Assembly: GCF_020177335.1 (NCBI RefSeq)
Contig: NZ_JAIVMG010000004.1
Location: 248,001 to 312,000 of the forward strand
Direction: 5' to 3'
DNA from: Stappia indica
GTDB taxonomy: Bacteria; Pseudomonadota; Alphaproteobacteria; Rhizobiales; Stappiaceae
Length of the DNA: 64,000 bases
Under the pieces are notes generated by a model. The model did no database searches. It saw nothing but the letters and a program-made list of their open reading frames with translations, and was not told the DNA's origin. The translations under genes and the position numbers were made by a program. Each line of letters begins with the position of its first letter. The first letter of the stretch is position 1. Shown in pieces: positions 1 to 64,000 of this stretch.

Positions 1-217
1 GCTGTGCGGCCATCAACTCCGGTTTGCGCAGCACCGGAAGAGCGGCCAGCGCTTCCCGACTGGACACCGCCGCCGCATCGATCCCCGTCAGATGCGCCGC
101 CCACCCGGGTGCGTTGTCCTTGGCGTAGGCAATCTGCGCGGGCAAACGGGCAAACAGATCCGCTTCCCGCGCTTCGGGATCCTGGATTTCGAGCTGATCG
201 AAATGCTCTGCGCTCAT
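1..217 (-). CDS. PaaK-like phenylacetate-CoA ligase family protein (N-terminal part)
   Basis: The first 72 codons of a protein that runs off the left edge. It opens MSAEHFDQLEIQDPEARE and continues with a run of short helices and the segment ALAALPVLRKPEL. This is how the AMP-forming phenylacetate-CoA ligase (PaaK) family begins: a helical N-terminus and the 'LP..RK.EL' turn ahead of the adenylation core. The family activates aryl or fatty acids to acyl-CoA with ATP. It is the last gene of the minus-strand liv-type operon, 113 bp after livF. That gap contains the 14-bp palindrome CGCCCGGCCGGGCG at 229-242. The adenylation motifs lie outside the window, so the family call rests on the N-terminus and on gene order. 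Confidence 0.7.
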   Translation of the reverse strand, partial: MSAEHFDQLEIQDPEAREADLFARLPAQIAYAKDNAPGWAAHLTGIDAAAVSSREALAALPVLRKPELMAAQ

Positions 218-330
218 GGCTTACCCCTCGCCCGGCCGGGCGTTGCGCCGCCTTTCGGCAACGTCAGTGTCATTCCTGTCGGATCCCTGTCGGAGCGCGT
301 CGCGGCGGACAGCGCACCGGCCCTGGCGGC

Positions 331-1167
331 TCAGGCCAGCCAGCGTTTCCGTCGCTTGTAGTGCTTGACGTTTCGGAAGGATTTGCGCCCTTCGCCGCCG
401 ACACCCAGATAGAATTCCTTGACATCCTCGTTCTCGCGCAGCGCCTTGGCGGCACCGTCGAGCACGATGCGCCCCGACTCCATGATGTAGCCATAGGTGG
501 CGTAGCGCAGGGCGACATTGGTGTTCTGCTCCGCAAGCAGGAAGGAGACGCCCTCCTTCTCGTTGAGCTCCTTGACGATCTCGAAGATCTCCTCGACGAG
601 CTGAGGAGCCAGACCCATGGACGGTTCGTCCAAGAGGATCATGCTCGGCCGGCTCATCAGCGCCCGGCCAATGGCACACATCTGCTGCTCGCCGCCGGAG
701 GTGTAGCCCGCCTGGCTGCCCCGCCGCTCGCGCAGCCGCGGGAAATAGTCATAGACCATTTCAAGGTCCGCCTTGACCGCCGCCCCGCCATCCTTGCGGG
801 TATAGGCGCCGGTCAGGAGATTTTCCTCAATGGTCAGGTGGCCGAAGCAATGCCGGCCCTCCATCACCTGGATGCAGCCGCGCCGCACCAGATCGTTCGG
901 CGACAACGCCTCCACCCGCTCATCCTTGAAGATGATCGTACCCTTGGTGACATCGCCCCGTTCGGCCTGCAGAAGGTTCGACACGGCCTTCAACGTCGTG
1001 GTCTTGCCGGCGCCATTGGCCCCCAAAAGGGCGACGATGCCGCCTTCCGGCACGGTCAGCGAAACGCCCTTCAGCACCAGAATTACGTGGTTGTAGATCA
1101 CCTCGATGTTGTTCACAGCGAGGATGGTCGAAGCGGACGTCTCGGTCTGCTGTGCATTGGCGTCCAT
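331..1167 (-). CDS. livF: Branched-chain amino acid-type ABC transporter ATP-binding protein (LivF)
   Basis: ATPase subunit of a HAAT-family (liv-type) ABC importer, 278 aa, acting at the inner face of the cytoplasmic membrane. It shows Walker A GANGAGKT (residues 49-56), signature TSGGEQQ (156-162) and Walker B ILLDEP (177-182). It is longer than the usual 235-aa LivF. The extra C-terminus is basic and ends in KHYKRRKRWLA. From memory, such tails occur in LivF copies linked to acyl-CoA ligases rather than to amino acid uptake; I could not check this. It lies 120 bp behind the binding-protein gene, separated from it by a hairpin. Substrate unknown; the flanking CoA ligases suggest an aromatic or other carboxylic acid. 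Confidence 0.9.
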   Translation of the reverse strand: MDANAQQTETSASTILAVNNIEVIYNHVILVLKGVSLTVPEGGIVALLGANGAGKTTTLKAVSNLLQAERGDVTKGTIIFKDERVEALSPNDLVRRGCIQVMEGRHCFGHLTIEENLLTGAYTRKDGGAAVKADLEMVYDYFPRLRERRGSQAGYTSGGEQQMCAIGRALMSRPSMILLDEPSMGLAPQLVEEIFEIVKELNEKEGVSFLLAEQNTNVALRYATYGYIMESGRIVLDGAAKALRENEDVKEFYLGVGGEGRKSFRNVKHYKRRKRWLA

Positions 1168-1238
1168 GTCAGTCTTCCGGCGCTAGACGTTGGGCGGGCC
1201 GGCCCGGGCGGATAAGGCGCGGGCCGGCGGATCTAGGA

Positions 1239-1265
1239 CCGGTCCGCAGCCAGGCCGCGGACCGG
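1239..1265 (-). terminator. Hairpin between binding-protein gene and livF
   Basis: A 9-bp perfect inverted repeat (CCGGTCCGC at 1239-1247, GCGGACCGG at 1257-1265) with a 9-nt loop, 22 bp past the stop of the binding-protein gene. A second weaker dyad (CCGGCCCG at 1199-1206, CGGGCCGG at 1220-1227) follows. There is no T-tract. It is likely an mRNA-stabilising or partly terminating hairpin that keeps binding-protein levels above those of the downstream ATPase and ligase. Inferred from position. Confidence 0.45.
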
Positions 1266-1287
1266 GGTCTTTTCGCGCGATACCGGC

Positions 1288-2610
1288 TCAGTTGGCCGGG
1301 CAGGCATCGTCACGGGTCGGCCACGGGGCATTCGACGTCGCGTAATCCTTGGAGGCCTGCATCAAGATCGGCGTGACCTCTTCGGTGAGCGGCGAGAACC
1401 AGTCGGTCGCCGAGGTCCACTTCTCGCCGTCCCATTCCTGGATGAACAGCGGGTGGTGACCGGAGTGATTGGCGCAGGTGATCTCGATCGGCGCGATCAT
1501 GCCCTTCAGGCCGATGGCCTCCAGACGTGCCTCGTCGATCTTGAGGTTCTCCAGGCCGAGACGCATGTCCTCGGCGTTGATCACCTTCTTGCCGGTCATC
1601 TCCTGGGCGGTGCGGATCCCTTCGACCATGTAGAGAGCGTTCACGACGCCGCGATTGTAGAGGTTCTCGCCAATCGTGCTTGCCGGAGTGTGCGACTTGC
1701 CCGCGTCCACGACCAGCTTCTTGATGTCCTGCAGGGCCGGATAGTCGGCACCGACATTGTTGAAGCTGACGGACTTGTAGCCCTTGGCGCCCGTGCCACC
1801 GGCCCGTGCGTCCTCGTCGCCACCGGCCCACCACACGCCGATGAACTTCGACATGTCGAAACGGTTCTTCACCGCTTCCTTGATGGCGGTCGGGTTCATG
1901 GCACCCCAGCCCCACATCACGACATAGTCGGGACGGTCGCGGCGGATGGACAGCCACTGCGAGGCCTGGTTCTGCATCTCCTTGCCCGGAACCGGGTACT
2001 GCAGCACCTCGAAGCCATACTTCTGGGCGAGGTTGTCGAGCAGCGGGATCGGCTCGCGGCCATAGCCAGCGTCAAGGAAGATGTAGCCGATCTTCTTGCC
2101 CTTGAGGCCTTCCATGCCCCCTTCCTGCTCGCCGATATACTTGATGATCGCCGACAGGCCGTCCCAGTACGTGTCCGGCGGATTGAACACCCAGGGGAAG
2201 GTGTTGCCGTCGGCCGCCGCGGACAGGCCATAGGCCATCGACAGGACCGGGATCTTGTCGACCGACGACTTCGGGATCACCTGCAGGGTGATGCCGGTCG
2301 ACCACGGATTGAAGACCAGCGTGTTCTTCGCCTTGGCCTGCTCGTAGCACTCCACGCCCTTCTGCGTGTCGTAGCCGGTCTCGCACTCGTCGAAGGCGAT
2401 CTTGACGCCGTTCACGCCGCCGTCACGCTCGTTGATCATCGCCAGGTAGTCGGACATGCCGTTGGCGATGTGGATGCCGGAGCCGGCATACGGGCCGGTC
2501 CGATAGGTCGGCAGCTGGATGTAGACGGAATCCTCGGCGACGGCCGGGGCGGCGAAGGACGCCGCCAAGCCCATCAGGACCGATCCCGCCAGGAGAGTTT
2601 TCATTCGCAT
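1288..2610 (-). CDS. ABC transporter substrate-binding protein, HAAT family
   Basis: Periplasmic binding protein of 440 aa for the adjacent liv-type importer. It starts with a Sec signal peptide (MRMKTLLAGS, hydrophobic run, likely cleavage after AVA before EDSVYIQ). The Peripla_BP_6 fold follows, with the typical cysteine-containing segment DECETGYDTQKGVECYEQ near residues 75-92. The chosen ATG at 2610 has GGGAGG nine bases upstream. A GTG or ATG further out would place charged sequence ahead of the signal peptide. It sits between livM and livF. The ligand cannot be read from sequence; the operon's two CoA ligases favour a carboxylic acid over leucine. Confidence 0.88.
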   Translation of the reverse strand: MRMKTLLAGSVLMGLAASFAAPAVAEDSVYIQLPTYRTGPYAGSGIHIANGMSDYLAMINERDGGVNGVKIAFDECETGYDTQKGVECYEQAKAKNTLVFNPWSTGITLQVIPKSSVDKIPVLSMAYGLSAAADGNTFPWVFNPPDTYWDGLSAIIKYIGEQEGGMEGLKGKKIGYIFLDAGYGREPIPLLDNLAQKYGFEVLQYPVPGKEMQNQASQWLSIRRDRPDYVVMWGWGAMNPTAIKEAVKNRFDMSKFIGVWWAGGDEDARAGGTGAKGYKSVSFNNVGADYPALQDIKKLVVDAGKSHTPASTIGENLYNRGVVNALYMVEGIRTAQEMTGKKVINAEDMRLGLENLKIDEARLEAIGLKGMIAPIEITCANHSGHHPLFIQEWDGEKWTSATDWFSPLTEEVTPILMQASKDYATSNAPWPTRDDACPAN

Positions 2611-2620
2611 GTTTTTCTTT

Positions 2621-2678
2621 CCTCCCGTTCGTGCCCCTTGCGGAGCCTTCCTCCCATTCGTACCCCTTGCGGGGCCTT
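2621..2678. repeat. Tandem 29-bp duplication containing the ribosome-binding site
   Basis: Two adjacent 29-bp copies (2621-2649 and 2650-2678) differ at 3 positions. On the minus strand each copy ends in GGGAGG. The copy nearer the binding-protein start supplies its Shine-Dalgarno sequence, and the other gives a spare one 29 bp upstream. It looks like a small local duplication in the untranslated leader between livM and the binding-protein gene. Confidence 0.85.
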
Positions 2679-2764
2679 GCCAACGAAGTCTCGCCAGTTG
2701 GACCAGGTCCGGCTCGCCCCCCGATGGCATCTGAGGGTCACCCCTCCCCGCGGATCCTCCCTGA

Positions 2765-3841
2765 TCACGCGTAAGGGAACGGCCAGACCCTGAGTTTCTC
2801 CTTGCCGATCGCCCACAGCCGGGCCAGCCCGTGCGGTTCGACGATCAGGAAGAAGATGATGAGCGCGCCGATGACCATCTGCGCGACCTGGAACACAGTC
2901 TCGGCGGCGATATCGACACCGAGCGCAGGCAGGCCGACGCGCAGCAGGATCGGCAGGATCCAGATGAACGCCGCGCCGAAGAAGGATCCCACCAGCGAGC
3001 CGAGGCCGCCGATGATCGCCATGAACAGCACCTGGAACGACAGGGTGATCGAGAACACCGCAGGCTCCGAGGCGCCGAGATAGAAGAACACGAACATCGC
3101 GCCGGCGACGCCGCACACATAGGACGACACGGCAAAGGCCGAGAGTTTGGCCACCAGCGGGCGCACGCCCATCAGCTCGGCGGCGATATCCATGTCGCGG
3201 ATCATCATCCACTGCCGGCCGATGCGGCCGCGGATCAGGTTCTTGATGAGCAGGGTCATCACCACGACGATGGCCAGCACCACGTAGTAGCGGGTGGTGC
3301 CGCCGGCCGCCGGGCCGGTGATCAGCGTGCCGAAGAACTCTCGTCCCGGCACCTCGATCGCGCCGGAAGCGTTGTAGTTGTACAGCCACGAGATGCGGAT
3401 GAAGCACCACTCGAGGAAGAACTGCGCGGCGAGCGTCGTCACCGCAAGGTACAGACCCTTGATGCGCAGCGACGGCAGCCCGAAGACCACGCCCGCGGCA
3501 GCGGCGAAGACGCCCGACAGCAGGATGTGGACGATGACGTTCACCTCCGGGAAGATCGTCACCAGCTTGTAGCAGCTGTAGGCGCCCACCCCCATGAAGG
3601 CGCCGGTGCCCAGCGAGAGCTGGCCGGCATAGCCCGTCAGGATGTTGAGGCCGATCGTGGCGAGCGCCAGGATCAGAAAGGGAATGGCGATGGCCGAGAG
3701 CATGAACTCGCTCGCCACCAGCGGCAGCAGGAGGGCGAGGACGAGGATGACCCCGATCCCGATACGATCCTGGCGGATCGGGAAAATCTGCTGGTCGGCA
3801 GCGTAGGTCGTCTTGTACTGGCCGGCTTCACGATAGAACAT
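2765..3841 (-). CDS. livM: Branched-chain amino acid-type ABC transporter permease (LivM)
   Basis: Inner-membrane permease of 358 aa with about ten hydrophobic segments. It carries LivM-family motifs such as LNILTGYAGQLSLGTGAFMG near residue 70 and GGLGSLVGSFFGAAF near 265. Cytosolic MFYREAGQYKTTY precedes the first membrane span. Start 3841 was chosen because GAGGAACCAGCC precedes it and it lies 10 bp after the livH stop; the longer upstream reading has no membrane character and overlaps livH. It pairs with LivH to form the transmembrane pore. Confidence 0.92.
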   Translation of the reverse strand: MFYREAGQYKTTYAADQQIFPIRQDRIGIGVILVLALLLPLVASEFMLSAIAIPFLILALATIGLNILTGYAGQLSLGTGAFMGVGAYSCYKLVTIFPEVNVIVHILLSGVFAAAAGVVFGLPSLRIKGLYLAVTTLAAQFFLEWCFIRISWLYNYNASGAIEVPGREFFGTLITGPAAGGTTRYYVVLAIVVVMTLLIKNLIRGRIGRQWMMIRDMDIAAELMGVRPLVAKLSAFAVSSYVCGVAGAMFVFFYLGASEPAVFSITLSFQVLFMAIIGGLGSLVGSFFGAAFIWILPILLRVGLPALGVDIAAETVFQVAQMVIGALIIFFLIVEPHGLARLWAIGKEKLRVWPFPYA

Positions 3842-3851
3842 GGCTGGTTCC

Positions 3852-4811
3852 TCAAATCCGCTCGATGATCTTTTCGCCGAACAGACCCTGCGGACGGAAC
3901 AGCAGGAAGACCAGCGCGATGACATAGGCAAGCCAGCTTTCGATGCCGCCTCCCACGAGGCCACCCCAGTAGATCTCACCGACCTTCTCGCCGATGCCGA
4001 TGATCAGCCCGCCGATGATGGCGCCGGGGATGGAGGTGAAACCGCCGAGGATCAGCACCGGCAGCGCCTTCAGCGCCACGATCTCCAGGGCGAACGACAC
4101 ATCCGACCGCGCGCCCCACATGATGCCGGTGGCCAGCGCGACAATGCCGGCGGCGAACCAGACGATCGCCCAGATCTGATTGAGCGAGATGCCCACGGAC
4201 AGGGCCGCGGTGTGGTCGTCGGCCACCGCGCGCAGGGCGCGGCCAATACGGGTGCGGTTGAAGAAGACCGCGAGGCCGCCGACCATCAGCAGCGCGATGA
4301 CCGCAGCGGCGATGTCGATGTGCTGCAGGATCACCAGCCCGCGCTCGCCCATCTCGAAGGCCGTCGAGCCGGTCGGCAGGCCGAGCTCGGACGTGATCAT
4401 CTGCTTCGGCTCGCCGCCGAAGATCACTTCGCCGAGGCCGATCAGGAAATAGGTCATGCCGATGGTCGCCATCAGCAGGATGATGTCCGGCTGGCCGACC
4501 AGCGGCCGCATGACGAATTTCTCAATGCACACGGCGAGGATCGCCATGATGCCGATCGCCAGGATCAGAGCCAGCCAGGCCGGCACCCCCTTCTGGTGCA
4601 GGCCCACCAGCGACAGGCCGGCGAACACGACCATGATGCCTTGCGCGAAATTGAAGACGCCCGAGGCCTTGTAGATCAGCACGAAACCAAGCGCGATCAG
4701 GGCGTAGAGCACGCCGGCGACGAAGCCTTCCCAGACCACCTGGATCAGGAAGTCCGGTGCATCGACCATCTGCACGAAGGGGTCGATGAGGATGTTGTAG
4801 AGCATGTCCAT
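3852..4811 (-). CDS. livH: Branched-chain amino acid-type ABC transporter permease (LivH)
   Basis: Inner-membrane permease, 319 aa, about eight hydrophobic segments. Family motifs include GVLYALIALGFVLIYKASGV (residues 33-52), followed by NFAQG, and GGFTSIPGAIIGGLIIGIGE near 255-275. The first 25 residues extend beyond the usual LivH start. Its ATG overlaps the livG stop by one base (TAATG), so translation is probably coupled. It partners LivM. Confidence 0.93.
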   Translation of the reverse strand: MDMLYNILIDPFVQMVDAPDFLIQVVWEGFVAGVLYALIALGFVLIYKASGVFNFAQGIMVVFAGLSLVGLHQKGVPAWLALILAIGIMAILAVCIEKFVMRPLVGQPDIILLMATIGMTYFLIGLGEVIFGGEPKQMITSELGLPTGSTAFEMGERGLVILQHIDIAAAVIALLMVGGLAVFFNRTRIGRALRAVADDHTAALSVGISLNQIWAIVWFAAGIVALATGIMWGARSDVSFALEIVALKALPVLILGGFTSIPGAIIGGLIIGIGEKVGEIYWGGLVGGGIESWLAYVIALVFLLFRPQGLFGEKIIERI

Positions 4812-5632
4812 TAGTGCGAGACCCCGAGATACGCGTCGATCACATCCTGGTTCGCCTGCACCTCCTCCGGAGGTCCGTCGGCGATCTTGCGCCCGTAGTC
4901 GAGCACCACCACCCGGTCGGACAGATCCATCACCACGCCCATGTCATGTTCGATCAGCGCGATGGTGGTGCCGAACTGCTGGTTGACGTCGAGGATGAAG
5001 CGGCTCATGTCCTCCTTCTCCTCGAGGTTCATGCCCGCCATCGGCTCGTCGAGCAGAAGCAGCTCCGGCTCCATCGCCAGCGCCCGGGCCAGCTCCACCC
5101 GCTTCTGCAGGCCATAGGGCAACCGCCCGACCGGCGTCTTGCGGATCGCCTGGATCTCCAGGAAATCGATGATCTCCTCGACCTTGCGGCGATGTTCGAT
5201 TTCCTCGCGCAGCGCCGGTCCAACGCGCAGGCATTGCCACAGGAAACCGGAATGCATCTTCAGCCCGCGCCCGGTCATGATGTTGTCCAGCGTCGTCATC
5301 CCCTTGAACAGGGCGACATTCTGGAAGGTGCGGGCAATACCGTGGCTCGCCGCCTCATAGGGCTTCATCTTGCGCCGCACCTTACCGCGCCAGGTGATCG
5401 TCCCTTCCTGAGGGTGATAGAAGCCGTTGATCACATTGAGCATCGACGTCTTGCCGGCGCCGTTCGGGCCGATGATCGCCCGCACTTCTCCCTTGATGAT
5501 GTCGAAGGAGATGTTGGTGATCGCCCTGACGCCGCCAAAGGACAGCGACACGCTGTCGATGCGCAGCAGCACCTCGCCCGGCGCCGTCTCCCCGTCGGCC
5601 TGCATGCCCGTCGGTTTCACCAGAACGTTCAT
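4811..5632 (-). CDS. livG: Branched-chain amino acid-type ABC transporter ATP-binding protein (LivG)
   Basis: ATPase subunit of 273 aa. Walker A GPNGAGKT lies at residues 55-62 and Walker B LLLLDEP at 191-197. The signature is the variant LPYGLQKR (171-178) in place of LSGGQ, which is common in LivG proteins. It ends with the LivG-type C-terminal helix IDAYLGVSH. Its start overlaps the end of the acyl-CoA synthetase gene by 4 bp (ATGA) and its stop overlaps livH by one base, so it belongs to a tightly coupled operon. Confidence 0.93.
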   Translation of the reverse strand: MNVLVKPTGMQADGETAPGEVLLRIDSVSLSFGGVRAITNISFDIIKGEVRAIIGPNGAGKTSMLNVINGFYHPQEGTITWRGKVRRKMKPYEAASHGIARTFQNVALFKGMTTLDNIMTGRGLKMHSGFLWQCLRVGPALREEIEHRRKVEEIIDFLEIQAIRKTPVGRLPYGLQKRVELARALAMEPELLLLDEPMAGMNLEEKEDMSRFILDVNQQFGTTIALIEHDMGVVMDLSDRVVVLDYGRKIADGPPEEVQANQDVIDAYLGVSH

Positions 5633-7617
5633 TCCGCCGCCTCCTGCAAGCCACCACCGGACGAAGGATGGATCGTCAGGTCGCGAATCTCCACGTCCGC
5701 CTCGATCGCCCCCTTGCGGCCATCCTCGAAGGTGACCTCGGTCCGCACATGCTTGCGGGTGGAGCCGTCGTAGATCGCCTCGATCAACGGGGCGTAGCGC
5801 TCGGCGATGAAGGAACGGCGGACCTTCTGGGTGCGCGTCAGCTCGCCGTCATCCGCATCCAGCTCCTTGTGCAGGATCAGGAAACGCTTGATCTGCGCCC
5901 CGGCCATCATCGGCTCGGCGGCCAGATCCCGGTTCACCTGATCCACATGGTCCTGGATCATGTCATAGACGTCCGGATGGGCGGCCAGTTCCTGATAGGA
6001 GGCATAGTTGACGTTGTTGCGCTCCGCCCAGGAGCCCACCGCCGTGAGATCGATGTTGACGAACACGCCGCAGAAGTCGCGCCCGTCGCCGAAGGCCACC
6101 ACCTCCTTGACGTTGGGAAAGAACTTCAGCTTGTTCTCGATGTATTTCGGCGCGAACAGCGCCCCATCGGTCAGCTTGCCCACATCCTTGGCGCGGTCGA
6201 TGATCTTCAGATGGCCATTTTCGGCGATGTAGCCGGCATCGCCGGTCAGCACCCAGCCATCCTCGGTCTTGGTGGCGCGGGTCGCCTCCTCGTTCTTGTA
6301 GTAGCCGACGAACACGCCCGGCGAGCGATAGAGCACCTCGCCGTTCTCGGCGATCTTCAGCTCCACATCCGGCGCCGGCGTGCCCACCGTGTCGCCGAAG
6401 ATCTGGCCATCCGGCTGCATGGTGATGTAGACGCTGGCCTCGGTCTGCCCGTAGAGCTGCTTGAGATTGAGCCCGAGCGAGCGATAGAAGCGGAAGATCT
6501 CCGGACCGATCGCCTCGCCGGCGGTATAGCCGACCTTCAGCCGGGTGAAGCCCATCTGGTTCTTCAGCGGCCCGTAGACCATGATCTCACCGAGCGCGTA
6601 GGCCAGCCGGTCGCGGAAACCGACAGGCTCCCCGTTGAGAATGCGCTCGCCCACCCGGCGCGCCAGCGCCATGAAACCGTCGAACATCTTCTTCTTGAGG
6701 GGACCCGCATCTTCCATCCGCACCATGATGTGCGTCAGCATTCCCTCGAACACCCGCGGCGGGGCGAAGAAATAGGTCGGCGCGATCTCCTGCCGGTCGG
6801 ACAGAACGGTTTCCAGGCTTTCCGGACAATTGACGCAATAGCCGGCGATATAGGACTGGGCGATGGAGAAGACATAGTCGCCGATCCAGGCCAGCGGCAG
6901 ATAGGCCAGCGTCTCTTCATGCTCGTCGAGCTTGTCGAACGCATTGCCGTTGCGCGCGGAAATCACCAGATTGTCGAAGGAGAGCATCACCCCCTTCGGC
7001 CGCCCGGTGGTCCCGGAGGTGTAGAGGATCATCGCAAGGTCGCTGCCCTTGGCCGCCTTGATGCCATCGAGCCAGGCCGCCTCAAGAGATCCGTCCGCCG
7101 CCATCGCCGCCCGCCCTGCCTCTTGCAGAGCTTCGAAACTGTGCAGCCGCGTGTGGTCGTAGTCTCTCAGACCGCGCGGGTCGTCATAGACGATCTGCTC
7201 CAGCTTCGGCAGCGCGTCGGACGTGGACAGGATCTTGTCGACCTGCTCCTGATCCTCGACGCAGGCGAAACGCACCTCCGCGTGCTCCAGCACATAGGCC
7301 ATCTCCTCGGCGACCGAGTCCGCGTAGAGCGGAACCGGCATGCCGCCGAGCGACTGCGCGGCAACCATGGACCAGTACATGCGCGGACGATTGCCACCGA
7401 TGATCGCGATCTTGTCACCGGCGGAAAACCCGATGCCGCGAAGACCGAGAGCAAAGGCACGGATTTCCTCAAGGGCCTCCGCCCATGTCCATGCCTGCCA
7501 GATTCCGAGATCCTTCTCGCGAATGGCCGGACGGTCCGCGAAGACCCTGGCATTGCGCAAGAGGAATTTCGGAAAGGTGTCCTCGTCGAGGCGCTCGACG
7601 ACGGGCGACCCTGCCAT
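5629..7617 (-). CDS. AMP-forming long-chain acyl-CoA synthetase family protein
   Basis: Adenylating acid-CoA ligase, 662 aa, cytosolic. It shows the P-loop LYTSGTTGRPKG near residues 196-207, LYGQTEAS near 400 and the hinge/A8 region VLTGDAGYIAENGHLKIIDR near 460-480. The length and the N-terminal segment RDFA..PAIREKDLGIWQ-like match the long-chain (FAA1-type) branch rather than short-chain acetyl-CoA synthetases. ATG 7617 follows AGAAGGGAAG; upstream in-frame sequence is low in family character. It is the first gene of the liv-type operon and likely traps the imported acid as its CoA ester. Whether the acid is aliphatic or aromatic is unknown. Confidence 0.85.
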   Translation of the reverse strand: MAGSPVVERLDEDTFPKFLLRNARVFADRPAIREKDLGIWQAWTWAEALEEIRAFALGLRGIGFSAGDKIAIIGGNRPRMYWSMVAAQSLGGMPVPLYADSVAEEMAYVLEHAEVRFACVEDQEQVDKILSTSDALPKLEQIVYDDPRGLRDYDHTRLHSFEALQEAGRAAMAADGSLEAAWLDGIKAAKGSDLAMILYTSGTTGRPKGVMLSFDNLVISARNGNAFDKLDEHEETLAYLPLAWIGDYVFSIAQSYIAGYCVNCPESLETVLSDRQEIAPTYFFAPPRVFEGMLTHIMVRMEDAGPLKKKMFDGFMALARRVGERILNGEPVGFRDRLAYALGEIMVYGPLKNQMGFTRLKVGYTAGEAIGPEIFRFYRSLGLNLKQLYGQTEASVYITMQPDGQIFGDTVGTPAPDVELKIAENGEVLYRSPGVFVGYYKNEEATRATKTEDGWVLTGDAGYIAENGHLKIIDRAKDVGKLTDGALFAPKYIENKLKFFPNVKEVVAFGDGRDFCGVFVNIDLTAVGSWAERNNVNYASYQELAAHPDVYDMIQDHVDQVNRDLAAEPMMAGAQIKRFLILHKELDADDGELTRTQKVRRSFIAERYAPLIEAIYDGSTRKHVRTEVTFEDGRKGAIEADVEIRDLTIHPSSGGGLQEAAE

Positions 7618-7914
7618 AGCGTTTCTTCCCTTCTGGACGCCCCGGTTGTCCGGGGTCGCGTTTTCAAGCGTGCCGATATTATCACATCCTGAACCGTTCA
7701 ACCTCTTCTCTCTTCTTGGAGACTTTCCCGAGATTGACGCAGGTGCGCGCTCAACTGCAACGCTATTCGCGGCACGTTGCGCCAGTATGTGCCAATTGCA
7801 ACGAATTGTGTCAGCCTCCCTGTCCTGGTAGGGCGGAGGCCAGGCAAGGCCCTCCGCCGACCCGCCCTTTCGCTTTTTCTTCGACACGGGCGCTTCTTTG
7901 CCTAAAATCCGCTC

Positions 7915-9870
7915 ATGTTGACCGGAGATCTTTATCGCGACCGCCTCGACCTGTTGCAGGCCGCGCTCGACCATATCAACCAGGGGTTTTCCGTCTTCGA
8001 CGCGGACCTGCGTCTGGTGGCGTGGAACAGACGCCTGTTCGAGATGCTGGAGTTCCCCTGGCATCTGGCCAATCGCGGCACCCATCTGGCCGAGTTCCTG
8101 CGCGTCAATGCCGCGCGCGGCGAATATGGCGACAGTGACGTGGAGGTGCTGGTCGCGCGGAGGGTGGAGCGGGCGCGGCTGTTCGAGCCGCACACCTTCG
8201 AGCGCAAGCGGCCCGACGGGCAGGTGGTGCTGGTCACCGGCGCGCCGCTACCCGCTGGCGGTTTCGTCACCACCTACACCGATGTCACCCGCGAGCGGCA
8301 GCAGCAAGCGACGCTGGAGCGCACCGTCGCCGAACGCACCCGGCAACTCCGCCAGAGCGAGGACTGGCTGCGCCTGGTCACCGACAGCGTGCCGGCGCTG
8401 ATCGCCTATATCGGCCCGGGGCCGGTCTACCGCTTCGCCAACCGGCGCTATGCCAAATGGTTCGATCACACGGTGGAATCGATTGTCGGACGCCCCGCCG
8501 AGGAGGTTATCGGCCCCGAGCTCTACCCGCAGATCGTCCCGCATATCGACCGGGCCTTCGAAGGCGAGGCCGTGTCCTACGAGTATTCGCGCACCCGCAA
8601 GGACGGCCGGCTGGTGCACATGCGCTCCACGCTCATTCCGGACCGGACCCTCGACGGGCGCACACTCGGCTGTTTCGTCCTGTCGCTTGACGCCACCGAC
8701 CAGAAACGCAGCGAAGTGGCCCTTGCCGAGGCCCGGCGCATGGAGGCGGTCGGACAGTTGACCGGCGGCGTTGCCCATGACTTCAACAACCTCCTGACGA
8801 TCATCATCGGCAATGTTCTCAGTCTGAGGCGCAAGGCGGAAGCGCCGGCCATGCCCGATCTTGCCGCCCATCTCGACCCGGTGCTGCAAGCGGCCCAGCG
8901 CGGCGCCGACCTGACCCGACGCCTTCTCGCCTTCGCCCGCGGCGATGCCCCCGACGCCAAGCCGGTTCACCTGCCCGCGCTGCTGACCGACATCGAACGG
9001 CTGGTCGCCGGCTCCCTGCCGGCCTCCATCGCCCTCACGGTTGCCAGCCAGGCGCCGGCGCTGGTCGCCCGGATCGATCCGTCGGAAGCGGAAAACGCCC
9101 TCGTCAACCTGATCTTCAACGCGCGCGATGCCATGCCGCAGGGCGGCAAGCTGACCGTCACCCTCGACGAGACGCACCTGGAGACATCGGAGGCCGAGGC
9201 CATCGGCATTGCGCCGGGCAGCTATGCGCGCATTCTGGTTGCCGATACCGGCCAGGGCATGAGCGAGGAGGTGCGCCGGCAGGCCTTCGATCCGTTCTTT
9301 TCCACCAAGACCTTCGGCACCGGCAGCGGCCTCGGCCTACCCACCGTCTATTGCTTCGCCCGTCGGGCCGGTGGCGGCATCACCATCGACAGCCAGCCGG
9401 GCGAGGGCGCGCGCATCTGCCTGCTGCTGCCCGTCCATCAGGACATTCCCGCCGATGAAACGGGCACCGGCGACACCATCATGCCCGCAGGCCACGGAGA
9501 GCTGATCCTTCTGGTCGATGACGACACCGACGTCGCCAATGTGGTGCGCGATCAGCTTTGCGCTCTCGGCTACACCGTGCTTGTCACCAATGAGGCGAAA
9601 GACGCAGTTGACCTGATTGCCTCCGTCCCCGACATTCAAGCGGTCCTGAGCGATGTCGTCATGCCGGGTCAGATGAACGGGATGGATCTCGTTGCCGCGA
9701 TCCGCCGTGCCCGTCCCGACCTGCCGACCGCGCTCATGACCGGCTACCGACGCGGACCGGGGCAGGAGGGTGTGCCAACGGACTGCGTGGCTGGGGACTG
9801 CCCGGTTCTGGCCAAGCCCTTCACCATCTGCGCCCTTGCACAGACCATGAGCGAGATCCTTGCCTCATGA
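7915..9870 (+). CDS. Hybrid sensor histidine kinase (PAS-PAS-HisKA-HATPase-REC)
   Basis: Soluble two-component hybrid kinase of 651 aa with no membrane span. An N-terminal PAS-type domain (about 12-127, with NQGFSVFDADLRLVAWN) and a short coiled coil rich in Arg/Glu/Gln come first. A second PAS domain (about 145-265) follows, then the H-box GQLTGGVAHDFNNLL with phospho-acceptor His288. The HATPase domain has its N-box near 400 (NLIFNARDAM) and G-boxes DTGQGMSE and GTGSGLGL. The C-terminal receiver has DD near 535 and Asp580. It overlaps the response regulator gene by 4 bp, so the pair is co-translated. The input signal is probably cytosolic. Confidence 0.92.
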   Translation: MLTGDLYRDRLDLLQAALDHINQGFSVFDADLRLVAWNRRLFEMLEFPWHLANRGTHLAEFLRVNAARGEYGDSDVEVLVARRVERARLFEPHTFERKRPDGQVVLVTGAPLPAGGFVTTYTDVTRERQQQATLERTVAERTRQLRQSEDWLRLVTDSVPALIAYIGPGPVYRFANRRYAKWFDHTVESIVGRPAEEVIGPELYPQIVPHIDRAFEGEAVSYEYSRTRKDGRLVHMRSTLIPDRTLDGRTLGCFVLSLDATDQKRSEVALAEARRMEAVGQLTGGVAHDFNNLLTIIIGNVLSLRRKAEAPAMPDLAAHLDPVLQAAQRGADLTRRLLAFARGDAPDAKPVHLPALLTDIERLVAGSLPASIALTVASQAPALVARIDPSEAENALVNLIFNARDAMPQGGKLTVTLDETHLETSEAEAIGIAPGSYARILVADTGQGMSEEVRRQAFDPFFSTKTFGTGSGLGLPTVYCFARRAGGGITIDSQPGEGARICLLLPVHQDIPADETGTGDTIMPAGHGELILLVDDDTDVANVVRDQLCALGYTVLVTNEAKDAVDLIASVPDIQAVLSDVVMPGQMNGMDLVAAIRRARPDLPTALMTGYRRGPGQEGVPTDCVAGDCPVLAKPFTICALAQTMSEILAS

Positions 9871-10616
9871 CTCATCCCGACCCGATCCGCGACAAGGGGG
9901 CCGTGGCGCCCGAAGACGCCCTGATCCATATCGTCGAGGATGAGGCCGCCATTCGCGACCTGCTGACGCAAACGCTGGCCACCTACCGGTTCAACACCGA
10001 GGAATTCGCCACCGCAGATGCCTTTCTTCTGGCGCTGGAAGACCGTGCCCCCGCCGCCGTGATCCTCGACCTCGGCCTGCCGGACATGGACGGCATGGAG
10101 GTGATCAACCGCATCCGCGCCCATGCGCCGGTGCCGATTCTCGTCCTGTCGGCCCGGGCCCACGCCTCCGACCGGATCATGGGACTGGAATTCGGTGCAG
10201 ATGACTATGTGGTCAAGCCGTTCGATCCGCGCGAGATCGTTGCCCGGATCCGCTCCCTGCTGCGCCGGGCCGCACCCGAGCCCGCCCCCAGCGCACCGAG
10301 CTGCGAAATCGCCCGATTTTCCGGCTGGAGCTTCGAGCCGGGATCGCATCGCCTGGTGGGCCCGGACGGAACCGAGACCTTCCTGTCGACCAGCGAGACG
10401 ACCCTCCTCACCACCCTGCTGCGCGCGCCCAAACGGGTGCTCAGCCGTGACTATCTGCTGGAGCACGGCGGACGCGACGACGCGCTCGACCGTGCCATCG
10501 ACGTGCGCATTTCCCGCATTCGCAAGAAATTGACCCGGCCCGGCGGCCAGTCACTGATCCGCACCGTCTACGGCTCCGGCTACATGCTGACCACCCAGGT
10601 GGACTGGGGCGGCTGA
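9867..10616 (+). CDS. OmpR-family response regulator
   Basis: DNA-binding response regulator, 249 aa. The receiver domain (about 20-135) has the acidic pair ED, phospho-acceptor Asp68 in VILDLGLPDMDG, and VKPFD. The winged-helix Trans_reg_C domain (about 150-245) ends in AIDVRISRIRKKL and IRTVYGSGYML. It lies directly downstream of the hybrid kinase with an ATGA overlap, so the two form a cognate pair. Targets are not visible; nearby operons (the liv-type importer and the oxidoreductase/TRAP genes) are candidates only by proximity. Confidence 0.93.
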   Translation: MTHPDPIRDKGAVAPEDALIHIVEDEAAIRDLLTQTLATYRFNTEEFATADAFLLALEDRAPAAVILDLGLPDMDGMEVINRIRAHAPVPILVLSARAHASDRIMGLEFGADDYVVKPFDPREIVARIRSLLRRAAPEPAPSAPSCEIARFSGWSFEPGSHRLVGPDGTETFLSTSETTLLTTLLRAPKRVLSRDYLLEHGGRDDALDRAIDVRISRIRKKLTRPGGQSLIRTVYGSGYMLTTQVDWGG

Positions 10617-10640
10617 CCGCCGCCAGCCGCCGCCCGCGCG

Positions 10641-13600
10641 CTATTCCGCCGCCTGCCGCGATGCCTCAGCCCCGGCCCGCCAGGCTGCCAGCAACTCCGG
10701 GAGCCTTGCCTCCGCCCGTTCCGCTGCCGCCGCCCGTACCGGCCCGAAGCCGCGGATGGTCTCCGGCCAGGCCAAGAGCGCGGTGGCCGCACCGATGCGC
10801 TCGGCATCGAGGGCTGCCGCCACATCGTCGACAATCGCCTCGAACCGGTCGCGCAACCGACGCTCCATCCGCCGTTCTTCCGTTCGGCCGAACGGATCGA
10901 ACACCCCGCCGCGCAAACGCTTCATCCGCGCCAGAAGACCGAACACCGGCATGATCCACGGGCCGAACCGGCGCTTGGCTGGCCGCCCCGTGCGCGGATC
11001 GGTGCCGCTGAGAAGCGGCGGCGCCAGGTGGAACTCCAGCCGGCCGTGGCTTTCGAAGGTATCGGCCAACTGCCGGCGGAAGGCACTGCCGGAATAGAGC
11101 CGGGCCACCTCGTATTCATCCTTGATCGCCATCAGCCGGAACAATTCGCGCGCGCCGGTCCGCACCAACGCCTCCCCGTCAGTGCCGAACGGTTCCGCCC
11201 GCGCTTTCAGCGCCGCGATCCGCCGCTCGAAGCGCTCCGCATAGGCCTTGTCCTGAAACTCGGCGAGAAACCGGCTGCGCCGGGCGATCATTTCCTCAAG
11301 GCTTTCCGACAGGCGGTGATGCTCGGGCACCGCCTCACTGCTTCGCACCGCGTGGGCGAGCGCCTCGCCATCAACGGCGGCCACCCGGCCCCAGGCGAAG
11401 GCGGCAAGGTTCATCTCCACCGAAACCCGGTTGAGCCGAATGGCATCCTCGATCGCCTCCCGGCTGAGCGGGATCGCGCCCAGCTGCCAGCCATAGCCCA
11501 GCAGGAACATATTGGCGGCAATCGCATCGCCGAACAGTTTGGTCGCCTCTTCGGTCGCGTCGATGAAGCGGCTGCGGCCCGTTCCCGTCGCCTGCTCGAT
11601 GGCTGTGACCAACCGCCGGCCCGGCAGGCTGAAATCCGGATTGCGGGCAAAGTCGCCCGGCAGGGTCTCATGGGTGTTGACGATGGCCGTGGTCGCGCCT
11701 TCGCGCATGGAAGTCAGCACCTTCGCCGATCCGGCGACGACAATGTCGCAGGCCAGCACCAGATCGGCCCCGCCGGTGCCGACCCGGATCGCCGAGATAT
11801 CCTCCGGACGCGGCGCCAGCTTCAGATGACTGGTCACCGCCCCGCCCTTCTGCGCCAGGCCCGCCATGTCGATGATGCCACAGCCGAGCCCGTCGAGATG
11901 CGCTGCCATGCCGAGCACCGCGCCGACGGTGACGACACCGGTGCCGCCAACGCCTGTGATCAGAATCGAGTGCACCCGGTCAAGCGGCGCGATCTCCGGC
12001 TCCGGCACGGAAGGCGCCGCCGGCGCGTTGACCGCCCGGCCCTTCAGCATCCCCCCCCGCACGCTGACGAAGGAGGGGCAGAACCCCTTCACGCAGGAAA
12101 AATCCTTGTTGCAGGACGACTGGTCGATGGTCCGCTTGCGGCCCCATTCGGTTTCCACCGGCTGCACAGCGACGCAGTTGGACTGAACGCCGCAATCGCC
12201 GCAGCCCTCGCACACCAGGTCGTTGATCAGGATCCGCTCATCGGGGTCGGGGAAGAGCCCGCGCTTGCGCCGCCGGCGCTTTTCCGCCGCGCAGGTCTGA
12301 TCGTAGATCAGCACGGTCAACCCCGGCTCGCGCGCCAGTTCCCGCTCCACCTCCAGCAACTCGTCGCGATGGTGGATCGACATGGCCGCCGGCCAATTGG
12401 TCGCGGGCGGATACTTGCCCGGCTCATCGGTGACGAGAACCACCCGCCGCGCGCCCTCGGCCGCCACCTGCCGGGCGATCTGGTCAACCGTCAGCCCGCC
12501 GTCATGGGCCTGGCCGCCGGTCATCGCCACCGCATCGTTGTAGAGGATCTTGTAGGTGATGTTGACGCCGGAAGCCTTGGCCGCGCGGATCGCCAGCGCG
12601 CCGGAATGGTTGTAGGTGCCATCGCCAAGGTTCTGGAACACATGGCCGGTGCGGGAGAACGGCGCCTCGCCGATCCAGTTGCCCCCCTCGCCGCCCATCT
12701 GGGTGTAGCCCTCGGTCCGCCGGTCCATCCACTGCACCATGTAGTGGCAGCCGATCCCCGCATAGGCGCGGCTTCCCTCCGGAACATGGGTGGAGGAATT
12801 GTGCGGGCAGCCGGCACAGAAATACGGGCTGCGGACGGCAACGTCTCCGGTCCGCCGCAGCCGCTCGCTGCGCGCCTCCAGATCGGCGATCCGGGCGGCG
12901 AGCCGTTCCTGCGGCCGGCGGGCCTGCAACCGCTTGCCGATCTCCAGCGCGATCTGCATCGGCTCCAGCGCGCCCGGCGCGCGAAACAGGATCGCCCCGG
13001 TCTCGTCGGTCTTTCCCAGCACCTGCGGCGCATCCGCCGTGCGGTAGAGGATTTCCTTGATCTGCGGTTCGATCAGGGCCCGCTTTTCCTCCACCACGAT
13101 CACGAGTTCCAGCCCCCGGGCGAAGGCCCGCAACCGGTCCGCATCGAGCGGCCAGGGACAGCCCACCTTGTAGAACGCCAGCCCCAGGTCGGCCGCCGTC
13201 ACCTCATCGATGCCCAGAAGGTCCAGCGCCTCGACAACGTCGAGAAAACTCTTTCCGGTGGACACGATGCCGACCCCCGGCGCCCGTCCGCCCGACAGCA
13301 CCACCCGGTCGAGCGCGTTGGCGGCGATGAAGGCGCGCGCCGCCGGCAGCTTGACCTCATGCAGCCGCGCCTCCTGCGCCAGCGGATGATCGCTCGGGCG
13401 CACATGCACCCCGCCCGGCGGAAACGGAAACTCCGGCAGGATCGGCCGCACCCGGTCCAGACGCCCGTCGATCGAGGCGGTGGATTCCACATTGTCCTTG
13501 ACCAGTTTCAGCCCGGCCCAGAGCCCGGCATAGCGCGACAAGGCCCAGCCATAGAGGCCGAAATCGAGGATCTCCTGCGCACCCGCCGGGTTGAGGATCG

Positions 13601-14102
13601 GCATCATCGCATCGACAAGGGCGAATTCGGACTGATGCGCCGTGGTCGAGCTTTCGCAGGTGTGATCGTCGCCCATCAGCGCCAGCACACCGCCATGGCG
13701 CGAGGTCCCGGCCAGATTGGCATGTCGGAACGCGTCGCCCGACCGGTCGACGCCCGGCCCCTTGCCATACCAGATGCCGAACACCCCGTCGAAACGCCCC
13801 TCGCCGCGCATCTCCGCCTGCTGGGTCCCCCAGACCGCCGTCGCCGCCAGATCCTCGTTGATCGCCGGCGAGAACACCACATCCGCCGGCGCCAGCACCT
13901 TGGCCGCCCGCTGGAACTGCTGGTCGAGCGCGCCGAGCGGCGACCCGCGATAACCGGTCACGTAACCGGCGGTGTTGAGCCCGGCCGCGCGGTCGCGCGC
14001 CTTTTGCATCAGGACCAGACGGATCAGCGCCTGGGTGCCGGACAGGAAGATCCGCTCCTTGCTCAGATCGTATTTGTCATCGAGCGAAACCCGATTGCGC
14101 AT
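10641..14102 (-). CDS. Indolepyruvate ferredoxin oxidoreductase, fused subunits
   Basis: Oxidises aryl 2-oxoacids (indolepyruvate, phenylpyruvate) to arylacetyl-CoA with ferredoxin as acceptor in this family. It has 1,153 aa, the usual size of the fused proteobacterial form. In order: an alpha region with GYRGSPLGALDQQ; a TPP-binding region with CAGCPHNSS and GDGTYNHSG; a cysteine-rich iron-sulphur region (CEGCGDCGVQSNC, then NKDFSCVKGFCPS) near 640-700; and a gamma-type domain starting ILITGVGGTGVVT near 725. ATG 14102 follows GGGAGGAGACAGTTGACC. The gene is convergent with the response regulator. The neighbouring CoA ligase and 2-oxoacid-like TRAP system fit a role in aromatic amino acid breakdown. 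Confidence 0.9.
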   Translation of the reverse strand: MRNRVSLDDKYDLSKERIFLSGTQALIRLVLMQKARDRAAGLNTAGYVTGYRGSPLGALDQQFQRAAKVLAPADVVFSPAINEDLAATAVWGTQQAEMRGEGRFDGVFGIWYGKGPGVDRSGDAFRHANLAGTSRHGGVLALMGDDHTCESSTTAHQSEFALVDAMMPILNPAGAQEILDFGLYGWALSRYAGLWAGLKLVKDNVESTASIDGRLDRVRPILPEFPFPPGGVHVRPSDHPLAQEARLHEVKLPAARAFIAANALDRVVLSGGRAPGVGIVSTGKSFLDVVEALDLLGIDEVTAADLGLAFYKVGCPWPLDADRLRAFARGLELVIVVEEKRALIEPQIKEILYRTADAPQVLGKTDETGAILFRAPGALEPMQIALEIGKRLQARRPQERLAARIADLEARSERLRRTGDVAVRSPYFCAGCPHNSSTHVPEGSRAYAGIGCHYMVQWMDRRTEGYTQMGGEGGNWIGEAPFSRTGHVFQNLGDGTYNHSGALAIRAAKASGVNITYKILYNDAVAMTGGQAHDGGLTVDQIARQVAAEGARRVVLVTDEPGKYPPATNWPAAMSIHHRDELLEVERELAREPGLTVLIYDQTCAAEKRRRRKRGLFPDPDERILINDLVCEGCGDCGVQSNCVAVQPVETEWGRKRTIDQSSCNKDFSCVKGFCPSFVSVRGGMLKGRAVNAPAAPSVPEPEIAPLDRVHSILITGVGGTGVVTVGAVLGMAAHLDGLGCGIIDMAGLAQKGGAVTSHLKLAPRPEDISAIRVGTGGADLVLACDIVVAGSAKVLTSMREGATTAIVNTHETLPGDFARNPDFSLPGRRLVTAIEQATGTGRSRFIDATEEATKLFGDAIAANMFLLGYGWQLGAIPLSREAIEDAIRLNRVSVEMNLAAFAWGRVAAVDGEALAHAVRSSEAVPEHHRLSESLEEMIARRSRFLAEFQDKAYAERFERRIAALKARAEPFGTDGEALVRTGARELFRLMAIKDEYEVARLYSGSAFRRQLADTFESHGRLEFHLAPPLLSGTDPRTGRPAKRRFGPWIMPVFGLLARMKRLRGGVFDPFGRTEERRMERRLRDRFEAIVDDVAAALDAERIGAATALLAWPETIRGFGPVRAAAAERAEARLPELLAAWRAGAEASRQAAE

Positions 14103-14473
14103 GGTCAACTGTCTCCTCCCGGCGGAACCCGGACCGGACACGGATCAGGATCCGCTCCTGTCCGGTTCATCGAGAGCGCCGCTTCCGCCACTATCGGCCG
14201 TGCCGTGATTCCCTTCCAGTATATCCGGATCGGCGCTCCGTGCATCGCGCAGCTTCCAGGGACAAAAAACCGTCTTTTCTCGCTAAAATTGCGGAGTTTT
14301 CGCCCTGCCTTGCTTTTGCAGAAGCCGCAAAGCTGCTAATCAGACAGCGCTCGGCGACGGGCGGACGGGAGAAACGGCGACACAGCCGGCACCGTTTTTT
14401 TACGGGAGGGAAAGAGGGCCGATCATGACATATCCACATGCACCGCGCAGCGCGCGCGGCAGGGTCTGAGCCG
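14103..14473. other. Divergent intergenic region, oxidoreductase / TRAP
   Basis: 371 bp between two divergently transcribed genes; both promoters must lie here. An imperfect dyad, GCTTTTGC ... GCAAAGC (14322-14343), is the only operator-like element I see. A strong purine-rich Shine-Dalgarno (14404-14418) precedes a 14-codon reading frame listed separately. No convincing sigma-70 pair was found. Confidence 0.4.
14425..14469 (+). CDS. Possible 14-codon leader peptide ahead of the TRAP operon
   Basis: ATG at 14425 opens MTYPHAPRSARGRV and stops at TGA 14467-14469, five bases before the TRAP small-subunit ATG at 14474. The strong purine-rich site GGGAGGGAAAGAGGG is placed correctly for this short frame but not for 14474, which has only a weak AGGG. 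Translation of the small frame could deliver ribosomes to the permease gene by re-initiation. Alternatively the permease may start at ATG 14438 in its own frame. Inferred from spacing only. Confidence 0.3.
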   Translation: MTYPHAPRSARGRV

Positions 14474-15046
14474 ATGCGCGCGCTTGCCGCCATCGTCCGG
14501 ATCATCAGCGGTCTCAACACCCTGATCGGAAACATCTTCTCATGGCTGTCACTGGCCATTGTCGCCGTCTGCTTCACGGTGGTCGTCCAGCGCTATGTCT
14601 TTTCCAGCAGTTTCGTCTGGATGCAGGATCTCTACATCTGGTTGAACGGCGCCATGTTCACGGCGGTCGCCGGCTTTGCGCTGCTGCGCAACGATCATGT
14701 GCGGGTCGACATTTTCTACCGGCCCGCAAACGTACGGCGAAAGGCGCTGGTCGACCTGATCGGCGTCATCCTGTTCCTGCTGCCCTTCACCTGGGTCGTC
14801 TTCTACTACGCCTGGAGCTTCGTCAGCCGGTCCTGGCGGCTCACCGAGGCCTCCGCCAATGTGGGCGGAATGCCCGGGCTTTTCATTCTCAAGACCTTCA
14901 TTCTCGGCTTTGCGGTGCTGGTCGCGCTGCAAGGCATCGCGATGGCGCTGCGCTCGATCCTGGTGCTGACCGGGAATGAGACCCTGCTGCCCGCAGCCTT
15001 GCGCTACGACGCGAAAACGGATGTCAAACCGGAGGCGAGCGCCTGA
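14474..15046 (+). CDS. TRAP transporter small permease subunit (DctQ-like)
   Basis: Small membrane subunit of a tripartite ATP-independent periplasmic transporter, 190 aa, with four hydrophobic helices. The DctQ-type segment FVWMQDLYIWLNGAMF lies near residues 47-62 and is followed by an RNDHVRVDIFY motif. Start 14474 gives a short N-terminus before helix 1. An in-frame ATG at 14438 would add 12 residues and is the alternative. Its stop overlaps the large-subunit start by one base (TGATG). It works with the large permease downstream and the binding protein encoded convergently. Confidence 0.87.
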   Translation: MRALAAIVRIISGLNTLIGNIFSWLSLAIVAVCFTVVVQRYVFSSSFVWMQDLYIWLNGAMFTAVAGFALLRNDHVRVDIFYRPANVRRKALVDLIGVILFLLPFTWVVFYYAWSFVSRSWRLTEASANVGGMPGLFILKTFILGFAVLVALQGIAMALRSILVLTGNETLLPAALRYDAKTDVKPEASA

Positions 15047-16437
15047 TGGATCCTGTCCTTGTTGGCGAGCTCCTGTCGGGGCTCATGTTTTTCGGTATCA
15101 TCGGCTTCCTCCTTCTGGGCTTTCCCGTCGCCTTCACCCTGGCCGGCGTCTCGCTGATGTTCGGGCTGGTCGGCATGTGGTTCGGGGTGTTCGACCCGTC
15201 GAATTTCGGTTCTCTCGCCAACCGCTACATCGGCTACATGACCAACGAGGTGCTGGTCGCCGTGCCGCTGTTCATCTTCATGGGCGTGATGCTGGAGCGC
15301 TCGAAGATCGCCGAACAGTTGCTGCTCACCATGGGCAAGCTGTTCGGCAACATGCGCGGCGGCCTCGGCATGTCGGTGATCATCGTCGGCGCCCTTCTGG
15401 CCGCCTCCACCGGCGTTGTCGGCGCAACGGTGGTGACCATGGGCCTGATCTCGCTGCCGGCGATGCTGCGGGCCAACTATGACCCGAGGCTTGCCTCCGG
15501 CGTCATCTGCGCCTCCGGCACCCTCGGCCAGATCATTCCACCCTCGACCGTGCTGATTTTCATGGGCGACATGCTGTCGGGCATCAATTCGCAGGTACAG
15601 ATGGCCAAGGGCAACTTCGCCCCGGTGCCGGTCTCGGTCGGCGACCTGTTCGCCGGCGCCCTGCTGCCCGGCTTGCTGCTGGTCGGTCTCTATCTCGGCT
15701 GGACCGCGCTCAAGGCGATCTTCGACCCGGCCTCCTGCCCGGCGACCCCGGTTCCGCCGGAGGAGAAGAAGGACCTCCTGCGCGAGGTTGCCGTGGCGCT
15801 GGTCCCGCCGCTGATGCTCATCCTGGCGGTGCTGGGCTCGATCCTTGGCGGCATTGCCACGCCGACCGAAGCGGCCTCCGTCGGCGCGGTCGGTGCCATG
15901 GTGCTGGCCGGCTTGCGCTGGCGCCTGTCCTTCACGGTGCTGCGCGAGACCGCCATCGCCTCGGCCTCCATCACCTGCATGGTGTTCATCATCCTGTTCG
16001 GTGCCTCGGTGTTCTCCATCGTCTTCCGGCTGATGGGCGGCGACAACCTGGTACATGAGTTCCTGTCCAACCTGCCGGGCGGCACGCTCGCCGCCGTGGC
16101 GGTGGTGATGTTCATCATGTTCCTGCTGGGGTTCATTCTCGACACGTTCGAGATCATCTTCATCGTCATCCCGATCACCGCGCCGATCCTGCTTGCCCTG
16201 GACGTGGATCCGGTCTGGCTCGGAATTCTGGTGGGCGTGAACCTGCAGACCAGCTTCCTGACCCCGCCCTTCGGCTTCGCCCTGTTCTACCTGCGCGGGG
16301 TGGCGCCCAACAGCGTGTCGACGGCGATGATCTACAAGGGCGTGCTGCCCTTCGTGCTGCTGCAGATGCTGGCCATCGCCATCATGTTCGCGTTCCCACA
16401 GATCGCCACCTGGCTGCCGAAGGCGCTCTACCAATAA
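15046..16437 (+). CDS. TRAP transporter large permease subunit (DctM-like)
   Basis: Ion-coupled channel subunit of 463 aa with about twelve hydrophobic segments. Family motifs include LLLGFPVAFTLAG near 20, VPLFIFMGVMLERSKIAEQL near 75-95, SGTLGQIIPPSTVLI near 160 and TPTEAASVGAVGA near 275. It is long because of a cytosolic insert, CPATPVPPEEKKDLLRE, near 235. That arrangement is typical of the TakM/mannitol-chloroaromatic branch of large subunits. It is translationally coupled to the small subunit and followed by a bidirectional terminator. Confidence 0.9.
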   Translation: MDPVLVGELLSGLMFFGIIGFLLLGFPVAFTLAGVSLMFGLVGMWFGVFDPSNFGSLANRYIGYMTNEVLVAVPLFIFMGVMLERSKIAEQLLLTMGKLFGNMRGGLGMSVIIVGALLAASTGVVGATVVTMGLISLPAMLRANYDPRLASGVICASGTLGQIIPPSTVLIFMGDMLSGINSQVQMAKGNFAPVPVSVGDLFAGALLPGLLLVGLYLGWTALKAIFDPASCPATPVPPEEKKDLLREVAVALVPPLMLILAVLGSILGGIATPTEAASVGAVGAMVLAGLRWRLSFTVLRETAIASASITCMVFIILFGASVFSIVFRLMGGDNLVHEFLSNLPGGTLAAVAVVMFIMFLLGFILDTFEIIFIVIPITAPILLALDVDPVWLGILVGVNLQTSFLTPPFGFALFYLRGVAPNSVSTAMIYKGVLPFVLLQMLAIAIMFAFPQIATWLPKALYQ

Positions 16438-16501
16438 GGAAAGCGGAGCAACGCCTACGCCGCCGACCGCTCCGCTACTCCCCGTCCCTCGCGGACAACA
16501 A

Positions 16502-16529
16502 AAAACCCCGGCCTTGCGGCCGGGGTTTT
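16502..16529. terminator. Bidirectional Rho-independent terminator
   Basis: Perfect 12-bp inverted repeat AAAACCCCGGCC, loop TTGC, GGCCGGGGTTTT. The A/T flanks give a T-run on both strands. It sits between the convergent TRAP permease (ends 16437) and TRAP binding-protein (ends 16556) genes and can stop both transcripts. Confidence 0.9.
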
Positions 16530-16555
16530 CCGTTTCCAGCGTGTGTCGCGCCGGA

Positions 16556-17650
16556 TCAGATCTTGAAGTACTTCTTGCGCGCCTCGATGAAGGCGCCGTC
16601 GGTGCCTTCGGTGCGGGTGCGCAGGATGTTCAGCGCCTCGATGAAGCTTTCCGTCGTCTTCTTGGTCAGCGCATCATCGGAATCGCGCAAGCCCCCGAGG
16701 ATCTCCTCGGCCGCCTTGGCACCCGCCTCCATGATGTCGGCCGGGAACTCGCGCACGATCACGCCATGCTCATCGACCAGCGTCTTCAGAGCGCGCGGGT
16801 CATTGGCATAGAAGTCCGAGGCGACCTGATCGTACTCCGCCTGGCAGACGTCACGGACGATCGCCTGCAGGTCGGTCGGCAGCGCCTGGTACTTGGCCTT
16901 GTCGACCACCAGCTCGGTGGCCAGGCCCGGCTCCACGAAGCTCGGGAAGTAGTAGTTCTTGGCAACCTGGTAGAAGCCCAGCGCCAGATCGTTGTACGGT
17001 CCGACGAACTCGGCCGCGTCCAGCGTGCCCGACTGCAAGGCCTGGAAGATCTCGCCGGCGGCCATGTTGGTGACGGTGGCGCCAAGCTTCTCCCACACCC
17101 GGCCACCAAGACCCGGGGTCCGGAAGCGCAGGCCCTTGACCGAATCGAGACCGGTCAGCTCCTCGCGGAACCAGCCACCCGCCTGGGTCCCGGTGTCGCC
17201 GGACAGGAAGCCCTGCACGCCGAACTGATCGTAGATCTCGTCCCAGACCTGCTGGCCGCCCATGTAGCGCACCCAAGCGGTGAGCTCGCGCGAGGTCATG
17301 CCATAGGGAACGCCGGTGAAGAAGGCGAGCGCCGGGCTCTTGTTCTGCCAGTAGTAAGCCGCGCCATGGCTCATCTCGGCGGACCCATCGATCACCGCGT
17401 CGAGCGACTGCAGCGGCGGAACCAGTTCGCCAGCGGAATAGACCTGGATGGTCAGCCGCCCGCCGGAGGCGGCGGTGATGCGGTCAGCCAGACGCTGCGC
17501 GCCAACGCCAAGCCCGGGGAAATTCTTCGGCCAGGTCGTGACCATGCGCCAGGTCTGGTTGCCCTGGGCAATGGCCGGCGCGGCAAGCGCGGTGGCTCCG
17601 GCGCCCGCTCCGACGAGCCCGGCCTTCTTGATAAATGAACGGCGATCCAT
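16556..17650 (-). CDS. TRAP transporter substrate-binding protein, TakP-like
   Basis: Periplasmic binding protein of 364 aa. A twin-arginine signal (MDRRSFIKKAG) and a hydrophobic run ending AAPAIA direct folded export. The mature part starts QGNQTWRMVTTWPKNFPGLG and carries the DctP-fold segments LKGLRF-type (VKGLRFRTPGLGG) and VAKNYYFPSF. These segments resemble the branch that binds 2-oxoacids or lactate (TakP and relatives), as I recall it; the ligand is therefore an inference. ATG 17650 follows GGGAGGGGACGT. The gene faces the permease genes across a shared terminator. A LacI-type palindrome lies 24 bp upstream. Confidence 0.85.
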   Translation of the reverse strand: MDRRSFIKKAGLVGAGAGATALAAPAIAQGNQTWRMVTTWPKNFPGLGVGAQRLADRITAASGGRLTIQVYSAGELVPPLQSLDAVIDGSAEMSHGAAYYWQNKSPALAFFTGVPYGMTSRELTAWVRYMGGQQVWDEIYDQFGVQGFLSGDTGTQAGGWFREELTGLDSVKGLRFRTPGLGGRVWEKLGATVTNMAAGEIFQALQSGTLDAAEFVGPYNDLALGFYQVAKNYYFPSFVEPGLATELVVDKAKYQALPTDLQAIVRDVCQAEYDQVASDFYANDPRALKTLVDEHGVIVREFPADIMEAGAKAAEEILGGLRDSDDALTKKTTESFIEALNILRTRTEGTDGAFIEARKKYFKI

Positions 17651-17673
17651 ACGTCCCCTCCCGGAAGTGTTTT

Positions 17674-17683
17674 CAAACGTTTG
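17674..17683. promoter_or_regulatory. LacI/PurR-type palindrome upstream of TRAP binding protein
   Basis: CAAACGTTTG is a perfect 10-bp palindrome with the central CG typical of LacI/GalR-family operators. It lies 24 bp upstream of the TRAP binding-protein start, where it could block transcription or elongation. Short palindromes arise by chance, so support is positional only. Confidence 0.35.
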
Positions 17684-17858
17684 CCGGAGCTCTGTTGATT
17701 GCCCGGCACAACCAAGCGCCCTCGTTCTGAACGGCACCTTGACTGTGATATAAAACGCATGTGGATCGCATAGACAAGGGCGACCGTGAGGAAGTAGGAC
17801 AGAATTCAAGATACTATCCGAAAGTTGTATTCCCGATTCCGGCCCGACAGGAGCTCTC

Positions 17859-18623
17859 ATGCGCAAACCGGTCGTTCTCGTCAGTGCGGACGTCAAGCCC
17901 ATCGATGGCTTCGACTGGCACGCCGCGATTTCCAGCTATCTCGATGCCCTCGTGCATGGCGCCGATGCCATGCCCGTTCTGTTGCCGGCGCTGGGGCCCG
18001 CCCTCGATCTCGACAGTCTGCTCGACCGGGTCGACGGCGTGCTGCTCACCGGCTCGCGCTCCAACGTGCATCCCTCGCTGTATGGCGGCGATGCTCATGA
18101 GCGCAACGGCCCCTTCGACACGCGGCGCGATGCCACCACCCTGCCGCTGATTCGCCGGGCGCTGGCGCGGCGCCTGCCGCTGTTCGCCATCTGCCGGGGC
18201 TTGCAGGAGCTCAATGTCGCGCTCGGCGGCACCCTGGTATCGGAGGTGCAGGAGATCGAGGGGCGGCAGGATCACCGCGCGCCGGAAAGCGGCAGCATGG
18301 ACGAACGCTTCGCTCTTGCCCATCACGTCGATATCATTCCCGGCGGCCGGCTTGCCGCGGTTCTGGGCGACGCCCGGGTGGAGGTGAACTCCCTGCACCG
18401 GCAGGCGATCGGCACGCTGGCGCCGGGCCTGACCATTGAGGCACGGGCGGAGGACAGCACCATCGAGGCGGTTTCCGTCGATGCCCATCCCGGCTTCGCG
18501 CTGGCGACCCAATGGCATCCGGAATACTGGGTCGGCAGCGACACCGCCTCGGCACGGCTGTTCGCTGCCTTCGGCGAGGCGGCCCGGGCGCAGATGACCG
18601 CCACGGCCCGCAGCGCGGCCTGA
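17859..18623 (+). CDS. Class I glutamine-amidotransferase-like hydrolase, peptidase C26 (PuuD-like)
   Basis: 254 aa, cytosolic. It has the C26 fold of gamma-glutamyl-gamma-aminobutyrate hydrolases: VDGVLLTGSRSNVHPSLYGG near 58-77, nucleophile elbow FAICRGLQE with Cys112, and catalytic His220/Glu222 in TQWHPEYW. Family members split gamma-glutamyl amides made during polyamine or amine breakdown. ATG follows AGGAGCTCTC. It stands alone, 147 bp ahead of the nitrile hydratase operon and reading the same way. The actual substrate is unknown, and a link to amide metabolism is only suggestive. Confidence 0.87.
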   Translation: MRKPVVLVSADVKPIDGFDWHAAISSYLDALVHGADAMPVLLPALGPALDLDSLLDRVDGVLLTGSRSNVHPSLYGGDAHERNGPFDTRRDATTLPLIRRALARRLPLFAICRGLQELNVALGGTLVSEVQEIEGRQDHRAPESGSMDERFALAHHVDIIPGGRLAAVLGDARVEVNSLHRQAIGTLAPGLTIEARAEDSTIEAVSVDAHPGFALATQWHPEYWVGSDTASARLFAAFGEAARAQMTATARSAA

Positions 18624-18770
18624 AAACCGCCAGGGAGAGAATGGCGAGACGCGACGTTTTGCAACATCGGACTTCGCCGATGAATTGATGACCATCGCCT
18701 TTTGCCCGCTTCGAGTCGCACGGGAGGTGCGCCGCGGGCAAAAGAGGCCGCACTCTGGGGAGGAGACCAT

Positions 18771-19436
18771 ATGGCGCATGATCATGGGCCGGGACAGGAC
18801 GGCGAGAGCCATGCGGGGCATTCGCACGAGGGATCGCACCTGTCGGAGACCGAACTGCGCGTGCGTGCACTGGAATCGATCCTGATCGAAAAGGGCTATG
18901 TCGATCCGCAGGCGCTCGACCGGTTCATCGAGACCTATGAAACCAAGGTCGGTCCGCACAATGGCGCTCATGTGGTCGCCAAGGCCTGGCGCGAACCGGA
19001 CTTCCGCGACTGGCTGCGCCGGGATGCCACGGCGGCGATCCACGCACTCGGCTATATCGGCCGGCAGGGCGAGCACATGGTCGCGGTCGAGAACACCCCC
19101 GAACAGCACAACATGATCGTCTGCACCCTGTGCTCCTGCTACCCATGGCCGGTGCTCGGCCTGCCGCCGGTCTGGTACAAATCCGCTCCCTACCGGGCCA
19201 AGGTGGTGCGCGACCCGCACGGTGTCCTGGCCGATTTCGGGGTCACCCTGCCGGAAAAGACCCGCATCCGGGTCTGGGATTCCACCGCTGAAGTCCGCTA
19301 TCTGGTGGTGCCGATGCGGCCCGCAGGCACCGAGGGCTGGAGCGAACAGGAGCTGGCCCGGCTGGTCACCCGCGACAGCATGATCGGCACCGGGCTTGCC
19401 CTTTCGCCGCAGCAGGCTGCGGAGACGGGGCGATGA
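18771..19436 (+). CDS. nthA: Nitrile hydratase subunit alpha, cobalt type
   Basis: Catalytic metal-binding subunit (221 aa) that hydrates nitriles to amides together with beta. The claw motif CTLCSC lies at residues 118-123; Thr after the first Cys marks the non-corrin cobalt class (Fe enzymes have Ser). The usual segments [13 protein letters not shown] and [16 protein letters not shown] flank it. The N-terminus is an unusual His-rich tail, with six His in the first 23 residues. ATG 18771 follows GGGGAGGAG. It overlaps nthB by 4 bp. Alpha-beta-activator order is seen here; many cobalt enzymes have beta first. Confidence 0.95.
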
Positions 19437-20092
19437 ACGGCGCCCAGGACCTTGGCGGCATGATGGGCTTCGGCCCCATCACACCCGAACCGGTCAAGCC
19501 GGTGTTCCACGCGCCGTGGGAGAAGCGTGCCTTCGCCATCACCCTGGCCATGGGTGCGACCGGCGAATGGAACATCGACATGTCGCGCTTCGCACGCGAA
19601 AGCATGCCCCCGGAGCGCTACCTCGCCTCCAGCTACTACGAGATCTGGCTCGCCGGCCTGGAGACCCTGCTCGCCGAGCGCGATCTGGTCCGGCCGGAGG
19701 AAATTGCCGCCGGCCACAGCCTGCGCCAGAGCCGACCGGTCAAGCGCGTGCTTGCAGCAGACCAGGTCGACGCAGCTCTTGCCAAGGGCGGGCCGGTCGA
19801 CCGGCCCGCCTCCGCGCCGGCGCGGTTCAGCATCGGCGACAAGGTACGCGCGAAAATCATGCATCCGGAGGGGCACACCCGCATTCCGCGCTACTGCCGG
19901 GGGCAGACCGGCATCATCGAGACGATCCACGGCTGCCACGTCTTTCCCGACGACAGCGCCGCCGGCCGGGGCGAGAACCCGACCTGGCTCTACGGCGTCG
20001 CCTTTGACGGGCGCGCCATCTGGGGCGCGGATGCCGCCGAGGATCTCAGCCTGAGGATCGACCTGTGGGAGCCCTATCTTGACCCGCTCTGA
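19433..20092 (+). CDS. nthB: Nitrile hydratase subunit beta
   Basis: 219 aa partner of the alpha subunit. The N-terminal helical half ([16 protein letters not shown], then [13 protein letters not shown] and [11 protein letters not shown]) leads to a C-terminal SH3-like barrel ([20 protein letters not shown], residues about 136-155, and [14 protein letters not shown]). It supplies the active-site arginines and the dimer interface in this family. ATGA overlap with nthA and a 14-bp overlap with the activator gene indicate one transcript. Confidence 0.95.
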
Positions 20093-20477
20093 GACCACCA
20101 CCGCCGAACAGGTTGCCGCGCTTTTCTCCCAGATGCCGAAGAAGGGCACCGAGCCGGTGTTTCGCGAACCCTGGGAGGCCCGCGCCTTCGCCATGACACT
20201 CGCCCTGCATGAGAAGGGGCTATTCACCTGGTCGCAATGGGCGGAGATGCTCTCCGCCGAGATCCGCGCCGCCCAGGCCGCCGGCGATCCCGATTGCGGC
20301 GACAGCTACTACCGGCACTGGCTGCGGGCATTGGAGGCGATGGTCACCGGCCACAAGGTCACCTCGGCGAGCGGGATGGAAGCCCGCCGTCTTGCCTGGC
20401 AACGGGCAGCGGAGGCCACACCGCATGGCGAACCGATCGAACTGGGGCGCGACGGAACCCCCGTTCCCCCCGCCTGA
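20079..20477 (+). CDS. Nitrile hydratase activator/accessory protein
   Basis: 132 aa. It is visibly related to the N-terminal half of the beta subunit (EPVFREPWEARAFA and SYYRHWLRALE against the matching beta segments), as expected for P14K/NhlE-type chaperones. These carry cobalt and exchange with alpha to load the metal. The start is TTG 20079 with GGGAG upstream, inside the end of nthB; the next in-frame Met is residue 19. The C-terminus is Pro-rich and lacks the SH3-like half. No amidase gene follows. Confidence 0.88.
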   Translation: MTRSETTTAEQVAALFSQMPKKGTEPVFREPWEARAFAMTLALHEKGLFTWSQWAEMLSAEIRAAQAAGDPDCGDSYYRHWLRALEAMVTGHKVTSASGMEARRLAWQRAAEATPHGEPIELGRDGTPVPPA

Positions 20478-20563
20478 CGCCCGCAGCCACCGGCCAGGAG
20501 CCCTCGCCGGCGGCCAGGCGGGCGCGACCTTGTGGTCATGCACGGCCAAATGCAACCATTGCG

Positions 20564-20593
20564 CTTTCAATGAATTTTACAACATCTTATAAT
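20564..20593 (+). promoter_or_regulatory. Promoter for EamA permease, probably leaderless
   Basis: TTTCAA (20564-20569), 18-bp spacer, consensus TATAAT (20588-20593). The predicted start of transcription falls at about 20600, which is the A of the ATG itself. No Shine-Dalgarno is present between the -10 and the ATG. Confidence 0.5.
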
Positions 20594-20599
20594 TGATAA

Positions 20600-21508
20600 A
20601 TGACACATGATCGCCCGCTCGTCGGGATTCTATTCATGCTCGGGTTCTGTTTCCTGGCACCGCTTGGCGACGGCATCGCCAAGATCCTTGGCGACACGAT
20701 CCCGCTCGCTCTCTTGCTGCTTGTCCGCTTCGCCATCCAGACCGGGCTGTTGCTGCCGCTCGCCCTGATCAGCGGCAAGCCCTTGCCCCTGTCCGGACGC
20801 CTGCTTCAACTGACCTTCCTGCGCACCCTGCTGCAGATCCTCGGCATTGGCGCCATGTTCCTGTCCTTGCGGTACCTGCCGCTGGCCGATGCCATCGCCA
20901 TTGCCTTCATCATGCCGTTCCTGATGCTGCTGCTGGGGCGCTTCGTGTTGGGCGAGCAGGTCGGTCCGCACCGGATCGCCGCCTGCCTCATTGGCTTCAT
21001 CGGCACGCTTCTGGTGATCCAGCCGAATTACGATGCGGTTGGCGCCCCGGCCTTGTTGCCGCTGCTGGTGGCCGTGGTGTTCGCCCTTTACATGCTGGTG
21101 ACCCGCGGCGTGGCCAAGATCGCCGATCCGATCGGCCTGCAGGCGGTCAGCGGCGCGATGGCCGCCATTCTGCTTGCCATCGCCCTGCTGTTCACCCGCG
21201 ACAGCGAGATTGCCACGCTGCAACTGAGCTTCCCGAACGCGCGCGAGACACTGCTGCTTCTCGGCCTCGGCATTCTGGGTACCCTCGCCCATCTGCTGAT
21301 GACCTGGTCGCTGCGCCTGGCGCCAGCTGCCACGCTGGCTCCGATGCAGTATCTGGAAATCCCCTTCGCCACGCTGATCGGCTGGGCGATTTTCCACGAC
21401 CTGCCCGATGGCACCGCCGCCTTCGGCATCGCCCTGACGATCGCCGCCGGGCTTTATGTCATTCACCGGGAGCAGGCCGCCGCACGCGAGATGGTTCCAG
21501 AAACCTGA
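20600..21508 (+). CDS. EamA/DMT-family permease
   Basis: Inner-membrane transporter, 302 aa, ten hydrophobic helices in two EamA repeats (about 8-140 and 150-290). It shows the family features PLALLLLVRFAIQ, YLPLADAIAIAFIMPFLMLL and the end-of-repeat QYLEIPFATLIGW. It likely exports small metabolites; substrate not predictable. The ATG sits seven bases after a perfect -10 box, so the mRNA may be leaderless. It is 122 bp after the nitrile hydratase operon and convergent with the metal transporter gene. Confidence 0.88.
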   Translation: MTHDRPLVGILFMLGFCFLAPLGDGIAKILGDTIPLALLLLVRFAIQTGLLLPLALISGKPLPLSGRLLQLTFLRTLLQILGIGAMFLSLRYLPLADAIAIAFIMPFLMLLLGRFVLGEQVGPHRIAACLIGFIGTLLVIQPNYDAVGAPALLPLLVAVVFALYMLVTRGVAKIADPIGLQAVSGAMAAILLAIALLFTRDSEIATLQLSFPNARETLLLLGLGILGTLAHLLMTWSLRLAPAATLAPMQYLEIPFATLIGWAIFHDLPDGTAAFGIALTIAAGLYVIHREQAAAREMVPET

Positions 21509-21540
21509 AGCCCCCTTCGCAGACGGTCAGCGAGACGGGT

Positions 21541-22608
21541 CTATCCCCAGCCCACCGCCGCGACAAACAGCGTCAGCCCGATGGCGAAGACGAACAGCGC
21601 ACCGAAGCCTTCCACCGCCCGGTGCAGGACCAGCGCGCGCCGACCGTCGGTCAGCCGCATCGCCGCCCCCTTGGCCGTCACCGCCAGAATGGCCAGCACC
21701 GAGACGGTCATCCCCGTGCCGATCGCCATGGCGAAAGTCGCCGCCACGCCGGCCAAGGCCAACCCTTGCGAAATCGCGAAGACCAGCACCACCAGCGCCC
21801 CGGTGCAGGGGCGCAGGCCCACCGCCAGGATCACCGACCAGGCGCGGGCCAGCGACATCTTGCCCTGAAGCAGGGCGGGCGGCGGCGCATGCACATGGCC
21901 GCAACTGGAACAGACCTCGCCGGGTCCATGGTCATGATCGTGATGCGCATGATCCCCATGGTGATGATGGTGATGACCATCATGACCGTGGTGCGAATGA
22001 TCGTGGTCATGATGATTATGGGCGACCGCCGCCTGGGCACCGAGCGCGGCGGCGCGGCGCGGGCCGAACATCGGCCGCAGGATCTTGCTCCAGACGAGGA
22101 ACGCCCCGAGCAGCATCACCGCCAGATAGGAGCCGATCTCGAACCAGCGGGTCGTCTCGGTGATGGCGATCGACGTCATCTTCAGAAGCACCGAGGCCAC
22201 CCCGATCACCGCCACCGCCGTCACCGCCTGGGCCAGAGCCGAGGCGAAGGACAGCAGCACGCCGCGTTTCAGGGTTTTCTCATTGGCCAGCACATAGGAG
22301 GAGATGATCGCCTTGCCATGCCCAGGCCCGGCCGCGTGAAACACGCCATAGGCAAAGGACAGAGCCATCAGCCACCATCCGGCGGTGCCATCGGCCTGCA
22401 TCTCCTTCAGCGCGCCGGTCAGCGCGGCATAAAACGCGCTCTGCTTCATCGCCACCCAGGCGAAAAACCCGGCAAACGGCCCGGACGGCGTCAGCGCCGG
22501 CTCCGGCAGACCGACGCCGAAGGGCGATGGCGCCGCCACGGCGGCGGTGACGCCGACGCAGACCAGAGCGGCTGCCGCCAGGAGGGAGAAGGCCTTGCGC
22601 ATGCTCAT
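21541..22608 (-). CDS. NicO/RcnA-family nickel-cobalt transporter
   Basis: Membrane protein of 355 aa. N-terminal signal-like helix, then the family motif HAAGPGHGKAIISSY near residue 110 and a second motif VGLRPCTGALVVLVFA near 275. Between them is a loop extremely rich in His and Asp (about residues 192-240), ending in VCSSCGHVH. RcnA-type proteins efflux Ni and Co; some relatives import. ATG 22608 follows AGCAGGAGC; the second ATG is two codons later. Directly upstream is its common DUF1007 partner. It lies 1.1 kb from a cobalt-dependent nitrile hydratase operon. Confidence 0.88.
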   Translation of the reverse strand: MSMRKAFSLLAAAALVCVGVTAAVAAPSPFGVGLPEPALTPSGPFAGFFAWVAMKQSAFYAALTGALKEMQADGTAGWWLMALSFAYGVFHAAGPGHGKAIISSYVLANEKTLKRGVLLSFASALAQAVTAVAVIGVASVLLKMTSIAITETTRWFEIGSYLAVMLLGAFLVWSKILRPMFGPRRAAALGAQAAVAHNHHDHDHSHHGHDGHHHHHHGDHAHHDHDHGPGEVCSSCGHVHAPPPALLQGKMSLARAWSVILAVGLRPCTGALVVLVFAISQGLALAGVAATFAMAIGTGMTVSVLAILAVTAKGAAMRLTDGRRALVLHRAVEGFGALFVFAIGLTLFVAAVGWG

Positions 22609-22624
22609 GCTCCTGCTTGCACTC

Positions 22625-23284
22625 CTACTTGCACCCGACACTTGCCGAGTTGGACAGGGTTTCGGTGACCTGCATCAGATCCGGAGAAAGCTCGCGCTCC
22701 GTCGCCGGGATCTGCGCCAGTTCCATCGCCGTGCCTTCATCGAGCTTCGGCGGCGGGGTGAAGGTCAGCGTGCAGGTCGCCGGCGCATCCACCATCGAGA
22801 ACGGGGCATCCGGCGTCATTTCGAAGGCAACGAAATAGCTCGGATCAAAGACCTCAAGGGTCAGCGAGGAGGCATCTGTGATCATCGCCTGTTTGAGCGG
22901 CAAGGTGTAGAACAGGGTCAGGCGTCCGCCGTAGAAATCGAGCCAGTATTCCACCGGATCGCCAAAAGCGACCTCATCCTCGCCCTTGTAGAGGAAGGTG
23001 AAGAAATCATACTCGGCAAGGGATTCCACATTGATCTGCGCCAGGGGCTGCAGCTCCTCGCGCGACAACGTGCCGTCCCCGTCCGCATCGAGCCCCTGCA
23101 CGGCAAACGCGGTGAACGCCTCGTCGAACCGCCAGACATGGCGCACCGCCGCGAGCCGGCCCGCCGCGTCGAACACGATCTCCGCGCGGGCCTCGACGAA
23201 CACATGCGGATGGGCAAGGGCCTGTGTCCCAGGCACCAAGAGCGCCAACAGGGCGACAATCGCCCGGGCAAAATCCAACCTCAT
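22625..23284 (-). CDS. DUF1007 family periplasmic protein
   Basis: 219 aa with a signal peptide (MRLDFARAIVALLALLVPGTQALA) and the DUF1007 start HPHVFVEARAE. It carries an EF-hand-like loop DADGDGTLSREE near 67-78. DUF1007 proteins occur next to NicO transporters and are presumed to bind or deliver metal in the periplasm; the mechanism is not established. ATG 23284 has GGAGG twelve bases upstream. Sixteen bases separate it from the transporter gene, so the two form one operon. It diverges from the amino acid dehydrogenase across a region with two palindromes. Confidence 0.88.
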   Translation of the reverse strand: MRLDFARAIVALLALLVPGTQALAHPHVFVEARAEIVFDAAGRLAAVRHVWRFDEAFTAFAVQGLDADGDGTLSREELQPLAQINVESLAEYDFFTFLYKGEDEVAFGDPVEYWLDFYGGRLTLFYTLPLKQAMITDASSLTLEVFDPSYFVAFEMTPDAPFSMVDAPATCTLTFTPPPKLDEGTAMELAQIPATERELSPDLMQVTETLSNSASVGCK

Positions 23285-23408
23285 CGACAGCCAAGCCTCC
23301 AATGTGCGAATCCACGCAATTATCCGTGGTTCTCGCACCTCCGGTTTGTTTCGGCAATTCACGGCAACAGCAAGGCGAAGCGACAGGGCATCGCATGCAA
23401 GATCACGA

Positions 23409-23440
23409 ATAGGGAGGATTTTCGCGAAATTCCTCCCTAT
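23409..23440. promoter_or_regulatory. 32-bp near-perfect palindrome, probable operator
   Basis: Left arm ATAGGGAGGATTTTCG, right arm CGAAATTCCTCCCTAT: 15 of 16 pairs match. It sits between the divergent DUF1007/NicO operon and the dehydrogenase gene, 157 bp upstream of the latter. A lone TTTCCTCCCA follows at 23448-23457, like an extra half-site. The size and symmetry suit a dimeric or tetrameric regulator. Confidence 0.6.
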
Positions 23441-23536
23441 GAGTATATTTCCTCCCACATTTCCTGCAAAGGTCGGCAGAAAAGAGCGATCTTCCGCCAT
23501 ATCGCGGGCATATTACCCTTCATAAAACGCATCGAC

Positions 23537-23550
23537 CGACTGGCCAGTCG
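23537..23550. promoter_or_regulatory. Perfect 14-bp palindrome near dehydrogenase start
   Basis: CGACTGGCCAGTCG, 46 bp upstream of the dehydrogenase ATG. It could be a second operator or a small hairpin in the mRNA leader. Unrelated in sequence to the 32-bp palindrome upstream. Confidence 0.4.
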
Positions 23551-23596
23551 TCTCCACATGGCCAAGCGATACGACCGCGCTCTGGAGGAAACAGTC

Positions 23597-24673
23597 ATGA
23601 ACGCCCCGCTGTCGCGCCGGCCAACGCAAAGCGCGCCGGTTTCCCTGTTCGATCACCCCGACTTCGACGGTCATGAACAGGTGATGCACGGTTTCGACGC
23701 GGCCACCGGCCTGCGCACCGTCATCGCCATTCATGACACCCGGCTCGGGCCCGCGCTCGGCGGCTGCCGCATGTGGGCCTATGCCAATGACGCCGAGGCG
23801 GAAACCGATGCGCTGCGCCTGTCGCGCGGCATGACCTACAAGAACGCCCTCGCCGGCCTCGATCTGGGCGGTGGCAAGGCGGTGATCATCGGCGATGCGC
23901 GCACGCAGAAAACGCCGGAGCTGCTACGCGCCTTCGGCCGCCAGGTCGACCGGCTCGGCGGCCGCTACATCACCGCCGAGGATGTCGGCATGACCTGCGC
24001 CGACATGGACATCATCGCCAACGAGACCGCCCATGTGCGCGGCACCTCGGCCAACGGCTTCGGCGACCCCTCGCCCTACACCGCGCTTGGCGTCTTCACC
24101 GGCATCAAGGCGGCAGTTGCCCATCGTTTCGGCTCCGACGATCTGACGGCACGCACGGTCTGCGTCCAGGGTCTCGGTCATGTGGGCATGACGGTGGCCC
24201 GTCACCTGCATGAGGCCGGCGCCAGGCTGCTGGTGGCCGACATCCACACGCCCTCGGTGGAGAAGGCCGTGTCGGAATTCTCCGCCACGGTCGTTGCCGC
24301 CGACCGCGCCCATGCCGCCGTCGCCGATGTCTTCGCCCCTTGCGCGCTCGGTGCCGGTCTCAACGACGCCAGCATTCCCGAACTGGGCGCCCCGATTGTC
24401 GCCGGCGCCGCCAACAACCAGCTTGCCGAAGCCCGCCATGGCACCATGCTGCGCGCGCGCGGTGTGCTCTACGCCCCCGACTATGCCATCAACGCCGGCG
24501 GCGTGATCTCCATCGCCCTCGCCCGCCCGGGTGGCGACGACAGCGCGGCACGCGCCAAGGTGCTCGCCATCGGCTCAACCCTGATGGATATCTTCCAGCG
24601 CGCGGATGCGCTCGATCTGTCGACCCAGGACGTGGCCGACCAGATCGCCCGGGAACGGCTGGACGGTCGCTGA
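23597..24673 (+). CDS. Glu/Leu/Phe/Val dehydrogenase (leucine dehydrogenase-like)
   Basis: NAD-dependent amino acid dehydrogenase, 358 aa, matching the short leucine/phenylalanine dehydrogenase branch. It has GGCRMWAY (about 56), the catalytic-lysine segment GLDLGGGKAVI (about 90-100), TAEDVGMT (about 128) and the Rossmann motif GLGHVGMTVARHL near 194. It interconverts branched-chain or aromatic amino acids with 2-oxoacids plus ammonia. ATG follows GGAGGAAACAGTC. It has its own 312-bp upstream region with two palindromes. The product 2-oxoacids could feed the window's indolepyruvate-type oxidoreductase, but that is inference. Confidence 0.9.
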   Translation: MNAPLSRRPTQSAPVSLFDHPDFDGHEQVMHGFDAATGLRTVIAIHDTRLGPALGGCRMWAYANDAEAETDALRLSRGMTYKNALAGLDLGGGKAVIIGDARTQKTPELLRAFGRQVDRLGGRYITAEDVGMTCADMDIIANETAHVRGTSANGFGDPSPYTALGVFTGIKAAVAHRFGSDDLTARTVCVQGLGHVGMTVARHLHEAGARLLVADIHTPSVEKAVSEFSATVVAADRAHAAVADVFAPCALGAGLNDASIPELGAPIVAGAANNQLAEARHGTMLRARGVLYAPDYAINAGGVISIALARPGGDDSAARAKVLAIGSTLMDIFQRADALDLSTQDVADQIARERLDGR

Positions 24674-24686
24674 GGCGCGTCTTCAC

Positions 24687-24712
24687 GAGGCGGCGGGGCG
24701 ATCCGCCGCCTC
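24687..24712. terminator. Hairpin between convergent dehydrogenase and LysR genes
   Basis: 10-bp perfect stem GAGGCGGCGG / CCGCCGCCTC with a 6-nt loop, in the 40-bp gap between the two convergent stops. No T-tract follows on either strand, so it is a weak or Rho-assisted terminator. Confidence 0.55.
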
Positions 24713-24713
24713 C

Positions 24714-25622
24714 TCAGCAGATTTCGCCGCGCTTGCGCTTGGCGGCGAACCAGTCTGAGAGAAAATCGACAAAGGCCCGCACCTTGCCCGACAGATGGCG
24801 CCGGTGCGGGTAGACGACGTGGATCGCCTGGCCGTCGTGCTGGTGGTCGTGCAGCACCTCGACGAGATCGCCCGCCACCATGTCCCGGTGCACGAACAGA
24901 TGCGGCGTGCGCAAGAACCCAAGGCCGCGCAGCGCCGCCGCCCGCGCCGCCTGGGCGCTGTTCACCTCGACCCGGCCGGAGACCGCCACGCTGATCCGCC
25001 CTGCCTCTCCCTTGAACTGCCAGTTGTTGCGGAACCGGTAGTTGCTGTCGATGATGCAGGGAAGCTCCGCCAGATCCTGCGGCTGACGCGGGACCCCGTA
25101 GCGTTCGATCACCGCCGGCGTCGCGCAGATCACACCGCGGAACGGTGCCAGTTTGCGGGCGATCAGGCTGGAGTCGGTCAATTCGCTCACCCGGATCGCC
25201 ACGTCGAAGCCTTCCTCGACCAGATCGACGAACCGGTCCTCCAGCCGCAGATCGATCGAGATATCCGGCTCGGCGACCAGGAAGTCCATCACCGCCTGAT
25301 TGATGAAATCATCGCCCATGGAGCGCGGCGCACTGATCCTGAGCTTGCCCCGCGCCGCCTGATGGGTGTTCTGGACCGACGCCTTGAGATCATCGATCCG
25401 GGTGAGGATATCGCTCGCCTCCTTGTAGAAGGCATGGCCAACCTCGGTCATCGAGATCTGCCGGGTGGTCCGGTTGAGCAGCCGGGCCCCCAGCTCGTCC
25501 TCCAGCTCGCCGACATATTTCGACACCAGCGCCTTGGAACGGCCCAGCTCGCGCGCGGCGGCGGAAAAACCGCCCGCATCGACCACCTTCAGGAAACAGC
25601 GCATCCTGCTCAGTGTATCCAC
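24714..25622 (-). CDS. LysR-family transcriptional regulator
   Basis: 302 aa. The N-terminal winged helix (about 1-60) has AGGFSAAARELGRSKALVSKY and LLNRTTRQISMTE. The C-terminal effector domain (about 90-295) resembles the group with RLRISAPRSMG-type starts and SSLIARKLAPF. GTG start at 25622 with GGGGGGAGG seven bases upstream; a downstream ATG would remove MDTLSR. It is convergent with the dehydrogenase and 43 bp downstream of the WD40 gene stop on the same strand. Its targets are unknown. Confidence 0.9.
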   Translation of the reverse strand: MDTLSRMRCFLKVVDAGGFSAAARELGRSKALVSKYVGELEDELGARLLNRTTRQISMTEVGHAFYKEASDILTRIDDLKASVQNTHQAARGKLRISAPRSMGDDFINQAVMDFLVAEPDISIDLRLEDRFVDLVEEGFDVAIRVSELTDSSLIARKLAPFRGVICATPAVIERYGVPRQPQDLAELPCIIDSNYRFRNNWQFKGEAGRISVAVSGRVEVNSAQAARAAALRGLGFLRTPHLFVHRDMVAGDLVEVLHDHQHDGQAIHVVYPHRRHLSGKVRAFVDFLSDWFAAKRKRGEIC

Positions 25623-25665
25623 GAATGCCTCCCCCCGATCATGACCTGTCGCCGGTAAGCACCGG

Positions 25666-26646
25666 TCAGCCGGCCAGCGAGATCAACCCGGCCTCGCCCT
25701 CCTCGGTGCCGAACACCAATCGCGCACCGGCGCCATCCCAGGCGAGGGTGCTGATGCCGCTGCGGCCCGGCCGGCGCAACAAGACCTCCTGCTGATCGGC
25801 GAACCGCACCGCCAGAACCATGCCGTCCTGATAGCCGATGGCGATCACCTCCTCGCCCGGATGACAGGCGACCCGTGTCACCAGCTGATCGGAGCGGGTG
25901 CCGAGCTGCAAGGGCTGCTGCCCCATCGGTCCGGTCTTGCCGAAGAACGGCCAGAGGATCGCCGCGTTGGCACCGGAGGTGGCCAGATACCGTCCGCGCG
26001 CTGACCAGTCGACGGATTTCACCTTGCCCGGATAACCGGTCATGCGCATGTCCTGACCATCCGACAGGCGCCAGCCATGCAGGGCATTTTCCGGCATGGT
26101 GGTGACCACGTATTTGCCGTCCGGCGAGAACAGGACGCGGGCATGGGCGCCCTTCCAGGCAAGCTCCTGCGCCGGCGCCTGGGTGTTCACCCAGTGAAGC
26201 GTGACCCCGTCGTAGCGGGCCACCGCCAGTCGCAACCCCTTCGGCGCGAAGGCCAACCCGCCAACCGCCCGCGCGGCCGAGAAATCGCGCAACTCGCCCG
26301 AGGCCAGCCGCACATGGGCGTTTCGCCCGGAGGCGAACCCCACCGCCCCTTGCGGCCCGGCGGCAACGATGTCGATCCACTTGCGCGGCAGTTCGGCCAG
26401 GGTTTCGACAGTGCCATCGACAGCGGTGCGCCGCACCAGGCCATCATCCCCGCCGGTGATCAGCGCCGCGCCGTCCTGGCTGCGGCAGGCGGCCAGCAAA
26501 CCGCCCTGATGCACCTCGACGGACCGCTCCGCCCCGTCCGGAAAGAGACGCACCGTGCCATCGCCAAGGGCAAAGATCGGGGTGTCGCCCAGAAAACCGG
26601 CGGCAACGACGAAGCCGCCGAACTCATAAGGTGCCAGTGTCAACAT
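25666..26646 (-). CDS. WD40 repeat protein, partner of CobW-type GTPase
   Basis: 326 aa beta-propeller, no signal peptide. Degenerate WD-type blades recur, for example FSPDGKYVVTTMPENALHGW and WSARGRYLATSGANAAILW. It starts six bases after the CobW-type GTPase stop. WD40 proteins next to COG0523 GTPases are a recurring alphaproteobacterial pairing of unproven function; a scaffold for metal delivery is a guess. ATG at 26646. Confidence 0.85.
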   Translation of the reverse strand: MLTLAPYEFGGFVVAAGFLGDTPIFALGDGTVRLFPDGAERSVEVHQGGLLAACRSQDGAALITGGDDGLVRRTAVDGTVETLAELPRKWIDIVAAGPQGAVGFASGRNAHVRLASGELRDFSAARAVGGLAFAPKGLRLAVARYDGVTLHWVNTQAPAQELAWKGAHARVLFSPDGKYVVTTMPENALHGWRLSDGQDMRMTGYPGKVKSVDWSARGRYLATSGANAAILWPFFGKTGPMGQQPLQLGTRSDQLVTRVACHPGEEVIAIGYQDGMVLAVRFADQQEVLLRRPGRSGISTLAWDGAGARLVFGTEEGEAGLISLAG

Positions 26647-26652
26647 CCCCGC

Positions 26653-27714
26653 TCAGGCCTCGCACGCCTTGAAACCGGTCGTGAGCGCCGCGAAATCGAG
26701 ATCCCGGCCGATCACCACCAGCCGGCTTTCGCGCGCCTCATCCGCCTTCCAGTCGCGCTGATGATCGCCTTCCAGGATCATGTGCACCCCTTGCACCACA
26801 TAGCGCTGCGGATCGTCGCGGAAGGCCATGATGCCCTTCAGCCGCAGGATGTTCGGCCCCTGCACCTGGCTGACATTGCCGATCCACTGAAAGAACACCT
26901 GCGGGTCGAGCTCGCCGGCGGTGATCGACACGCTCTTCACCGCATGGGGCGCGTCATGCGCATGAGCGTGATCATGGTCATGGTGGTGGTGCCCGTGGTC
27001 ATGATCGTGCCCGTGGTCGTGGTCGCAATCGGGCCCGCATTCATGCGCATGCTCGGCCGGTTCCAGGAAATGCGGGTCGAGCGACAGCACCCGGTCCAGA
27101 TCGAACGCCCCCCGGTTCAGCACTGCGTCGAGCGCGACCGAGCAGCGTTCGGTCCGGTGCAGCCGCGCATACGGGTTGATCGACTGGATCCGTGCCTCCA
27201 CCGCCGCAAGCTCGGCGGCGGTGACCAGATCGGTCTTGTTGAGCAGGACCACATCGGCGAAGGCGATCTGGTCCTCGGCCTCGCTGGTGTCGGCAAGGCG
27301 CTGCAGCACATGCCGGCAATCGACCACCGCGACCACCGCATCGAGCTTGGCCTTGTCGCGCACATCGTCGTCCATGAAGAAGGTCTGCGCCACCGGTGCC
27401 GGATCGGCGACGCCGGTGGTTTCCACGACGATGGCGTCGAAGCTGCCCTTGCGCTTCATCAGGTTCTCGACGGTGCGGATCAGATCGCCGCGCACGGTGC
27501 AGCAGATGCAGCCGTTGTTCATCTCGAAGATCTCCTCGTCGGATTCCACGAGAAGATCATTGTCGATGCCGATTTCGCCGAACTCGTTGACGATCACCGC
27601 ATAGCGGGTGCCGTGATTCTCGCTGAGAATGCGGTTGAGCAAGGTGGTCTTTCCGGCGCCGAGATAGCCGGTCAGCACGGTTACGGGGATCTTGCCGTCG
27701 TTTGCAGTCGTCAT
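26653..27714 (-). CDS. CobW/COG0523-family metallochaperone GTPase
   Basis: 353 aa, cytosolic GTPase that hands a metal to a client. Walker [10 protein letters not shown] (16-24), the family metal site CICC (69-72), NKTD (159-162), a His/Asp-rich stretch with alternating HDHD near 222-258, and a CobW C-terminal domain. COG0523 members serve Zn, Co or other metals; the subgroup cannot be fixed by eye. ATG 27714 is preceded by a weak AGGTTCG. The gene and the WD40 protein form an operon. Relevant clients in the window would be the cobalt nitrile hydratase or the metal-dependent deaminases. Confidence 0.9.
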
Positions 27715-27851
27715 CGAACCTGAAGCCTTTTCGGTCAGCCGGGGCCGGCGCCGGTTCAAGACGAACCGCACCGGGAAGAGATCTTGTGCCGCACTATAGC
27801 GTTTTGCCGGCCATGGCAAAGGGGCGCGTGGGTGTCGCCGCGCCGCGCGGC

Positions 27852-28307
27852 CTACAGCAGGAAGGGATAGCCCCCTTCATGCCGTAGAAGGGCGATCTTG
27901 GTGTCGGTCCCGCCGTCGCCCGAGTAGCCGCCAAGGCCGTTTGCCGACAGCACCCGGTGGCAGGGGATGATGATCGGGATGGGGTTGGCGCCACAGGCGC
28001 GCCCGACCGGCTGGCCGTAGCTGCCAAGGTCCCGGGCGATCTCGCCATAGCTGCGGGTCTCCCCATAGGGAATCGCCAGCATGGCCGCATGCACCTGTTG
28101 CTGGAACGCGCCGCCCGCTGGCGCCAGCGGCAGATCGAACACCGTCAGCGTGCCGGCGAAATAGCGCTCCAGCTGCGCCAGCGCCGCATCGAGCACCGGC
28201 GAGGAGCCAGCCTCCCCGGTCCGCTCCCAGCCGAGCCGGACGATGGCCCCGTCCCGCGCCTCGACCTCCAGCAAACCGACCGATGTCTCAAGATGGGCAA
28301 GGGGCAT
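27852..28307 (-). CDS. ogt: Methylated-DNA--protein-cysteine methyltransferase
   Basis: Direct repair of O6-alkylguanine by transfer to its own cysteine. 151 aa, slightly short. Active-site motif IIIPCHRVL with Cys116, DNA-binding helix [10 protein letters not shown] (87-96), and [12 protein letters not shown] ahead of the active site. ATG 28307 follows GAGGATGCC. It stands alone, divergent from the aminotransferase gene. Confidence 0.95.
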
Positions 28308-28456
28308 GGCATCCTCGTTCCGCCGCCGGGCGCGGCCAGCATAGGCCCCACCTGGACCGCCTGTCGATTGCCAGGTGCTTTCCTTCCGCCGCCCGGCACC
28401 GTAACAAGAAGCAAGAGGGCCGCACAGCGCGAAAGGCCGCCAAGGGAGGGGAACGG

Positions 28457-29656
28457 ATGCTCACGACCATCGAAGGGTTCGACAGGATTGGCGAGGAAAA
28501 CGCCTTCGCCGTGCTGGCCCGGGCGACCCGGCTGGCCGATGAGGGCCGCGACATCATCAATCTCGGCATCGGCCAGCCCGATTTCCGCACGCCCGAGCAC
28601 ATTGTCGAAGCCGCCATCAAGGCGCTGCGCGACGGTCATCACGGCTATACCCCGGCCACCGGCATCCTGCCGCTGCGCGAGGCGGTGGCCGCCGATGTCG
28701 CGCGGCGCACCGGCGCCGAGGCATCGCCTGAAAACATCATGATCGTGCCCGGCGGCAAGGTCACCATGTTCATGGCGATCCTGATGTTCGGCGCCCCGGG
28801 CGTCGATATCCTCTACCCCGACCCGGGCTTTCCTATCTACCGCTCGATGATCGAGTTCACCGGCGCCCGGCCCGTGCCGGTGCCGATCCGCGAGAGCAAC
28901 GACTTTGCCTTTTCCGCCGAGGAAACCCTTGAGCTGCTGACGCCGCAAACACGGCTTCTGATCCTCAATTCGCCGGCCAACCCGACCGGCGGCGTCACCC
29001 CGCGCGCCGAGATCGAGAAGCTCGTCGCCGGCCTTGCCGACCGGCCGGACATCGCCATTCTCTCCGATGAGATCTACGGTCAGATGACCTATGACGGGGC
29101 GGAACACTGCTCGCTGATGGGTTTTGAGGCCCTGCGCGACCGGCTGATCCTGCTCGATGGCTGGTCCAAGACCTATGCCATGACCGGCTGGCGCCTGGGC
29201 TACGCGGTCTGGCCGGACCAGTTGATCGACAAGGCGCGCAAGCTGGCGGTCAATGCCTGGTCCTGCGTCAACGCGCCGGCGCAATTCGCCGGTCTGGCCG
29301 CACTGACCGGACCGCAAGACGCGGTCGCCGACATGATGCACGAATTCGATATGCGGCGGAAACTGGTGGTCGATGGGCTGAACGCCCTGCCCGGGGTCAG
29401 CGCCCGCACGCCGATGGGCGCGTTCTATGCCTTCCCGAACATTTCAGCGACCGGCTGGCAGGCAAAGCCCCTGGCCGGCGCCTTGCTGGAAGACGCCGGT
29501 GTGGCGGTGATCGGCGGCCCGGATTTCGGCACGCTCGGCGAGGGGTATATTCGCCTGTCCTACGCCAATTCGGCGGAGAACATCGCCCGGGCGCTCACGC
29601 GGATGAAGCTGTTTCTTGAAGAGAACCAGGGCACCGCGGCCGCCGCCGGCCGATAG
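28457..29656 (+). CDS. PLP-dependent aminotransferase, class I/II
   Basis: 399 aa fold-type I enzyme. NLGIGQPDF near 35, HGYTPATGILPLREAV near 61-76, LNSPANPTGG near 175, SDEIYGQMTYDG near 204, and Schiff-base Lys238 in WSKTYAMTGWRLGY. Resembles aspartate/aromatic aminotransferases of the AspC subgroup Igamma; the amino donor is unresolved. ATG follows GGGAGGGGAACGG. Monocistronic. It could supply aryl 2-oxoacids to the indolepyruvate oxidoreductase. Confidence 0.9.
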   Translation: MLTTIEGFDRIGEENAFAVLARATRLADEGRDIINLGIGQPDFRTPEHIVEAAIKALRDGHHGYTPATGILPLREAVAADVARRTGAEASPENIMIVPGGKVTMFMAILMFGAPGVDILYPDPGFPIYRSMIEFTGARPVPVPIRESNDFAFSAEETLELLTPQTRLLILNSPANPTGGVTPRAEIEKLVAGLADRPDIAILSDEIYGQMTYDGAEHCSLMGFEALRDRLILLDGWSKTYAMTGWRLGYAVWPDQLIDKARKLAVNAWSCVNAPAQFAGLAALTGPQDAVADMMHEFDMRRKLVVDGLNALPGVSARTPMGAFYAFPNISATGWQAKPLAGALLEDAGVAVIGGPDFGTLGEGYIRLSYANSAENIARALTRMKLFLEENQGTAAAAGR

Positions 29657-29726
29657 CTGGCATCAGCCACGAGGAGGAGGCCGGCTCCGGCCGGCCCACC
29701 TGCAACGAATGTCCTGAAGATCCGCG

Positions 29727-30167
29727 TCAGCGCACGGTCGGGATCAGCGCGGAGACGGCGACGGTGGTCTCCGGGATCAGCGTCAGGAACACACCGGACG
29801 GCTCCACCGAGACGAGCCCCTCGCTTTCGCCCACGTCGAACGCCGCCAGCATCGCGCCCGTGTCATCAACAAGGGCAAGGCCGCCCTCGCGCATCGCCAC
29901 CCAACCAGCGACATCCTGCGCTCCGGAAAACAGCGCCTGGCAATCGTCCGCCCGTGCGGTGAATACCCCGGCAGGACCGGCAACCGCAGCCGGCCGCGCG
30001 CCCAGAACCAGCGTACAATTGGCGCCGGACATCTCGTCGACCAGTTGCCAGTTGCCGGAGACCGTGCGTGCCAATTGCTCGGCCCCGGTGATGCCGGTTC
30101 CGAAAAACAACAGTGCGAACAGCGCCCAGGACACCAGGACGCCGATCTGATTGAACTGCTTGCCCAT
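29727..30167 (-). CDS. Small exported or anchored protein with Inh-like (protease inhibitor) domain
   Basis: 146 aa. A hydrophobic N-terminal helix (about 10-28) forms a signal or anchor. The rest matches the pattern of bacterial AprI/Inh metalloprotease inhibitors: SGNWQLVDE, CTLVLG, a second Cys in DDCQALF, then GLALVDDTGAMLAAF. The two Cys (about 50 and 73) probably pair. These inhibitors protect the periplasm from secreted serralysin-type proteases or occur in outer-membrane lipoproteins. No protease gene is in the window. ATG 30167 follows AAGGAGCG. The family call is by motif spacing and is moderate. Confidence 0.6.
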   Translation of the reverse strand: MGKQFNQIGVLVSWALFALLFFGTGITGAEQLARTVSGNWQLVDEMSGANCTLVLGARPAAVAGPAGVFTARADDCQALFSGAQDVAGWVAMREGGLALVDDTGAMLAAFDVGESEGLVSVEPSGVFLTLIPETTVAVSALIPTVR

Positions 30168-30356
30168 GATCTCGCTCCTTGCTCGGCCGGCGATCTGCCG
30201 GCACATGGGAGCCTGGCGGCCCGGCTTCCGGTCGAAGGACGCGCGGGCGTCATCGCCGCGCGCCGCGAAATATCGCCGGAAGTCCTCAGAACAAGCCGCC
30301 TGCCTGATGCCAGTATGCGAAAAGGGCGTTAACGCATCGTTAAGGATAAAAATTCG

Positions 30357-31331
30357 TTAAGATGGCCCTGTAACGGTTACAGGTGTCTGCGGTACTGGGG
30401 TCTCGGGCACCGGCGTCAGGGGGCGGCCTTCGCCGAACCAGCTCGCCAGATTGTCGACCACCAGCTGCCCCATCCCGTCGCGGGTGTGTTGCGAGGCCGA
30501 CCCCACATGCGGCAGCAGCACCACATTGTCCATGTCGATCAGCGCCTGCGGCACCCTTGGCTCATGCTCGAACACATCGAGCCCGGCGGCCAGGATCGTG
30601 CCTGCCTTCAGCGCCTCGATCAGCGCCGCCTCGTCGATCACCGTGCCCCGGCCGATGTTGATCACAATCCCCTCTGGGCCCAGCGCCTTGAGGATCTTCG
30701 CATCGATCAGATGCCGGGTTTCCGCCCCGCCCGGCGCCACCACCATCAACGTGTCGCAGGCCCCCGCCAGCCCCTCCAGCGTCTCGAAATAGGGATAGGC
30801 CACATCCTCCTGCCGGTGGCGGCCGTGATACATCACTGTCAAGCCGAAGGCCTCGGCCCGCCGGGCGATCGCCTTGCCGATCCGGCCAAGACCGAGGATG
30901 CCGAGCGTGCGCCCGCGCAAGGTGGTCCGGGTCAGCGGATAGGCCCCATCCCGCGCCCAGCGTCCGGCCCGCAGCCAGCGTTCCGAGGCGGACAACTCCC
31001 GCGCGGTCATCAAAAGAAGACCCAGCGCGGTATCGGCCACCTCCTCCGTCAAGACATCCGGCGTGTTGGTGACGACAATGCCGCCCTCGGCGCAACAGGC
31101 AACGTCAACGGAATCGTAGCCGACGCCGAAATTGGCGACGATCTCCAGCGCCGGCAGCCGCTGCAGCAGCTCCGGGCCGACCGGCGCATGCGCCCCGGAG
31201 GCGACACCGCGCACCCGCGACAAGGCCACATCGCTGGTATCCGCGCCCGTCACCAGCGTGAATCGCTCCCGTAGCTGCCGCTCCACCAGCGCCGGCATGC
31301 GGCCCACCATCAGGATCTCCACCGCCGACAT
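30357..31331 (-). CDS. D-2-hydroxyacid dehydrogenase (glyoxylate/hydroxypyruvate reductase-like)
   Basis: 324 aa NAD(P)-dependent reductase. Rossmann motif GLGRIG (147-152), catalytic Arg228 in INIGRGTVIDE, Glu257 and His275 in LPHVGSAS. VANFGVGYDSVD near 65-76 is family-typical. Start 31331 has GAGGGAG nine bases upstream; ATG 31355 lacks one. The C-terminal tail is a Pro-Thr-Val repeat (PVPETPVPQTPVTVTG) beyond the fold. It lies 61 bp after the LacI regulator on the same strand, so that regulator probably controls it. Substrate: a 2-oxo or 2-hydroxy acid. Confidence 0.9.
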   Translation of the reverse strand: MSAVEILMVGRMPALVERQLRERFTLVTGADTSDVALSRVRGVASGAHAPVGPELLQRLPALEIVANFGVGYDSVDVACCAEGGIVVTNTPDVLTEEVADTALGLLLMTARELSASERWLRAGRWARDGAYPLTRTTLRGRTLGILGLGRIGKAIARRAEAFGLTVMYHGRHRQEDVAYPYFETLEGLAGACDTLMVVAPGGAETRHLIDAKILKALGPEGIVINIGRGTVIDEAALIEALKAGTILAAGLDVFEHEPRVPQALIDMDNVVLLPHVGSASQHTRDGMGQLVVDNLASWFGEGRPLTPVPETPVPQTPVTVTGPS

Positions 31332-31392
31332 CACGCCATCTCCCTCACTGTCCATCTTGTCCGCTGTCTCCCATCCCCGCAGCCCGGCCCGA

Positions 31393-32466
31393 TCACCCCG
31401 GCGCGCCCGCGCTCTTCAGGGGCGGCGGCGAACTTTCGCGGATCCTCAGTTCCGGCGCGATCAGAAGCCGCGCCGCGCCCACCTTCTCCCCGGCGATCTG
31501 CCGCAGGATAAGATCCGCCGCCCGGCGCCCGATCTCGTCCGGGCAGTTCCACACGGAGGTCAGCGCCGGCGTGCGGGTTGCCGCCCCGTCCGTGTCGTCA
31601 TAGCCGACGATCGCCATGTCCCGCCCCGGCTCGACGCCGGCCCGGCGCAGCGCCGACAGCATGCCGAGCGCCAACAGGTCGTTGAAGCCGAACACCGCCG
31701 TGGGCCGGGGCCGAGCGGCCAGCAGGCGCGGCACCGCATCACGGCCATCGGACTGGGTCATCAGTTCCGGCAGATCGAGCTGCGCCGCAGGATCGATCCC
31801 CGCCGCTTCCAGTGCCTGCCGCCAGCCGAGATTGCGGTCGCGACCGGCCGAACTTTGCCGCCGCCCGCCGACCATGGCGATATGGCGATGGCCACGGGCA
31901 ATCAGGTGTTCGGTCAGGGCCCGGGCACCGGCCACATCGTCGCCGCGCACCACCGGCACCTCGGCGCCTTCCACATCGCGGCAGATCAGCGTGACCGGAA
32001 TGCCGGACCGGGCGATGGCGTTGATTTCCTCCGCCGTGGTTCCGACCGAGGCGCACAGCACCAACCCGTCGATCCGGTGCTGCAACAGGCTGTCGACGAA
32101 ATTGCGCTGGCGGGTCGCGTCGTCCCGATGATTGCAGATCAGCACCACCTGATGTTCCCGCTCCAGCTCGTCTTCCAGCGCGCGGAACACCTCGGCGAAA
32201 TAGGGGTTGAGAATATCGTGGACGGCAATGCCGATCATGTTGGACCGCGCCGTGCGCAACGCCGCCGCCGACCGGTTGTAGATGTAACCGACCTCGATTG
32301 CGTGGCGCTTGATCCGCTTGCGCGTTTCCCCGGCAACCAGCGGCGAATCCCGCAAGGCGAGCGACACGGTCGCGGTCGAGACATCGAGTTCGGCGGCAAG
32401 ATCGCCAAGGGTCAGTCGGCGCGCGCGCCGCTTGCGGTCCGCCTCCCGGGCGGTCCCTTCAGACAT
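31393..32466 (-). CDS. LacI-family transcriptional regulator
   Basis: 357 aa. The N-terminal helix-turn-helix (about 17-40) has LTLGDLAAELDVSTATVSLA, followed by the hinge helix YIYNRSAAALRT near 61-72. A periplasmic-binding-protein-like effector domain follows. The basic N-terminus ADRKRRARR precedes the HTH. It is in an apparent operon with the 2-hydroxyacid dehydrogenase downstream and behind the EamA permease upstream. Its operator was not recognised nearby; a LacI-type palindrome exists 14 kb away at 17674. Confidence 0.93.
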   Translation of the reverse strand: MSEGTAREADRKRRARRLTLGDLAAELDVSTATVSLALRDSPLVAGETRKRIKRHAIEVGYIYNRSAAALRTARSNMIGIAVHDILNPYFAEVFRALEDELEREHQVVLICNHRDDATRQRNFVDSLLQHRIDGLVLCASVGTTAEEINAIARSGIPVTLICRDVEGAEVPVVRGDDVAGARALTEHLIARGHRHIAMVGGRRQSSAGRDRNLGWRQALEAAGIDPAAQLDLPELMTQSDGRDAVPRLLAARPRPTAVFGFNDLLALGMLSALRRAGVEPGRDMAIVGYDDTDGAATRTPALTSVWNCPDEIGRRAADLILRQIAGEKVGAARLLIAPELRIRESSPPPLKSAGAPG

Positions 32467-32587
32467 CGGCGGTGTCTTCCTGCTCACGCTGCGACCTCTC
32501 GCTGACAACACCTGAACGGTCGCGTGAAACAGCGGCTGGAACAGGCGCCGCCCACCATACCGCCCCCGATGTGGGCTGGCGACCGTT

Positions 32588-33535
32588 TCATGTCCCCGTC
32601 CGCCCGGAGGTCTCCGCATCCGGTTCCGCGCCGCCCACCCGGCGTTCGCGATAAAGAATGTAGAGGCCGGAGGCAATCACCACCGAGGCCCCGATCACCG
32701 TCCAGGCACCGGGCACATCGGCGAAGATCAGATACCCCAGCGCGACCATCCACAGGATCTGGACATACATGAACGGGGCCAGCACCGGCGCCGGGGCCAG
32801 CACATGGGCGCGGATCAGCGCGAAATGACCGATGCAGCCCAGGGCTCCCGTCGACAGCAACAACAGCCAGGTTGTCAGGTCGGGCGGGGCCACCCAGACA
32901 TCGATCGCAACCGGCGAGATCGCCAGGCTCGCCACCACGGCGGAGATCAGCAACATGCCGACGGGCGAATCGGTCTGCGCCAGCATCCGTGTGGTCAGGG
33001 CATAAAGCGCGTAGCAGACCATCGAACCGACCGACAGCAGCGCGGCCCAATGCATCCCGCCGAAGCCGGGCCGGGTCACGATCAGGACGCCGATGAAGCC
33101 GACGATGATCGCCAGCCAACGCCGCAACCCCGCCCATTCGTTGAGCAGCGGCCCGGCCAGTGCCGTGACGACGAAGGGCGCGGCGAACATGATCGAGATC
33201 GTTTCCGCAAGCTGCAGATAGCGGACAGCGATAAAGTTGAACACCGTCGTCCCAAGCAGCAACAGCGACCGCAGGATCTGCAAGCCCCAACGACGACTTT
33301 GCAGCAGCCGCGGTGTCCGCCAGATGCGAAACAACAGCGCCGCATAGACCACATGGGTGGTGAACCGGGTCCAGACGATCTGTTCCGCCGGCAGGGTCGC
33401 GCCCAGGTACTTGGCCGTCGCATCGAGCACGGACAAACAGAAGAAGGCAAAGGAAATCAACGCGATCCCGAGCAACCGCTCGCGCACTTCAGGTGTTCCT
33501 GCCGCGGGATCGCGACGCAAGAAACGGGTATTCAT
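32588..33535 (-). CDS. EamA/DMT-family permease
   Basis: 315 aa, ten hydrophobic helices, two EamA repeats. LSVLDATAKYLGATLPAEQ near 34-52 and RYLQLAETISIMFAAPFVV near 104-122 are typical of the S-adenosylmethionine/riboflavin-type exporter branch. The substrate is not assigned. It begins with a soluble arm MNTRFLRRDPAAG. Shine-Dalgarno is weak. It is 121 bp upstream of the LacI gene on the same strand. Confidence 0.88.
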   Translation of the reverse strand: MNTRFLRRDPAAGTPEVRERLLGIALISFAFFCLSVLDATAKYLGATLPAEQIVWTRFTTHVVYAALLFRIWRTPRLLQSRRWGLQILRSLLLLGTTVFNFIAVRYLQLAETISIMFAAPFVVTALAGPLLNEWAGLRRWLAIIVGFIGVLIVTRPGFGGMHWAALLSVGSMVCYALYALTTRMLAQTDSPVGMLLISAVVASLAISPVAIDVWVAPPDLTTWLLLLSTGALGCIGHFALIRAHVLAPAPVLAPFMYVQILWMVALGYLIFADVPGAWTVIGASVVIASGLYILYRERRVGGAEPDAETSGRTGT

Positions 33536-33725
33536 GGCAGGTCACCATCTTGGCAGGGCAGAGCTGGCCAGCCCAGGGGGCAGGCGGAGAGGTTCTTGAG
33601 GCGCGAATTGCGCGAACACGCCCCTCTTACCCCTTTCTTGCGGGAAAGTCGCTTGCCGTCATCAAACTGATCGGCAAAGCCTTTATGCGCGCAAGTTTGA
33701 ACAGCCCCACGAGAGTGACCACCAG

Positions 33726-35060
33726 ATGACCGGGAACCCAGAGATGCAACACGCCGGCAAGACACAGGCCCTCGGCCCGTTGGCGCGGCGTGCGCTGCGC
33801 ATCGGTCTTCTGTCCTTTGGCGGCCCAGCGGCGCAGATCGCTCTGTTGCACCGGGAATACGTGGCCGACAGCAAGGCCGTCTCGGAAGAGCGTTTCCTGA
33901 ACGCGCTCAATGTCTGCATGATCCTGCCCGGCCCCGAAGCGCAGCAACTTGCCACCTATTGCGGCTGGATCGTCGCCGGCACCCGCGGGGCCATCATCTC
34001 CGGCCTGTTGTTCATCCTGCCCGGCGCACTGGCCATGCTGGCCCTTTCGGCGCTCTACGTCACCCATGGCGAAACCCCGGTGGTGGAGAGCCTGTTTTTC
34101 GGCATCAAGGCCGGCGTTCTCGCCATCGTCCTGCAAGCGCTCCTGCGCCTCGCGGGCCGCGCCCTCATCACCGCCAGTGCCTGGGGGATCGCGCTTTGTG
34201 CCTTCCTCGCCCTTTACCTCTTCGCCCTGCCGTTTCCGCTGGTGATCGCCGCCGCCGCGCTGGCCGGCACCCTGTTCGGTCGCGGCCGTCGCCGGTCCGC
34301 TCCCGCCGCCCCGCAAGAAACCCCACCGGCGGCCGCAGTGCCTGGCTGGCGGCAGACAGCAGCCCGGCTGGCGATCGGCCTTGGCCTCTGGGGTGCCCCG
34401 GCCGGTCTCGTCCTGCTGCTCTTGCCCGAGCATATCCTGCTCGACATCGCCGGCTTCTTCTCGCTGATGGCGGTGGTCAGCTTCGGCGGCGCCTATGCGC
34501 TGCTCAGCTACATGGCCCAGGTGGCGGTCGAGACCCATGGCTGGCTCAGCGCCGGCCAAATGCTCGACGGTCTCGGCCTTGCCGAAACCACGCCGGGTCC
34601 GCTGATCCTTGTGACCCAGTTCGTCGGCTTCCTCGGCGGCTATGGTCAGCCGGCACCGTTCCCGCCGGCCATCGGCGGCGTCCTCGGCGCCATGATGACC
34701 ACCTGGGTCACCTTCGCCCCCAGTTTCCTGGCGATCCTCGTCGGCGCCCCCTACATGGAACGGCTGCGCAGCATCGCCTGGCTGTCGGATGCCCTGTCCG
34801 GCATCACCGCCGCAGTGGTCGGCACCATCCTCAACCTGTCCCTGTGGTTCGCGATCAACGTGCTCTTCACGCAAACCATCCCCATCGACAGCGGATGGCT
34901 CGACACATCCCTGCCCGTTCCCGCCAGCCTCGACCCGTTGGCCGCAATACTGGCGCTGCTCGCCGGCTGTCTGTTGTTCCTGCTGAAACGCGGTGTCGCG
35001 GAGGTGGTCATCCTTGCCGCGCTGGCCGGCATCGCCGCCCGTGCCGCCGGCCTCGGCTAG
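33726..35060 (+). CDS. chrA: Chromate transporter (ChrA, long form)
   Basis: 444 aa membrane protein with two homologous CHR domains (about 20-190 and 215-440). Motifs: LLSFGGPAAQIALLHREYV near 29-47, FLNALNVCMILPGPEAQQLA, and in the second half VVSFGGAYALLSYM and GLAETTPGPLILVTQFVGF. Members efflux chromate and confer resistance or sulphate-related transport. No ChrB is adjacent. It is convergent with the MarR gene. Confidence 0.93.
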   Translation: MTGNPEMQHAGKTQALGPLARRALRIGLLSFGGPAAQIALLHREYVADSKAVSEERFLNALNVCMILPGPEAQQLATYCGWIVAGTRGAIISGLLFILPGALAMLALSALYVTHGETPVVESLFFGIKAGVLAIVLQALLRLAGRALITASAWGIALCAFLALYLFALPFPLVIAAAALAGTLFGRGRRRSAPAAPQETPPAAAVPGWRQTAARLAIGLGLWGAPAGLVLLLLPEHILLDIAGFFSLMAVVSFGGAYALLSYMAQVAVETHGWLSAGQMLDGLGLAETTPGPLILVTQFVGFLGGYGQPAPFPPAIGGVLGAMMTTWVTFAPSFLAILVGAPYMERLRSIAWLSDALSGITAAVVGTILNLSLWFAINVLFTQTIPIDSGWLDTSLPVPASLDPLAAILALLAGCLLFLLKRGVAEVVILAALAGIAARAAGLG

Positions 35061-35149
35061 ATCTTCGGCTCAAGAGACAGGCACGAGCCGGAACAACAAG
35101 AGCCCGGCGCGTCCGCCAGGCCCCTTACGTCGCGAACGCCCCCCTCAAC

Positions 35150-35632
35150 TCAACTGGCGACGGGGGGCTCTTCCAGATCCTCGATCTCCGGATCCTCGCC
35201 AACGCGCGCGCCCAGATTGCGCTCCACCTGCCGCAAGAGCTTGCGCAGCTTCTTGCGGTCCTTGTCATCGAGCCCGACCAGCGCTTCCCGCTCCAGCCGC
35301 TTCCATGACTTGTCGATGATCTCGACCCGTGCCCGCCCCTCTTCGGTGAGGAACACCCGGGAGAGCCGCCCGTCGGTCTCGGAGGCGGCCCGGCGCAACA
35401 ACCCTTGCGCCGAAAGCCGGGTCACCATCTTGGTCACCGTGGGCGGCTGGACGCAGAGAACCGCCGCGAGCTGACTCATGGTCTGCCCGTCATTGTCGGA
35501 CAGAATCTTGAGAACCGCTTCCTGCCCCGGGTGCAAGCCGATCCGGGCAAGGTGGGTGCCAGCGCGCGAACGATGGGCCTTGGCGGTTTGCGCCAGACGA
35601 AACGTCACGCTTTTCTTGTAATTGAACGCCAT
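35150..35632 (-). CDS. MarR-family transcriptional regulator
   Basis: 160 aa winged-helix repressor. Core LAAVLCVQPPTVTKMVTRLSAQGLLRR (recognition region about 56-80) and wing ETDGRLSRVFLTEEGRA. Acidic C-terminal tail EDPEIEDLEEPP. Start 35632 (MAFNYKKS) was preferred since upstream in-frame sequence is not family-like; no good Shine-Dalgarno is visible, so the start is moderately secure. Divergent neighbour: none; the flavodoxin-fold gene is upstream on the same strand. Target unknown. Confidence 0.88.
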   Translation of the reverse strand: MAFNYKKSVTFRLAQTAKAHRSRAGTHLARIGLHPGQEAVLKILSDNDGQTMSQLAAVLCVQPPTVTKMVTRLSAQGLLRRAASETDGRLSRVFLTEEGRARVEIIDKSWKRLEREALVGLDDKDRKKLRKLLRQVERNLGARVGEDPEIEDLEEPPVAS

Positions 35633-35800
35633 GGTGCACTTTCTAATGCCGGCAAATGAACCCTTTGTGACATAGCCACCGGATCGGGCAGCACCCGCGA
35701 AAGCGCTCATGCCGCCAGAGACCATAAATGTGCCCTGTTCATTCTTACGAGGCAAAACACTTTACCGGGATGGCGCTGCTTTTCCGCCAGAGTCTGGATC

Positions 35801-36388
35801 CTAGAACTTGCCGAGCTGTCGTTCGACGGCTTTCAAGAAACGAACCCGGCTATCCTGGGTGGAGCTGTCCATGTTGTAGTGCGCCAGATAGCATGTCTTG
35901 CAGCGCGGCGCGCACAGGGCGCGAATGCCGCGCAGGATGGTCCTGCGGCCAGGCTGCCCCATCAGCCAGGACACCAGCCACGACGCCCCGCAAGTGGTGA
36001 CCACAGCGATCTTGCAGATGTGCTGCATTCTCGGCTGCATCCCGCGCGCCGCAGTCGGAACATCGAAGGTGACATGCGGCACCCAGACCCGGTCGAGATA
36101 CCCTTTCAGCATCGCCGGAAGGCCGAACCACCAGGTCGGATAGACGAACACCAGCGCCTCGGCCCAGAGGATGTCCTCCACATGGCGCTCCACTGGTGTG
36201 CGGTTGACCTCCTCGTCGTGATACCGCCGCCATTCCGGCTCCGACATCACCGGGTCGAAGCCCTCGCGGTAGAGGTCTGTGACGCGCAGCTCATGCCCGC
36301 CGCGCTCCAGCGCATCCCGCGCCGCCGCGCATAGCGCCGCGCCAAAACTTTCCCCGCACGGATGACAATGGATCAGCAGAACCCGCAT
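35801..36388 (-). CDS. NAD(P)H dehydrogenase (quinone)-like flavodoxin-fold protein
   Basis: 195 aa. Flavodoxin_2 fold: LLIHCHPCGESFGAALC at the FMN phosphate loop (about 4-20), then LVFVYPTWWFGLPAMLKGYLDRV (about 80-102), the family's hallmark. Two-electron reduction of quinones or a KefF-like role. The C-terminal third has four Cys (GASWL, CAPRCKTCYLAH), more than usual. ATG 36388 has no strong Shine-Dalgarno. It lies about 100 bp after the FAD oxidase gene, in the same direction. Confidence 0.85.
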   Translation of the reverse strand: MRVLLIHCHPCGESFGAALCAAARDALERGGHELRVTDLYREGFDPVMSEPEWRRYHDEEVNRTPVERHVEDILWAEALVFVYPTWWFGLPAMLKGYLDRVWVPHVTFDVPTAARGMQPRMQHICKIAVVTTCGASWLVSWLMGQPGRRTILRGIRALCAPRCKTCYLAHYNMDSSTQDSRVRFLKAVERQLGKF

Positions 36389-36492
36389 CAAGACGTCCTC
36401 GTCGCACCCGGAGGCCGCCCGGGCGGGCGCCCCTCTCCCGCACCGGCTGCGGGCCCCCACCGGCCCGCCCTCCGGCGAAAATGCCTGGCCGC

Positions 36493-37893
36493 CTACCTGG
36501 CCAGGCCGGGAAACAGGTAAGTCTGGTCGCTGCTGAAGTCGAAATCAGGATTTTCCCAGGCAATCATCTTGCCCGGATTGAGCAGCCCCTTCGGATCGGC
36601 CTCTTTCTTGAAGGCCAGTTGCACCGCATCCGTCTGTTTCATGCCGCCCTCTTCCAGCGTGTAGCAGTGCGGGTTGAACACCGGACAGCCCCGGTCCTCG
36701 TGAATGCGGATGATCTCCTCAAGCCTGTCCTCGGAGGAATACCGGATGATCGGCAGGCCGAAACAGGTGTTCCGGCCGTCGAAGCGCACGAATTCCAGAT
36801 GCGCGGGCGCCTCGTCGCCAAGGAGATCGGCCAGATGCACCGCCTTTTCCACATGGTCGGGGAACGGGTAGAGCACCTGCAAGTAGGTGATCGTCGGGTC
36901 GACCCGCAAGCCGCGCAAGGTGGTGTGGTTCCACGCCAGCTCATACACCGGCGGCAGCCCCTGCTTGTCCTCGTCGCTGGCAAGGTCCGAACGATAAAGG
37001 ATCTCCACGCCGCCGAACCGGCTGGTGAAGGCGGCAAACGCATCCATCGCGAAAGGCGCGACCATCAGCGCGCAAACCGACTGATCCCGGCGGATGAACT
37101 TCTGGTGCCGGAGGAAATAGTCATGCGGCACCGGCGCGGCGATCGGCGCGATCTCCTTCAGCAGCAACCCGTCCTGATTGGCCAGCGCATCGGCGAAACG
37201 GGCCGCCTCGGCGAAGCTGCCGAAACCGGTCAGCACATCGACCCAGTCATAGGCCGCCGTCAGCGGCATCACCACCTCGGTGATGACCCCGTTGGTGCCA
37301 TAGGCATGGCTGACCTTGTGCAGATCCGCCCCGGACAGCTCCAGAATGCGCGGCTCCGCCTCCATCGTCACCACCCGCAGCCGCAGGATATTGCCGAAAT
37401 CGCGCAAGCCGCCCCAGTTGATCGAACCGACACCTCCGGACCCGCCGGCGACGAAACCGCCGATGGTCGCGGTCCGATAGGTCGACGGATGCAGGCGCAG
37501 CTCCTGACCGCTCGGCCGGGCCGCGTCGTCGATCGCCGACATGATCGCCCCGGCCTCGGCCCGCACCATGCCGGTGGAGACCTCCAGCACCTTGTTCATC
37601 TCCGCCAGATTGAGCACCACACCGCCCGACAGCGGCATGGCCTGGCCGTAGTTTCCGGTGCCGGCCCCACGGGTCGTCACCGGAACATCATGGGCGTAGC
37701 AGGCACGCAGCACCCGCACCACCTCCGCCTCGTTCGTCGCGGTCACGACGATATCGGCGCACACCTCGTCGAGCTGCCGCTTCAGCACCGGCGAGTACCA
37801 GAAGAAATCGCGGCTTTTCTGTCGGACGATCTGCGGATTGTCTTCGATCGCCAGACCTTCAAGGTCCGCCTTCAGCGCGGCAAGATCATTCAT
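36493..37893 (-). CDS. FAD-linked oxidase (GlcD/lactate dehydrogenase type)
   Basis: 466 aa flavoprotein of the PCMH/VAO fold. The FAD-binding half shows VPVTTRGAGTGNYGQAMPLSGGVVLNL-type sequence near 70-97 and TATIGGFVAGGSGGVGS near 143-159. A C-terminal substrate domain ends with the family's NPGKMIAW (about 445). Members oxidise 2-hydroxyacids and related donors. ATG overlaps the stop of the amidohydrolase gene (TGATG), so it is the last gene of an operon with the SsuABC-like transporter. A FAD oxidase in a heterocycle-deaminase operon is unusual; its donor could be a ring-opened or hydroxylated intermediate. Confidence 0.85.
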   Translation of the reverse strand: MNDLAALKADLEGLAIEDNPQIVRQKSRDFFWYSPVLKRQLDEVCADIVVTATNEAEVVRVLRACYAHDVPVTTRGAGTGNYGQAMPLSGGVVLNLAEMNKVLEVSTGMVRAEAGAIMSAIDDAARPSGQELRLHPSTYRTATIGGFVAGGSGGVGSINWGGLRDFGNILRLRVVTMEAEPRILELSGADLHKVSHAYGTNGVITEVVMPLTAAYDWVDVLTGFGSFAEAARFADALANQDGLLLKEIAPIAAPVPHDYFLRHQKFIRRDQSVCALMVAPFAMDAFAAFTSRFGGVEILYRSDLASDEDKQGLPPVYELAWNHTTLRGLRVDPTITYLQVLYPFPDHVEKAVHLADLLGDEAPAHLEFVRFDGRNTCFGLPIIRYSSEDRLEEIIRIHEDRGCPVFNPHCYTLEEGGMKQTDAVQLAFKKEADPKGLLNPGKMIAWENPDFDFSSDQTYLFPGLAR

Positions 37894-39209
37894 CACAAAC
37901 GCTCCATCAGATCATCGAGTTCACGATAGTCGGGCAAGTCCCGGTCGATGGCCCGCCCGCCGCGCAGCACTGTGCGCGGCCCGCCGGGCCGGGCAACCAG
38001 CTCGTTCCAGTTGCGGGCCCGAAACACCACCAGATCGGCCCGCCCGCCCGGGTCGAGACGGCCATGGGCGGCATCGCCGAGCATCCGTGCCGGCGCCTGC
38101 GTGACCACGTCGATCCAGTCCCCCACCGGATGATCGAGATGGAGGATGCGGGTCGCCTGGGAAAACAGCTCCACCATGTCGAGATCGCCATAGGCATAGA
38201 ACGGATCGCGGGTGTTGTCGGAGGCAACCGCCACCGGAATGCCCCGCGCCTTCATCTCATGCAGCAGGGTGACACCGCGCCAGCGCGGCGTACGCCCGGC
38301 CTTCCGGTCCATCAGATACATATTGCACATCGGCAGGCTGACAACGCCGAGACCGGTGCGCGCGACCAGATCCAGCGTCCTGTCGACCTCATCCGCGTCC
38401 TGCCGCGCCAGCGAACAGCAATGACCGCAGACAATGCGTCCCTCGAACCGGTTGCGCAGCGCCGCTTCGGCGATCAGCCGCAGTGACCGCGCGCCCGGAT
38501 CCGCCGTCTCGTCCACGTGGAAATCGAGATCGAGCCCGCGCTCCGCCGCAGCCTGGAACAGGCTGTCCAGATGCCCTTCCAGCCCGTCGATCATGTAGGT
38601 CACGGCCCCAAGCACACCGCCCGCCTCCGCCACCCGGTCGGCGATACGCGGCAGGAAGCCGGGCGTGTTCAAAAGATCCACCCCATAAAGCGCCGCCCCC
38701 TGCAGCTCGATGCGGTCGGCCCAGTCCCGGCGCAGCTCGCGAAACACCGGCCAGGTGATCGCGTCCTGCGGCGACATGCTGTCGAGATGAGTGCGGATCA
38801 TCACCGTGCCATGGGCATGGGCACAGCGCAGGGCAAAGTCCATCCGGCGGCGCAGATCCTCCGCCGACCAATGGGCGGCCCGGTCCGTGTCCACGGCGGC
38901 GAGTGCCCCGTCAAAGGTCCCGTCCGGATTGGGCTTGCGCGGCCAGATGTGCCCCTTGTCGAGATGGGTATGCATGTCGATGAACCCGGGCAGCACCAGC
39001 CCGCCATCGAGCTCACTTTTCGGCAGCCCCTGGCCGCGCAGGACACCGCAGGGCGACACCGCCGCGATCCCGCCATTCTCGATCAGGATATCCGCCCGCC
39101 CCAGACCATCGCCCGCATGGTCCAGCCCGCCGGCTGTCAAGCTGCCGGGAAGGGTCGCATTGACGAGCAGGTAACGCTCCTGCCCAGGCGGGGAAATTGC
39201 TTCAACCAT
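37893..39209 (-). CDS. Amidohydrolase, cytosine deaminase-like
   Basis: 438 aa metal-dependent hydrolase of the amidohydrolase superfamily. Metal ligands His80 and His82 in DMHTHLDKG, HVDE near 232, GHCCSLA near 263, and ASDNTRDPF near 328. This set matches CodA-type cytosine deaminases and relatives. It hydrolyses a ring C-N or exocyclic amine; the exact substrate is open. Start ATG 39209 overlaps the permease stop by 8 bp. In the operon: ATPase, permease, this gene, FAD oxidase. Confidence 0.87.
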   Translation of the reverse strand: MVEAISPPGQERYLLVNATLPGSLTAGGLDHAGDGLGRADILIENGGIAAVSPCGVLRGQGLPKSELDGGLVLPGFIDMHTHLDKGHIWPRKPNPDGTFDGALAAVDTDRAAHWSAEDLRRRMDFALRCAHAHGTVMIRTHLDSMSPQDAITWPVFRELRRDWADRIELQGAALYGVDLLNTPGFLPRIADRVAEAGGVLGAVTYMIDGLEGHLDSLFQAAAERGLDLDFHVDETADPGARSLRLIAEAALRNRFEGRIVCGHCCSLARQDADEVDRTLDLVARTGLGVVSLPMCNMYLMDRKAGRTPRWRGVTLLHEMKARGIPVAVASDNTRDPFYAYGDLDMVELFSQATRILHLDHPVGDWIDVVTQAPARMLGDAAHGRLDPGGRADLVVFRARNWNELVARPGGPRTVLRGGRAIDRDLPDYRELDDLMERL

Positions 39210-40068
39210 CGCGTTTCACCGCACTTTCATGCCAATTGCGCAACAGGAGATGGGTCACCAGGCTCAGCACGGCGAAGATAATGATGCCCGTCAGCGAGAT
39301 CAGCAGGATCGCGGCAAACATGCGCGGGATGTTGAGCCGGTAGCTGGCCTCCAGGATCTTGAACGCAAGGCCGGAGCCGACGCCGCCGGTGCCGGCGACG
39401 AACTCGGCGACGATCGCGCCGATCAGCGACAGGCCGCCGGCGATCCGCAGCCCGCCGAGAAAATAGGGCAGCGCCGCCGGCAGCCGCAGATAGCGCAGGG
39501 TCTGCCAGCGGGTCGCACCATAGAGCTGGAACAGGTTGCGCAGATTGTGATCGGCGGAATTCAGCCCCAATGTGGTGTTCGACAGGATCGGGAAGAAGGC
39601 GACGATCCAGGCGCAGATCAACAGCCCGACGATCTTCGAGGGCACATAGATGAAGATCAGCGGCGCGATGACGATCACCGGTGTCACCTGCAGGATCACC
39701 GCATAGGGGAAGAACGACATCTCCACCCATTTCGACTGGGCGAACAAAACCGCCAGGCCAACCCCGCCGATGGTGGCGACCACCAGCGCGCCGAGGGTGA
39801 TCTGCAACGTGACCAGCAGCGCCGGCCAGAGCATCGGCCAGTCGCGCACCAGTGCATCGACCACCCGGTCCGGACCGGGCAGGATGTAATGCGGCACCTT
39901 GTAGGCCACCACATACCATTGCCACAGGGCGATGGTCGCGGCCATCACCACCACCGGCAACAGCCATCGGGCCCACCGTTCGACCCTTGCGCGGCGGGCC
40001 TTGCGGCGTTCGGCGACATCGAGCCCGGGCGCCGGCCCGGACAGGCCGGTCAGATCGGCGCTGCTCAC
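39202..40068 (-). CDS. ABC transporter permease, SsuC/TauC type
   Basis: 288 aa inner-membrane permease with six helices after a basic cytosolic N-terminus (RRKARRARVERWARW). Includes the EAA-type loop LFQLYGATRWQTLRYLRLPAALPYF (about 190-214), which contacts the ATPase. GTG start at 40068 overlaps the ATPase stop by 4 bp (GTGA). Family members take up sulfonates, nitrate or pyrimidine precursors; neighbours favour a nitrogen heterocycle. Confidence 0.9.
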   Translation of the reverse strand: MSSADLTGLSGPAPGLDVAERRKARRARVERWARWLLPVVVMAATIALWQWYVVAYKVPHYILPGPDRVVDALVRDWPMLWPALLVTLQITLGALVVATIGGVGLAVLFAQSKWVEMSFFPYAVILQVTPVIVIAPLIFIYVPSKIVGLLICAWIVAFFPILSNTTLGLNSADHNLRNLFQLYGATRWQTLRYLRLPAALPYFLGGLRIAGGLSLIGAIVAEFVAGTGGVGSGLAFKILEASYRLNIPRMFAAILLISLTGIIIFAVLSLVTHLLLRNWHESAVKRDG

Positions 40069-40898
40069 TCTGCCCTCTCCTCTTCGTTCAAGGTCGCCTG
40101 CAGCGCCTCCGACGCCTGCCGGCAATAGTCGCTGTAAAGATGCGAGGTGCGGAATTCCTCGGTGCGCGGATAGGGCGCATCGACGGCAAGATCCGCCACC
40201 ACCCGCCCCGGCCGGGCCGCCATGACGACAATCCGGTTCGACAGGTAGACACTCTCGAAAACCGAATGGGTGACGAAGATCACCGTCCAGTCGAGGGTTT
40301 CCCAAAGCCGCAGGATGTCGTTGTTGAGCTTGAACCGGGTGATCTCGTCGAGCGCGGCGAAAGGTTCGTCCATCAGCAGCAGCTTGGGCCGTGTCACCAG
40401 CGCCCGGGCAATCGACACCCGCATCTTCATCCCGCCCGACAATTCGCGCGGGTAGCTGTCGGCAAAGCCGGCAAGCCCGACCATGTCGAGGGCGTCCATC
40501 ACCTCGTCGCGCGCCGCCGCCACCGAGCGCCCCTTCAGCCGCAGCGGCAGGTGCACATTGGCGAAGACACTGGCCCAGGGCATCAGTGTCGGCTCCTGAA
40601 AGACGAAGCCGAGCTCGTGATCGCCCTGGCCCGGCGCCTCGCCCGGCCAGACGATCCGCCCGTTGGTCGGGCTCGACAGGCCGGCGATGAGGCGCAGCGC
40701 CGTCGACTTGCCGCAGCCCGAGGGCCCGAGCAGGCTGACAAACTCTCCCGCGCCGATGTCGAGAGACAGGTTCCTCAGCGCGACCGTAGCGTTGGAGAAG
40801 CTCTTGGTGATGCCCTGCAGGGAAACGATCGGCGGGGTTTCGGACAGCGGCCGCGATGCCATGCCTCGCGGCGCGCCGTCACTGGATGCCGCACTCAC
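40065..40898 (-). CDS. ABC transporter ATP-binding protein, SsuB/TauB type
   Basis: 277 aa. Walker A GPSGCGKST (58-66), Q-loop FVFQEPTLMPW, signature LSGGMKMRVSIARAL (about 155-169), Walker B LLLMDEP and the SsuB-type DEITRFKLNNDI that follows. GTG start at 40898 with GGAG nine bases upstream; an ATG 12 codons later is the alternative. Overlaps the permease by 4 bp and follows the binding-protein gene by 57 bp. Confidence 0.93.
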   Translation of the reverse strand: MSAASSDGAPRGMASRPLSETPPIVSLQGITKSFSNATVALRNLSLDIGAGEFVSLLGPSGCGKSTALRLIAGLSSPTNGRIVWPGEAPGQGDHELGFVFQEPTLMPWASVFANVHLPLRLKGRSVAAARDEVMDALDMVGLAGFADSYPRELSGGMKMRVSIARALVTRPKLLLMDEPFAALDEITRFKLNNDILRLWETLDWTVIFVTHSVFESVYLSNRIVVMAARPGRVVADLAVDAPYPRTEEFRTSHLYSDYCRQASEALQATLNEEERAE

Positions 40899-40955
40899 GC
40901 CGGCATCTCCGTCTGTTGCTCTATCATGTCGGATCGATTGCCTGAACTTGCGGGA

Positions 40956-41993
40956 TCACTTGCCGGTGAGCTTCTTTTTCAGATCGAGCCCGACACCCTT
41001 GTTGACGAATTCCAGCGTGTAGGTCGAGGTGATGTCGAGTCCCTCCTCGACAACCCCGGCCCGCACCATCTTGGCGTAGAAATCGGCGTTGCGGCCATCG
41101 GTCATGGCGCCGATGCCGAGCGTCAGGCTGTCGCCGGAATCGACGATCCCGTATTCCTTCATCCGTTCGACGGAAAAGGCGATCTGCTCCGCCGCCATCT
41201 CCGGATTGGCTTCCTGGATCAGCTTGTTGGCCGCTGAGTTGTCGCCATAGAGGTAGGTGTACCAACCAAGCGCCGAACCATCGACGAAGCACTGCACCAC
41301 GTCCTTCCGGTTCTCCACGGTCGAGGCCATGGTCTCGATGGTCGTGGCATAGGTGCTGAACCCGTGATCGGCGATCAGGAAGACGTCCGGCATGACCCCG
41401 CTTGCCTTCTGGATGGCATAGGGCTCCGCCGTCGCATAGCCTTGCTGGCCAGCACTCGGATCGGCGAGGAAGGGCGCCGGATTGAACGTGTAGGGCCGGC
41501 GCTGCTCGACGGTGAAGCCGAACTCGGAAATCATCCACTGGTAGTAGGAGGCAAAGCCATTGTCGCCGATCAGGAGCGGCGCCTTGCCGGCCATCGCCTC
41601 CCAGCTTGGATATTTGCCCGGATGGGTGAGGATCACCTGCGGTTCCTTCTGGAACAGCGCGCTGACCACCACCACCGGGATGTCCTCGCGCTTGGCATAG
41701 AACACCTGCAGCATGTTGCCGCCCATGTGGAAATCCAGCTTGCCGGCCAGGAGCAGAGCCCGGTTGTTGACCTGCGGTCCGCCCGGAACAATGGAGACAT
41801 CGAGACCGCAGGCCGCATAGGTACCATCCGCCACCGCCTGATAGAACCCGCCATGCTCGGCCTGGGCGAGCCAGTTGGTGCCGAAACTGACCTTCTCCAG
41901 AGCCTGGGCGCCGCTCGTCCCGCCAAGACCGGCCACGGCGGCGAACACCGCCGCAACGGTCGCCTTCCGCCCGATTTCCAACATCCTGTGCAT
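40956..41993 (-). CDS. ABC transporter substrate-binding protein, NMT1/SsuA type
   Basis: 345 aa periplasmic protein. Signal peptide (MHRMLEIGRKATVAAVFAAV, cleavage near AQA before LEKVSFGTNW), then the NMT1/THI5-like fold with AEHGGFYQAVADGTYAACGLD (about 47-67) and GKLDFHMGGNM. In this family ligands include hydroxymethylpyrimidine, sulfonates and nitriles. It is the first gene of the heterocycle operon and divergent from the RidA gene across 387 bp. Ligand unknown; the downstream deaminase suggests a pyrimidine- or purine-like ring. Confidence 0.87.
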   Translation of the reverse strand: MHRMLEIGRKATVAAVFAAVAGLGGTSGAQALEKVSFGTNWLAQAEHGGFYQAVADGTYAACGLDVSIVPGGPQVNNRALLLAGKLDFHMGGNMLQVFYAKREDIPVVVVSALFQKEPQVILTHPGKYPSWEAMAGKAPLLIGDNGFASYYQWMISEFGFTVEQRRPYTFNPAPFLADPSAGQQGYATAEPYAIQKASGVMPDVFLIADHGFSTYATTIETMASTVENRKDVVQCFVDGSALGWYTYLYGDNSAANKLIQEANPEMAAEQIAFSVERMKEYGIVDSGDSLTLGIGAMTDGRNADFYAKMVRAGVVEEGLDITSTYTLEFVNKGVGLDLKKKLTGK

Positions 41994-42380
41994 GTCGCTG
42001 TCCGCCTCCGATTGTCCCCGTGCCGCCCGTGACCATCCTCGCGGTCGCAGTCTCTTGCCGCTCCCGCGCCCCAAGGGGCGCGACGGGGCCGCAAGGGAGC
42101 CCCGGCACTTGTTTCATTTTCCGGTATCAGCAAGTCACGTGCCAGCCAGCGAGGGGGCGTCAATTCTTTCCGGCGTGCCCCAAAGCCTGACCGGCCCGTG
42201 TATTTCTCCTCCCCCTCCCGCGTTCCTCGAAGGAAGCCTACCCCAGCTTGATCGCACAAAAAAGCGGCAACCACGGCACAAGACGCAGACAATGCGCATC
42301 CGCCCGATGGGGTCTTGCGAACACTGCTGTTTCCCGCTGGAATGGTGCCTTCCGAAAGACCTCCCGCAAATGGAGCCGCC
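41994..42380. other. Divergent intergenic region, ABC operon / RidA
   Basis: 387 bp holding both promoters. An 18-bp GC-rich palindrome, CGCGCCCC AA GGGGCGCG (42065-42082), lies 72 bp upstream of the binding-protein start and would form a hairpin in its leader. An AT-richer patch around 42105-42135 is the likeliest promoter zone. No known operator recognised. Confidence 0.35.
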
Positions 42381-42764
42381 ATGACCAAGGCCTTGACGCC
42401 CACCAGCATCCGCGCGCCCTTCGCCTGCTACAGCCACGGCATCGAGGTCCCGCCCGGAGCCCGGCTGGTGCTGTGCTCCGGACAGCTCGGCATCGCCGCC
42501 GACGATCATGTTCCGGCCGATGTGGAAGGTCAGACCCGCCTGTGCTTTGAAAACATCGGCGCGATCCTCAAGGAGGCGGGGCTGGGCTACGACAACATCG
42601 TGCGCATCAATGCCTTCGTCACCGGCCGCGAACACCTGCCCGGCTACATGAAGGTGCGCGACGCCTTCATCGGCTCGCCGCCGCCGGCCTCCACGCTGAT
42701 GATCGTCTCCGGCTTCGCCCGGCCGGAATTCGTCGTTGAGGTCGAGGTCATCGCCGCCGGCTGA
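42381..42764 (+). CDS. RidA/YjgF-family protein
   Basis: 127 aa trimeric enzyme family that hydrolyses reactive enamines/imines; some members are deaminases in pyrimidine (RutC) or other ring breakdown. Motifs: VLCSGQLGIAADD (about 31-43), TRLCFENIGAILKEAGLGYDNIVRINAFVT, and the C-terminal VVEVEVIAAG. The usual Arg in the C-terminal R(x)..E motif is seen as GFARPEFVVEVE. ATG follows TGGAG. Diverges from the ABC operon and precedes the 8-oxoguanine-deaminase-like gene by 208 bp. Confidence 0.9.
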   Translation: MTKALTPTSIRAPFACYSHGIEVPPGARLVLCSGQLGIAADDHVPADVEGQTRLCFENIGAILKEAGLGYDNIVRINAFVTGREHLPGYMKVRDAFIGSPPPASTLMIVSGFARPEFVVEVEVIAAG

Positions 42765-42972
42765 GCGACGCGGGGTCACGCTCGCAGCCATTGCGACGAC
42801 GGCCGGGCCTCTGCTACTTTTCTTGATGGCGGGTCGGCCGGACGGCAGTTGCCGTACCGGGCCACCGCCGGACCCCACTTCGATTTCCCTGTGCGGAACT
42901 CGGGCGGCCAGGTTCTTCACCGAAGGCCGCTATCCAAGCCTGCAGGTCGACACGACAACAGGAAGGATATCC

Positions 42973-44316
42973 ATGCGCCAATGGATCAAGAACCCGCTCG
43001 CCATTCTTGCCCCGGAGGCTGAAGGCGGCGTCGTCATCGAGGACGGCCGCATCGCCGAATGTGTCGCCGCCGGTCAGCAGCCATCGCAGCCGGTCGATCG
43101 CACCTTCGATGCCTCCCGCCACGTGGTGATCCCGGGGCTGATCAACACCCATCACCATTTCTTCCAAACCCTGACCCGCGCCCATCCCGCCGCCATCAAC
43201 AAGGAGCTGTTTCCCTGGCTGACCGCGCTCTACCCGATCTGGGCGCGCAACGTCACCCCGGAGACCTTCCGTATGGGCACGCGGCTGGCGCTCACAGAAC
43301 TGATGATGTCCGGCTGCACCGCCGCCTCCGACCATCACTATCTGTTTCCCGCCGGCCTGGAAGACGCCATCGACATTCAGGTGGAGGAGGCCACCCGGCT
43401 CGGCATCCGCATGACCGTCACCCGCGGCTCGATGAACCTCAGCCAGAAGGACGGCGGTCTGCCGCCCGATACGGTGGTGCAGGACGAGGACACCATCCTC
43501 GCCGATTGCGAGCGGGTGCTGGCGCGCTACCACGACCGGTCCGAAGGCTCGCGCATCCAGGTGGCGCTCGCCCCTTGCGCCCCCTTCACCGTGACCAAGC
43601 GGCTCATGCGCGAAAGCGTTGCCCTGGCCGAGCGGTTCGACTGCCGCCTGCACACCCATCTCGGCGAGACCATCGACGAGGACGACTACTGCCTGCACCA
43701 CTTCCAGTGCCGTCCGGTCGACTATCTGGAGGAATGCGGCTGGCTCAACGACCGGGTCTGGCTCGCCCATGGCATCCATTTCAACGATGACGAGATCAAG
43801 CGGCTGGGCCATGCCTGTGTCGGCGTCTGCCACTGCCCGACCTCCAACATGACGCTGGCCTCCGGTCAGTGCCGCACCAAGGAGCTGGAGGCGGCCGGCT
43901 GCCCTGTCGGCCTCGGTGTCGACGGCTCGGCCTCCAATGACAATTCCAATCTGATGGAGAGCCTGCGCCACGCCCTGATGCTGAACCGACTGACCTATGA
44001 CGCAGCCAGCGTCACCCATCACGACACCTACCGCTGGGCGACGGAAGGCTCCGCCCGTTGCCTCGGACGCGAGGACATCGGCGCCATCAAACCCGGCAGG
44101 CAGGCCGATCTTGCGTTCTATACCCTGGACGAGTTGCGCTTTTCCGGCGCCGGCGATCCGCTCGCCGCCCTTGTCCTGTGCGGCGCCCACACCGCCGACC
44201 GGGTGATGATCGCCGGCGACTGGACGGTGGAGGACGGACGTCCGGTGCATCTCGATATCGACCGGCTGCGGGCCGAGCATGGCGCCGCAGCGCGCCGGTT
44301 CCTGGAGAGCTTCTGA
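42973..44316 (+). CDS. 8-oxoguanine deaminase-like amidohydrolase (ATZ/TRZ family)
   Basis: 447 aa metal hydrolase. Metal ligands in GLINTHHHFFQTLTRAHP (His60, His62), HTHLGE near 230, HGIHFN near 267, and the base-contacting VDGSASNDNSN near 316. The NTHHHFFQ-TLTRA pattern matches the subgroup characterised as 8-oxoguanine deaminase (which makes uric acid), as I recall it; TrzN-type relatives dechlorinate triazines. ATG 42973 follows GGAAGG. Lies between RidA and an MFS gene in a purine-like catabolic cluster. Confidence 0.85.
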   Translation: MRQWIKNPLAILAPEAEGGVVIEDGRIAECVAAGQQPSQPVDRTFDASRHVVIPGLINTHHHFFQTLTRAHPAAINKELFPWLTALYPIWARNVTPETFRMGTRLALTELMMSGCTAASDHHYLFPAGLEDAIDIQVEEATRLGIRMTVTRGSMNLSQKDGGLPPDTVVQDEDTILADCERVLARYHDRSEGSRIQVALAPCAPFTVTKRLMRESVALAERFDCRLHTHLGETIDEDDYCLHHFQCRPVDYLEECGWLNDRVWLAHGIHFNDDEIKRLGHACVGVCHCPTSNMTLASGQCRTKELEAAGCPVGLGVDGSASNDNSNLMESLRHALMLNRLTYDAASVTHHDTYRWATEGSARCLGREDIGAIKPGRQADLAFYTLDELRFSGAGDPLAALVLCGAHTADRVMIAGDWTVEDGRPVHLDIDRLRAEHGAAARRFLESF

Positions 44317-44347
44317 CCGCCCCCGGCCCGTCCGGCCCTGCCGGATT

Positions 44348-45484
44348 TCAAGCCCTGTCGCTGCGCAGCGACGGGGCCAGCACCGTCACCATCAAAGCCA
44401 TCACCGCCAGGAAGACGAACCCGGCGGTGAGCGACAGCCCCTCGGCAATGGCGCCGACGAGCGGCGGGCCGAGCAACAGGCTGCCGTAGCCAAGGGTCGA
44501 GACACTGGCGAGCCCCGCCCCCGGCGAGATCACCGGATCGCTCGCCGCGCGGGAATAGACCAGCGGCGCCAAGGGCGCCATTCCGGCCCCCGTCAGCGCA
44601 AATCCGGCCCAGGCCACCACCACATTGGGCGCCAGCACCACCGTCAGGATGCCGCTCGCCGCCACGACCCCGCCGACCCGGGCGACATTGCTGGGGCCGA
44701 ACCGCACCACCAGCCGATCCCCGGCGAAACGAAAGGTCACCATGAAGATGGAAAAGAAGGTGAAGCCCAGCGCCGCATAGGCCTCGCCGGCGTTCAGCAC
44801 ATCGACCAGGAAGATCGCCCCCCAGTCGGCAATCGCCCCCTCGCCGATCATGGCACAGAAACCGAGCATGCCGACGAGGATCAGGCTGCCGCGCGGAAGG
44901 GCGATCAACGGGCTCTTCTGACCGCGCCCGGTAATGCCCTGCCAGGGGATCGCCGACAGCCACAGCGCCGGAATGGCGGTCAACAGCGCAAACAACGAGA
45001 AATGGGTGGCAACGGAAAGGCCATTCAGGATCGCCAGCGCGCCGATGCCCGCGCCGCACCCGGCGCCAACGCTCCACATGGCGTGGAACGACACCATGAT
45101 CGACCGTCCGCGTGCCCGCTCCACCTCCGCGCCGAAGGCATTCATCGCCACATCCATGCCGCCGTGACAGGCACCGAGGAAAAACAGCAACGGTGCCAGA
45201 TGCCAAGGCTCGGAGGCCAGCGCGACCATCGCCAGCGCCGGACCATGGGCAATGGCGACCAGCCGCGAGGTGCGCGCCGCGCCGATCTCATCCGCCAGCC
45301 GGCCGGCGAGCGGAAACGACAGGATCGCCCCGAGCGCCATGCACAAGAGGTAAAGCCCCAGCTCGCCCTCACCGAGATCGAGCGCCGCCCGGACACTCGG
45401 CACCCGCGAGGCCCAGGACCCGAACAAAGCGCCATTGAAGAAGAAGAGCGCCGAAACGGCGACACGCGGTGTTCTGAGCAGCAT
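44348..45484 (-). CDS. MFS transporter
   Basis: 378 aa, about twelve hydrophobic helices, MFS_1 family, YbjJ-like. First-helix NGALFGSWASRVPSVRAAL (about 17-35) and loop GRLADEIGAARTSRL are typical. Compact loops. Shine-Dalgarno weak. It is convergent with the 8-oxoguanine-deaminase-like gene (31 bp apart) and divergent from the creatininase-family gene. Substrate unknown; a base, nucleoside or related metabolite is plausible from context. Confidence 0.85.
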   Translation of the reverse strand: MLLRTPRVAVSALFFFNGALFGSWASRVPSVRAALDLGEGELGLYLLCMALGAILSFPLAGRLADEIGAARTSRLVAIAHGPALAMVALASEPWHLAPLLFFLGACHGGMDVAMNAFGAEVERARGRSIMVSFHAMWSVGAGCGAGIGALAILNGLSVATHFSLFALLTAIPALWLSAIPWQGITGRGQKSPLIALPRGSLILVGMLGFCAMIGEGAIADWGAIFLVDVLNAGEAYAALGFTFFSIFMVTFRFAGDRLVVRFGPSNVARVGGVVAASGILTVVLAPNVVVAWAGFALTGAGMAPLAPLVYSRAASDPVISPGAGLASVSTLGYGSLLLGPPLVGAIAEGLSLTAGFVFLAVMALMVTVLAPSLRSDRA

Positions 45485-45704
45485 GCTGGAAAATCCGGAT
45501 GAGAAAAGACAGGCAGGACAAATGCAGCGTCCCCGAATACCCTGTCCGGCGCGGCGAGGAAATGCACCTGCCGAGAAAATTCAAACGATTTAATGTGCAA
45601 GAGCCGCTTCCCGGCGCTGCGCGTGATGCGGAATGCGCTATGGTTTGCGCCGGCCGGCGCGATCCGCGCCACAGCACGATCCGACCCGCAACAATGAGGC
45701 AGCC

Positions 45705-46508
45705 ATGTCCGATCTCCCCCGCAGGTTCTGGCACGAGATGACGGCATTCGATTTCGCCGAAGCCGACACCTCCGACTGGATCGCGATCCTCCCGGTCGCC
45801 GCCATCGAACAACACGGCCCGCACCTGCCGGTCTTCACCGATACCTGCATCGCCGAAGGACAGATCTCACGGGTGCTGGAGCTGCTGCCGGACGATCTTC
45901 CGGCGACCTTCCTGCCCGTCCAGGCGGTCGGCAAGTCGAACGAACATATTTCCTCGCCCGGCAGCCTGACGCTGTCCTGGGACACCGCCACCCGCGCCTG
46001 GACCGAGATCGGCGAAAGCGTTTTCCGCGCCGGCATCCGCAAGATGGTGCTGATCACCTCTCACGGCGGCAATGTGCCGATCAGCGACATCGTCGCCCGG
46101 GAATTGCGGGTGAAGCACGACATGCTGGTCACCGCCACCGGCTGGTCCCGCTTCGGTCAGCCCGAGGGGCTGTTTCCGCCGAAGGAGTTCACCTACGGCA
46201 TCCACGGCGGCGATATCGAGACCTCGCTGATGCTGTATCTGCGCCCGGATCTCGTCAAGATGGACAAGGCGCGCGACTTTGCCTCCACCCAGCTCGACTT
46301 CATCGAAGAGTTCAAGCATCTGCGCGGTCATGGGCCGGCCCAGTTCGGCTGGAAGGCGCAGGACCTCAATCCGGCGGGCGTCGTCGGCAACGCCGCCAAT
46401 GCCAGCGCCGCGAAGGGACAGGCTTCGCTCGACCATGCCGCGCGCGGCTTCGTCGAGCTGCTGCAGGACATCCACGCCTTCGATCTTGAACGCCTCTGGC
46501 GCCCCTGA
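45705..46508 (+). CDS. Creatininase-family amidohydrolase
   Basis: 267 aa. Metal-binding residues Glu35, His37, His40 and Asp46 in AAIEQHGPHLPVFTDT, then ITSHGGNVP near 120 and GIHGGDIETSLML near 167. Family reactions: creatinine ring opening, formamide deformylation (ArfB), mycofactocin maturation. Within this cluster a cyclic amide or formamide from ring breakdown is plausible. ATG follows GAGGCAGCC. Ends just before a long hairpin shared with the convergent ArsC-like gene. Confidence 0.88.
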   Translation: MSDLPRRFWHEMTAFDFAEADTSDWIAILPVAAIEQHGPHLPVFTDTCIAEGQISRVLELLPDDLPATFLPVQAVGKSNEHISSPGSLTLSWDTATRAWTEIGESVFRAGIRKMVLITSHGGNVPISDIVARELRVKHDMLVTATGWSRFGQPEGLFPPKEFTYGIHGGDIETSLMLYLRPDLVKMDKARDFASTQLDFIEEFKHLRGHGPAQFGWKAQDLNPAGVVGNAANASAAKGQASLDHAARGFVELLQDIHAFDLERLWRP

Positions 46509-46525
46509 CGTCCCCCTTGGAACAG

Positions 46526-46564
46526 CCCTCTCCCCGCCGCCTTGCGGGCGCTGCGGGGAGAGGG
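46526..46564. terminator. Long hairpin between convergent genes, REP-like
   Basis: 12-bp perfect arms CCCTCTCCCCGC (46526-46537) and GCGGGGAGAGGG (46553-46564); the 15-nt loop has an inner CGCC/GGCG stem. It fills the 63-bp convergent gap. No T-run, so probably bidirectional Rho-dependent or mRNA 3'-end protecting. The CCCTCTCCCCGC...GCGGGGAGAGGG pattern is familiar as a dispersed extragenic palindrome in alphaproteobacteria. Confidence 0.6.
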
Positions 46565-46571
46565 CGCGTCC

Positions 46572-46922
46572 TCACGCGCACACAGTCGCCCATTCCTCCC
46601 GGTTGAATCCGACCAGCCAGCGCCCGTCCGCATCCAGCACCGGCCGCTTGATCAAAGAGGGGTTCGCCACCAGTACCGCAATCGCCGAGGCCGCATCGGT
46701 CACACCGGCGCGTGTCTCCTCCGGCAGCTTGCGCCACGTGGTACCGCGCCGGTTGACGAGCTCCTCCCAGCCCAACTCCTGCACGAAACGCGCAAGCAAA
46801 TCAGCGTCCAGACCGGCTTTCCGGTAGTCATGAAACACATGATCGACACCATTTTCTGCTAGGAACGAACGCGCCTTCTTCATGGTATCGCAGTTGGAGA
46901 TCCCGTAGATCGTGACAGTCAT
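46572..46922 (-). CDS. ArsC/Spx-family protein (YffB-like)
   Basis: 116 aa thioredoxin-fold protein. YGISNCDTMKKARSFL carries Cys11 without a second Cys (monothiol), the YffB/Spx branch. SLIKRPVLDADGRWLVGF near the C-terminus is typical. True arsenate reductases share the fold; YffB-type function is unclear, perhaps glutathione-linked. ATG 46922 follows AGGGAGAGACG. Divergent from the cyclase gene, sharing an 86-bp promoter region. Confidence 0.88.
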   Translation of the reverse strand: MTVTIYGISNCDTMKKARSFLAENGVDHVFHDYRKAGLDADLLARFVQELGWEELVNRRGTTWRKLPEETRAGVTDAASAIAVLVANPSLIKRPVLDADGRWLVGFNREEWATVCA

Positions 46923-47008
46923 CGTCTCTCCCTGAATGTCGGAACGTTTGTGGCATTTGACCGTGCCCCATCTCTTGCGCACATCATAGGGACGACAACA
47001 CAAGGCGA

Positions 47009-48730
47009 ATGGCAATGGTCGAAACGCGTGGAACCACAGGTACGGCGAGCGCCGCTGCGTTTCGGCAGCGCCTGCGTCTGGTGAGCGGCCTGACCCTCCT
47101 GACCTTCGCCTTCACCCATTTCCTCAATCACATGCTCGGGCTCTGGTCGCTTGAGGCGATGGAGGCCGGGCGCGAGCTGTTCCTGGCCGTCTGGCGCAAC
47201 CCGCTGGGCGAGCTCCTGCTCGTGACCGCGATTCTCACCCATGTCGCCCTCGCCCTGTGGAAGACCGCGCGGCGGCGCACCTGGCGCATGCCGGTCTGGC
47301 AATGGATCCAGTTGCTGCTCGGTCTGGCCATTCCCTATCTGCTGATTCCGCATGTGATCGGCACCGCCGGGCTCGCCGCCCGCTTCGGCTACGCCGACAC
47401 CTACCGCAATGTGCTGACGATCTTCTGGCCCGGTTTGCTCGTCAACCAGACCACCTTGATGGTGCTGGTCTGGACCCATGGCATGATCGGTCTGCATTTC
47501 TGGCTCCGCCTCAGCAAGGTCTACCGGCGCTGGTTCCCCTGGCTCTTGTCCGTGGCGGTGCTGGTGCCGGTGCTCGCGTCCCTTGGCTGGATCGGCGCGG
47601 CCCGACGGCTGGCCCTGGTGGAACAGGTCCCCTTCCCCCTCACCGGGGAGATGATCACCTGGTCCGATCCGCTGATCCTCATTCTGCAACGGGGATTTTT
47701 CGGTCTGCTGGCCTTGGTCGTGGCCGCGATTCTGGTGCGCACCATCCGTCGCCGCTTCGCCGAGACCATTACCATCACATACCCGGGCGGCAGAACCCTC
47801 AGGGTCGTCCCGGGCCCGACATTGCTGGAAGTCAGCCGCATGAACGGCATCGCCCATGCGGATGTCTGCGGCGGACGGGCACGCTGCTCCACCTGCCGCA
47901 CCCGTATTCTGGCCGGCGGCGACAGCCTGCCGCCGCCCTCCACCCAGGAAGCACAGGTGCTGGCGCGGATCGGCGCCGATGACACCGTGCGGCTCGCCTG
48001 CCAGATCCGCCCCACCGCCCCGCTCAAGGTACAGCCGCTGGTGCCGGCGCGCGGCGCACCCCGCCGCAACGTCACCTCCGGCGATGCCTACCACTGGGGG
48101 GTGGAGCAGCCAGCCGCGATCCTCTTCGTCGATCTGCGCAACTTCACCGGCATTACCGAAAGCCGCCTGTCCTATGACGTGGTGTTCCTGCTCAACCGCT
48201 ACCTTGGCGAAACGGCCCGGGCCATCGAGGCCTGCGGAGGCTATGTCGACAAGTTCATCGGCGATGGGGTGATGGCGATCTTCGGCATGACCGACGGCAT
48301 CCAGTCCGGCTGCCGCAATGCTCTTGCCGCCACCAATGCCATCGCCGAAAACCTGGAGCACCTGAACGTAGAACTGGCCAGCCAGCTCGAGACCCCCTTG
48401 CGGATCGGCATGGGCCTTCATGCCGGGCAGGTGATCCTGGGCCGGATCGGCGCGGCCGATGGCGGCAACCTGGGAGCTGGCACCCGCATCACCGCCCTTG
48501 GCGACGTGGTCAATATCGCCAGCCGGCTGGAAGCCGCCTCCAAGGAACTCGGCCAGACGCTGGTCGTCTCGCGGCAGGTCCTGAGGATCGCCGGATATTC
48601 CTGCGACGCGGCTCGGGAAACGGAAATCGAAGTACGCGGCCGCAGTCGCCCGATGACCGTCTATGCCGTGACCCCGCCCACACCGCTGCGCGAAGCTCTC
48701 GCCAGCCCGACGGAAAACGCGGCGGAATGA
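47009..48730 (+). CDS. CyaC-like adenylate cyclase with haem-type membrane anchor and 2Fe-2S domain
   Basis: 573 aa. Six hydrophobic helices (about 22-45, 65-85, 97-120, 137-168, 173-198, 220-247) resemble the cytochrome b anchor of succinate dehydrogenase and hold His37, His41, His78, His115, His157 and His163, enough for two bis-His haems. Next, a plant-type ferredoxin domain (about 255-345) with Cys287, Cys293, Cys296 and Cys331. Last, a class III cyclase domain (about 365-550) with metal Asp375 and Asp419, Lys415 and NIASRLE; Lys plus Asp in GDVVNIA indicates ATP. Sinorhizobium CyaC is reported as a quinone-responsive redox cyclase with such an anchor (from memory). Would link respiratory redox state to cAMP. 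Confidence 0.87.
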   Translation: MAMVETRGTTGTASAAAFRQRLRLVSGLTLLTFAFTHFLNHMLGLWSLEAMEAGRELFLAVWRNPLGELLLVTAILTHVALALWKTARRRTWRMPVWQWIQLLLGLAIPYLLIPHVIGTAGLAARFGYADTYRNVLTIFWPGLLVNQTTLMVLVWTHGMIGLHFWLRLSKVYRRWFPWLLSVAVLVPVLASLGWIGAARRLALVEQVPFPLTGEMITWSDPLILILQRGFFGLLALVVAAILVRTIRRRFAETITITYPGGRTLRVVPGPTLLEVSRMNGIAHADVCGGRARCSTCRTRILAGGDSLPPPSTQEAQVLARIGADDTVRLACQIRPTAPLKVQPLVPARGAPRRNVTSGDAYHWGVEQPAAILFVDLRNFTGITESRLSYDVVFLLNRYLGETARAIEACGGYVDKFIGDGVMAIFGMTDGIQSGCRNALAATNAIAENLEHLNVELASQLETPLRIGMGLHAGQVILGRIGAADGGNLGAGTRITALGDVVNIASRLEAASKELGQTLVVSRQVLRIAGYSCDAARETEIEVRGRSRPMTVYAVTPPTPLREALASPTENAAE

Positions 48731-49000
48731 ACAGGACCTGACGGTGACGGCCCAGCTTGGACCGCCCCCCATGAAATGGGCTGAAAATGGCGCGGCTCGC
48801 CGCCGATCAGCCGTTTCTGAAACATCTGATTCGCGCCCCTCTCGCAAATAGACGAAAGCACGCTGGACGCGCGGTTTCAGGCTTGTTTAGATGCGAGGCG
48901 ACGGATTGCAAAAAATGGTTAAGACCACTTGTGATCGACTGGCGAAAGATCGGCATGAGGCAATCCGCATGAAAAAACAAAAGAAAACAATGAGGGGAAC

Positions 49001-50584
49001 ATGCGCATCATCGGACAACTGGCTCTTGCGGGAGCGATAGCCTCGACAACCCTTACGGCAGCCTCCGCCGAGACACTGAAATACGCCTTTCAAGGCACCC
49101 TCAACCAGCTCGACCCCTATACCCTGAACGAAACCTTCACGCTCGGCTCCCATGGCAATGTCTATGAGGGGCTGACCCGCCGGGCACCGGACCTCACAAT
49201 CGAACCGGCCCTTGCCGAACGCTGGGAGATCATCGAGCCGAATCGCTGGCGCTTTTATCTGCGCAAGGGCGTGAAATTCCACAATGGCAACGATTTCAAT
49301 GCCGATGACGTGGTGTTCTCCGCTGGGCGCGTCCGCTCGGAAGGCTCCGACCTGACCTCGCGTATCGATCCGGATGTGAAGGTGGAGAAGATCGACGATT
49401 TCACCGTCGATTTCGTCCTGCCCGAGCCGAACCCGATCCTTCACTACTCCTGGGACACCTGGTTCATCATGGACAAGGAGTGGACGGAGGCCAATGACGC
49501 GGTCAAGGTCACCTCTGCCTCGGACACCACGCCGAACTACGCCTCGCTTCACGCCAACGGCACCGGCCCGTTCACGGTCGTCAGCCACGAGGCCGGCGTC
49601 AAGACCGTCTATGCGCGCTATGACGACTGGTGGGACACCGCGATCCACAATCTCGATACGGTCGAATTCACACCGATCGCCTCGGACGCGACCCGCATCG
49701 CCGCGCTCCTGTCCGGCGATCTCGACATGGTCTATCCGGTGCCCGTTCAAGACATCAAGCGGGTGGAGAGCAACGAGGGCACGCGCGCCCTGACGGGTCC
49801 GGAGCTGCGCACCGTCTTTCTCGGCTTCGACCAGCGCCGTGACGAGTTGCTGCATTCGACAGTGAAGGGCAAGAACCCGTTCAAGGATGTGCGGGTGCGC
49901 AAGGCCTTCTACCAGGCGCTCAATCTTGACGCGATCCGCGACAAGATCATGCGCGGCCTGTCGACGCCGTCCGCCCTGATGATCTCGCCCTTCCTGTTCT
50001 CCCGGGCCGGTGATTTCGAGCGCCTGCCCTATGATCCGAAGGCGGCGAAGGCGCTTCTGGTCGAAGCCGGCTACCCTGATGGCTTCGGCGTCAGTCTGGA
50101 CTGCCCGAACGATCGCTATGTCAATGACGAGGCGATCTGCCAGACGGTCGCCGCCTTCCTTGCGCGGATCGGCATCCAGGTTGACCTCAACGCCCAGCCG
50201 AAGGCCCAGTATTTCGCCAAGGTGCTGGCCTCCGGCGGCTACGACACCTCGTTCTATCTGCTCGGCTGGACCCCGGCGTCCTTCGACAGCTCGAACGTGC
50301 TCGCCGACCTGCATGGCTGTCGCAACGACAAGGGCACCGGCGGGCCGTTCAATCTCGGCGGCTACTGCAATCCGGAGGTCGATGCCCTCACCGCGCGGAT
50401 CTTCGCCGAGAACGATCCGGACACGCGCGACCAGCTGATCGTCGACGCCTATCGCCTTACCCTTGACGATGTGGCCTATATTCCGCTGCATCAGCAGGGG
50501 CTTGCCTGGGGCGTTTCAAACCGGGTCGAGCTGCAGCAACGGGCGGACAACCAGTTCCACTTCCGCTGGGTCGTGAAGAAATAG
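49001..50584 (+). CDS. Peptide/nickel-type ABC transporter substrate-binding protein (SBP_bac_5)
   Basis: 527 aa periplasmic protein. Signal peptide MRIIGQLALAGAIASTTLTA with cleavage near ASA before ETLKYAF. Family motifs: VYEGLTRRAPDLTIEPALAERW (about 50-71), VKFHNGNDFNADDVVFS (about 92-108) and a C-terminal half with NLDAIRDKIMRG. Imports oligopeptides or related solutes. ATG follows GAGGGGAAC. First gene of the five-gene operon; a hairpin separates it from the permease. Confidence 0.92.
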   Translation: MRIIGQLALAGAIASTTLTAASAETLKYAFQGTLNQLDPYTLNETFTLGSHGNVYEGLTRRAPDLTIEPALAERWEIIEPNRWRFYLRKGVKFHNGNDFNADDVVFSAGRVRSEGSDLTSRIDPDVKVEKIDDFTVDFVLPEPNPILHYSWDTWFIMDKEWTEANDAVKVTSASDTTPNYASLHANGTGPFTVVSHEAGVKTVYARYDDWWDTAIHNLDTVEFTPIASDATRIAALLSGDLDMVYPVPVQDIKRVESNEGTRALTGPELRTVFLGFDQRRDELLHSTVKGKNPFKDVRVRKAFYQALNLDAIRDKIMRGLSTPSALMISPFLFSRAGDFERLPYDPKAAKALLVEAGYPDGFGVSLDCPNDRYVNDEAICQTVAAFLARIGIQVDLNAQPKAQYFAKVLASGGYDTSFYLLGWTPASFDSSNVLADLHGCRNDKGTGGPFNLGGYCNPEVDALTARIFAENDPDTRDQLIVDAYRLTLDDVAYIPLHQQGLAWGVSNRVELQQRADNQFHFRWVVKK

Positions 50585-50597
50585 CGGCAACGGGATC

Positions 50598-50635
50598 TCC
50601 GGCGGGCCGCGACCTCATCCGCGCCGCCCGCCGGA
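50598..50635 (+). terminator. Intercistronic hairpin after binding-protein gene
   Basis: Perfect 10-bp arms TCCGGCGGGC (50598-50607) and GCCCGCCGGA (50626-50635), 14 bp after the stop, followed by CCTTTCC. Typical of operons where the binding-protein mRNA is made or kept in excess over the permease mRNA. Confidence 0.5.
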
Positions 50636-50666
50636 CCTTTCCAGGCTTTCCACTCATCGAGGCTTC

Positions 50667-51644
50667 ATGCTTGCCTTCACCATCCGCCGTCTGCTCCAGG
50701 CCATCGGCGTCATGCTCGTCGTCGCCCTGATTTCCTTCACCCTGTTTCGCTATGTCGGCGATCCGGTCAACCAGATGGTTGGCCTGGACACCTCGCTGGA
50801 ACAGCGCGAGGCCTTGCGCGAGCAACTGGGACTGAACGATCCGGTTCTGGTCCAGTTCGCCCGCTTCGTCACCCGCGCGGCACAACTGGATTTCGGCACC
50901 TCCTATCAGTTCCGCCAGCCGGTGGTCGATCTGATCGGCCGGCGCTTGCCGGCAACGCTGGAGCTGTCGCTGGTCTCCGCGCTGCTGGCCCTGCTCTGCG
51001 GCATTCCCATGGGCGTCTACACCGGCCTCAACCGTGACAGCCTGCTGTCCAAGCTGTTTCTCACCATTTCGCTGATCGGCATATCGCTGCCGACCTTCTT
51101 CATCGGCATCCTGCTGATCTTCCTGTTTTCCGTGACCCTGCAATGGCTGCCGAGCTTCGGGCGGGGAGAGGTGGTGGATTTCGGCTGGTGGAGCACCGGG
51201 CTCTTGACGATCAGCGGCCTCAAGGCGCTGATCCTGCCCGCAATCACCCTCGGCCTGTTCCAGATGACACTGATCATGCGGCTGGTGCGCTCGGAAATGC
51301 TTGAGGTGATCCGCACCGACTACATCAAGTTCGCCCGCGCCCGTGGTCTCAGCCAGCGCAGCATCCATTTCCGCCACGCCCTGAAGAACACGCTGGTGCC
51401 GGTGATCACCATCACCGGCCTGCAACTGGGCTCGATCATCGCCTTCGCGATCATCACCGAGACCGTGTTCCAGTGGCCGGGCATGGGGCTGTTGTTCCTG
51501 CAATCGGTGCAGAATGTCGATATTCCGGTGATGGCCGCCTACCTGATGCTGATCGCCTTCCTGTTCGTCGTCATCAACCTGATCGTCGACCTGCTCTATT
51601 TCGTCGTCGACCCGCGCCTGCGGGTCGAGCGCGCGTCCCATTGA
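50667..51644 (+). CDS. Dipeptide/oligopeptide ABC transporter permease (DppB/OppB type)
   Basis: 325 aa, six helices, N-terminal MLAFTIRRLLQAIGVMLVVA typical of DppB. Periplasmic loop GDPVNQMVGLDTSLEQREALREQLGL-like, then the EAA loop RTDYIKFARARGLSQRSIHFRHALKN (about 213-238). Partner of the DppC-type permease; stop and next start are 12 bp apart. Confidence 0.93.
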   Translation: MLAFTIRRLLQAIGVMLVVALISFTLFRYVGDPVNQMVGLDTSLEQREALREQLGLNDPVLVQFARFVTRAAQLDFGTSYQFRQPVVDLIGRRLPATLELSLVSALLALLCGIPMGVYTGLNRDSLLSKLFLTISLIGISLPTFFIGILLIFLFSVTLQWLPSFGRGEVVDFGWWSTGLLTISGLKALILPAITLGLFQMTLIMRLVRSEMLEVIRTDYIKFARARGLSQRSIHFRHALKNTLVPVITITGLQLGSIIAFAIITETVFQWPGMGLLFLQSVQNVDIPVMAAYLMLIAFLFVVINLIVDLLYFVVDPRLRVERASH

Positions 51645-51655
51645 GGAGCCAGCCG

Positions 51656-52603
51656 ATGTCCCCGATCAGCGACAACCTCGACACGGAACGCCGCGGCGTC
51701 GTCTTCCGCCTGCGTCAGAGCGACATGCTGCATTCCTTCCTGCGGTCGAAGATCGCGATGCTCTCCGCGCTCATCACCCTTGCCGCCATCATCGGCGCCG
51801 CCTTCGCGCCCTGGCTCGCCCCGCATGATCCGTTCGATCTCGCCAGCCTGTCGATCCTCGATTCGCAGCTGCCGCCGGTTGGCATGGAGGGCGCCGATCC
51901 GCTCTATCTGCTGGGCACCGACGATCAGGGCCGCGATGTCTTCTCCGGCATCCTCTACGGCGCCCGCATCTCCCTCGCGGTCGGGTTCGTCTCGGTGCTG
52001 CTGGCGGCGGTCGTCGGCGTCCTGCTCGGCCTTGTCGCCGGCTATGTCGGCGGGCGCACCGATGCCATCATCATGCGCATCGCCGAGGTGCAGCTCACCT
52101 TTCCGGCGATCCTGATCGCGCTTCTGATCGACGGTGTCGCCCGCGCCGTCTTCGGCAATCTCGACCGGGAACGGTATGCCTTCTGGATCCTGGTGCTGTC
52201 CATCGCCCTGTCCTTCTGGGTGCAATTCGCCCGCACCGTGCGCGGCTCGACGCTGGTGGAGCGCAACAAGGAATACGTCCAGGCCGCCCGGCTGATCGGC
52301 ATTCCGCCCTTTCTGATCATGATCCGGCATGTGTTGCCCAATGTCATCGGCCCGGTTCTGGTGATCGCGACCATCAGCCTCGGCCTTGCCATCATCACCG
52401 AGGCCACGCTCTCCTTCCTCGGTGTCGGCATCCCGCCGACCCAGCCCTCGCTCGGCACCCTGGTACGGATCGGCAATGACTTCCTGTTTTCCGGCGAATG
52501 GTGGATCGCCATGTTCCCGGGCTTCGCCCTGGCCATTCTGGTGCTTGCGGTCAATTTGCTGGGCGACTGGCTGCGCGACGCGCTGAACCCCAAGCTGCGG
52601 TAG
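51656..52603 (+). CDS. Dipeptide/oligopeptide ABC transporter permease (DppC/OppC type)
   Basis: 315 aa. Long N-terminal cytosolic arm, first helix SKIAMLSALITLAAIIGAAF (about 31-50), the hallmark LLGTDDQGRDVFSGILYGAR (about 84-103) and EAA loop VQAARLIGIPPFLIMIRHVLPNV. ATG 51656 follows GAGGAGCCAGCCG. Ten bases ahead of the DppD-type ATPase. Confidence 0.93.
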   Translation: MSPISDNLDTERRGVVFRLRQSDMLHSFLRSKIAMLSALITLAAIIGAAFAPWLAPHDPFDLASLSILDSQLPPVGMEGADPLYLLGTDDQGRDVFSGILYGARISLAVGFVSVLLAAVVGVLLGLVAGYVGGRTDAIIMRIAEVQLTFPAILIALLIDGVARAVFGNLDRERYAFWILVLSIALSFWVQFARTVRGSTLVERNKEYVQAARLIGIPPFLIMIRHVLPNVIGPVLVIATISLGLAIITEATLSFLGVGIPPTQPSLGTLVRIGNDFLFSGEWWIAMFPGFALAILVLAVNLLGDWLRDALNPKLR

Positions 52604-52613
52604 GGCTGGCACG

Positions 52614-53615
52614 ATGACACAGATCCCCTTGCTTTCGGTCGAGAACCTCCGGGTCGAATTTCCGACCCGCCACGGCGTCCTGACCGCCATCGATGGTATT
52701 TCCTTTTCCCTGCGCGAAGGCGAGGTGCTGGGCGTCGTGGGCGAATCCGGCGCTGGCAAGTCCCTCACCGGCGCGGCGGTGATCGGCCTGCTGGAGCCGC
52801 CCGGGCGGATCGCCGGCGGTGAGATCCGCCTGAAGGGCGAGCGGATCGACACCCTGTCGCCGGCGGCCCTGCGCCGGGTCCGCGGCAAGCGCATCGGCAT
52901 GGTGTTCCAGGATCCGCTCACCAGTCTCAATCCGCTGTTCACCATCGGCGACCAGATCATCGAGACGATCATGACCCATTTGCCGGTCTCCGAGGCGGAG
53001 GCACGCAAGCGGGCCATCGCCCTGCTGGACGAGGTGGGCATTCCCGCCGCCGCCCAGCGGCTTTCCGCCTATCCGCATCAGTTCTCCGGCGGCATGCGTC
53101 AAAGGGTGGTGATCGCGCTGGCGCTCTGCGCCGAACCGGAGCTGGTGATCGCCGACGAGCCGACCACCGCGCTTGACGTATCGGTGCAGGCGCAGATCAT
53201 TCACCTGTTGCAGCGCATCTGCCGCGATCACCGTACGGCGGTGATGCTGATCACCCACGACATGGGGGTGATCGCCGAAACCGCCGACCGGGTGGCGGTG
53301 ATGTACTCGGGGCGCATTGCCGAAATCGGCCCGGTGCGGGATGTGATCGCCAACCCGCGCCACCCCTATACGGTCGGCCTGATGGGGGCGATCCCCACCT
53401 TGAGCGGCGACCAGCAGCGCCTGACCCAGATCCCCGGCGCCATGCCCCGTCTCGATGCCATCCCCTCCGGCTGCGCCTTCAACCCGCGCTGCGCCCAAGC
53501 CTTCGACCGCTGCCGGCGGGAGCGTCCCGCCCTGATGCCCGCCGGTGAAGGCGAGGCCGCATGCTGGCTGGTGCATACGGCCAAACAAAAGGCCGGCGAA
53601 GGAGAGACCGCATGA
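52614..53615 (+). CDS. Dipeptide/oligopeptide ABC transporter ATP-binding protein (DppD/OppD type)
   Basis: 333 aa. Walker A GESGAGKS (about 42-49), Q-loop FQDPLTSLNP, signature FSGGMRQRVVIALAL (about 157-171), Walker B LVIADEPTTALDV. The oligopeptide C-terminal extension has the four Cys-type cluster GCAFNPRCAQAFDRCRRERP (about 284-303), followed by CW. Last codons overlap the next ATPase gene (ATGA). Confidence 0.94.
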   Translation: MTQIPLLSVENLRVEFPTRHGVLTAIDGISFSLREGEVLGVVGESGAGKSLTGAAVIGLLEPPGRIAGGEIRLKGERIDTLSPAALRRVRGKRIGMVFQDPLTSLNPLFTIGDQIIETIMTHLPVSEAEARKRAIALLDEVGIPAAAQRLSAYPHQFSGGMRQRVVIALALCAEPELVIADEPTTALDVSVQAQIIHLLQRICRDHRTAVMLITHDMGVIAETADRVAVMYSGRIAEIGPVRDVIANPRHPYTVGLMGAIPTLSGDQQRLTQIPGAMPRLDAIPSGCAFNPRCAQAFDRCRRERPALMPAGEGEAACWLVHTAKQKAGEGETA

Positions 53616-54640
53616 GCGCGCTGCAGCCACAGCCGGTGGTCGAGGTGCGCGGCCTCGGCCGTACCTTCGATGTCTCCCGCCCCTGGCTCAACCGGGTGCT
53701 GGAACGCCAGCCGAAGGCCTTTCTCAAGGCTGCCCAGGACATCACCTTCGCCATCGACAAGGGCGAGACCTTCGCGCTCGTCGGCGAATCCGGCTCCGGC
53801 AAGTCGACGGTCGCCAAGCTTGTGGTCGGGCTTCTGGAGGCGAGCGCCGGGGAGGTCCGCATCGACGGCATCGACATGCGCCGGCAAACGCCCTCCAGTG
53901 CCGCCATGCGCGATTTGCGCCGCCGCATCCAGATGATCTTTCAGGACCCTTATGCCAGCCTCAATCCGCGCTGGCGGGTCGACCGGATCATCGCCGAACC
54001 GATCCGCGCCTTTGGGTTGGAGCGCTCGCGGCAGGCCATCGCCACCCGTGTCGGCGAATTGCTCGAGTTGGTGCGCCTGCATCCGCGCGACGGGCAAAAG
54101 TATCCGCATGAGTTTTCCGGCGGCCAGCGCCAGCGCATCTGCATTGCCCGCGCGCTGGCCTCCCGGCCGGAGTTTCTCGTCTGCGACGAACCGACCTCGG
54201 CGCTGGATGTCTCGGTGCAGGCGCAGATCCTCAACCTGATGCGCGACCTTCAGGACGAATTCGGCCTCACCTACCTGTTCATCAGCCACGACCTGGCCGT
54301 GGTCCGGCACATGGCCCGGCGCATCGGCGTGATGTACCTCGGCCGACTGGTGGAGATCGCGGGCAGCGGCGATCTGTTCGCCCGCCCGCAGCATCCCTAT
54401 ACGCGGATGCTGATGGCAGCGATCCCCGACCTCACCATGTCCGGCCGGCCACGGCGCGCCATCGAAGGCGAGATCCCCAACCCGATCAACCCGCCCTCCG
54501 GTTGCACCTTCCATCCGCGCTGCCCGCTGGCCAACGACCGCTGCCGGCGCGAGTTGCCGCAACTTGGCAGCGTGAACGCGGGCAGCAGTGCGGTTGCCTG
54601 CCACGCGGTCGAGGAAGGACGCGCCGACGCCGGCCCGTGA
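53612..54640 (+). CDS. Dipeptide/oligopeptide ABC transporter ATP-binding protein (DppF/OppF type)
   Basis: 342 aa. Walker A GESGSGKST (about 57-65), FQDPYASLNPRWRV, signature FSGGQRQRICIARALA (about 171-186), LVCDEPTSALDV, and C-terminal GCTFHPRCPLANDRCRRELP. The N-terminus has an insert LNRVLERQPKAFLKAAQDI before the core, common in OppF proteins. Overlaps the DppD-type gene by 4 bp and ends the operon. Confidence 0.94.
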   Translation: MSALQPQPVVEVRGLGRTFDVSRPWLNRVLERQPKAFLKAAQDITFAIDKGETFALVGESGSGKSTVAKLVVGLLEASAGEVRIDGIDMRRQTPSSAAMRDLRRRIQMIFQDPYASLNPRWRVDRIIAEPIRAFGLERSRQAIATRVGELLELVRLHPRDGQKYPHEFSGGQRQRICIARALASRPEFLVCDEPTSALDVSVQAQILNLMRDLQDEFGLTYLFISHDLAVVRHMARRIGVMYLGRLVEIAGSGDLFARPQHPYTRMLMAAIPDLTMSGRPRRAIEGEIPNPINPPSGCTFHPRCPLANDRCRRELPQLGSVNAGSSAVACHAVEEGRADAGP

Positions 54641-54683
54641 CCCCATGCCGCTGGCCTGCTGCCGCCCGCGACTACGGCGGGGC

Positions 54684-54714
54684 TTGACCCTCCAGTGACT
54701 GGAATGCCTATACG
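54684..54714 (+). promoter_or_regulatory. CueR/MerR-type copper promoter
   Basis: -35 TTGACC (54684-54689), 19-bp spacer, -10 TATACG (54709-54714). The spacer centre holds the perfect dyad TCCAGT G ACTGGA (54691-54703). The over-long spacer with a centred dyad is the signature of MerR-family activators such as CueR, which twist the DNA when copper binds. Lies 89 bp upstream of the copper ATPase ATG. No merR-family regulator gene is adjacent. Confidence 0.88.
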
Positions 54715-54802
54715 CAAGGCAACGCATCGCCGTGCCCGCCGCTGTGGCCCGTCCTCCCCGACATTCGGCCGGCGCGAGAAACGGCATTCAAGGAGTTTTC
54801 CG

Positions 54803-57049
54803 ATGTCCCAGATGGGTCTTCAGATTGAGCAGGACAGCACCGACCCCGCCCGCGTGGCGGTGCAGCTTCAGGTCACCGGCATGACCTGCGCCGCCTGCGC
54901 CGCCCGGATCGAGAAGGTGCTCACCCGCGCCCCCGGCGTGCTGCGCGCCGTCGTCAACTTGCCGATGGAAACCGCGCTGGTGGAGACCGACGGCAGCGCC
55001 GGCCCGGACGCCCTGATCCGCCTGGTGGAAGGCGCCGGCTTCGGCGCCGAGGAGCGTGCCAGCGACGCCAGCAGCGAGCGCGCCCGGCAGGAACAGGCGG
55101 ATGCGGCGACCCGGGCGGAGGAGCGGCGCACCTTCGCGCTTCTGGTCTTCTCCACCCTTTTGACCCTGCCGCTGGTCGCCGGCATGGTGACCGCCCCCTT
55201 CGGCCTCGACCTGATGCCGCCGGCCATGGTGCAGATGGTTCTGGCGACCATCGTCCAGATCGTGGTCGGACGCCGGTTTTACGTGGGTGCGGCGCGCGCG
55301 CTTGCCGGCGGCGGCGCCAACATGGATGTGCTGGTGGTGCTCGGCACCACCGCCGCCTACCTCTACAGTGCCATCCTGACCCTGCGCGCCTGGCCGGAAA
55401 ACCCCGGGCACCTCTACTTCGAGGCCTCGGCGGTCATCCTGACGCTGATTCTCTTTGGCAAGCTGCTGGAAACCCGGGCCAAGCGCACCACCACCGCCGC
55501 CATTCGCGCCCTGACCGAGCTGCGGCCGGACACCGCCCATCGCCTGACCGAGAGCGGCGGCATCGAAACCGTGCCGGTGGATGCGCTCTTTCCCGGCGAC
55601 CGGGTCCTCGTCAAGCCGGGCGAGCGCATGCCCGTCGATGGCCGGGTGCTGGAGGGGGGCAGCGATCTCGACGAATCGCTGGTCACCGGCGAGAGCCTGC
55701 CGGTCGCCAAGACCGTCGGCGATGAGGTGATCGGCGGCACGATCAACGGCTCCGGCGCGCTGACGGTGGAGACCACCGCGCTGGGGGCCGACAGCAAGCT
55801 TTCCGCCATCATCCGACTGGTCGAGGCCGCCCAGAGCAGCAAGGCGCCGGTGCAGAAGCTGGTCGACAAGGTGTCGTCGATCTTCGTGCCAATCGTGGTC
55901 CTCGTTGCAATCGCCACCTTCGCCGGCTGGTGGCTGACCGGCGCGGAACTGGATGCGGCCATTGGCGCCACCGTCGCCGTGCTGGTCATTGCCTGCCCCT
56001 GCGCCCTTGGCCTGGCCACCCCCACCGCCCTCGTCGCCGGAACCGGCGCTGCCGCCCGTGCCGGCATCCTGATCCGCGACATCGAGGCGCTGGAAATCGC
56101 CCACAAGGTCGACACGGTGGTGTTCGACAAGACCGGAACGCTGACCGAAGGCCGTCCGGCGGTGACCGACATCCGCGCCTTCGACCGCAACGACGACCGG
56201 CTGTTGCGCATCGCCGCCTCGGCCCAGTTGCCGAGCGAGCACCCGCTGGGCCGGGCGATGATCGAGGCGGCCGAGGAACGCGGCCTGCAGCTCTCCCGGC
56301 CGAGCGATTTCCGCGCCGTTCCCGGCCAGGGCATCATCGCCGAGATCGCCGGCGAGACCGTTCTGATCGGCAACAGCCGGCTGTTGCAGGCGCATGGCGT
56401 CGACCGTTTCATGGCTGACCAGATCGCCCGCAGCTTCGCCGCCGAGGCCAAGACCTGCGCCACCGTTGCCATTGCCGGCCATGCGGTTGGGGTGATCGCC
56501 CTCGCCGACACGGTGCGCCCCGAAACGCCCGCTGGGCTGGCGCGGCTGGCCGAACTCAATGTCGCCCCGGTGATGCTGACCGGCGACACCGAGGCGGTGG
56601 CCCGCACCGTTGCCGAGGAGCTGGGCATCGAGCAGGTGATTGCCGGGGTGCCGCCGGAGGGCAAGGCGGAAACCGTCACCGGGCTGGTGGAGGAAGGCCG
56701 GACCGTGGCCATGGTCGGCGACGGGGTCAATGACGCCCCGGCCCTGGCCGCTGCCAGCGTCGGCATCGCCATGGGCTCCGGCTCGGAAGTGGCGCTGGAG
56801 ACCGCCGGCATCACCTTGATGCGCCCGCGTCCGGACCTTGTCGCCGATGCCATCGGCGTCTCCCGGGCAACCGTGCGCAAGATCCGGCAGAACCTGTTCT
56901 GGGCCTTCGCCTACAACGTCGTCGGCATTCCGCTCGCCGCACTTGGCCTGTTGACCCCGGCGCTCGCCGGGGCGGCCATGGCGCTGTCCTCGGTTTCCGT
57001 CGTGACCAATGCCGCCCTGCTGCGGCGCTGGCGGGCGAAGGCGCAATAG
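54803..57049 (+). CDS. copA: Copper-exporting P1B-type ATPase
   Basis: 748 aa. Single N-terminal HMA domain with GMTCAAC (Cys29, Cys32); eight membrane helices with ion site CPC (398-400); phosphorylated Asp442 in [19 protein letters not shown] near 638; SEHPLG HP motif near 480. These mark Cu(I) export from the cytosol. ATG 54803 follows AAGGAG; an earlier in-frame ATG at 54695 lies inside the promoter. Regulated by the CueR-type promoter upstream. Confidence 0.94.
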
Positions 57050-57062
57050 CCCGCGCAGGAGC

Positions 57063-57091
57063 GGGCGCCGGATCGCCAGCGACCGGCGCCC
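57063..57091. terminator. Hairpin between convergent copA and asparaginase genes
   Basis: 9-bp perfect arms GGGCGCCGG (57063-57071) and CCGGCGCCC (57083-57091) in the 52-bp convergent gap, next to a 6-bp dyad GCCCGC/GCGGGC (57050-57067). No T-run. Confidence 0.45.
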
Positions 57092-57101
57092 ATCGCGGGG
57101 C

Positions 57102-58700
57102 TCACCCCGGCACGCTGCCGTAGAGCACCGCCGTCACCTCGCCGTTGTGATAGTCGTAGACATAGAGCGCCAGATCTCCGCTGGTGGTCGAGCCGGACAG
57201 GATCAGCGCCGAATAGGCCTGACCAACGGAATAGTCGCGGGTCGCCCAGACCGGCGCATTGCGCCGGTCATAGAGCACCAGATTGCCGTCATCCTGCATC
57301 ACCAGCCGGCCCGGCGCATTGAAGGCACCGCTCATCGCCCGCCAGAGCTGGGTGCCGGACGCATCCTGCAGGACCGGACCGAGATCGGGATCGTTGACAA
57401 GGGTGGCGCTGCCGTCGAAGGCGGAAATCGACTGCCCCGGCGCCAGGAAGCCGAGGCCCCGGCAATCGAGCCGGTTGACATCCATCATCTCGCCGGCGAT
57501 CGGCGTGCGCATCATGTCCTCGATCATCGCCTGCGACCAGCCCCGGCTCTCGTAGTCGCGCAGCGCCAGCAGATAGAGAAGCTTGGCCTGGGTGGCCGGT
57601 CCCTGCATGTCGTAATTGCCGATACAGCCGCAATCGGACAGCCAGGAGCCGGAGGCATAGGCCGTGGAGTTGACGATGCCGGCGATCACCTGGGTGCCGG
57701 CAACGATCACCATGCCGGCATCATGGGCGCTCTTCAGCACCTTGTAGACCGCCCCGCTTTCCGGATCGTCCGGGTCGCCGGAGGGGAAATTGCCCTCGCC
57801 ATAGCCTTGCAGGAACAAGCCGCCCACCTTGCCATCGCCACTGAGCGCACCTTGCAGCATGCTGGCCAGCGCACTGGTGGTTGGTGAGGCGCCGGTGTCG
57901 TATTGCGCCGGGAAGGCGAGGAAATTCAGTACATCCGCATCGTCGATATGCGCGGCCACGTAGGACGTCTGATCCTGCAGGCGGGCAAGCGCATCCGGGT
58001 CATCGAGCGCCAGCGAGGACTGGAACGGTCCCGGCGGGAACTGGCGATTGTCCAGATAGACCTCGATGCCGGTCAGATCGAGGATCGGATGGTTCGGCGA
58101 GGTGAAGGCATCGAAATGCGAGGCATTGGTTTTCAAGGTCCGGTTGCCCAGCATCAGCCGATCATCGAAGAACAGGCCGACCGCCGGCATTCCCGTGCGC
58201 ATGGCATCGATGGCGCCAAGCACGTTGCGCAGCGCATCGGTGTTGTAGAGGATCGACAGCGCGTCCTGCGGGGTCGCCCGGTAAAACAGCGGCAATTGCG
58301 AACCGGTGACCATCACCGGCTTGGACAGGATCGCATTGGCATAGCCATCCGCGCCCAGCCCTGTCAGCAGGAAGGACAGTGCCGAGGCGGTCCAGGCCAT
58401 GGTGTCCGTGCCATGCAGGATCAGAAAGGCATCATGGCTGGAATACAGCGTGGTATCGCCCGGCTGGCCGATCAACCGGGCGGCGATGGTGCACCAATCC
58501 GCCGGTTGCAGGTTGGTGCTGTCCAGCGTCGGGTCGAGATAATCGTAGCTGATCTGCGCATCCGGATATTTCTGCAAGATGGTCGGCCCCACCAGTTGGT
58601 CGAAGGCCTGGCAGAAATCCGCACCCGACAGGGGCGCGAGCGGACTGTCCACCGAACCGATGGTGCCACCGGTATAAAGAACACGGATCGCGAAGGACAT
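57102..58700 (-). CDS. Asparaginase fused to a bulb-type lectin domain
   Basis: 532 aa. Residues 1 to about 415 form an L-asparaginase (type I-like): nucleophile loop YTGGTIGS (Thr13), LHGTDTMAWTASALSF with Thr98/Asp99, VTGSQLPL (131-138) and KTNASHFDAF starting at Lys190. It would hydrolyse asparagine to aspartate and ammonia. Residues about 417-532 form a beta-prism II (GNA-like) lectin: PGQSISAFDG, then RLVMQDDGNLVLYDRR (465-480) with the Q-D-N-V-Y mannose-site pattern and VWATRDY. No signal peptide is present. ATG follows GGGAGG. This fusion is not one I know. Divergent from the next gene across a palindrome. Confidence 0.85.
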   Translation of the reverse strand: MSFAIRVLYTGGTIGSVDSPLAPLSGADFCQAFDQLVGPTILQKYPDAQISYDYLDPTLDSTNLQPADWCTIAARLIGQPGDTTLYSSHDAFLILHGTDTMAWTASALSFLLTGLGADGYANAILSKPVMVTGSQLPLFYRATPQDALSILYNTDALRNVLGAIDAMRTGMPAVGLFFDDRLMLGNRTLKTNASHFDAFTSPNHPILDLTGIEVYLDNRQFPPGPFQSSLALDDPDALARLQDQTSYVAAHIDDADVLNFLAFPAQYDTGASPTTSALASMLQGALSGDGKVGGLFLQGYGEGNFPSGDPDDPESGAVYKVLKSAHDAGMVIVAGTQVIAGIVNSTAYASGSWLSDCGCIGNYDMQGPATQAKLLYLLALRDYESRGWSQAMIEDMMRTPIAGEMMDVNRLDCRGLGFLAPGQSISAFDGSATLVNDPDLGPVLQDASGTQLWRAMSGAFNAPGRLVMQDDGNLVLYDRRNAPVWATRDYSVGQAYSALILSGSTTSGDLALYVYDYHNGEVTAVLYGSVPG

Positions 58701-58756
58701 GAGTGGCCTCCCGTAGGGTCAGAGGGCGAAGGCAAAACTTTCACGTGCCCCGCCGA

Positions 58757-58776
58757 CAATATACGCGCATATATTG
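58757..58776. promoter_or_regulatory. 20-bp palindrome in divergent promoter
   Basis: CAATATACGCGCATATATTG: 9 of 10 pairs match. It lies 57 bp upstream of the asparaginase-lectin start and 61 bp upstream of the divergent gene, almost central. AT-rich arms suit a TetR, MarR or GntR dimer that would regulate both genes. Confidence 0.55.
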
Positions 58777-58836
58777 CATTCGCGCCAGCCCATGCTACCC
58801 TTGATTGATCTTTCCGCAAGTCATAGAGAGGCCTTC

Positions 58837-59541
58837 ATGAGCCTGCATCCCAAGTTTTCCGGAATGGTACACCCCGACGACGTGCGTTTGAGCGTGGTTC
58901 TGGACCAGGCCCATGTGATTGCGCCGCAGAGCGTGCCGGTGGTCGACAAGGCGACCGGCCAGACCCGCTACGTGCAGAAATACGGGGATACGATCGAGAA
59001 CACCGGCGCGACCGTCTACGCCCCGCCGACCGATTGCGGCGGCGCCTTCATGTCCGCAAGGTTCCAGCCAAACAACAACTGCTATAATTACAGCTGCGAC
59101 ATCGCCACCAATTCCTTCGCCCAGCCAGGGCGGGCCAGCGGCATTTTCCTCGACTTCCCCCCCACCGGAGAGGCGGTTGTCGAAGGGGCCAAGGCAGACG
59201 GGCTGCAATGGCTCGGCACCGACTATCCAGTCAACTGGCTGAAGGTCGGCAACGGCCACGCGGTCGCCCTGCTGATCTCCCCGGCCAACACCCGCCTCGG
59301 CTGGCCCGGCGATTACCACTGGGTTCGCTACGACCAGACCGGCGGAGCCTGGTCGCAAAAGGATGGCGGCGATCAAGTGACGAATTTCGACTTCGCCGGC
59401 AACCCGATCACCGATCCGGCCACTGCGGACTGGACCGTCAATCAGGGACCGACCAGCCAGTCGGCCGGCGCCGACGTCATTGTCACCTATGATTTCTACG
59501 GCTACCTGATCGTCCCGCACAACCGCGTGACGATCCTCTAG
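58837..59541 (+). CDS. Unknown protein, possible papain-like cysteine hydrolase
   Basis: 234 aa, no signal peptide or membrane span. Not recognised with confidence. The centre has NNNCYNYSCDIATNSFAQPG (79-98) and later GDYHWVRYDQTGGAWSQKDG (158-177), then TNFDFAGNPITDP. A Cys in a CYNY setting, a His in YHW and an Asp downstream (Cys82, His161, Asp185 or Asp193) would fit a Cys-His-Asp hydrolase, a guess from order and spacing. Cys67 and Cys87 are extra. ATG follows GAGAGG. Divergent from the asparaginase-lectin gene with a shared palindrome, suggesting joint control. Confidence 0.6.
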   Translation: MSLHPKFSGMVHPDDVRLSVVLDQAHVIAPQSVPVVDKATGQTRYVQKYGDTIENTGATVYAPPTDCGGAFMSARFQPNNNCYNYSCDIATNSFAQPGRASGIFLDFPPTGEAVVEGAKADGLQWLGTDYPVNWLKVGNGHAVALLISPANTRLGWPGDYHWVRYDQTGGAWSQKDGGDQVTNFDFAGNPITDPATADWTVNQGPTSQSAGADVIVTYDFYGYLIVPHNRVTIL

Positions 59542-59623
59542 GGTCCAGCCGCCGGTCTTGCGGCCCCTGCCACGCCCATGCCAAACCTTCGGCGGAAAAT
59601 TCGGGGAGAGGCAGAAGCAACCT

Positions 59624-59643
59624 TGACGATTACGTAAACGTCA
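59624..59643. promoter_or_regulatory. LiuR-like palindrome upstream of SCP2 gene
   Basis: TGACGATTACGTAAACGTCA: 9 of 10 pairs match. It resembles, from memory, the TTGACGTTTACGTAAA-type sites of LiuR, the MerR-family regulator of branched-chain and acyl-CoA catabolism in proteobacteria. Sits 59 bp upstream of the SCP2 ATG, where a promoter is expected. Confidence 0.55.
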
Positions 59644-59701
59644 TGTTTTCTGCCTCTGCAGATCACCGGGCCTGAAGCGCCCGGACAAGGGAGACAAAGA
59701 C

Positions 59702-59983
59702 ATGACGATTGCCGAACTCACCGACACCGTCCGTGGCAAGGTCGCCGGCGGCGGCATTGATGAGAGCGTGAAATTCGACTGCGGCGACGACGGCGTCATC
59801 CTCGTCAAGGGCAGCGAGGTCAGCAACGACGATGCCGATGCCGATTGCACCATCGGCATCTCCAAGGACAACCTGGCCAAGCTCCTGGCCGGCGACCTCA
59901 ACCCGACCACCGCCTTCATGACCGGCAAGATCAAGGTCAGCGGCGACATGAGCATCGCCATGAAGCTGGGCAGCATCGTCTGA
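59702..59983 (+). CDS. SCP2 sterol-binding domain protein
   Basis: 93 aa stand-alone SCP2 fold. FDCGDDGVILVKGSEVSNDDADADCTI-like beta strands (about 24-50), then the family's ISKDNLAKLLAGDLNPTTAFMTGKIKVSGDM (about 53-83). Such proteins bind fatty acyl-CoA or other lipids in the cytosol. Preceded by GGGAGACAAAGAC. The LiuR-like palindrome upstream fits lipid or acyl-CoA control. Confidence 0.92.
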   Translation: MTIAELTDTVRGKVAGGGIDESVKFDCGDDGVILVKGSEVSNDDADADCTIGISKDNLAKLLAGDLNPTTAFMTGKIKVSGDMSIAMKLGSIV

Positions 59984-60010
59984 CACCGCCACTCTGCGGG
60001 CGGCCGCGTC

Positions 60011-61183
60011 TCAGCGCGGGCGCTCGCCCACATAGCGGGCACGTGGGCGGATCTGTTCCGGCCGCTGGTATTGCTCCAGCGCATGGGCGATCCACCCGAC
60101 CAGCCGCCCGGCGCAGAACATCGACATGCCGGCATATTCCGGCAAGCCCAGCCCCCTTCGCAGCGCCGCCAGCGCAAAGTCGATGTTCGGCGCCTGTCCG
60201 AACAGCCGGGTGGCGGTGTCTGTCAGTTTCGGCAGCAACGGCACCAGCGGATGCTCCAGCCCGGCGTCAGCGATCTTGCGCAAAAGGACGGCGGCCCGCG
60301 GATCCGGCACCGTGTAGATCGAGTGGCCGAACCCGGGCAGATCCTCGCCGCGATAGAGCCGCTCCTGCATCAGGCTGTCGATATCCGCCTCGCTTTCGAT
60401 CCGGTCCAGCCACCCTTCCACCCGCTCGCTCGACGCCCCATGCCGGGCACCGGAAAAGGCACCGAGCCCGGCGCCCAGCGCCGCATGCAAGGGAGCTCGC
60501 GTCGAGGCGGCGCAGCGCACCGCAAAGGCCGAGGTGTTGAACTCATGGTCGGCCGACAGCACCAAGGCCGCCCGGATCAGCTCCGCCCCCGGCCCGGGCT
60601 GAACGCCCCAGCCGCTCGCCAGTTGCAGATGCACCGGCTCGGTCGAAGGGGCGCGATTGAGCAGCGCCGCCACGCCGACCCGGACCAATGCCGCGCCCTT
60701 TTGCTCCAGCACCGGACGTGACACCCCATAGGCGGAGGGGTCGACCATCGGCCAGGCCGCCAGCACGGTCATCACCCGCTCCAGCGGCCGCAGTCCCGCC
60801 GGTGGGACCAGCGGCAAATCCGGCGCCGGCCGGGCAAAGGGATCGGTGGCGCAATCCCACAACAGCGTGGCGATCCGCTCCAGCGAGGCGGTTTCCGCCA
60901 GAGCCACCGCCGCATGCCCGCGGTAGATCGGCCCGGCCTCATCGATCAGCGTCAGCGCGCTTTCCAGCACCGGCCCGCCGGGCGTCGACCCGCCGCCATC
61001 GGCCTCCCCGCCCTCGCGCCGGTCACGCAACAGCCGCACATCCTCCGCATGGTAGCGGCGTGAGCGTCCCGGCCCGGCAACCGAGCGGATCAACCCCCGG
61101 CTGACATAGGCGTAGAGCGTTGCCTGGCGAATGCCGAGTTCATTGGCTGCCTCCGGAGCGGAAAGGTAGACAGGTGTATCCAT
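60011..61183 (-). CDS. Citrate synthase-like protein with N-terminal MerR/excisionase-type HTH
   Basis: 390 aa. Residues 7-53 form a helix-turn-helix (LSAPEAANELGIRQATLYAY, then RSRRYHAEDVRLL). The rest is a citrate synthase fold keeping His213 (ADHEFNTSAF), His248 (ARHGA), His287 (GFGHSIYTVPDPRA) and Asp335 (NIDFALAAL). The usual HRVY after the second catalytic His is HSIY here, so an oxaloacetate-binding Arg may be lost. It may be an enzyme, a regulator, or both. Starts at ATG 61183 without a Shine-Dalgarno, 6 bp after a good -10. Divergent from a second citrate-synthase-like gene. Confidence 0.85.
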   Translation of the reverse strand: MDTPVYLSAPEAANELGIRQATLYAYVSRGLIRSVAGPGRSRRYHAEDVRLLRDRREGGEADGGGSTPGGPVLESALTLIDEAGPIYRGHAAVALAETASLERIATLLWDCATDPFARPAPDLPLVPPAGLRPLERVMTVLAAWPMVDPSAYGVSRPVLEQKGAALVRVGVAALLNRAPSTEPVHLQLASGWGVQPGPGAELIRAALVLSADHEFNTSAFAVRCAASTRAPLHAALGAGLGAFSGARHGASSERVEGWLDRIESEADIDSLMQERLYRGEDLPGFGHSIYTVPDPRAAVLLRKIADAGLEHPLVPLLPKLTDTATRLFGQAPNIDFALAALRRGLGLPEYAGMSMFCAGRLVGWIAHALEQYQRPEQIRPRARYVGERPR

Positions 61184-61185
61184 AG

Positions 61186-61204
61186 ATTGATTTTATTTAT
61201 CAAT
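61186..61204. promoter_or_regulatory. Operator-like dyads in divergent citrate synthase promoter
   Basis: ATTGAT-7 bp-ATCAAT (61186-61204) is a perfect dyad, and TTGA/TCAA half-sites repeat next to it (61206-61218). It overlaps the -10 of the HTH-bearing gene. The encoded helix-turn-helix protein is the obvious candidate to bind it and repress its own and its neighbour's transcription. Confidence 0.5.
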
Positions 61205-61218
61205 ATTGACGATATCAA
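61190..61218 (-). promoter_or_regulatory. Sigma-70 promoter for HTH-citrate synthase, leaderless
   Basis: On the minus strand: TTGATA (61218-61213), 17-bp spacer, TAAAAT (61195-61190), then CAATCT and the ATG at 61183. Transcription would start at or next to the ATG, and no Shine-Dalgarno exists, so the mRNA is probably leaderless. Confidence 0.6.
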
Positions 61219-61274
61219 CCCCCGCCCTGAATGATCCCCCACATGCCATGCAACCAGACAGGAAGGGGATCGCC

Positions 61275-62420
61275 ATGACCATCCAGACACCAGGCCTCAG
61301 GAGTGCCAGTACCGATGCCGACACCCCGGCCGGGGTCACACCGGTCACGCCTGCCGCTCCCGGCCTTGAGGGCATCGCCGTGGCCGAAACCGTGTTGAGC
61401 CATGTGGACGGGGTGAACGGACGGCTGTTGCTGCGCGGCCATGAGCTGCGCGACGTCGCCGGCACCTTGTCGTTCGAGGCGGCAACCGTCTTGCTTTGGG
61501 CGGGTTTCCTGCCGAAGGCCGATCTTGCCCGCCTGACGGACCTGTTCGCCGCCGCGCGCGAGCGCGCCAGTGCTGCCCTCCCGGCCATGTGCGCCGCGCC
61601 CACAGGGCTCGGCGTCTATGAGCGGATGCGGCTCGGCCTTGCTGCCCTTCCTTTGGCGGGAGACCTGCATCCGGCCATCGCCATTGCCGGGGCGCAGCCG
61701 CTGCTCCTGGCAGCCGCCGCCCGACTTGCCGACGGCAAGGCGCCGCTGCCGGCCGACCCGTCCCTTGGCAGCGCCGCCGATCTGCTGCGAATGCTGCGCG
61801 GCACGCCGGCGCGACCGGAGGAGATCGCTGCGCTGGAGCGCTATCTGGTGACGGTGCTCGACCATGGTCTCAATGCCTCGACCTTCGCCGCGCGGGTGAT
61901 CGCCTCCACCGGCGCCGATCTCGGCGACGCGGTGCTGGGGGCCATGGCCGCGCTGAAGGGACCGCTGCATGGCGGCGCGCCCGGCCCGGTGCTCGACATG
62001 ATCGACGCCATCGAAAGCCCCGAGGCTGCGGAGGCGTGGATTGCCGACGAGCTTGCCGCCGGACGCCGGCTGATGGGCTTCGGCCACCGGGTCTACCGCA
62101 CCCGCGACCCGCGCGCCGATGTGCTGAAGGAGGGGCTTGCCCTGCTCTCCCCCGATCTGCCGGCCCTGCGCAAGGCCGAGGCCATCGAGACGGCCGCCCA
62201 GCGCCTTTTGGCCCGGCACAAGCCGGATCGAAAGCTTCGCACCAATGTGGAGTTTTATACCGCCGTTCTGCTGGATGCGATCGGCCTGGACCGCCGCCTG
62301 TTCACGCCGCTGTTCGCGGTGGGGCGCACCCCAGGCTGGTGCGCCCATGCGCTGGAACAGCAGGCCGGCGGACGCCTGCTGCGACCCGCCGCGATCTACG
62401 TCGGTCCGGACGCCGGATAG
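61275..62420 (+). CDS. Citrate/2-methylcitrate synthase family protein
   Basis: 381 aa citrate synthase fold condensing an acyl-CoA with oxaloacetate in this family. His197 (LDHGLNASTF), His232 (LHGGAPGP), His271 with intact GFGHRVYRTRDPRA. The catalytic Asp position is Glu326 in NVEFYTA; this substitution is seen in some paralogous citrate synthases. A disordered N-terminus rich in Thr/Pro/Ala precedes the fold at about residue 30. ATG 61275 follows AGGAAGGGG; a TTG upstream is unlikely. Divergent from the HTH-bearing paralogue. Confidence 0.87.
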   Translation: MTIQTPGLRSASTDADTPAGVTPVTPAAPGLEGIAVAETVLSHVDGVNGRLLLRGHELRDVAGTLSFEAATVLLWAGFLPKADLARLTDLFAAARERASAALPAMCAAPTGLGVYERMRLGLAALPLAGDLHPAIAIAGAQPLLLAAAARLADGKAPLPADPSLGSAADLLRMLRGTPARPEEIAALERYLVTVLDHGLNASTFAARVIASTGADLGDAVLGAMAALKGPLHGGAPGPVLDMIDAIESPEAAEAWIADELAAGRRLMGFGHRVYRTRDPRADVLKEGLALLSPDLPALRKAEAIETAAQRLLARHKPDRKLRTNVEFYTAVLLDAIGLDRRLFTPLFAVGRTPGWCAHALEQQAGGRLLRPAAIYVGPDAG

Positions 62421-62457
62421 CCGGATCAGGCCGATACCTGACGTCTTGAAAGAACAA

Positions 62458-62483
62458 ACGCGGGGCGGCAAACCGCCCCGCGT
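62458..62483 (-). terminator. Terminator of TRAP permease operon
   Basis: 11-bp perfect stem ACGCGGGGCGG / CCGCCCCGCGT with loop CAAA, 15 bp past the large-permease stop on the minus strand. The minus transcript continues TTTGTTCTTT, a usable T-rich tail. It may also catch plus-strand readthrough from the citrate synthase gene. Confidence 0.75.
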
Positions 62484-62497
62484 CATGGCGAGACCGC

Positions 62498-63901
62498 TTA
62501 GCGGTTGGTGATGATCTCCGGCCCCATCAGCGAATAGGGCAGCCAGGTCGACAGCGCCGGCGTGTAGGTCACCAGCACCAGGAACAGAAGCAGGATCAGC
62601 ACAAAGGGCATGGAGGCCCGCACCACCTGAATGAGGCTCATGCCGGTGATCCCGGAGGTCACGAACAGATTGAGCCCGATCGGCGGCGTGATCATGCCGA
62701 TCTCCATGTTCACCACCATGATGATGCCGAGATGTACCGGATCGACCCCCAGCTCGATGGCGATCGGGAACACCACCGGTGCGACGATCAAGAGTAGACC
62801 CGAAGGCTCCATGAACTGTCCGCCGATGAGAAGCAGGATGTTCACGGCGATCAGGAAGGTGAACCAGTTGAACCCGGCACCGATCATCCAGTCGGTGATC
62901 GTCTGCGGAATGCGCTCCGAGGTCAGCACATGGGCAAACAGCAGCGCATTGACGATGATGAACATCAGCATGATCGTCGTCTTCGCCGCGTCGGTCAGCA
63001 CCTTGCGGGTTTCCGGATGAAAACAGCCGGGCAGAAAATTGACCACCGTCAGCCACAGGTTGCGCAGGATGGCCTTTTCAAGGCTCTCGCCGTCGCGGCG
63101 CAGCGGCACACCCTTGAGCGGTCCCATGTCCCGATAGAGAAAGACAGCGATCAGGAAGGCATAGACCGCCGCCACCGAGGCCGCTTCCGTCGGGGTGAAG
63201 ACGCCGCCGTAGATACCGCCGAGAATGATCACGATCAGCAGCAGGCCGAACCCTGCCTCGCCGCCGGAGGTCAGGATCTCACCCAGACCGGCGAAAGGCT
63301 GTTTCGGCATGTTCTTGATGCGGGCATTGATATAAATGGCGATCATCAGCATCAGGCCGGCGACCAGACCGGGGATCACACCGGCCAGGAACATGCGGCC
63401 GACCGACACATCCGTTGCCGCCGCATAGACCACCATGACGATGGACGGCGGGATCAGGATGCCCAGCGTACCGGCGTTGGCGATCACACCGGCGGCGAAC
63501 TCCTTGGTATAGCCCACCTGGCGCATACCGGCGATGGCGATGGTGCCGATGGCCACCACGGTTGCCGGTGAGGAGCCCGACAGGGCGGCGAACAGCATGC
63601 AGGAAAATACCGCCGCGATGGCCAGACCGCCACGGATGTGCCCAACGCAGGCGATGGCGAAGCGGATGATCCGCCGGGCGACACCGCCGGTCGACATGAA
63701 GGCCGAAGCGAGAATGAAGAAGGGAATCGCCAGCAGGGTGTAGTTCTGCGAGGCGGTGAACAGTTGTAGCGCGACCGAAGAGATCGAGTCGGAGGAAAAG
63801 AAGGCGATCGCCAGGACACTGGACAGTCCCAGGGCAATCGCGATCGGGACGCCGAGGAACAGCAGCCCGAGAACCATGATGAAGAGTACACCGGCCTCCA
63901 T
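62498..63901 (-). CDS. TRAP transporter large permease subunit (DctM-like)
   Basis: 467 aa, about twelve hydrophobic helices. Motifs: VPIAIALGLSSVLAIAF near 18-34, AIPFFILASAFMSTGG near 58-73, NAGTLGILIPPSIVMVVY near 142-159, TPTEAASVAAVYAFL near 236-250. A cytosolic insert of about 50 residues (DMGPLKGVPLRRDGESLEKA onward) sits in the middle. ATG 63901 follows AGGGGGCGTC, nine bases after the small-subunit stop. A different transporter from the first TRAP set; C4-dicarboxylates are the family default. Confidence 0.9.
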   Translation of the reverse strand: MEAGVLFIMVLGLLFLGVPIAIALGLSSVLAIAFFSSDSISSVALQLFTASQNYTLLAIPFFILASAFMSTGGVARRIIRFAIACVGHIRGGLAIAAVFSCMLFAALSGSSPATVVAIGTIAIAGMRQVGYTKEFAAGVIANAGTLGILIPPSIVMVVYAAATDVSVGRMFLAGVIPGLVAGLMLMIAIYINARIKNMPKQPFAGLGEILTSGGEAGFGLLLIVIILGGIYGGVFTPTEAASVAAVYAFLIAVFLYRDMGPLKGVPLRRDGESLEKAILRNLWLTVVNFLPGCFHPETRKVLTDAAKTTIMLMFIIVNALLFAHVLTSERIPQTITDWMIGAGFNWFTFLIAVNILLLIGGQFMEPSGLLLIVAPVVFPIAIELGVDPVHLGIIMVVNMEIGMITPPIGLNLFVTSGITGMSLIQVVRASMPFVLILLLFLVLVTYTPALSTWLPYSLMGPEIITNR

Positions 63902-63910
63902 GACGCCCCC

Positions 63911-64000
63911 TTAATCCTTGATGATGTTCTTGTTTTCGGCGACGAGCTCTTCCGCTTCGTGCGCCGCGATGATCAGGTCACGCTTGCCGGTGATGATTTG
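63911..64000 (-). CDS. TRAP transporter small permease subunit (C-terminal part)
   Basis: Last 29 codons of a gene entering from the right edge. The tail QIITGKRDLIIAAHEAEEL ends in ENKNIIKD and is typical of the cytosolic C-terminus of DctQ proteins (HEAEEL). It is followed after nine bases by the large-permease start, as expected for a dctQ-dctM operon. The binding-protein gene is presumably beyond the window. Confidence 0.75.
   Translation of the reverse strand, partial: QIITGKRDLIIAAHEAEELVAENKNIIKD

Follow-up and report, generated by a model that had tools for sequence, protein, structure and literature searches.

The window, the whole 64,000-nucleotide stretch of Stappia indica DNA that was analyzed, carries on its minus strand a gene for a 532-amino acid protein (57102..58700, with the stop codon at 57102-57104). 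The motifs TGGTIGS, HGTDT, TGSQ, and QDDGNLVLY all lie in this one open reading frame, as an earlier note on this DNA had claimed for its asparaginase motifs and lectin repeat, and the plus-strand translation of 57102-58700 is a different, interrupted frame. The N-termini of the family line up in the alignment at the start at 58700, and a Shine-Dalgarno-like GGGAGG precedes the ATG by 6 bases on the minus strand. Residues 1-408 (57477..58700, minus strand) were assigned by Pfam and alignment to a type I-like asparaginase catalytic region. The 532-amino acid protein matched Asparaginase (PF00710; E = 2.4e-29, 102.7 bits against a cut-off of 22.5) and Asparaginase_C (PF17763; E = 2.3e-13, 50.6 bits against a cut-off of 34.6), and both domains were matched in 33 of 33 aligned family members at E<=0.1. 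This alignment holds 33 of the 36 loci of the family; L020 and L028, in which the contig cuts off the start, and L045, which is without the lectin, were left out. T13, S61, T98, D99, and K190 are present in all 33 aligned members and, by alignment, are the counterparts of the E. coli AnsA catalytic residues T14, S60, T91, D92, and K163. With every catalytic residue kept, the asparaginase is probably active. The protein scored below the cut-offs of both TIGR00519, the NCBIfam type I family (138.9 against 260.5 bits), and NF006998, the AnsA family (173.3 against 376 bits). Fold searches with its model returned type I enzymes as the closest solved asparaginases, the E. coli one being titled cytoplasmic. 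Judged from its sequence, the protein is a relative of type I L-asparaginase and no standard AnsA.

Residues of about 417-532 (57105..57452, minus strand) are assigned to a monocot-mannose-type (B_lectin/GNA-like) domain by profile, phmmer, NCBIfam, and AlphaFold2. A Pfam search, which the earlier note had named as the check on both domains, placed PF00710 above its cut-off and B_lectin (PF01453) below (E = 0.026, 15.5 bits against 32.4, single sequence); on Pfam alone, the result came close to the absence of a B_lectin hit that the note had named as counting against a lectin. PF01453 was matched in 12 of the 33 family members at E<=0.1, with a best value of 0.0025. A search of the window's own genome with PF01453 missed this very domain, and its empty result is therefore no evidence of absence. 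The NCBIfam putidacin L1 family (NF033557) was matched at 7e-7 over residues 430-503 (28.9 bits against a cut-off of 275), and phmmer against the PDB recovered lectin II (1kj1) at 2.4e-7 over residues 438-490 and pyocin L2 at 2.1e-8 over residues 461-493. A profile built from 25 of the 36 tails (excluding L020, L028, and L045; the close relatives L012, L023, L032, and L033; and the degraded lectins L039, L042, L043, and L044) matched 34 PDB sequences at E<=0.01, the best being gastrodianin-4 (2.4e-16) and putidacin L1 (4e-16). One of the 34 is titled "secreted esterase"; the other 33 either bear the name of a lectin, agglutinin, or lectin-type bacteriocin or belong to proteins of this fold (gastrodianin/GAFP-1, curculin/neoculin, a LysM protein, and a 12-kD storage protein). 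The AlphaFold2 model shows strand and loop throughout residues 424-527, with pLDDT block means of 72-93 for 421-530. The lectin identity proposed for residues 417-532 was thus borne out by a tail profile that reaches solved lectins and by a motif kept in most relatives.

Within this tail, QDDGNLVLY (residues 469-477; 57270..57296, minus strand) was recognized by motif alignment as a predicted sugar site of the form QxDxNxVxY. Passages of PMC3585409 describe this motif in monocot mannose-binding lectins and state that members may carry degenerate sites; the site mutation that they give for LlpA replaces the valine with tyrosine. The motif residues were conserved in 28 (Q), 30 (D), 29 (N), 29 (V), and 26 (Y) of 33 rows, and 28 of the 33 rows kept at least 4 of the 5. 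The intact motif occurs in the middle strand group, and the preceding and following groups are without it; the domain therefore probably has one sugar site rather than three.

Divergent from the asparaginase-lectin gene lies a gene for a 234-amino acid protein (58837..59541, plus strand), which we refer to as NCY and which was characterized by alignment and fold search. The earlier note did not include the genes beside the asparaginase-lectin, and they change what the finding is about. NCY adjoins the asparaginase-lectin in 27 of the 36 loci (28 copies), and N80, N81, C82, Y83, H141, D159, H161, W162, and WSQKDG (172-177) are invariant in 28 of 28 rows. Neither Pfam nor NCBIfam contained a match to it at E<=1, a profile search of PDB sequences gave FliL as its single match (E = 1.1), and fold searches gave weak papain-like matches. 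NCY is predicted to be a cysteine-histidine hydrolase, possibly of papain-like fold. In Colwellia psychrerythraea (L033:5132-6876), two tandem NCY genes lie ahead of the asparaginase-lectin. In Polyangium (L022:7074-9539), the asparaginase-lectin and NCY share one 821-amino acid frame, with a linker that resembles read-through of the usual intergenic spacer. A distant stand-alone relative (L068:5566-6396), with the motifs NNCYNY, GHYVAL, and DYHW, is present on a Rhizobium ruizarguesonis plasmid typed as conjugative and extends NCY to a wider unnamed family.

About halfway along the 136 bases that separate the two divergent genes, a pattern search detected a 20-base palindrome, CAATATACGC/GCATATATTG (58757..58776; CAATATA-N6-TATATTG), as a candidate operator. 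The pattern, which was chosen after it had been seen, occurred once in the window with up to 2 mismatches and in 0 of 100 shuffles, and with up to 1 mismatch it is a single site in the 4.66-Mb genome. It is conserved in S. taiwanensis and not clearly so in a third Stappia. The palindrome may be an operator common to the asparaginase-lectin and NCY. A scan for sigma-70-type promoters found none, and terminator-like sites numbered one, which was below the shuffle count. Apart from the module, gene families recurred beside 6 of the 36 loci at most. Judged by eye rather than by systematic annotation, the most frequent of them resembled a LysR-type regulator (at 6 loci), an ATPase of an ABC transporter (5 loci, 3 of them Stappia), and the copper-type P-type ATPase (4 loci, 3 of them Stappia); other families listed were frames that overlap the module or run antisense to it. 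Further along the window, 60014-62417 holds a pair of citrate-synthase-like genes, encoded on opposite strands, and one of the pair has an HTH_17/MerR-like region at its N-terminus.

A search for the same architecture across genomes, as the earlier note had suggested, yielded a family of 36 loci, consisting of 34 from genome_contigs, the window, and a copy on a Vibrio plasmid. The genome_contigs loci were confirmed from 73 candidates in a scan with the C-terminal half, which starts from two short peptide patterns and gives no measure of family frequency. The closest named relative, from Stappia taiwanensis, is 97% identical, and members outside Stappia are 37-49% identical; recurrence of the fusion at the latter distance shows that it is no chance or assembly join. 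The Vibrio copy is 42% identical and has transfer genes within the same 21.6-kb stretch. In a set of 61 genomes, made up of the window's own and those of 60 relatives, 3 had the fusion, all within the 14 of the same genus, and one further genome of the same taxonomic family contained a relative without the lectin at 54% identity. By record titles, the loci come from Pseudomonadota, Acidobacteriota, Myxococcota, Bacteroidota, Cyanobacteriota, and Actinomycetota; every locus from Acidobacteriota, Bacteroidota, Cyanobacteriota, and Actinomycetota is from a metagenome bin, and the lectin motif is degraded in the Cyanobacteriota (3 of 5 residues) and Actinomycetota (1 of 5). The family tree required 7 changes for 6 phylum groups, a number reached as low in 200 of 200 shuffles. 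Phylum grouping is no better than in shuffles, which fits horizontal transfer and is no proof of it. A search for the empty site in Stappia found 11 congeners with the SCP2 gene and without the fusion, and the copper ATPase and citrate-synthase neighbors were not found there within 1.5 kb on either side; an insertion is accordingly not claimed. A phage origin was also considered and rejected, because the viral matches (15 loci in viral_contigs) covered the lectin end only and the NCY and P2 profiles had no confirmed match in viral_contigs. Among 50,697 phage records, 7 matched the asparaginase-lectin, none of them across more than 80% of the query.

Two more genes recur in the module. A C45-like Ntn hydrolase gene is present at 12 of the 36 loci and an NTAN1-like gene (P2) at 12 of the 36, with both at 10, and NCY is present at all 14 loci that have C45 or P2. 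The orders observed were C45-P2-AsnLec-NCY, AsnLec-NCY-C45-P2, P2-C45-AsnLec-NCY, and NCY-AsnLec-P2, and neighboring module genes were at most 68 bases apart in 45 of 52 pairs, 9 of which overlap by 4 bases. Profile searches found neither C45 nor P2 in the window's genome, which has the two-gene core of asparaginase-lectin and NCY only. In the Stappia metagenome-assembled genome that holds L013 (G001; 89% completeness, 7% contamination), the C45 and P2 genes are paired with each other on a different contig.

P2 matched PF14736 in the 3 of 3 members tested (27.7, 27.8, and 33.0 bits against a cut-off of 24), and its profile matched human NTAN1 at 1.9e-9; one example of P2 is the Marinomonas gene at L035:6232-7128. 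A search of 398 genomes with PF14736 was empty, yet the sample very likely included a carrier of the gene (G319), and this result is no evidence of absence. According to portions of PMC7022378, NTAN1 catalysis depends on Cys75, His92, and Ser69, and the peptide is contacted by Gln51, Thr73, Thr74, Ser254, Thr255, and Glu260. The P2 triad S46/C52/H71 corresponds to NTAN1 S69/C75/H92 in 12 of 12 rows. Q28, T50, S51, S242, and E248 of P2, also conserved in 12 of 12 rows, align to NTAN1 Q51, T73, T74, S254, and E260, and T243, which aligns to Thr255, varies among rows; for S242, T243, and E248, the assignment depends on a second, weak alignment stretch (E = 4.5). The C45-like protein has an N-terminal MCTIG with an invariant Cys2 and the motif HSTYLRL in 12 of 12 rows. 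It scored below the cut-offs of PF03417 (21.5 against 23.2 bits) and NF040521 (38.5 against 85 bits), and its profile had one match among PDB sequences (E = 0.2). In the Bugula-associated Rhodobacteraceae locus (L027:9528-10316), the C45-like gene resembles its relatives up to residue 212 or so and not beyond, as a broken frame would produce.

The state of the lectin motif was then compared with the presence of NCY. NCY was present in 24 of the 28 rows with at least 4 of 5 motif residues intact and in 1 of the 5 rows with a degraded motif (Fisher p = 0.008; 33 rows, relatedness ignored). The rule is loose, since four loci have an intact lectin without NCY. NCY was absent genome-wide in 8 of 9 genomes of NCY-less loci, the ninth having a distant partial copy, and also in G022; the three control genomes with a known NCY were all detected by this whole-genome search. 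This association bears on the main rival explanation, in which the protein is an ordinary asparaginase for asparagine use, the lectin provides stability or oligomer contacts without a sugar ligand, and the neighbors are joined by amide nitrogen metabolism only. It is the main rival because the gene is the sole PF00710 match in the window's genome, a search that covered the PF00710 class. A structural tail would also agree with the lack of the motif in two of three strand groups and with the existence of members without a lectin (L004, from G022, and L045). However, each motif residue is conserved in 26-30 of 33 rows, motif decay accompanies the absence of NCY, and the fusion, present in 3 of the 14 genomes from this genus, is not a core gene. 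We consider this explanation possible but doubtful.

Where the module acts was assessed with a simple, crude hydropathy test for export-like hydrophobic N-termini, with a threshold set by the analyst. None was found in 34 asparaginase-lectins, 11 C45-like proteins, or 11 P2 proteins, and one of 26 NCY proteins was barely over the threshold. L020 and L028 were excluded from this test, and the L022 NCY row starts inside a longer frame. By this test, the lack of a signal-peptide-like stretch, noted earlier for the window's protein, extends to all 34 members with a start in the contig. This result argues for a location in the cytosol and against action at a surface, while non-classical export would still be compatible with it. 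The earlier note had further proposed that the enzyme acts on host or competitor surfaces, and we considered a sugar-targeted effector, exported or injected, that drains asparagine there. The lectin domain does resemble lectin-like bacteriocins, and one holder is titled with an animal host ("ex Bugula neritina"); other holders of the family are presumably host-associated. Nevertheless, the proposal was not supported: the asparaginase-lectins have no export-like N-terminus and are closest to type I asparaginases, the partner enzymes likewise lack such N-termini apart from the one borderline NCY, and families of genes outside the module recur at 6 loci of the 36 at most. A secreted surface effector was therefore rejected as improbable, and putative binding of something inside the cell fits the data better.

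The sporadic distribution (among 398 Pseudomonadota, NCY is found in 2 genomes besides the window's, a Pseudomonas with L034 and another with a distant partial match) and the plasmid copy beside transfer genes could also suggest an anti-phage or abortive-infection module, in which the lectin would sense an invader glycan and asparagine would be drained by the asparaginase together with its partners. However, the Vibrio plasmid is typed as non-mobilizable, PHROGs gave one weak match, to the lectin region and with no function assigned, and PADLOC matched none of the four module proteins at E<=0.01. For want of a PADLOC match, an anti-phage system was rejected, and we regard it as highly improbable.

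Taken together, these data lead us to favor, with a probability of about 0.5, an intracellular, probably active type I-like asparaginase-lectin that belongs to a sporadic, probably horizontally moved amide-targeting module and uses its lectin for docking. The asparaginase-lectin would be the constant member of this module and, with NCY, would form its core; fuller modules, at related loci and not in the window's genome, would add the C45-like Ntn amide hydrolase and the NTAN1-type deamidase. Amide removal is suggested as the simplest shared theme: the asparaginase is predicted to take the side-chain amide from free asparagine and the NTAN1-like member from N-terminal asparagine, and the C45-like protein and NCY, which differ from these in fold, are likely to cut amides as well. 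Inside the cell, the module may strip amide groups or acyl-amide caps, stepwise, from a peptide or conjugate that contains asparagine, and the lectin may dock the asparaginase to a glycosylated substrate of NCY or to NCY itself. A bolder version, which we consider rather unlikely, is a mobile bacterial amide-stripping system in which a lectin-guided asparaginase, NCY as a new Cys-His hydrolase family, the C45-like enzyme, and the N-terminal asparagine deamidase act in sequence on a single class of asparagine-bearing glycopeptides or natural products, or rewrite the N-terminal asparagine of bacterial proteins as in the eukaryotic N-degron pathway.

Asparaginases are heavily studied owing to their use in leukemia. 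Despite this, the matches listed in searches of the open PMC literature, a scope outside which subscription papers and preprints lie, included none on a natural asparaginase that carries a glycan-binding or lectin domain of its own, and the earlier remark that no described asparaginase-GNA lectin fusion was known stands within that scope. Likewise, no paper title among the matches listed there concerned a bacterial NTAN1, and the word "lectin" occurs 0 times in passages of PMC9500103. The individual folds are already known; the evidence points to the gene set of linked predicted amide-cutting enzymes as undescribed and probably intracellular. Its gene neighbors open the role of the asparaginase-lectin to testing: one small set brings together a hydrolase-like family that has no name and relatives, in bacteria, of NTAN1, the eukaryotic N-degron enzyme.

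Among known systems, the tail shares its domain family and the QxDxNxVxY motif with monocot-mannose-type lectins and LlpA bacteriocins (gastrodianin, 1xd6; putidacin L1, 3m7h; pyocins L1 and L2). LlpA lectin-like bacteriocins are a tandem of two lectin domains, whereas the window's protein has a single domain with one canonical site on an enzyme, and with one domain and 28.9 against 275 bits for NF033557 it falls outside LlpA. The C45-like partner at related loci has weak family matches to the C45/AAT Ntn hydrolases (PF03417, NF040521). P2 at related loci resembles NTAN1 (6a0e, 6a0f) in keeping the triad and several substrate-contact residues; it differs in being bacterial and inside a gene cluster, and the window's genome has no profile match to it. 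The nearest known enzymes to the window's protein are L-asparaginase I of E. coli (2him/2p2d) and guinea pig asparaginase 1 (4r8k), from which it differs by its extra C-terminal lectin domain.
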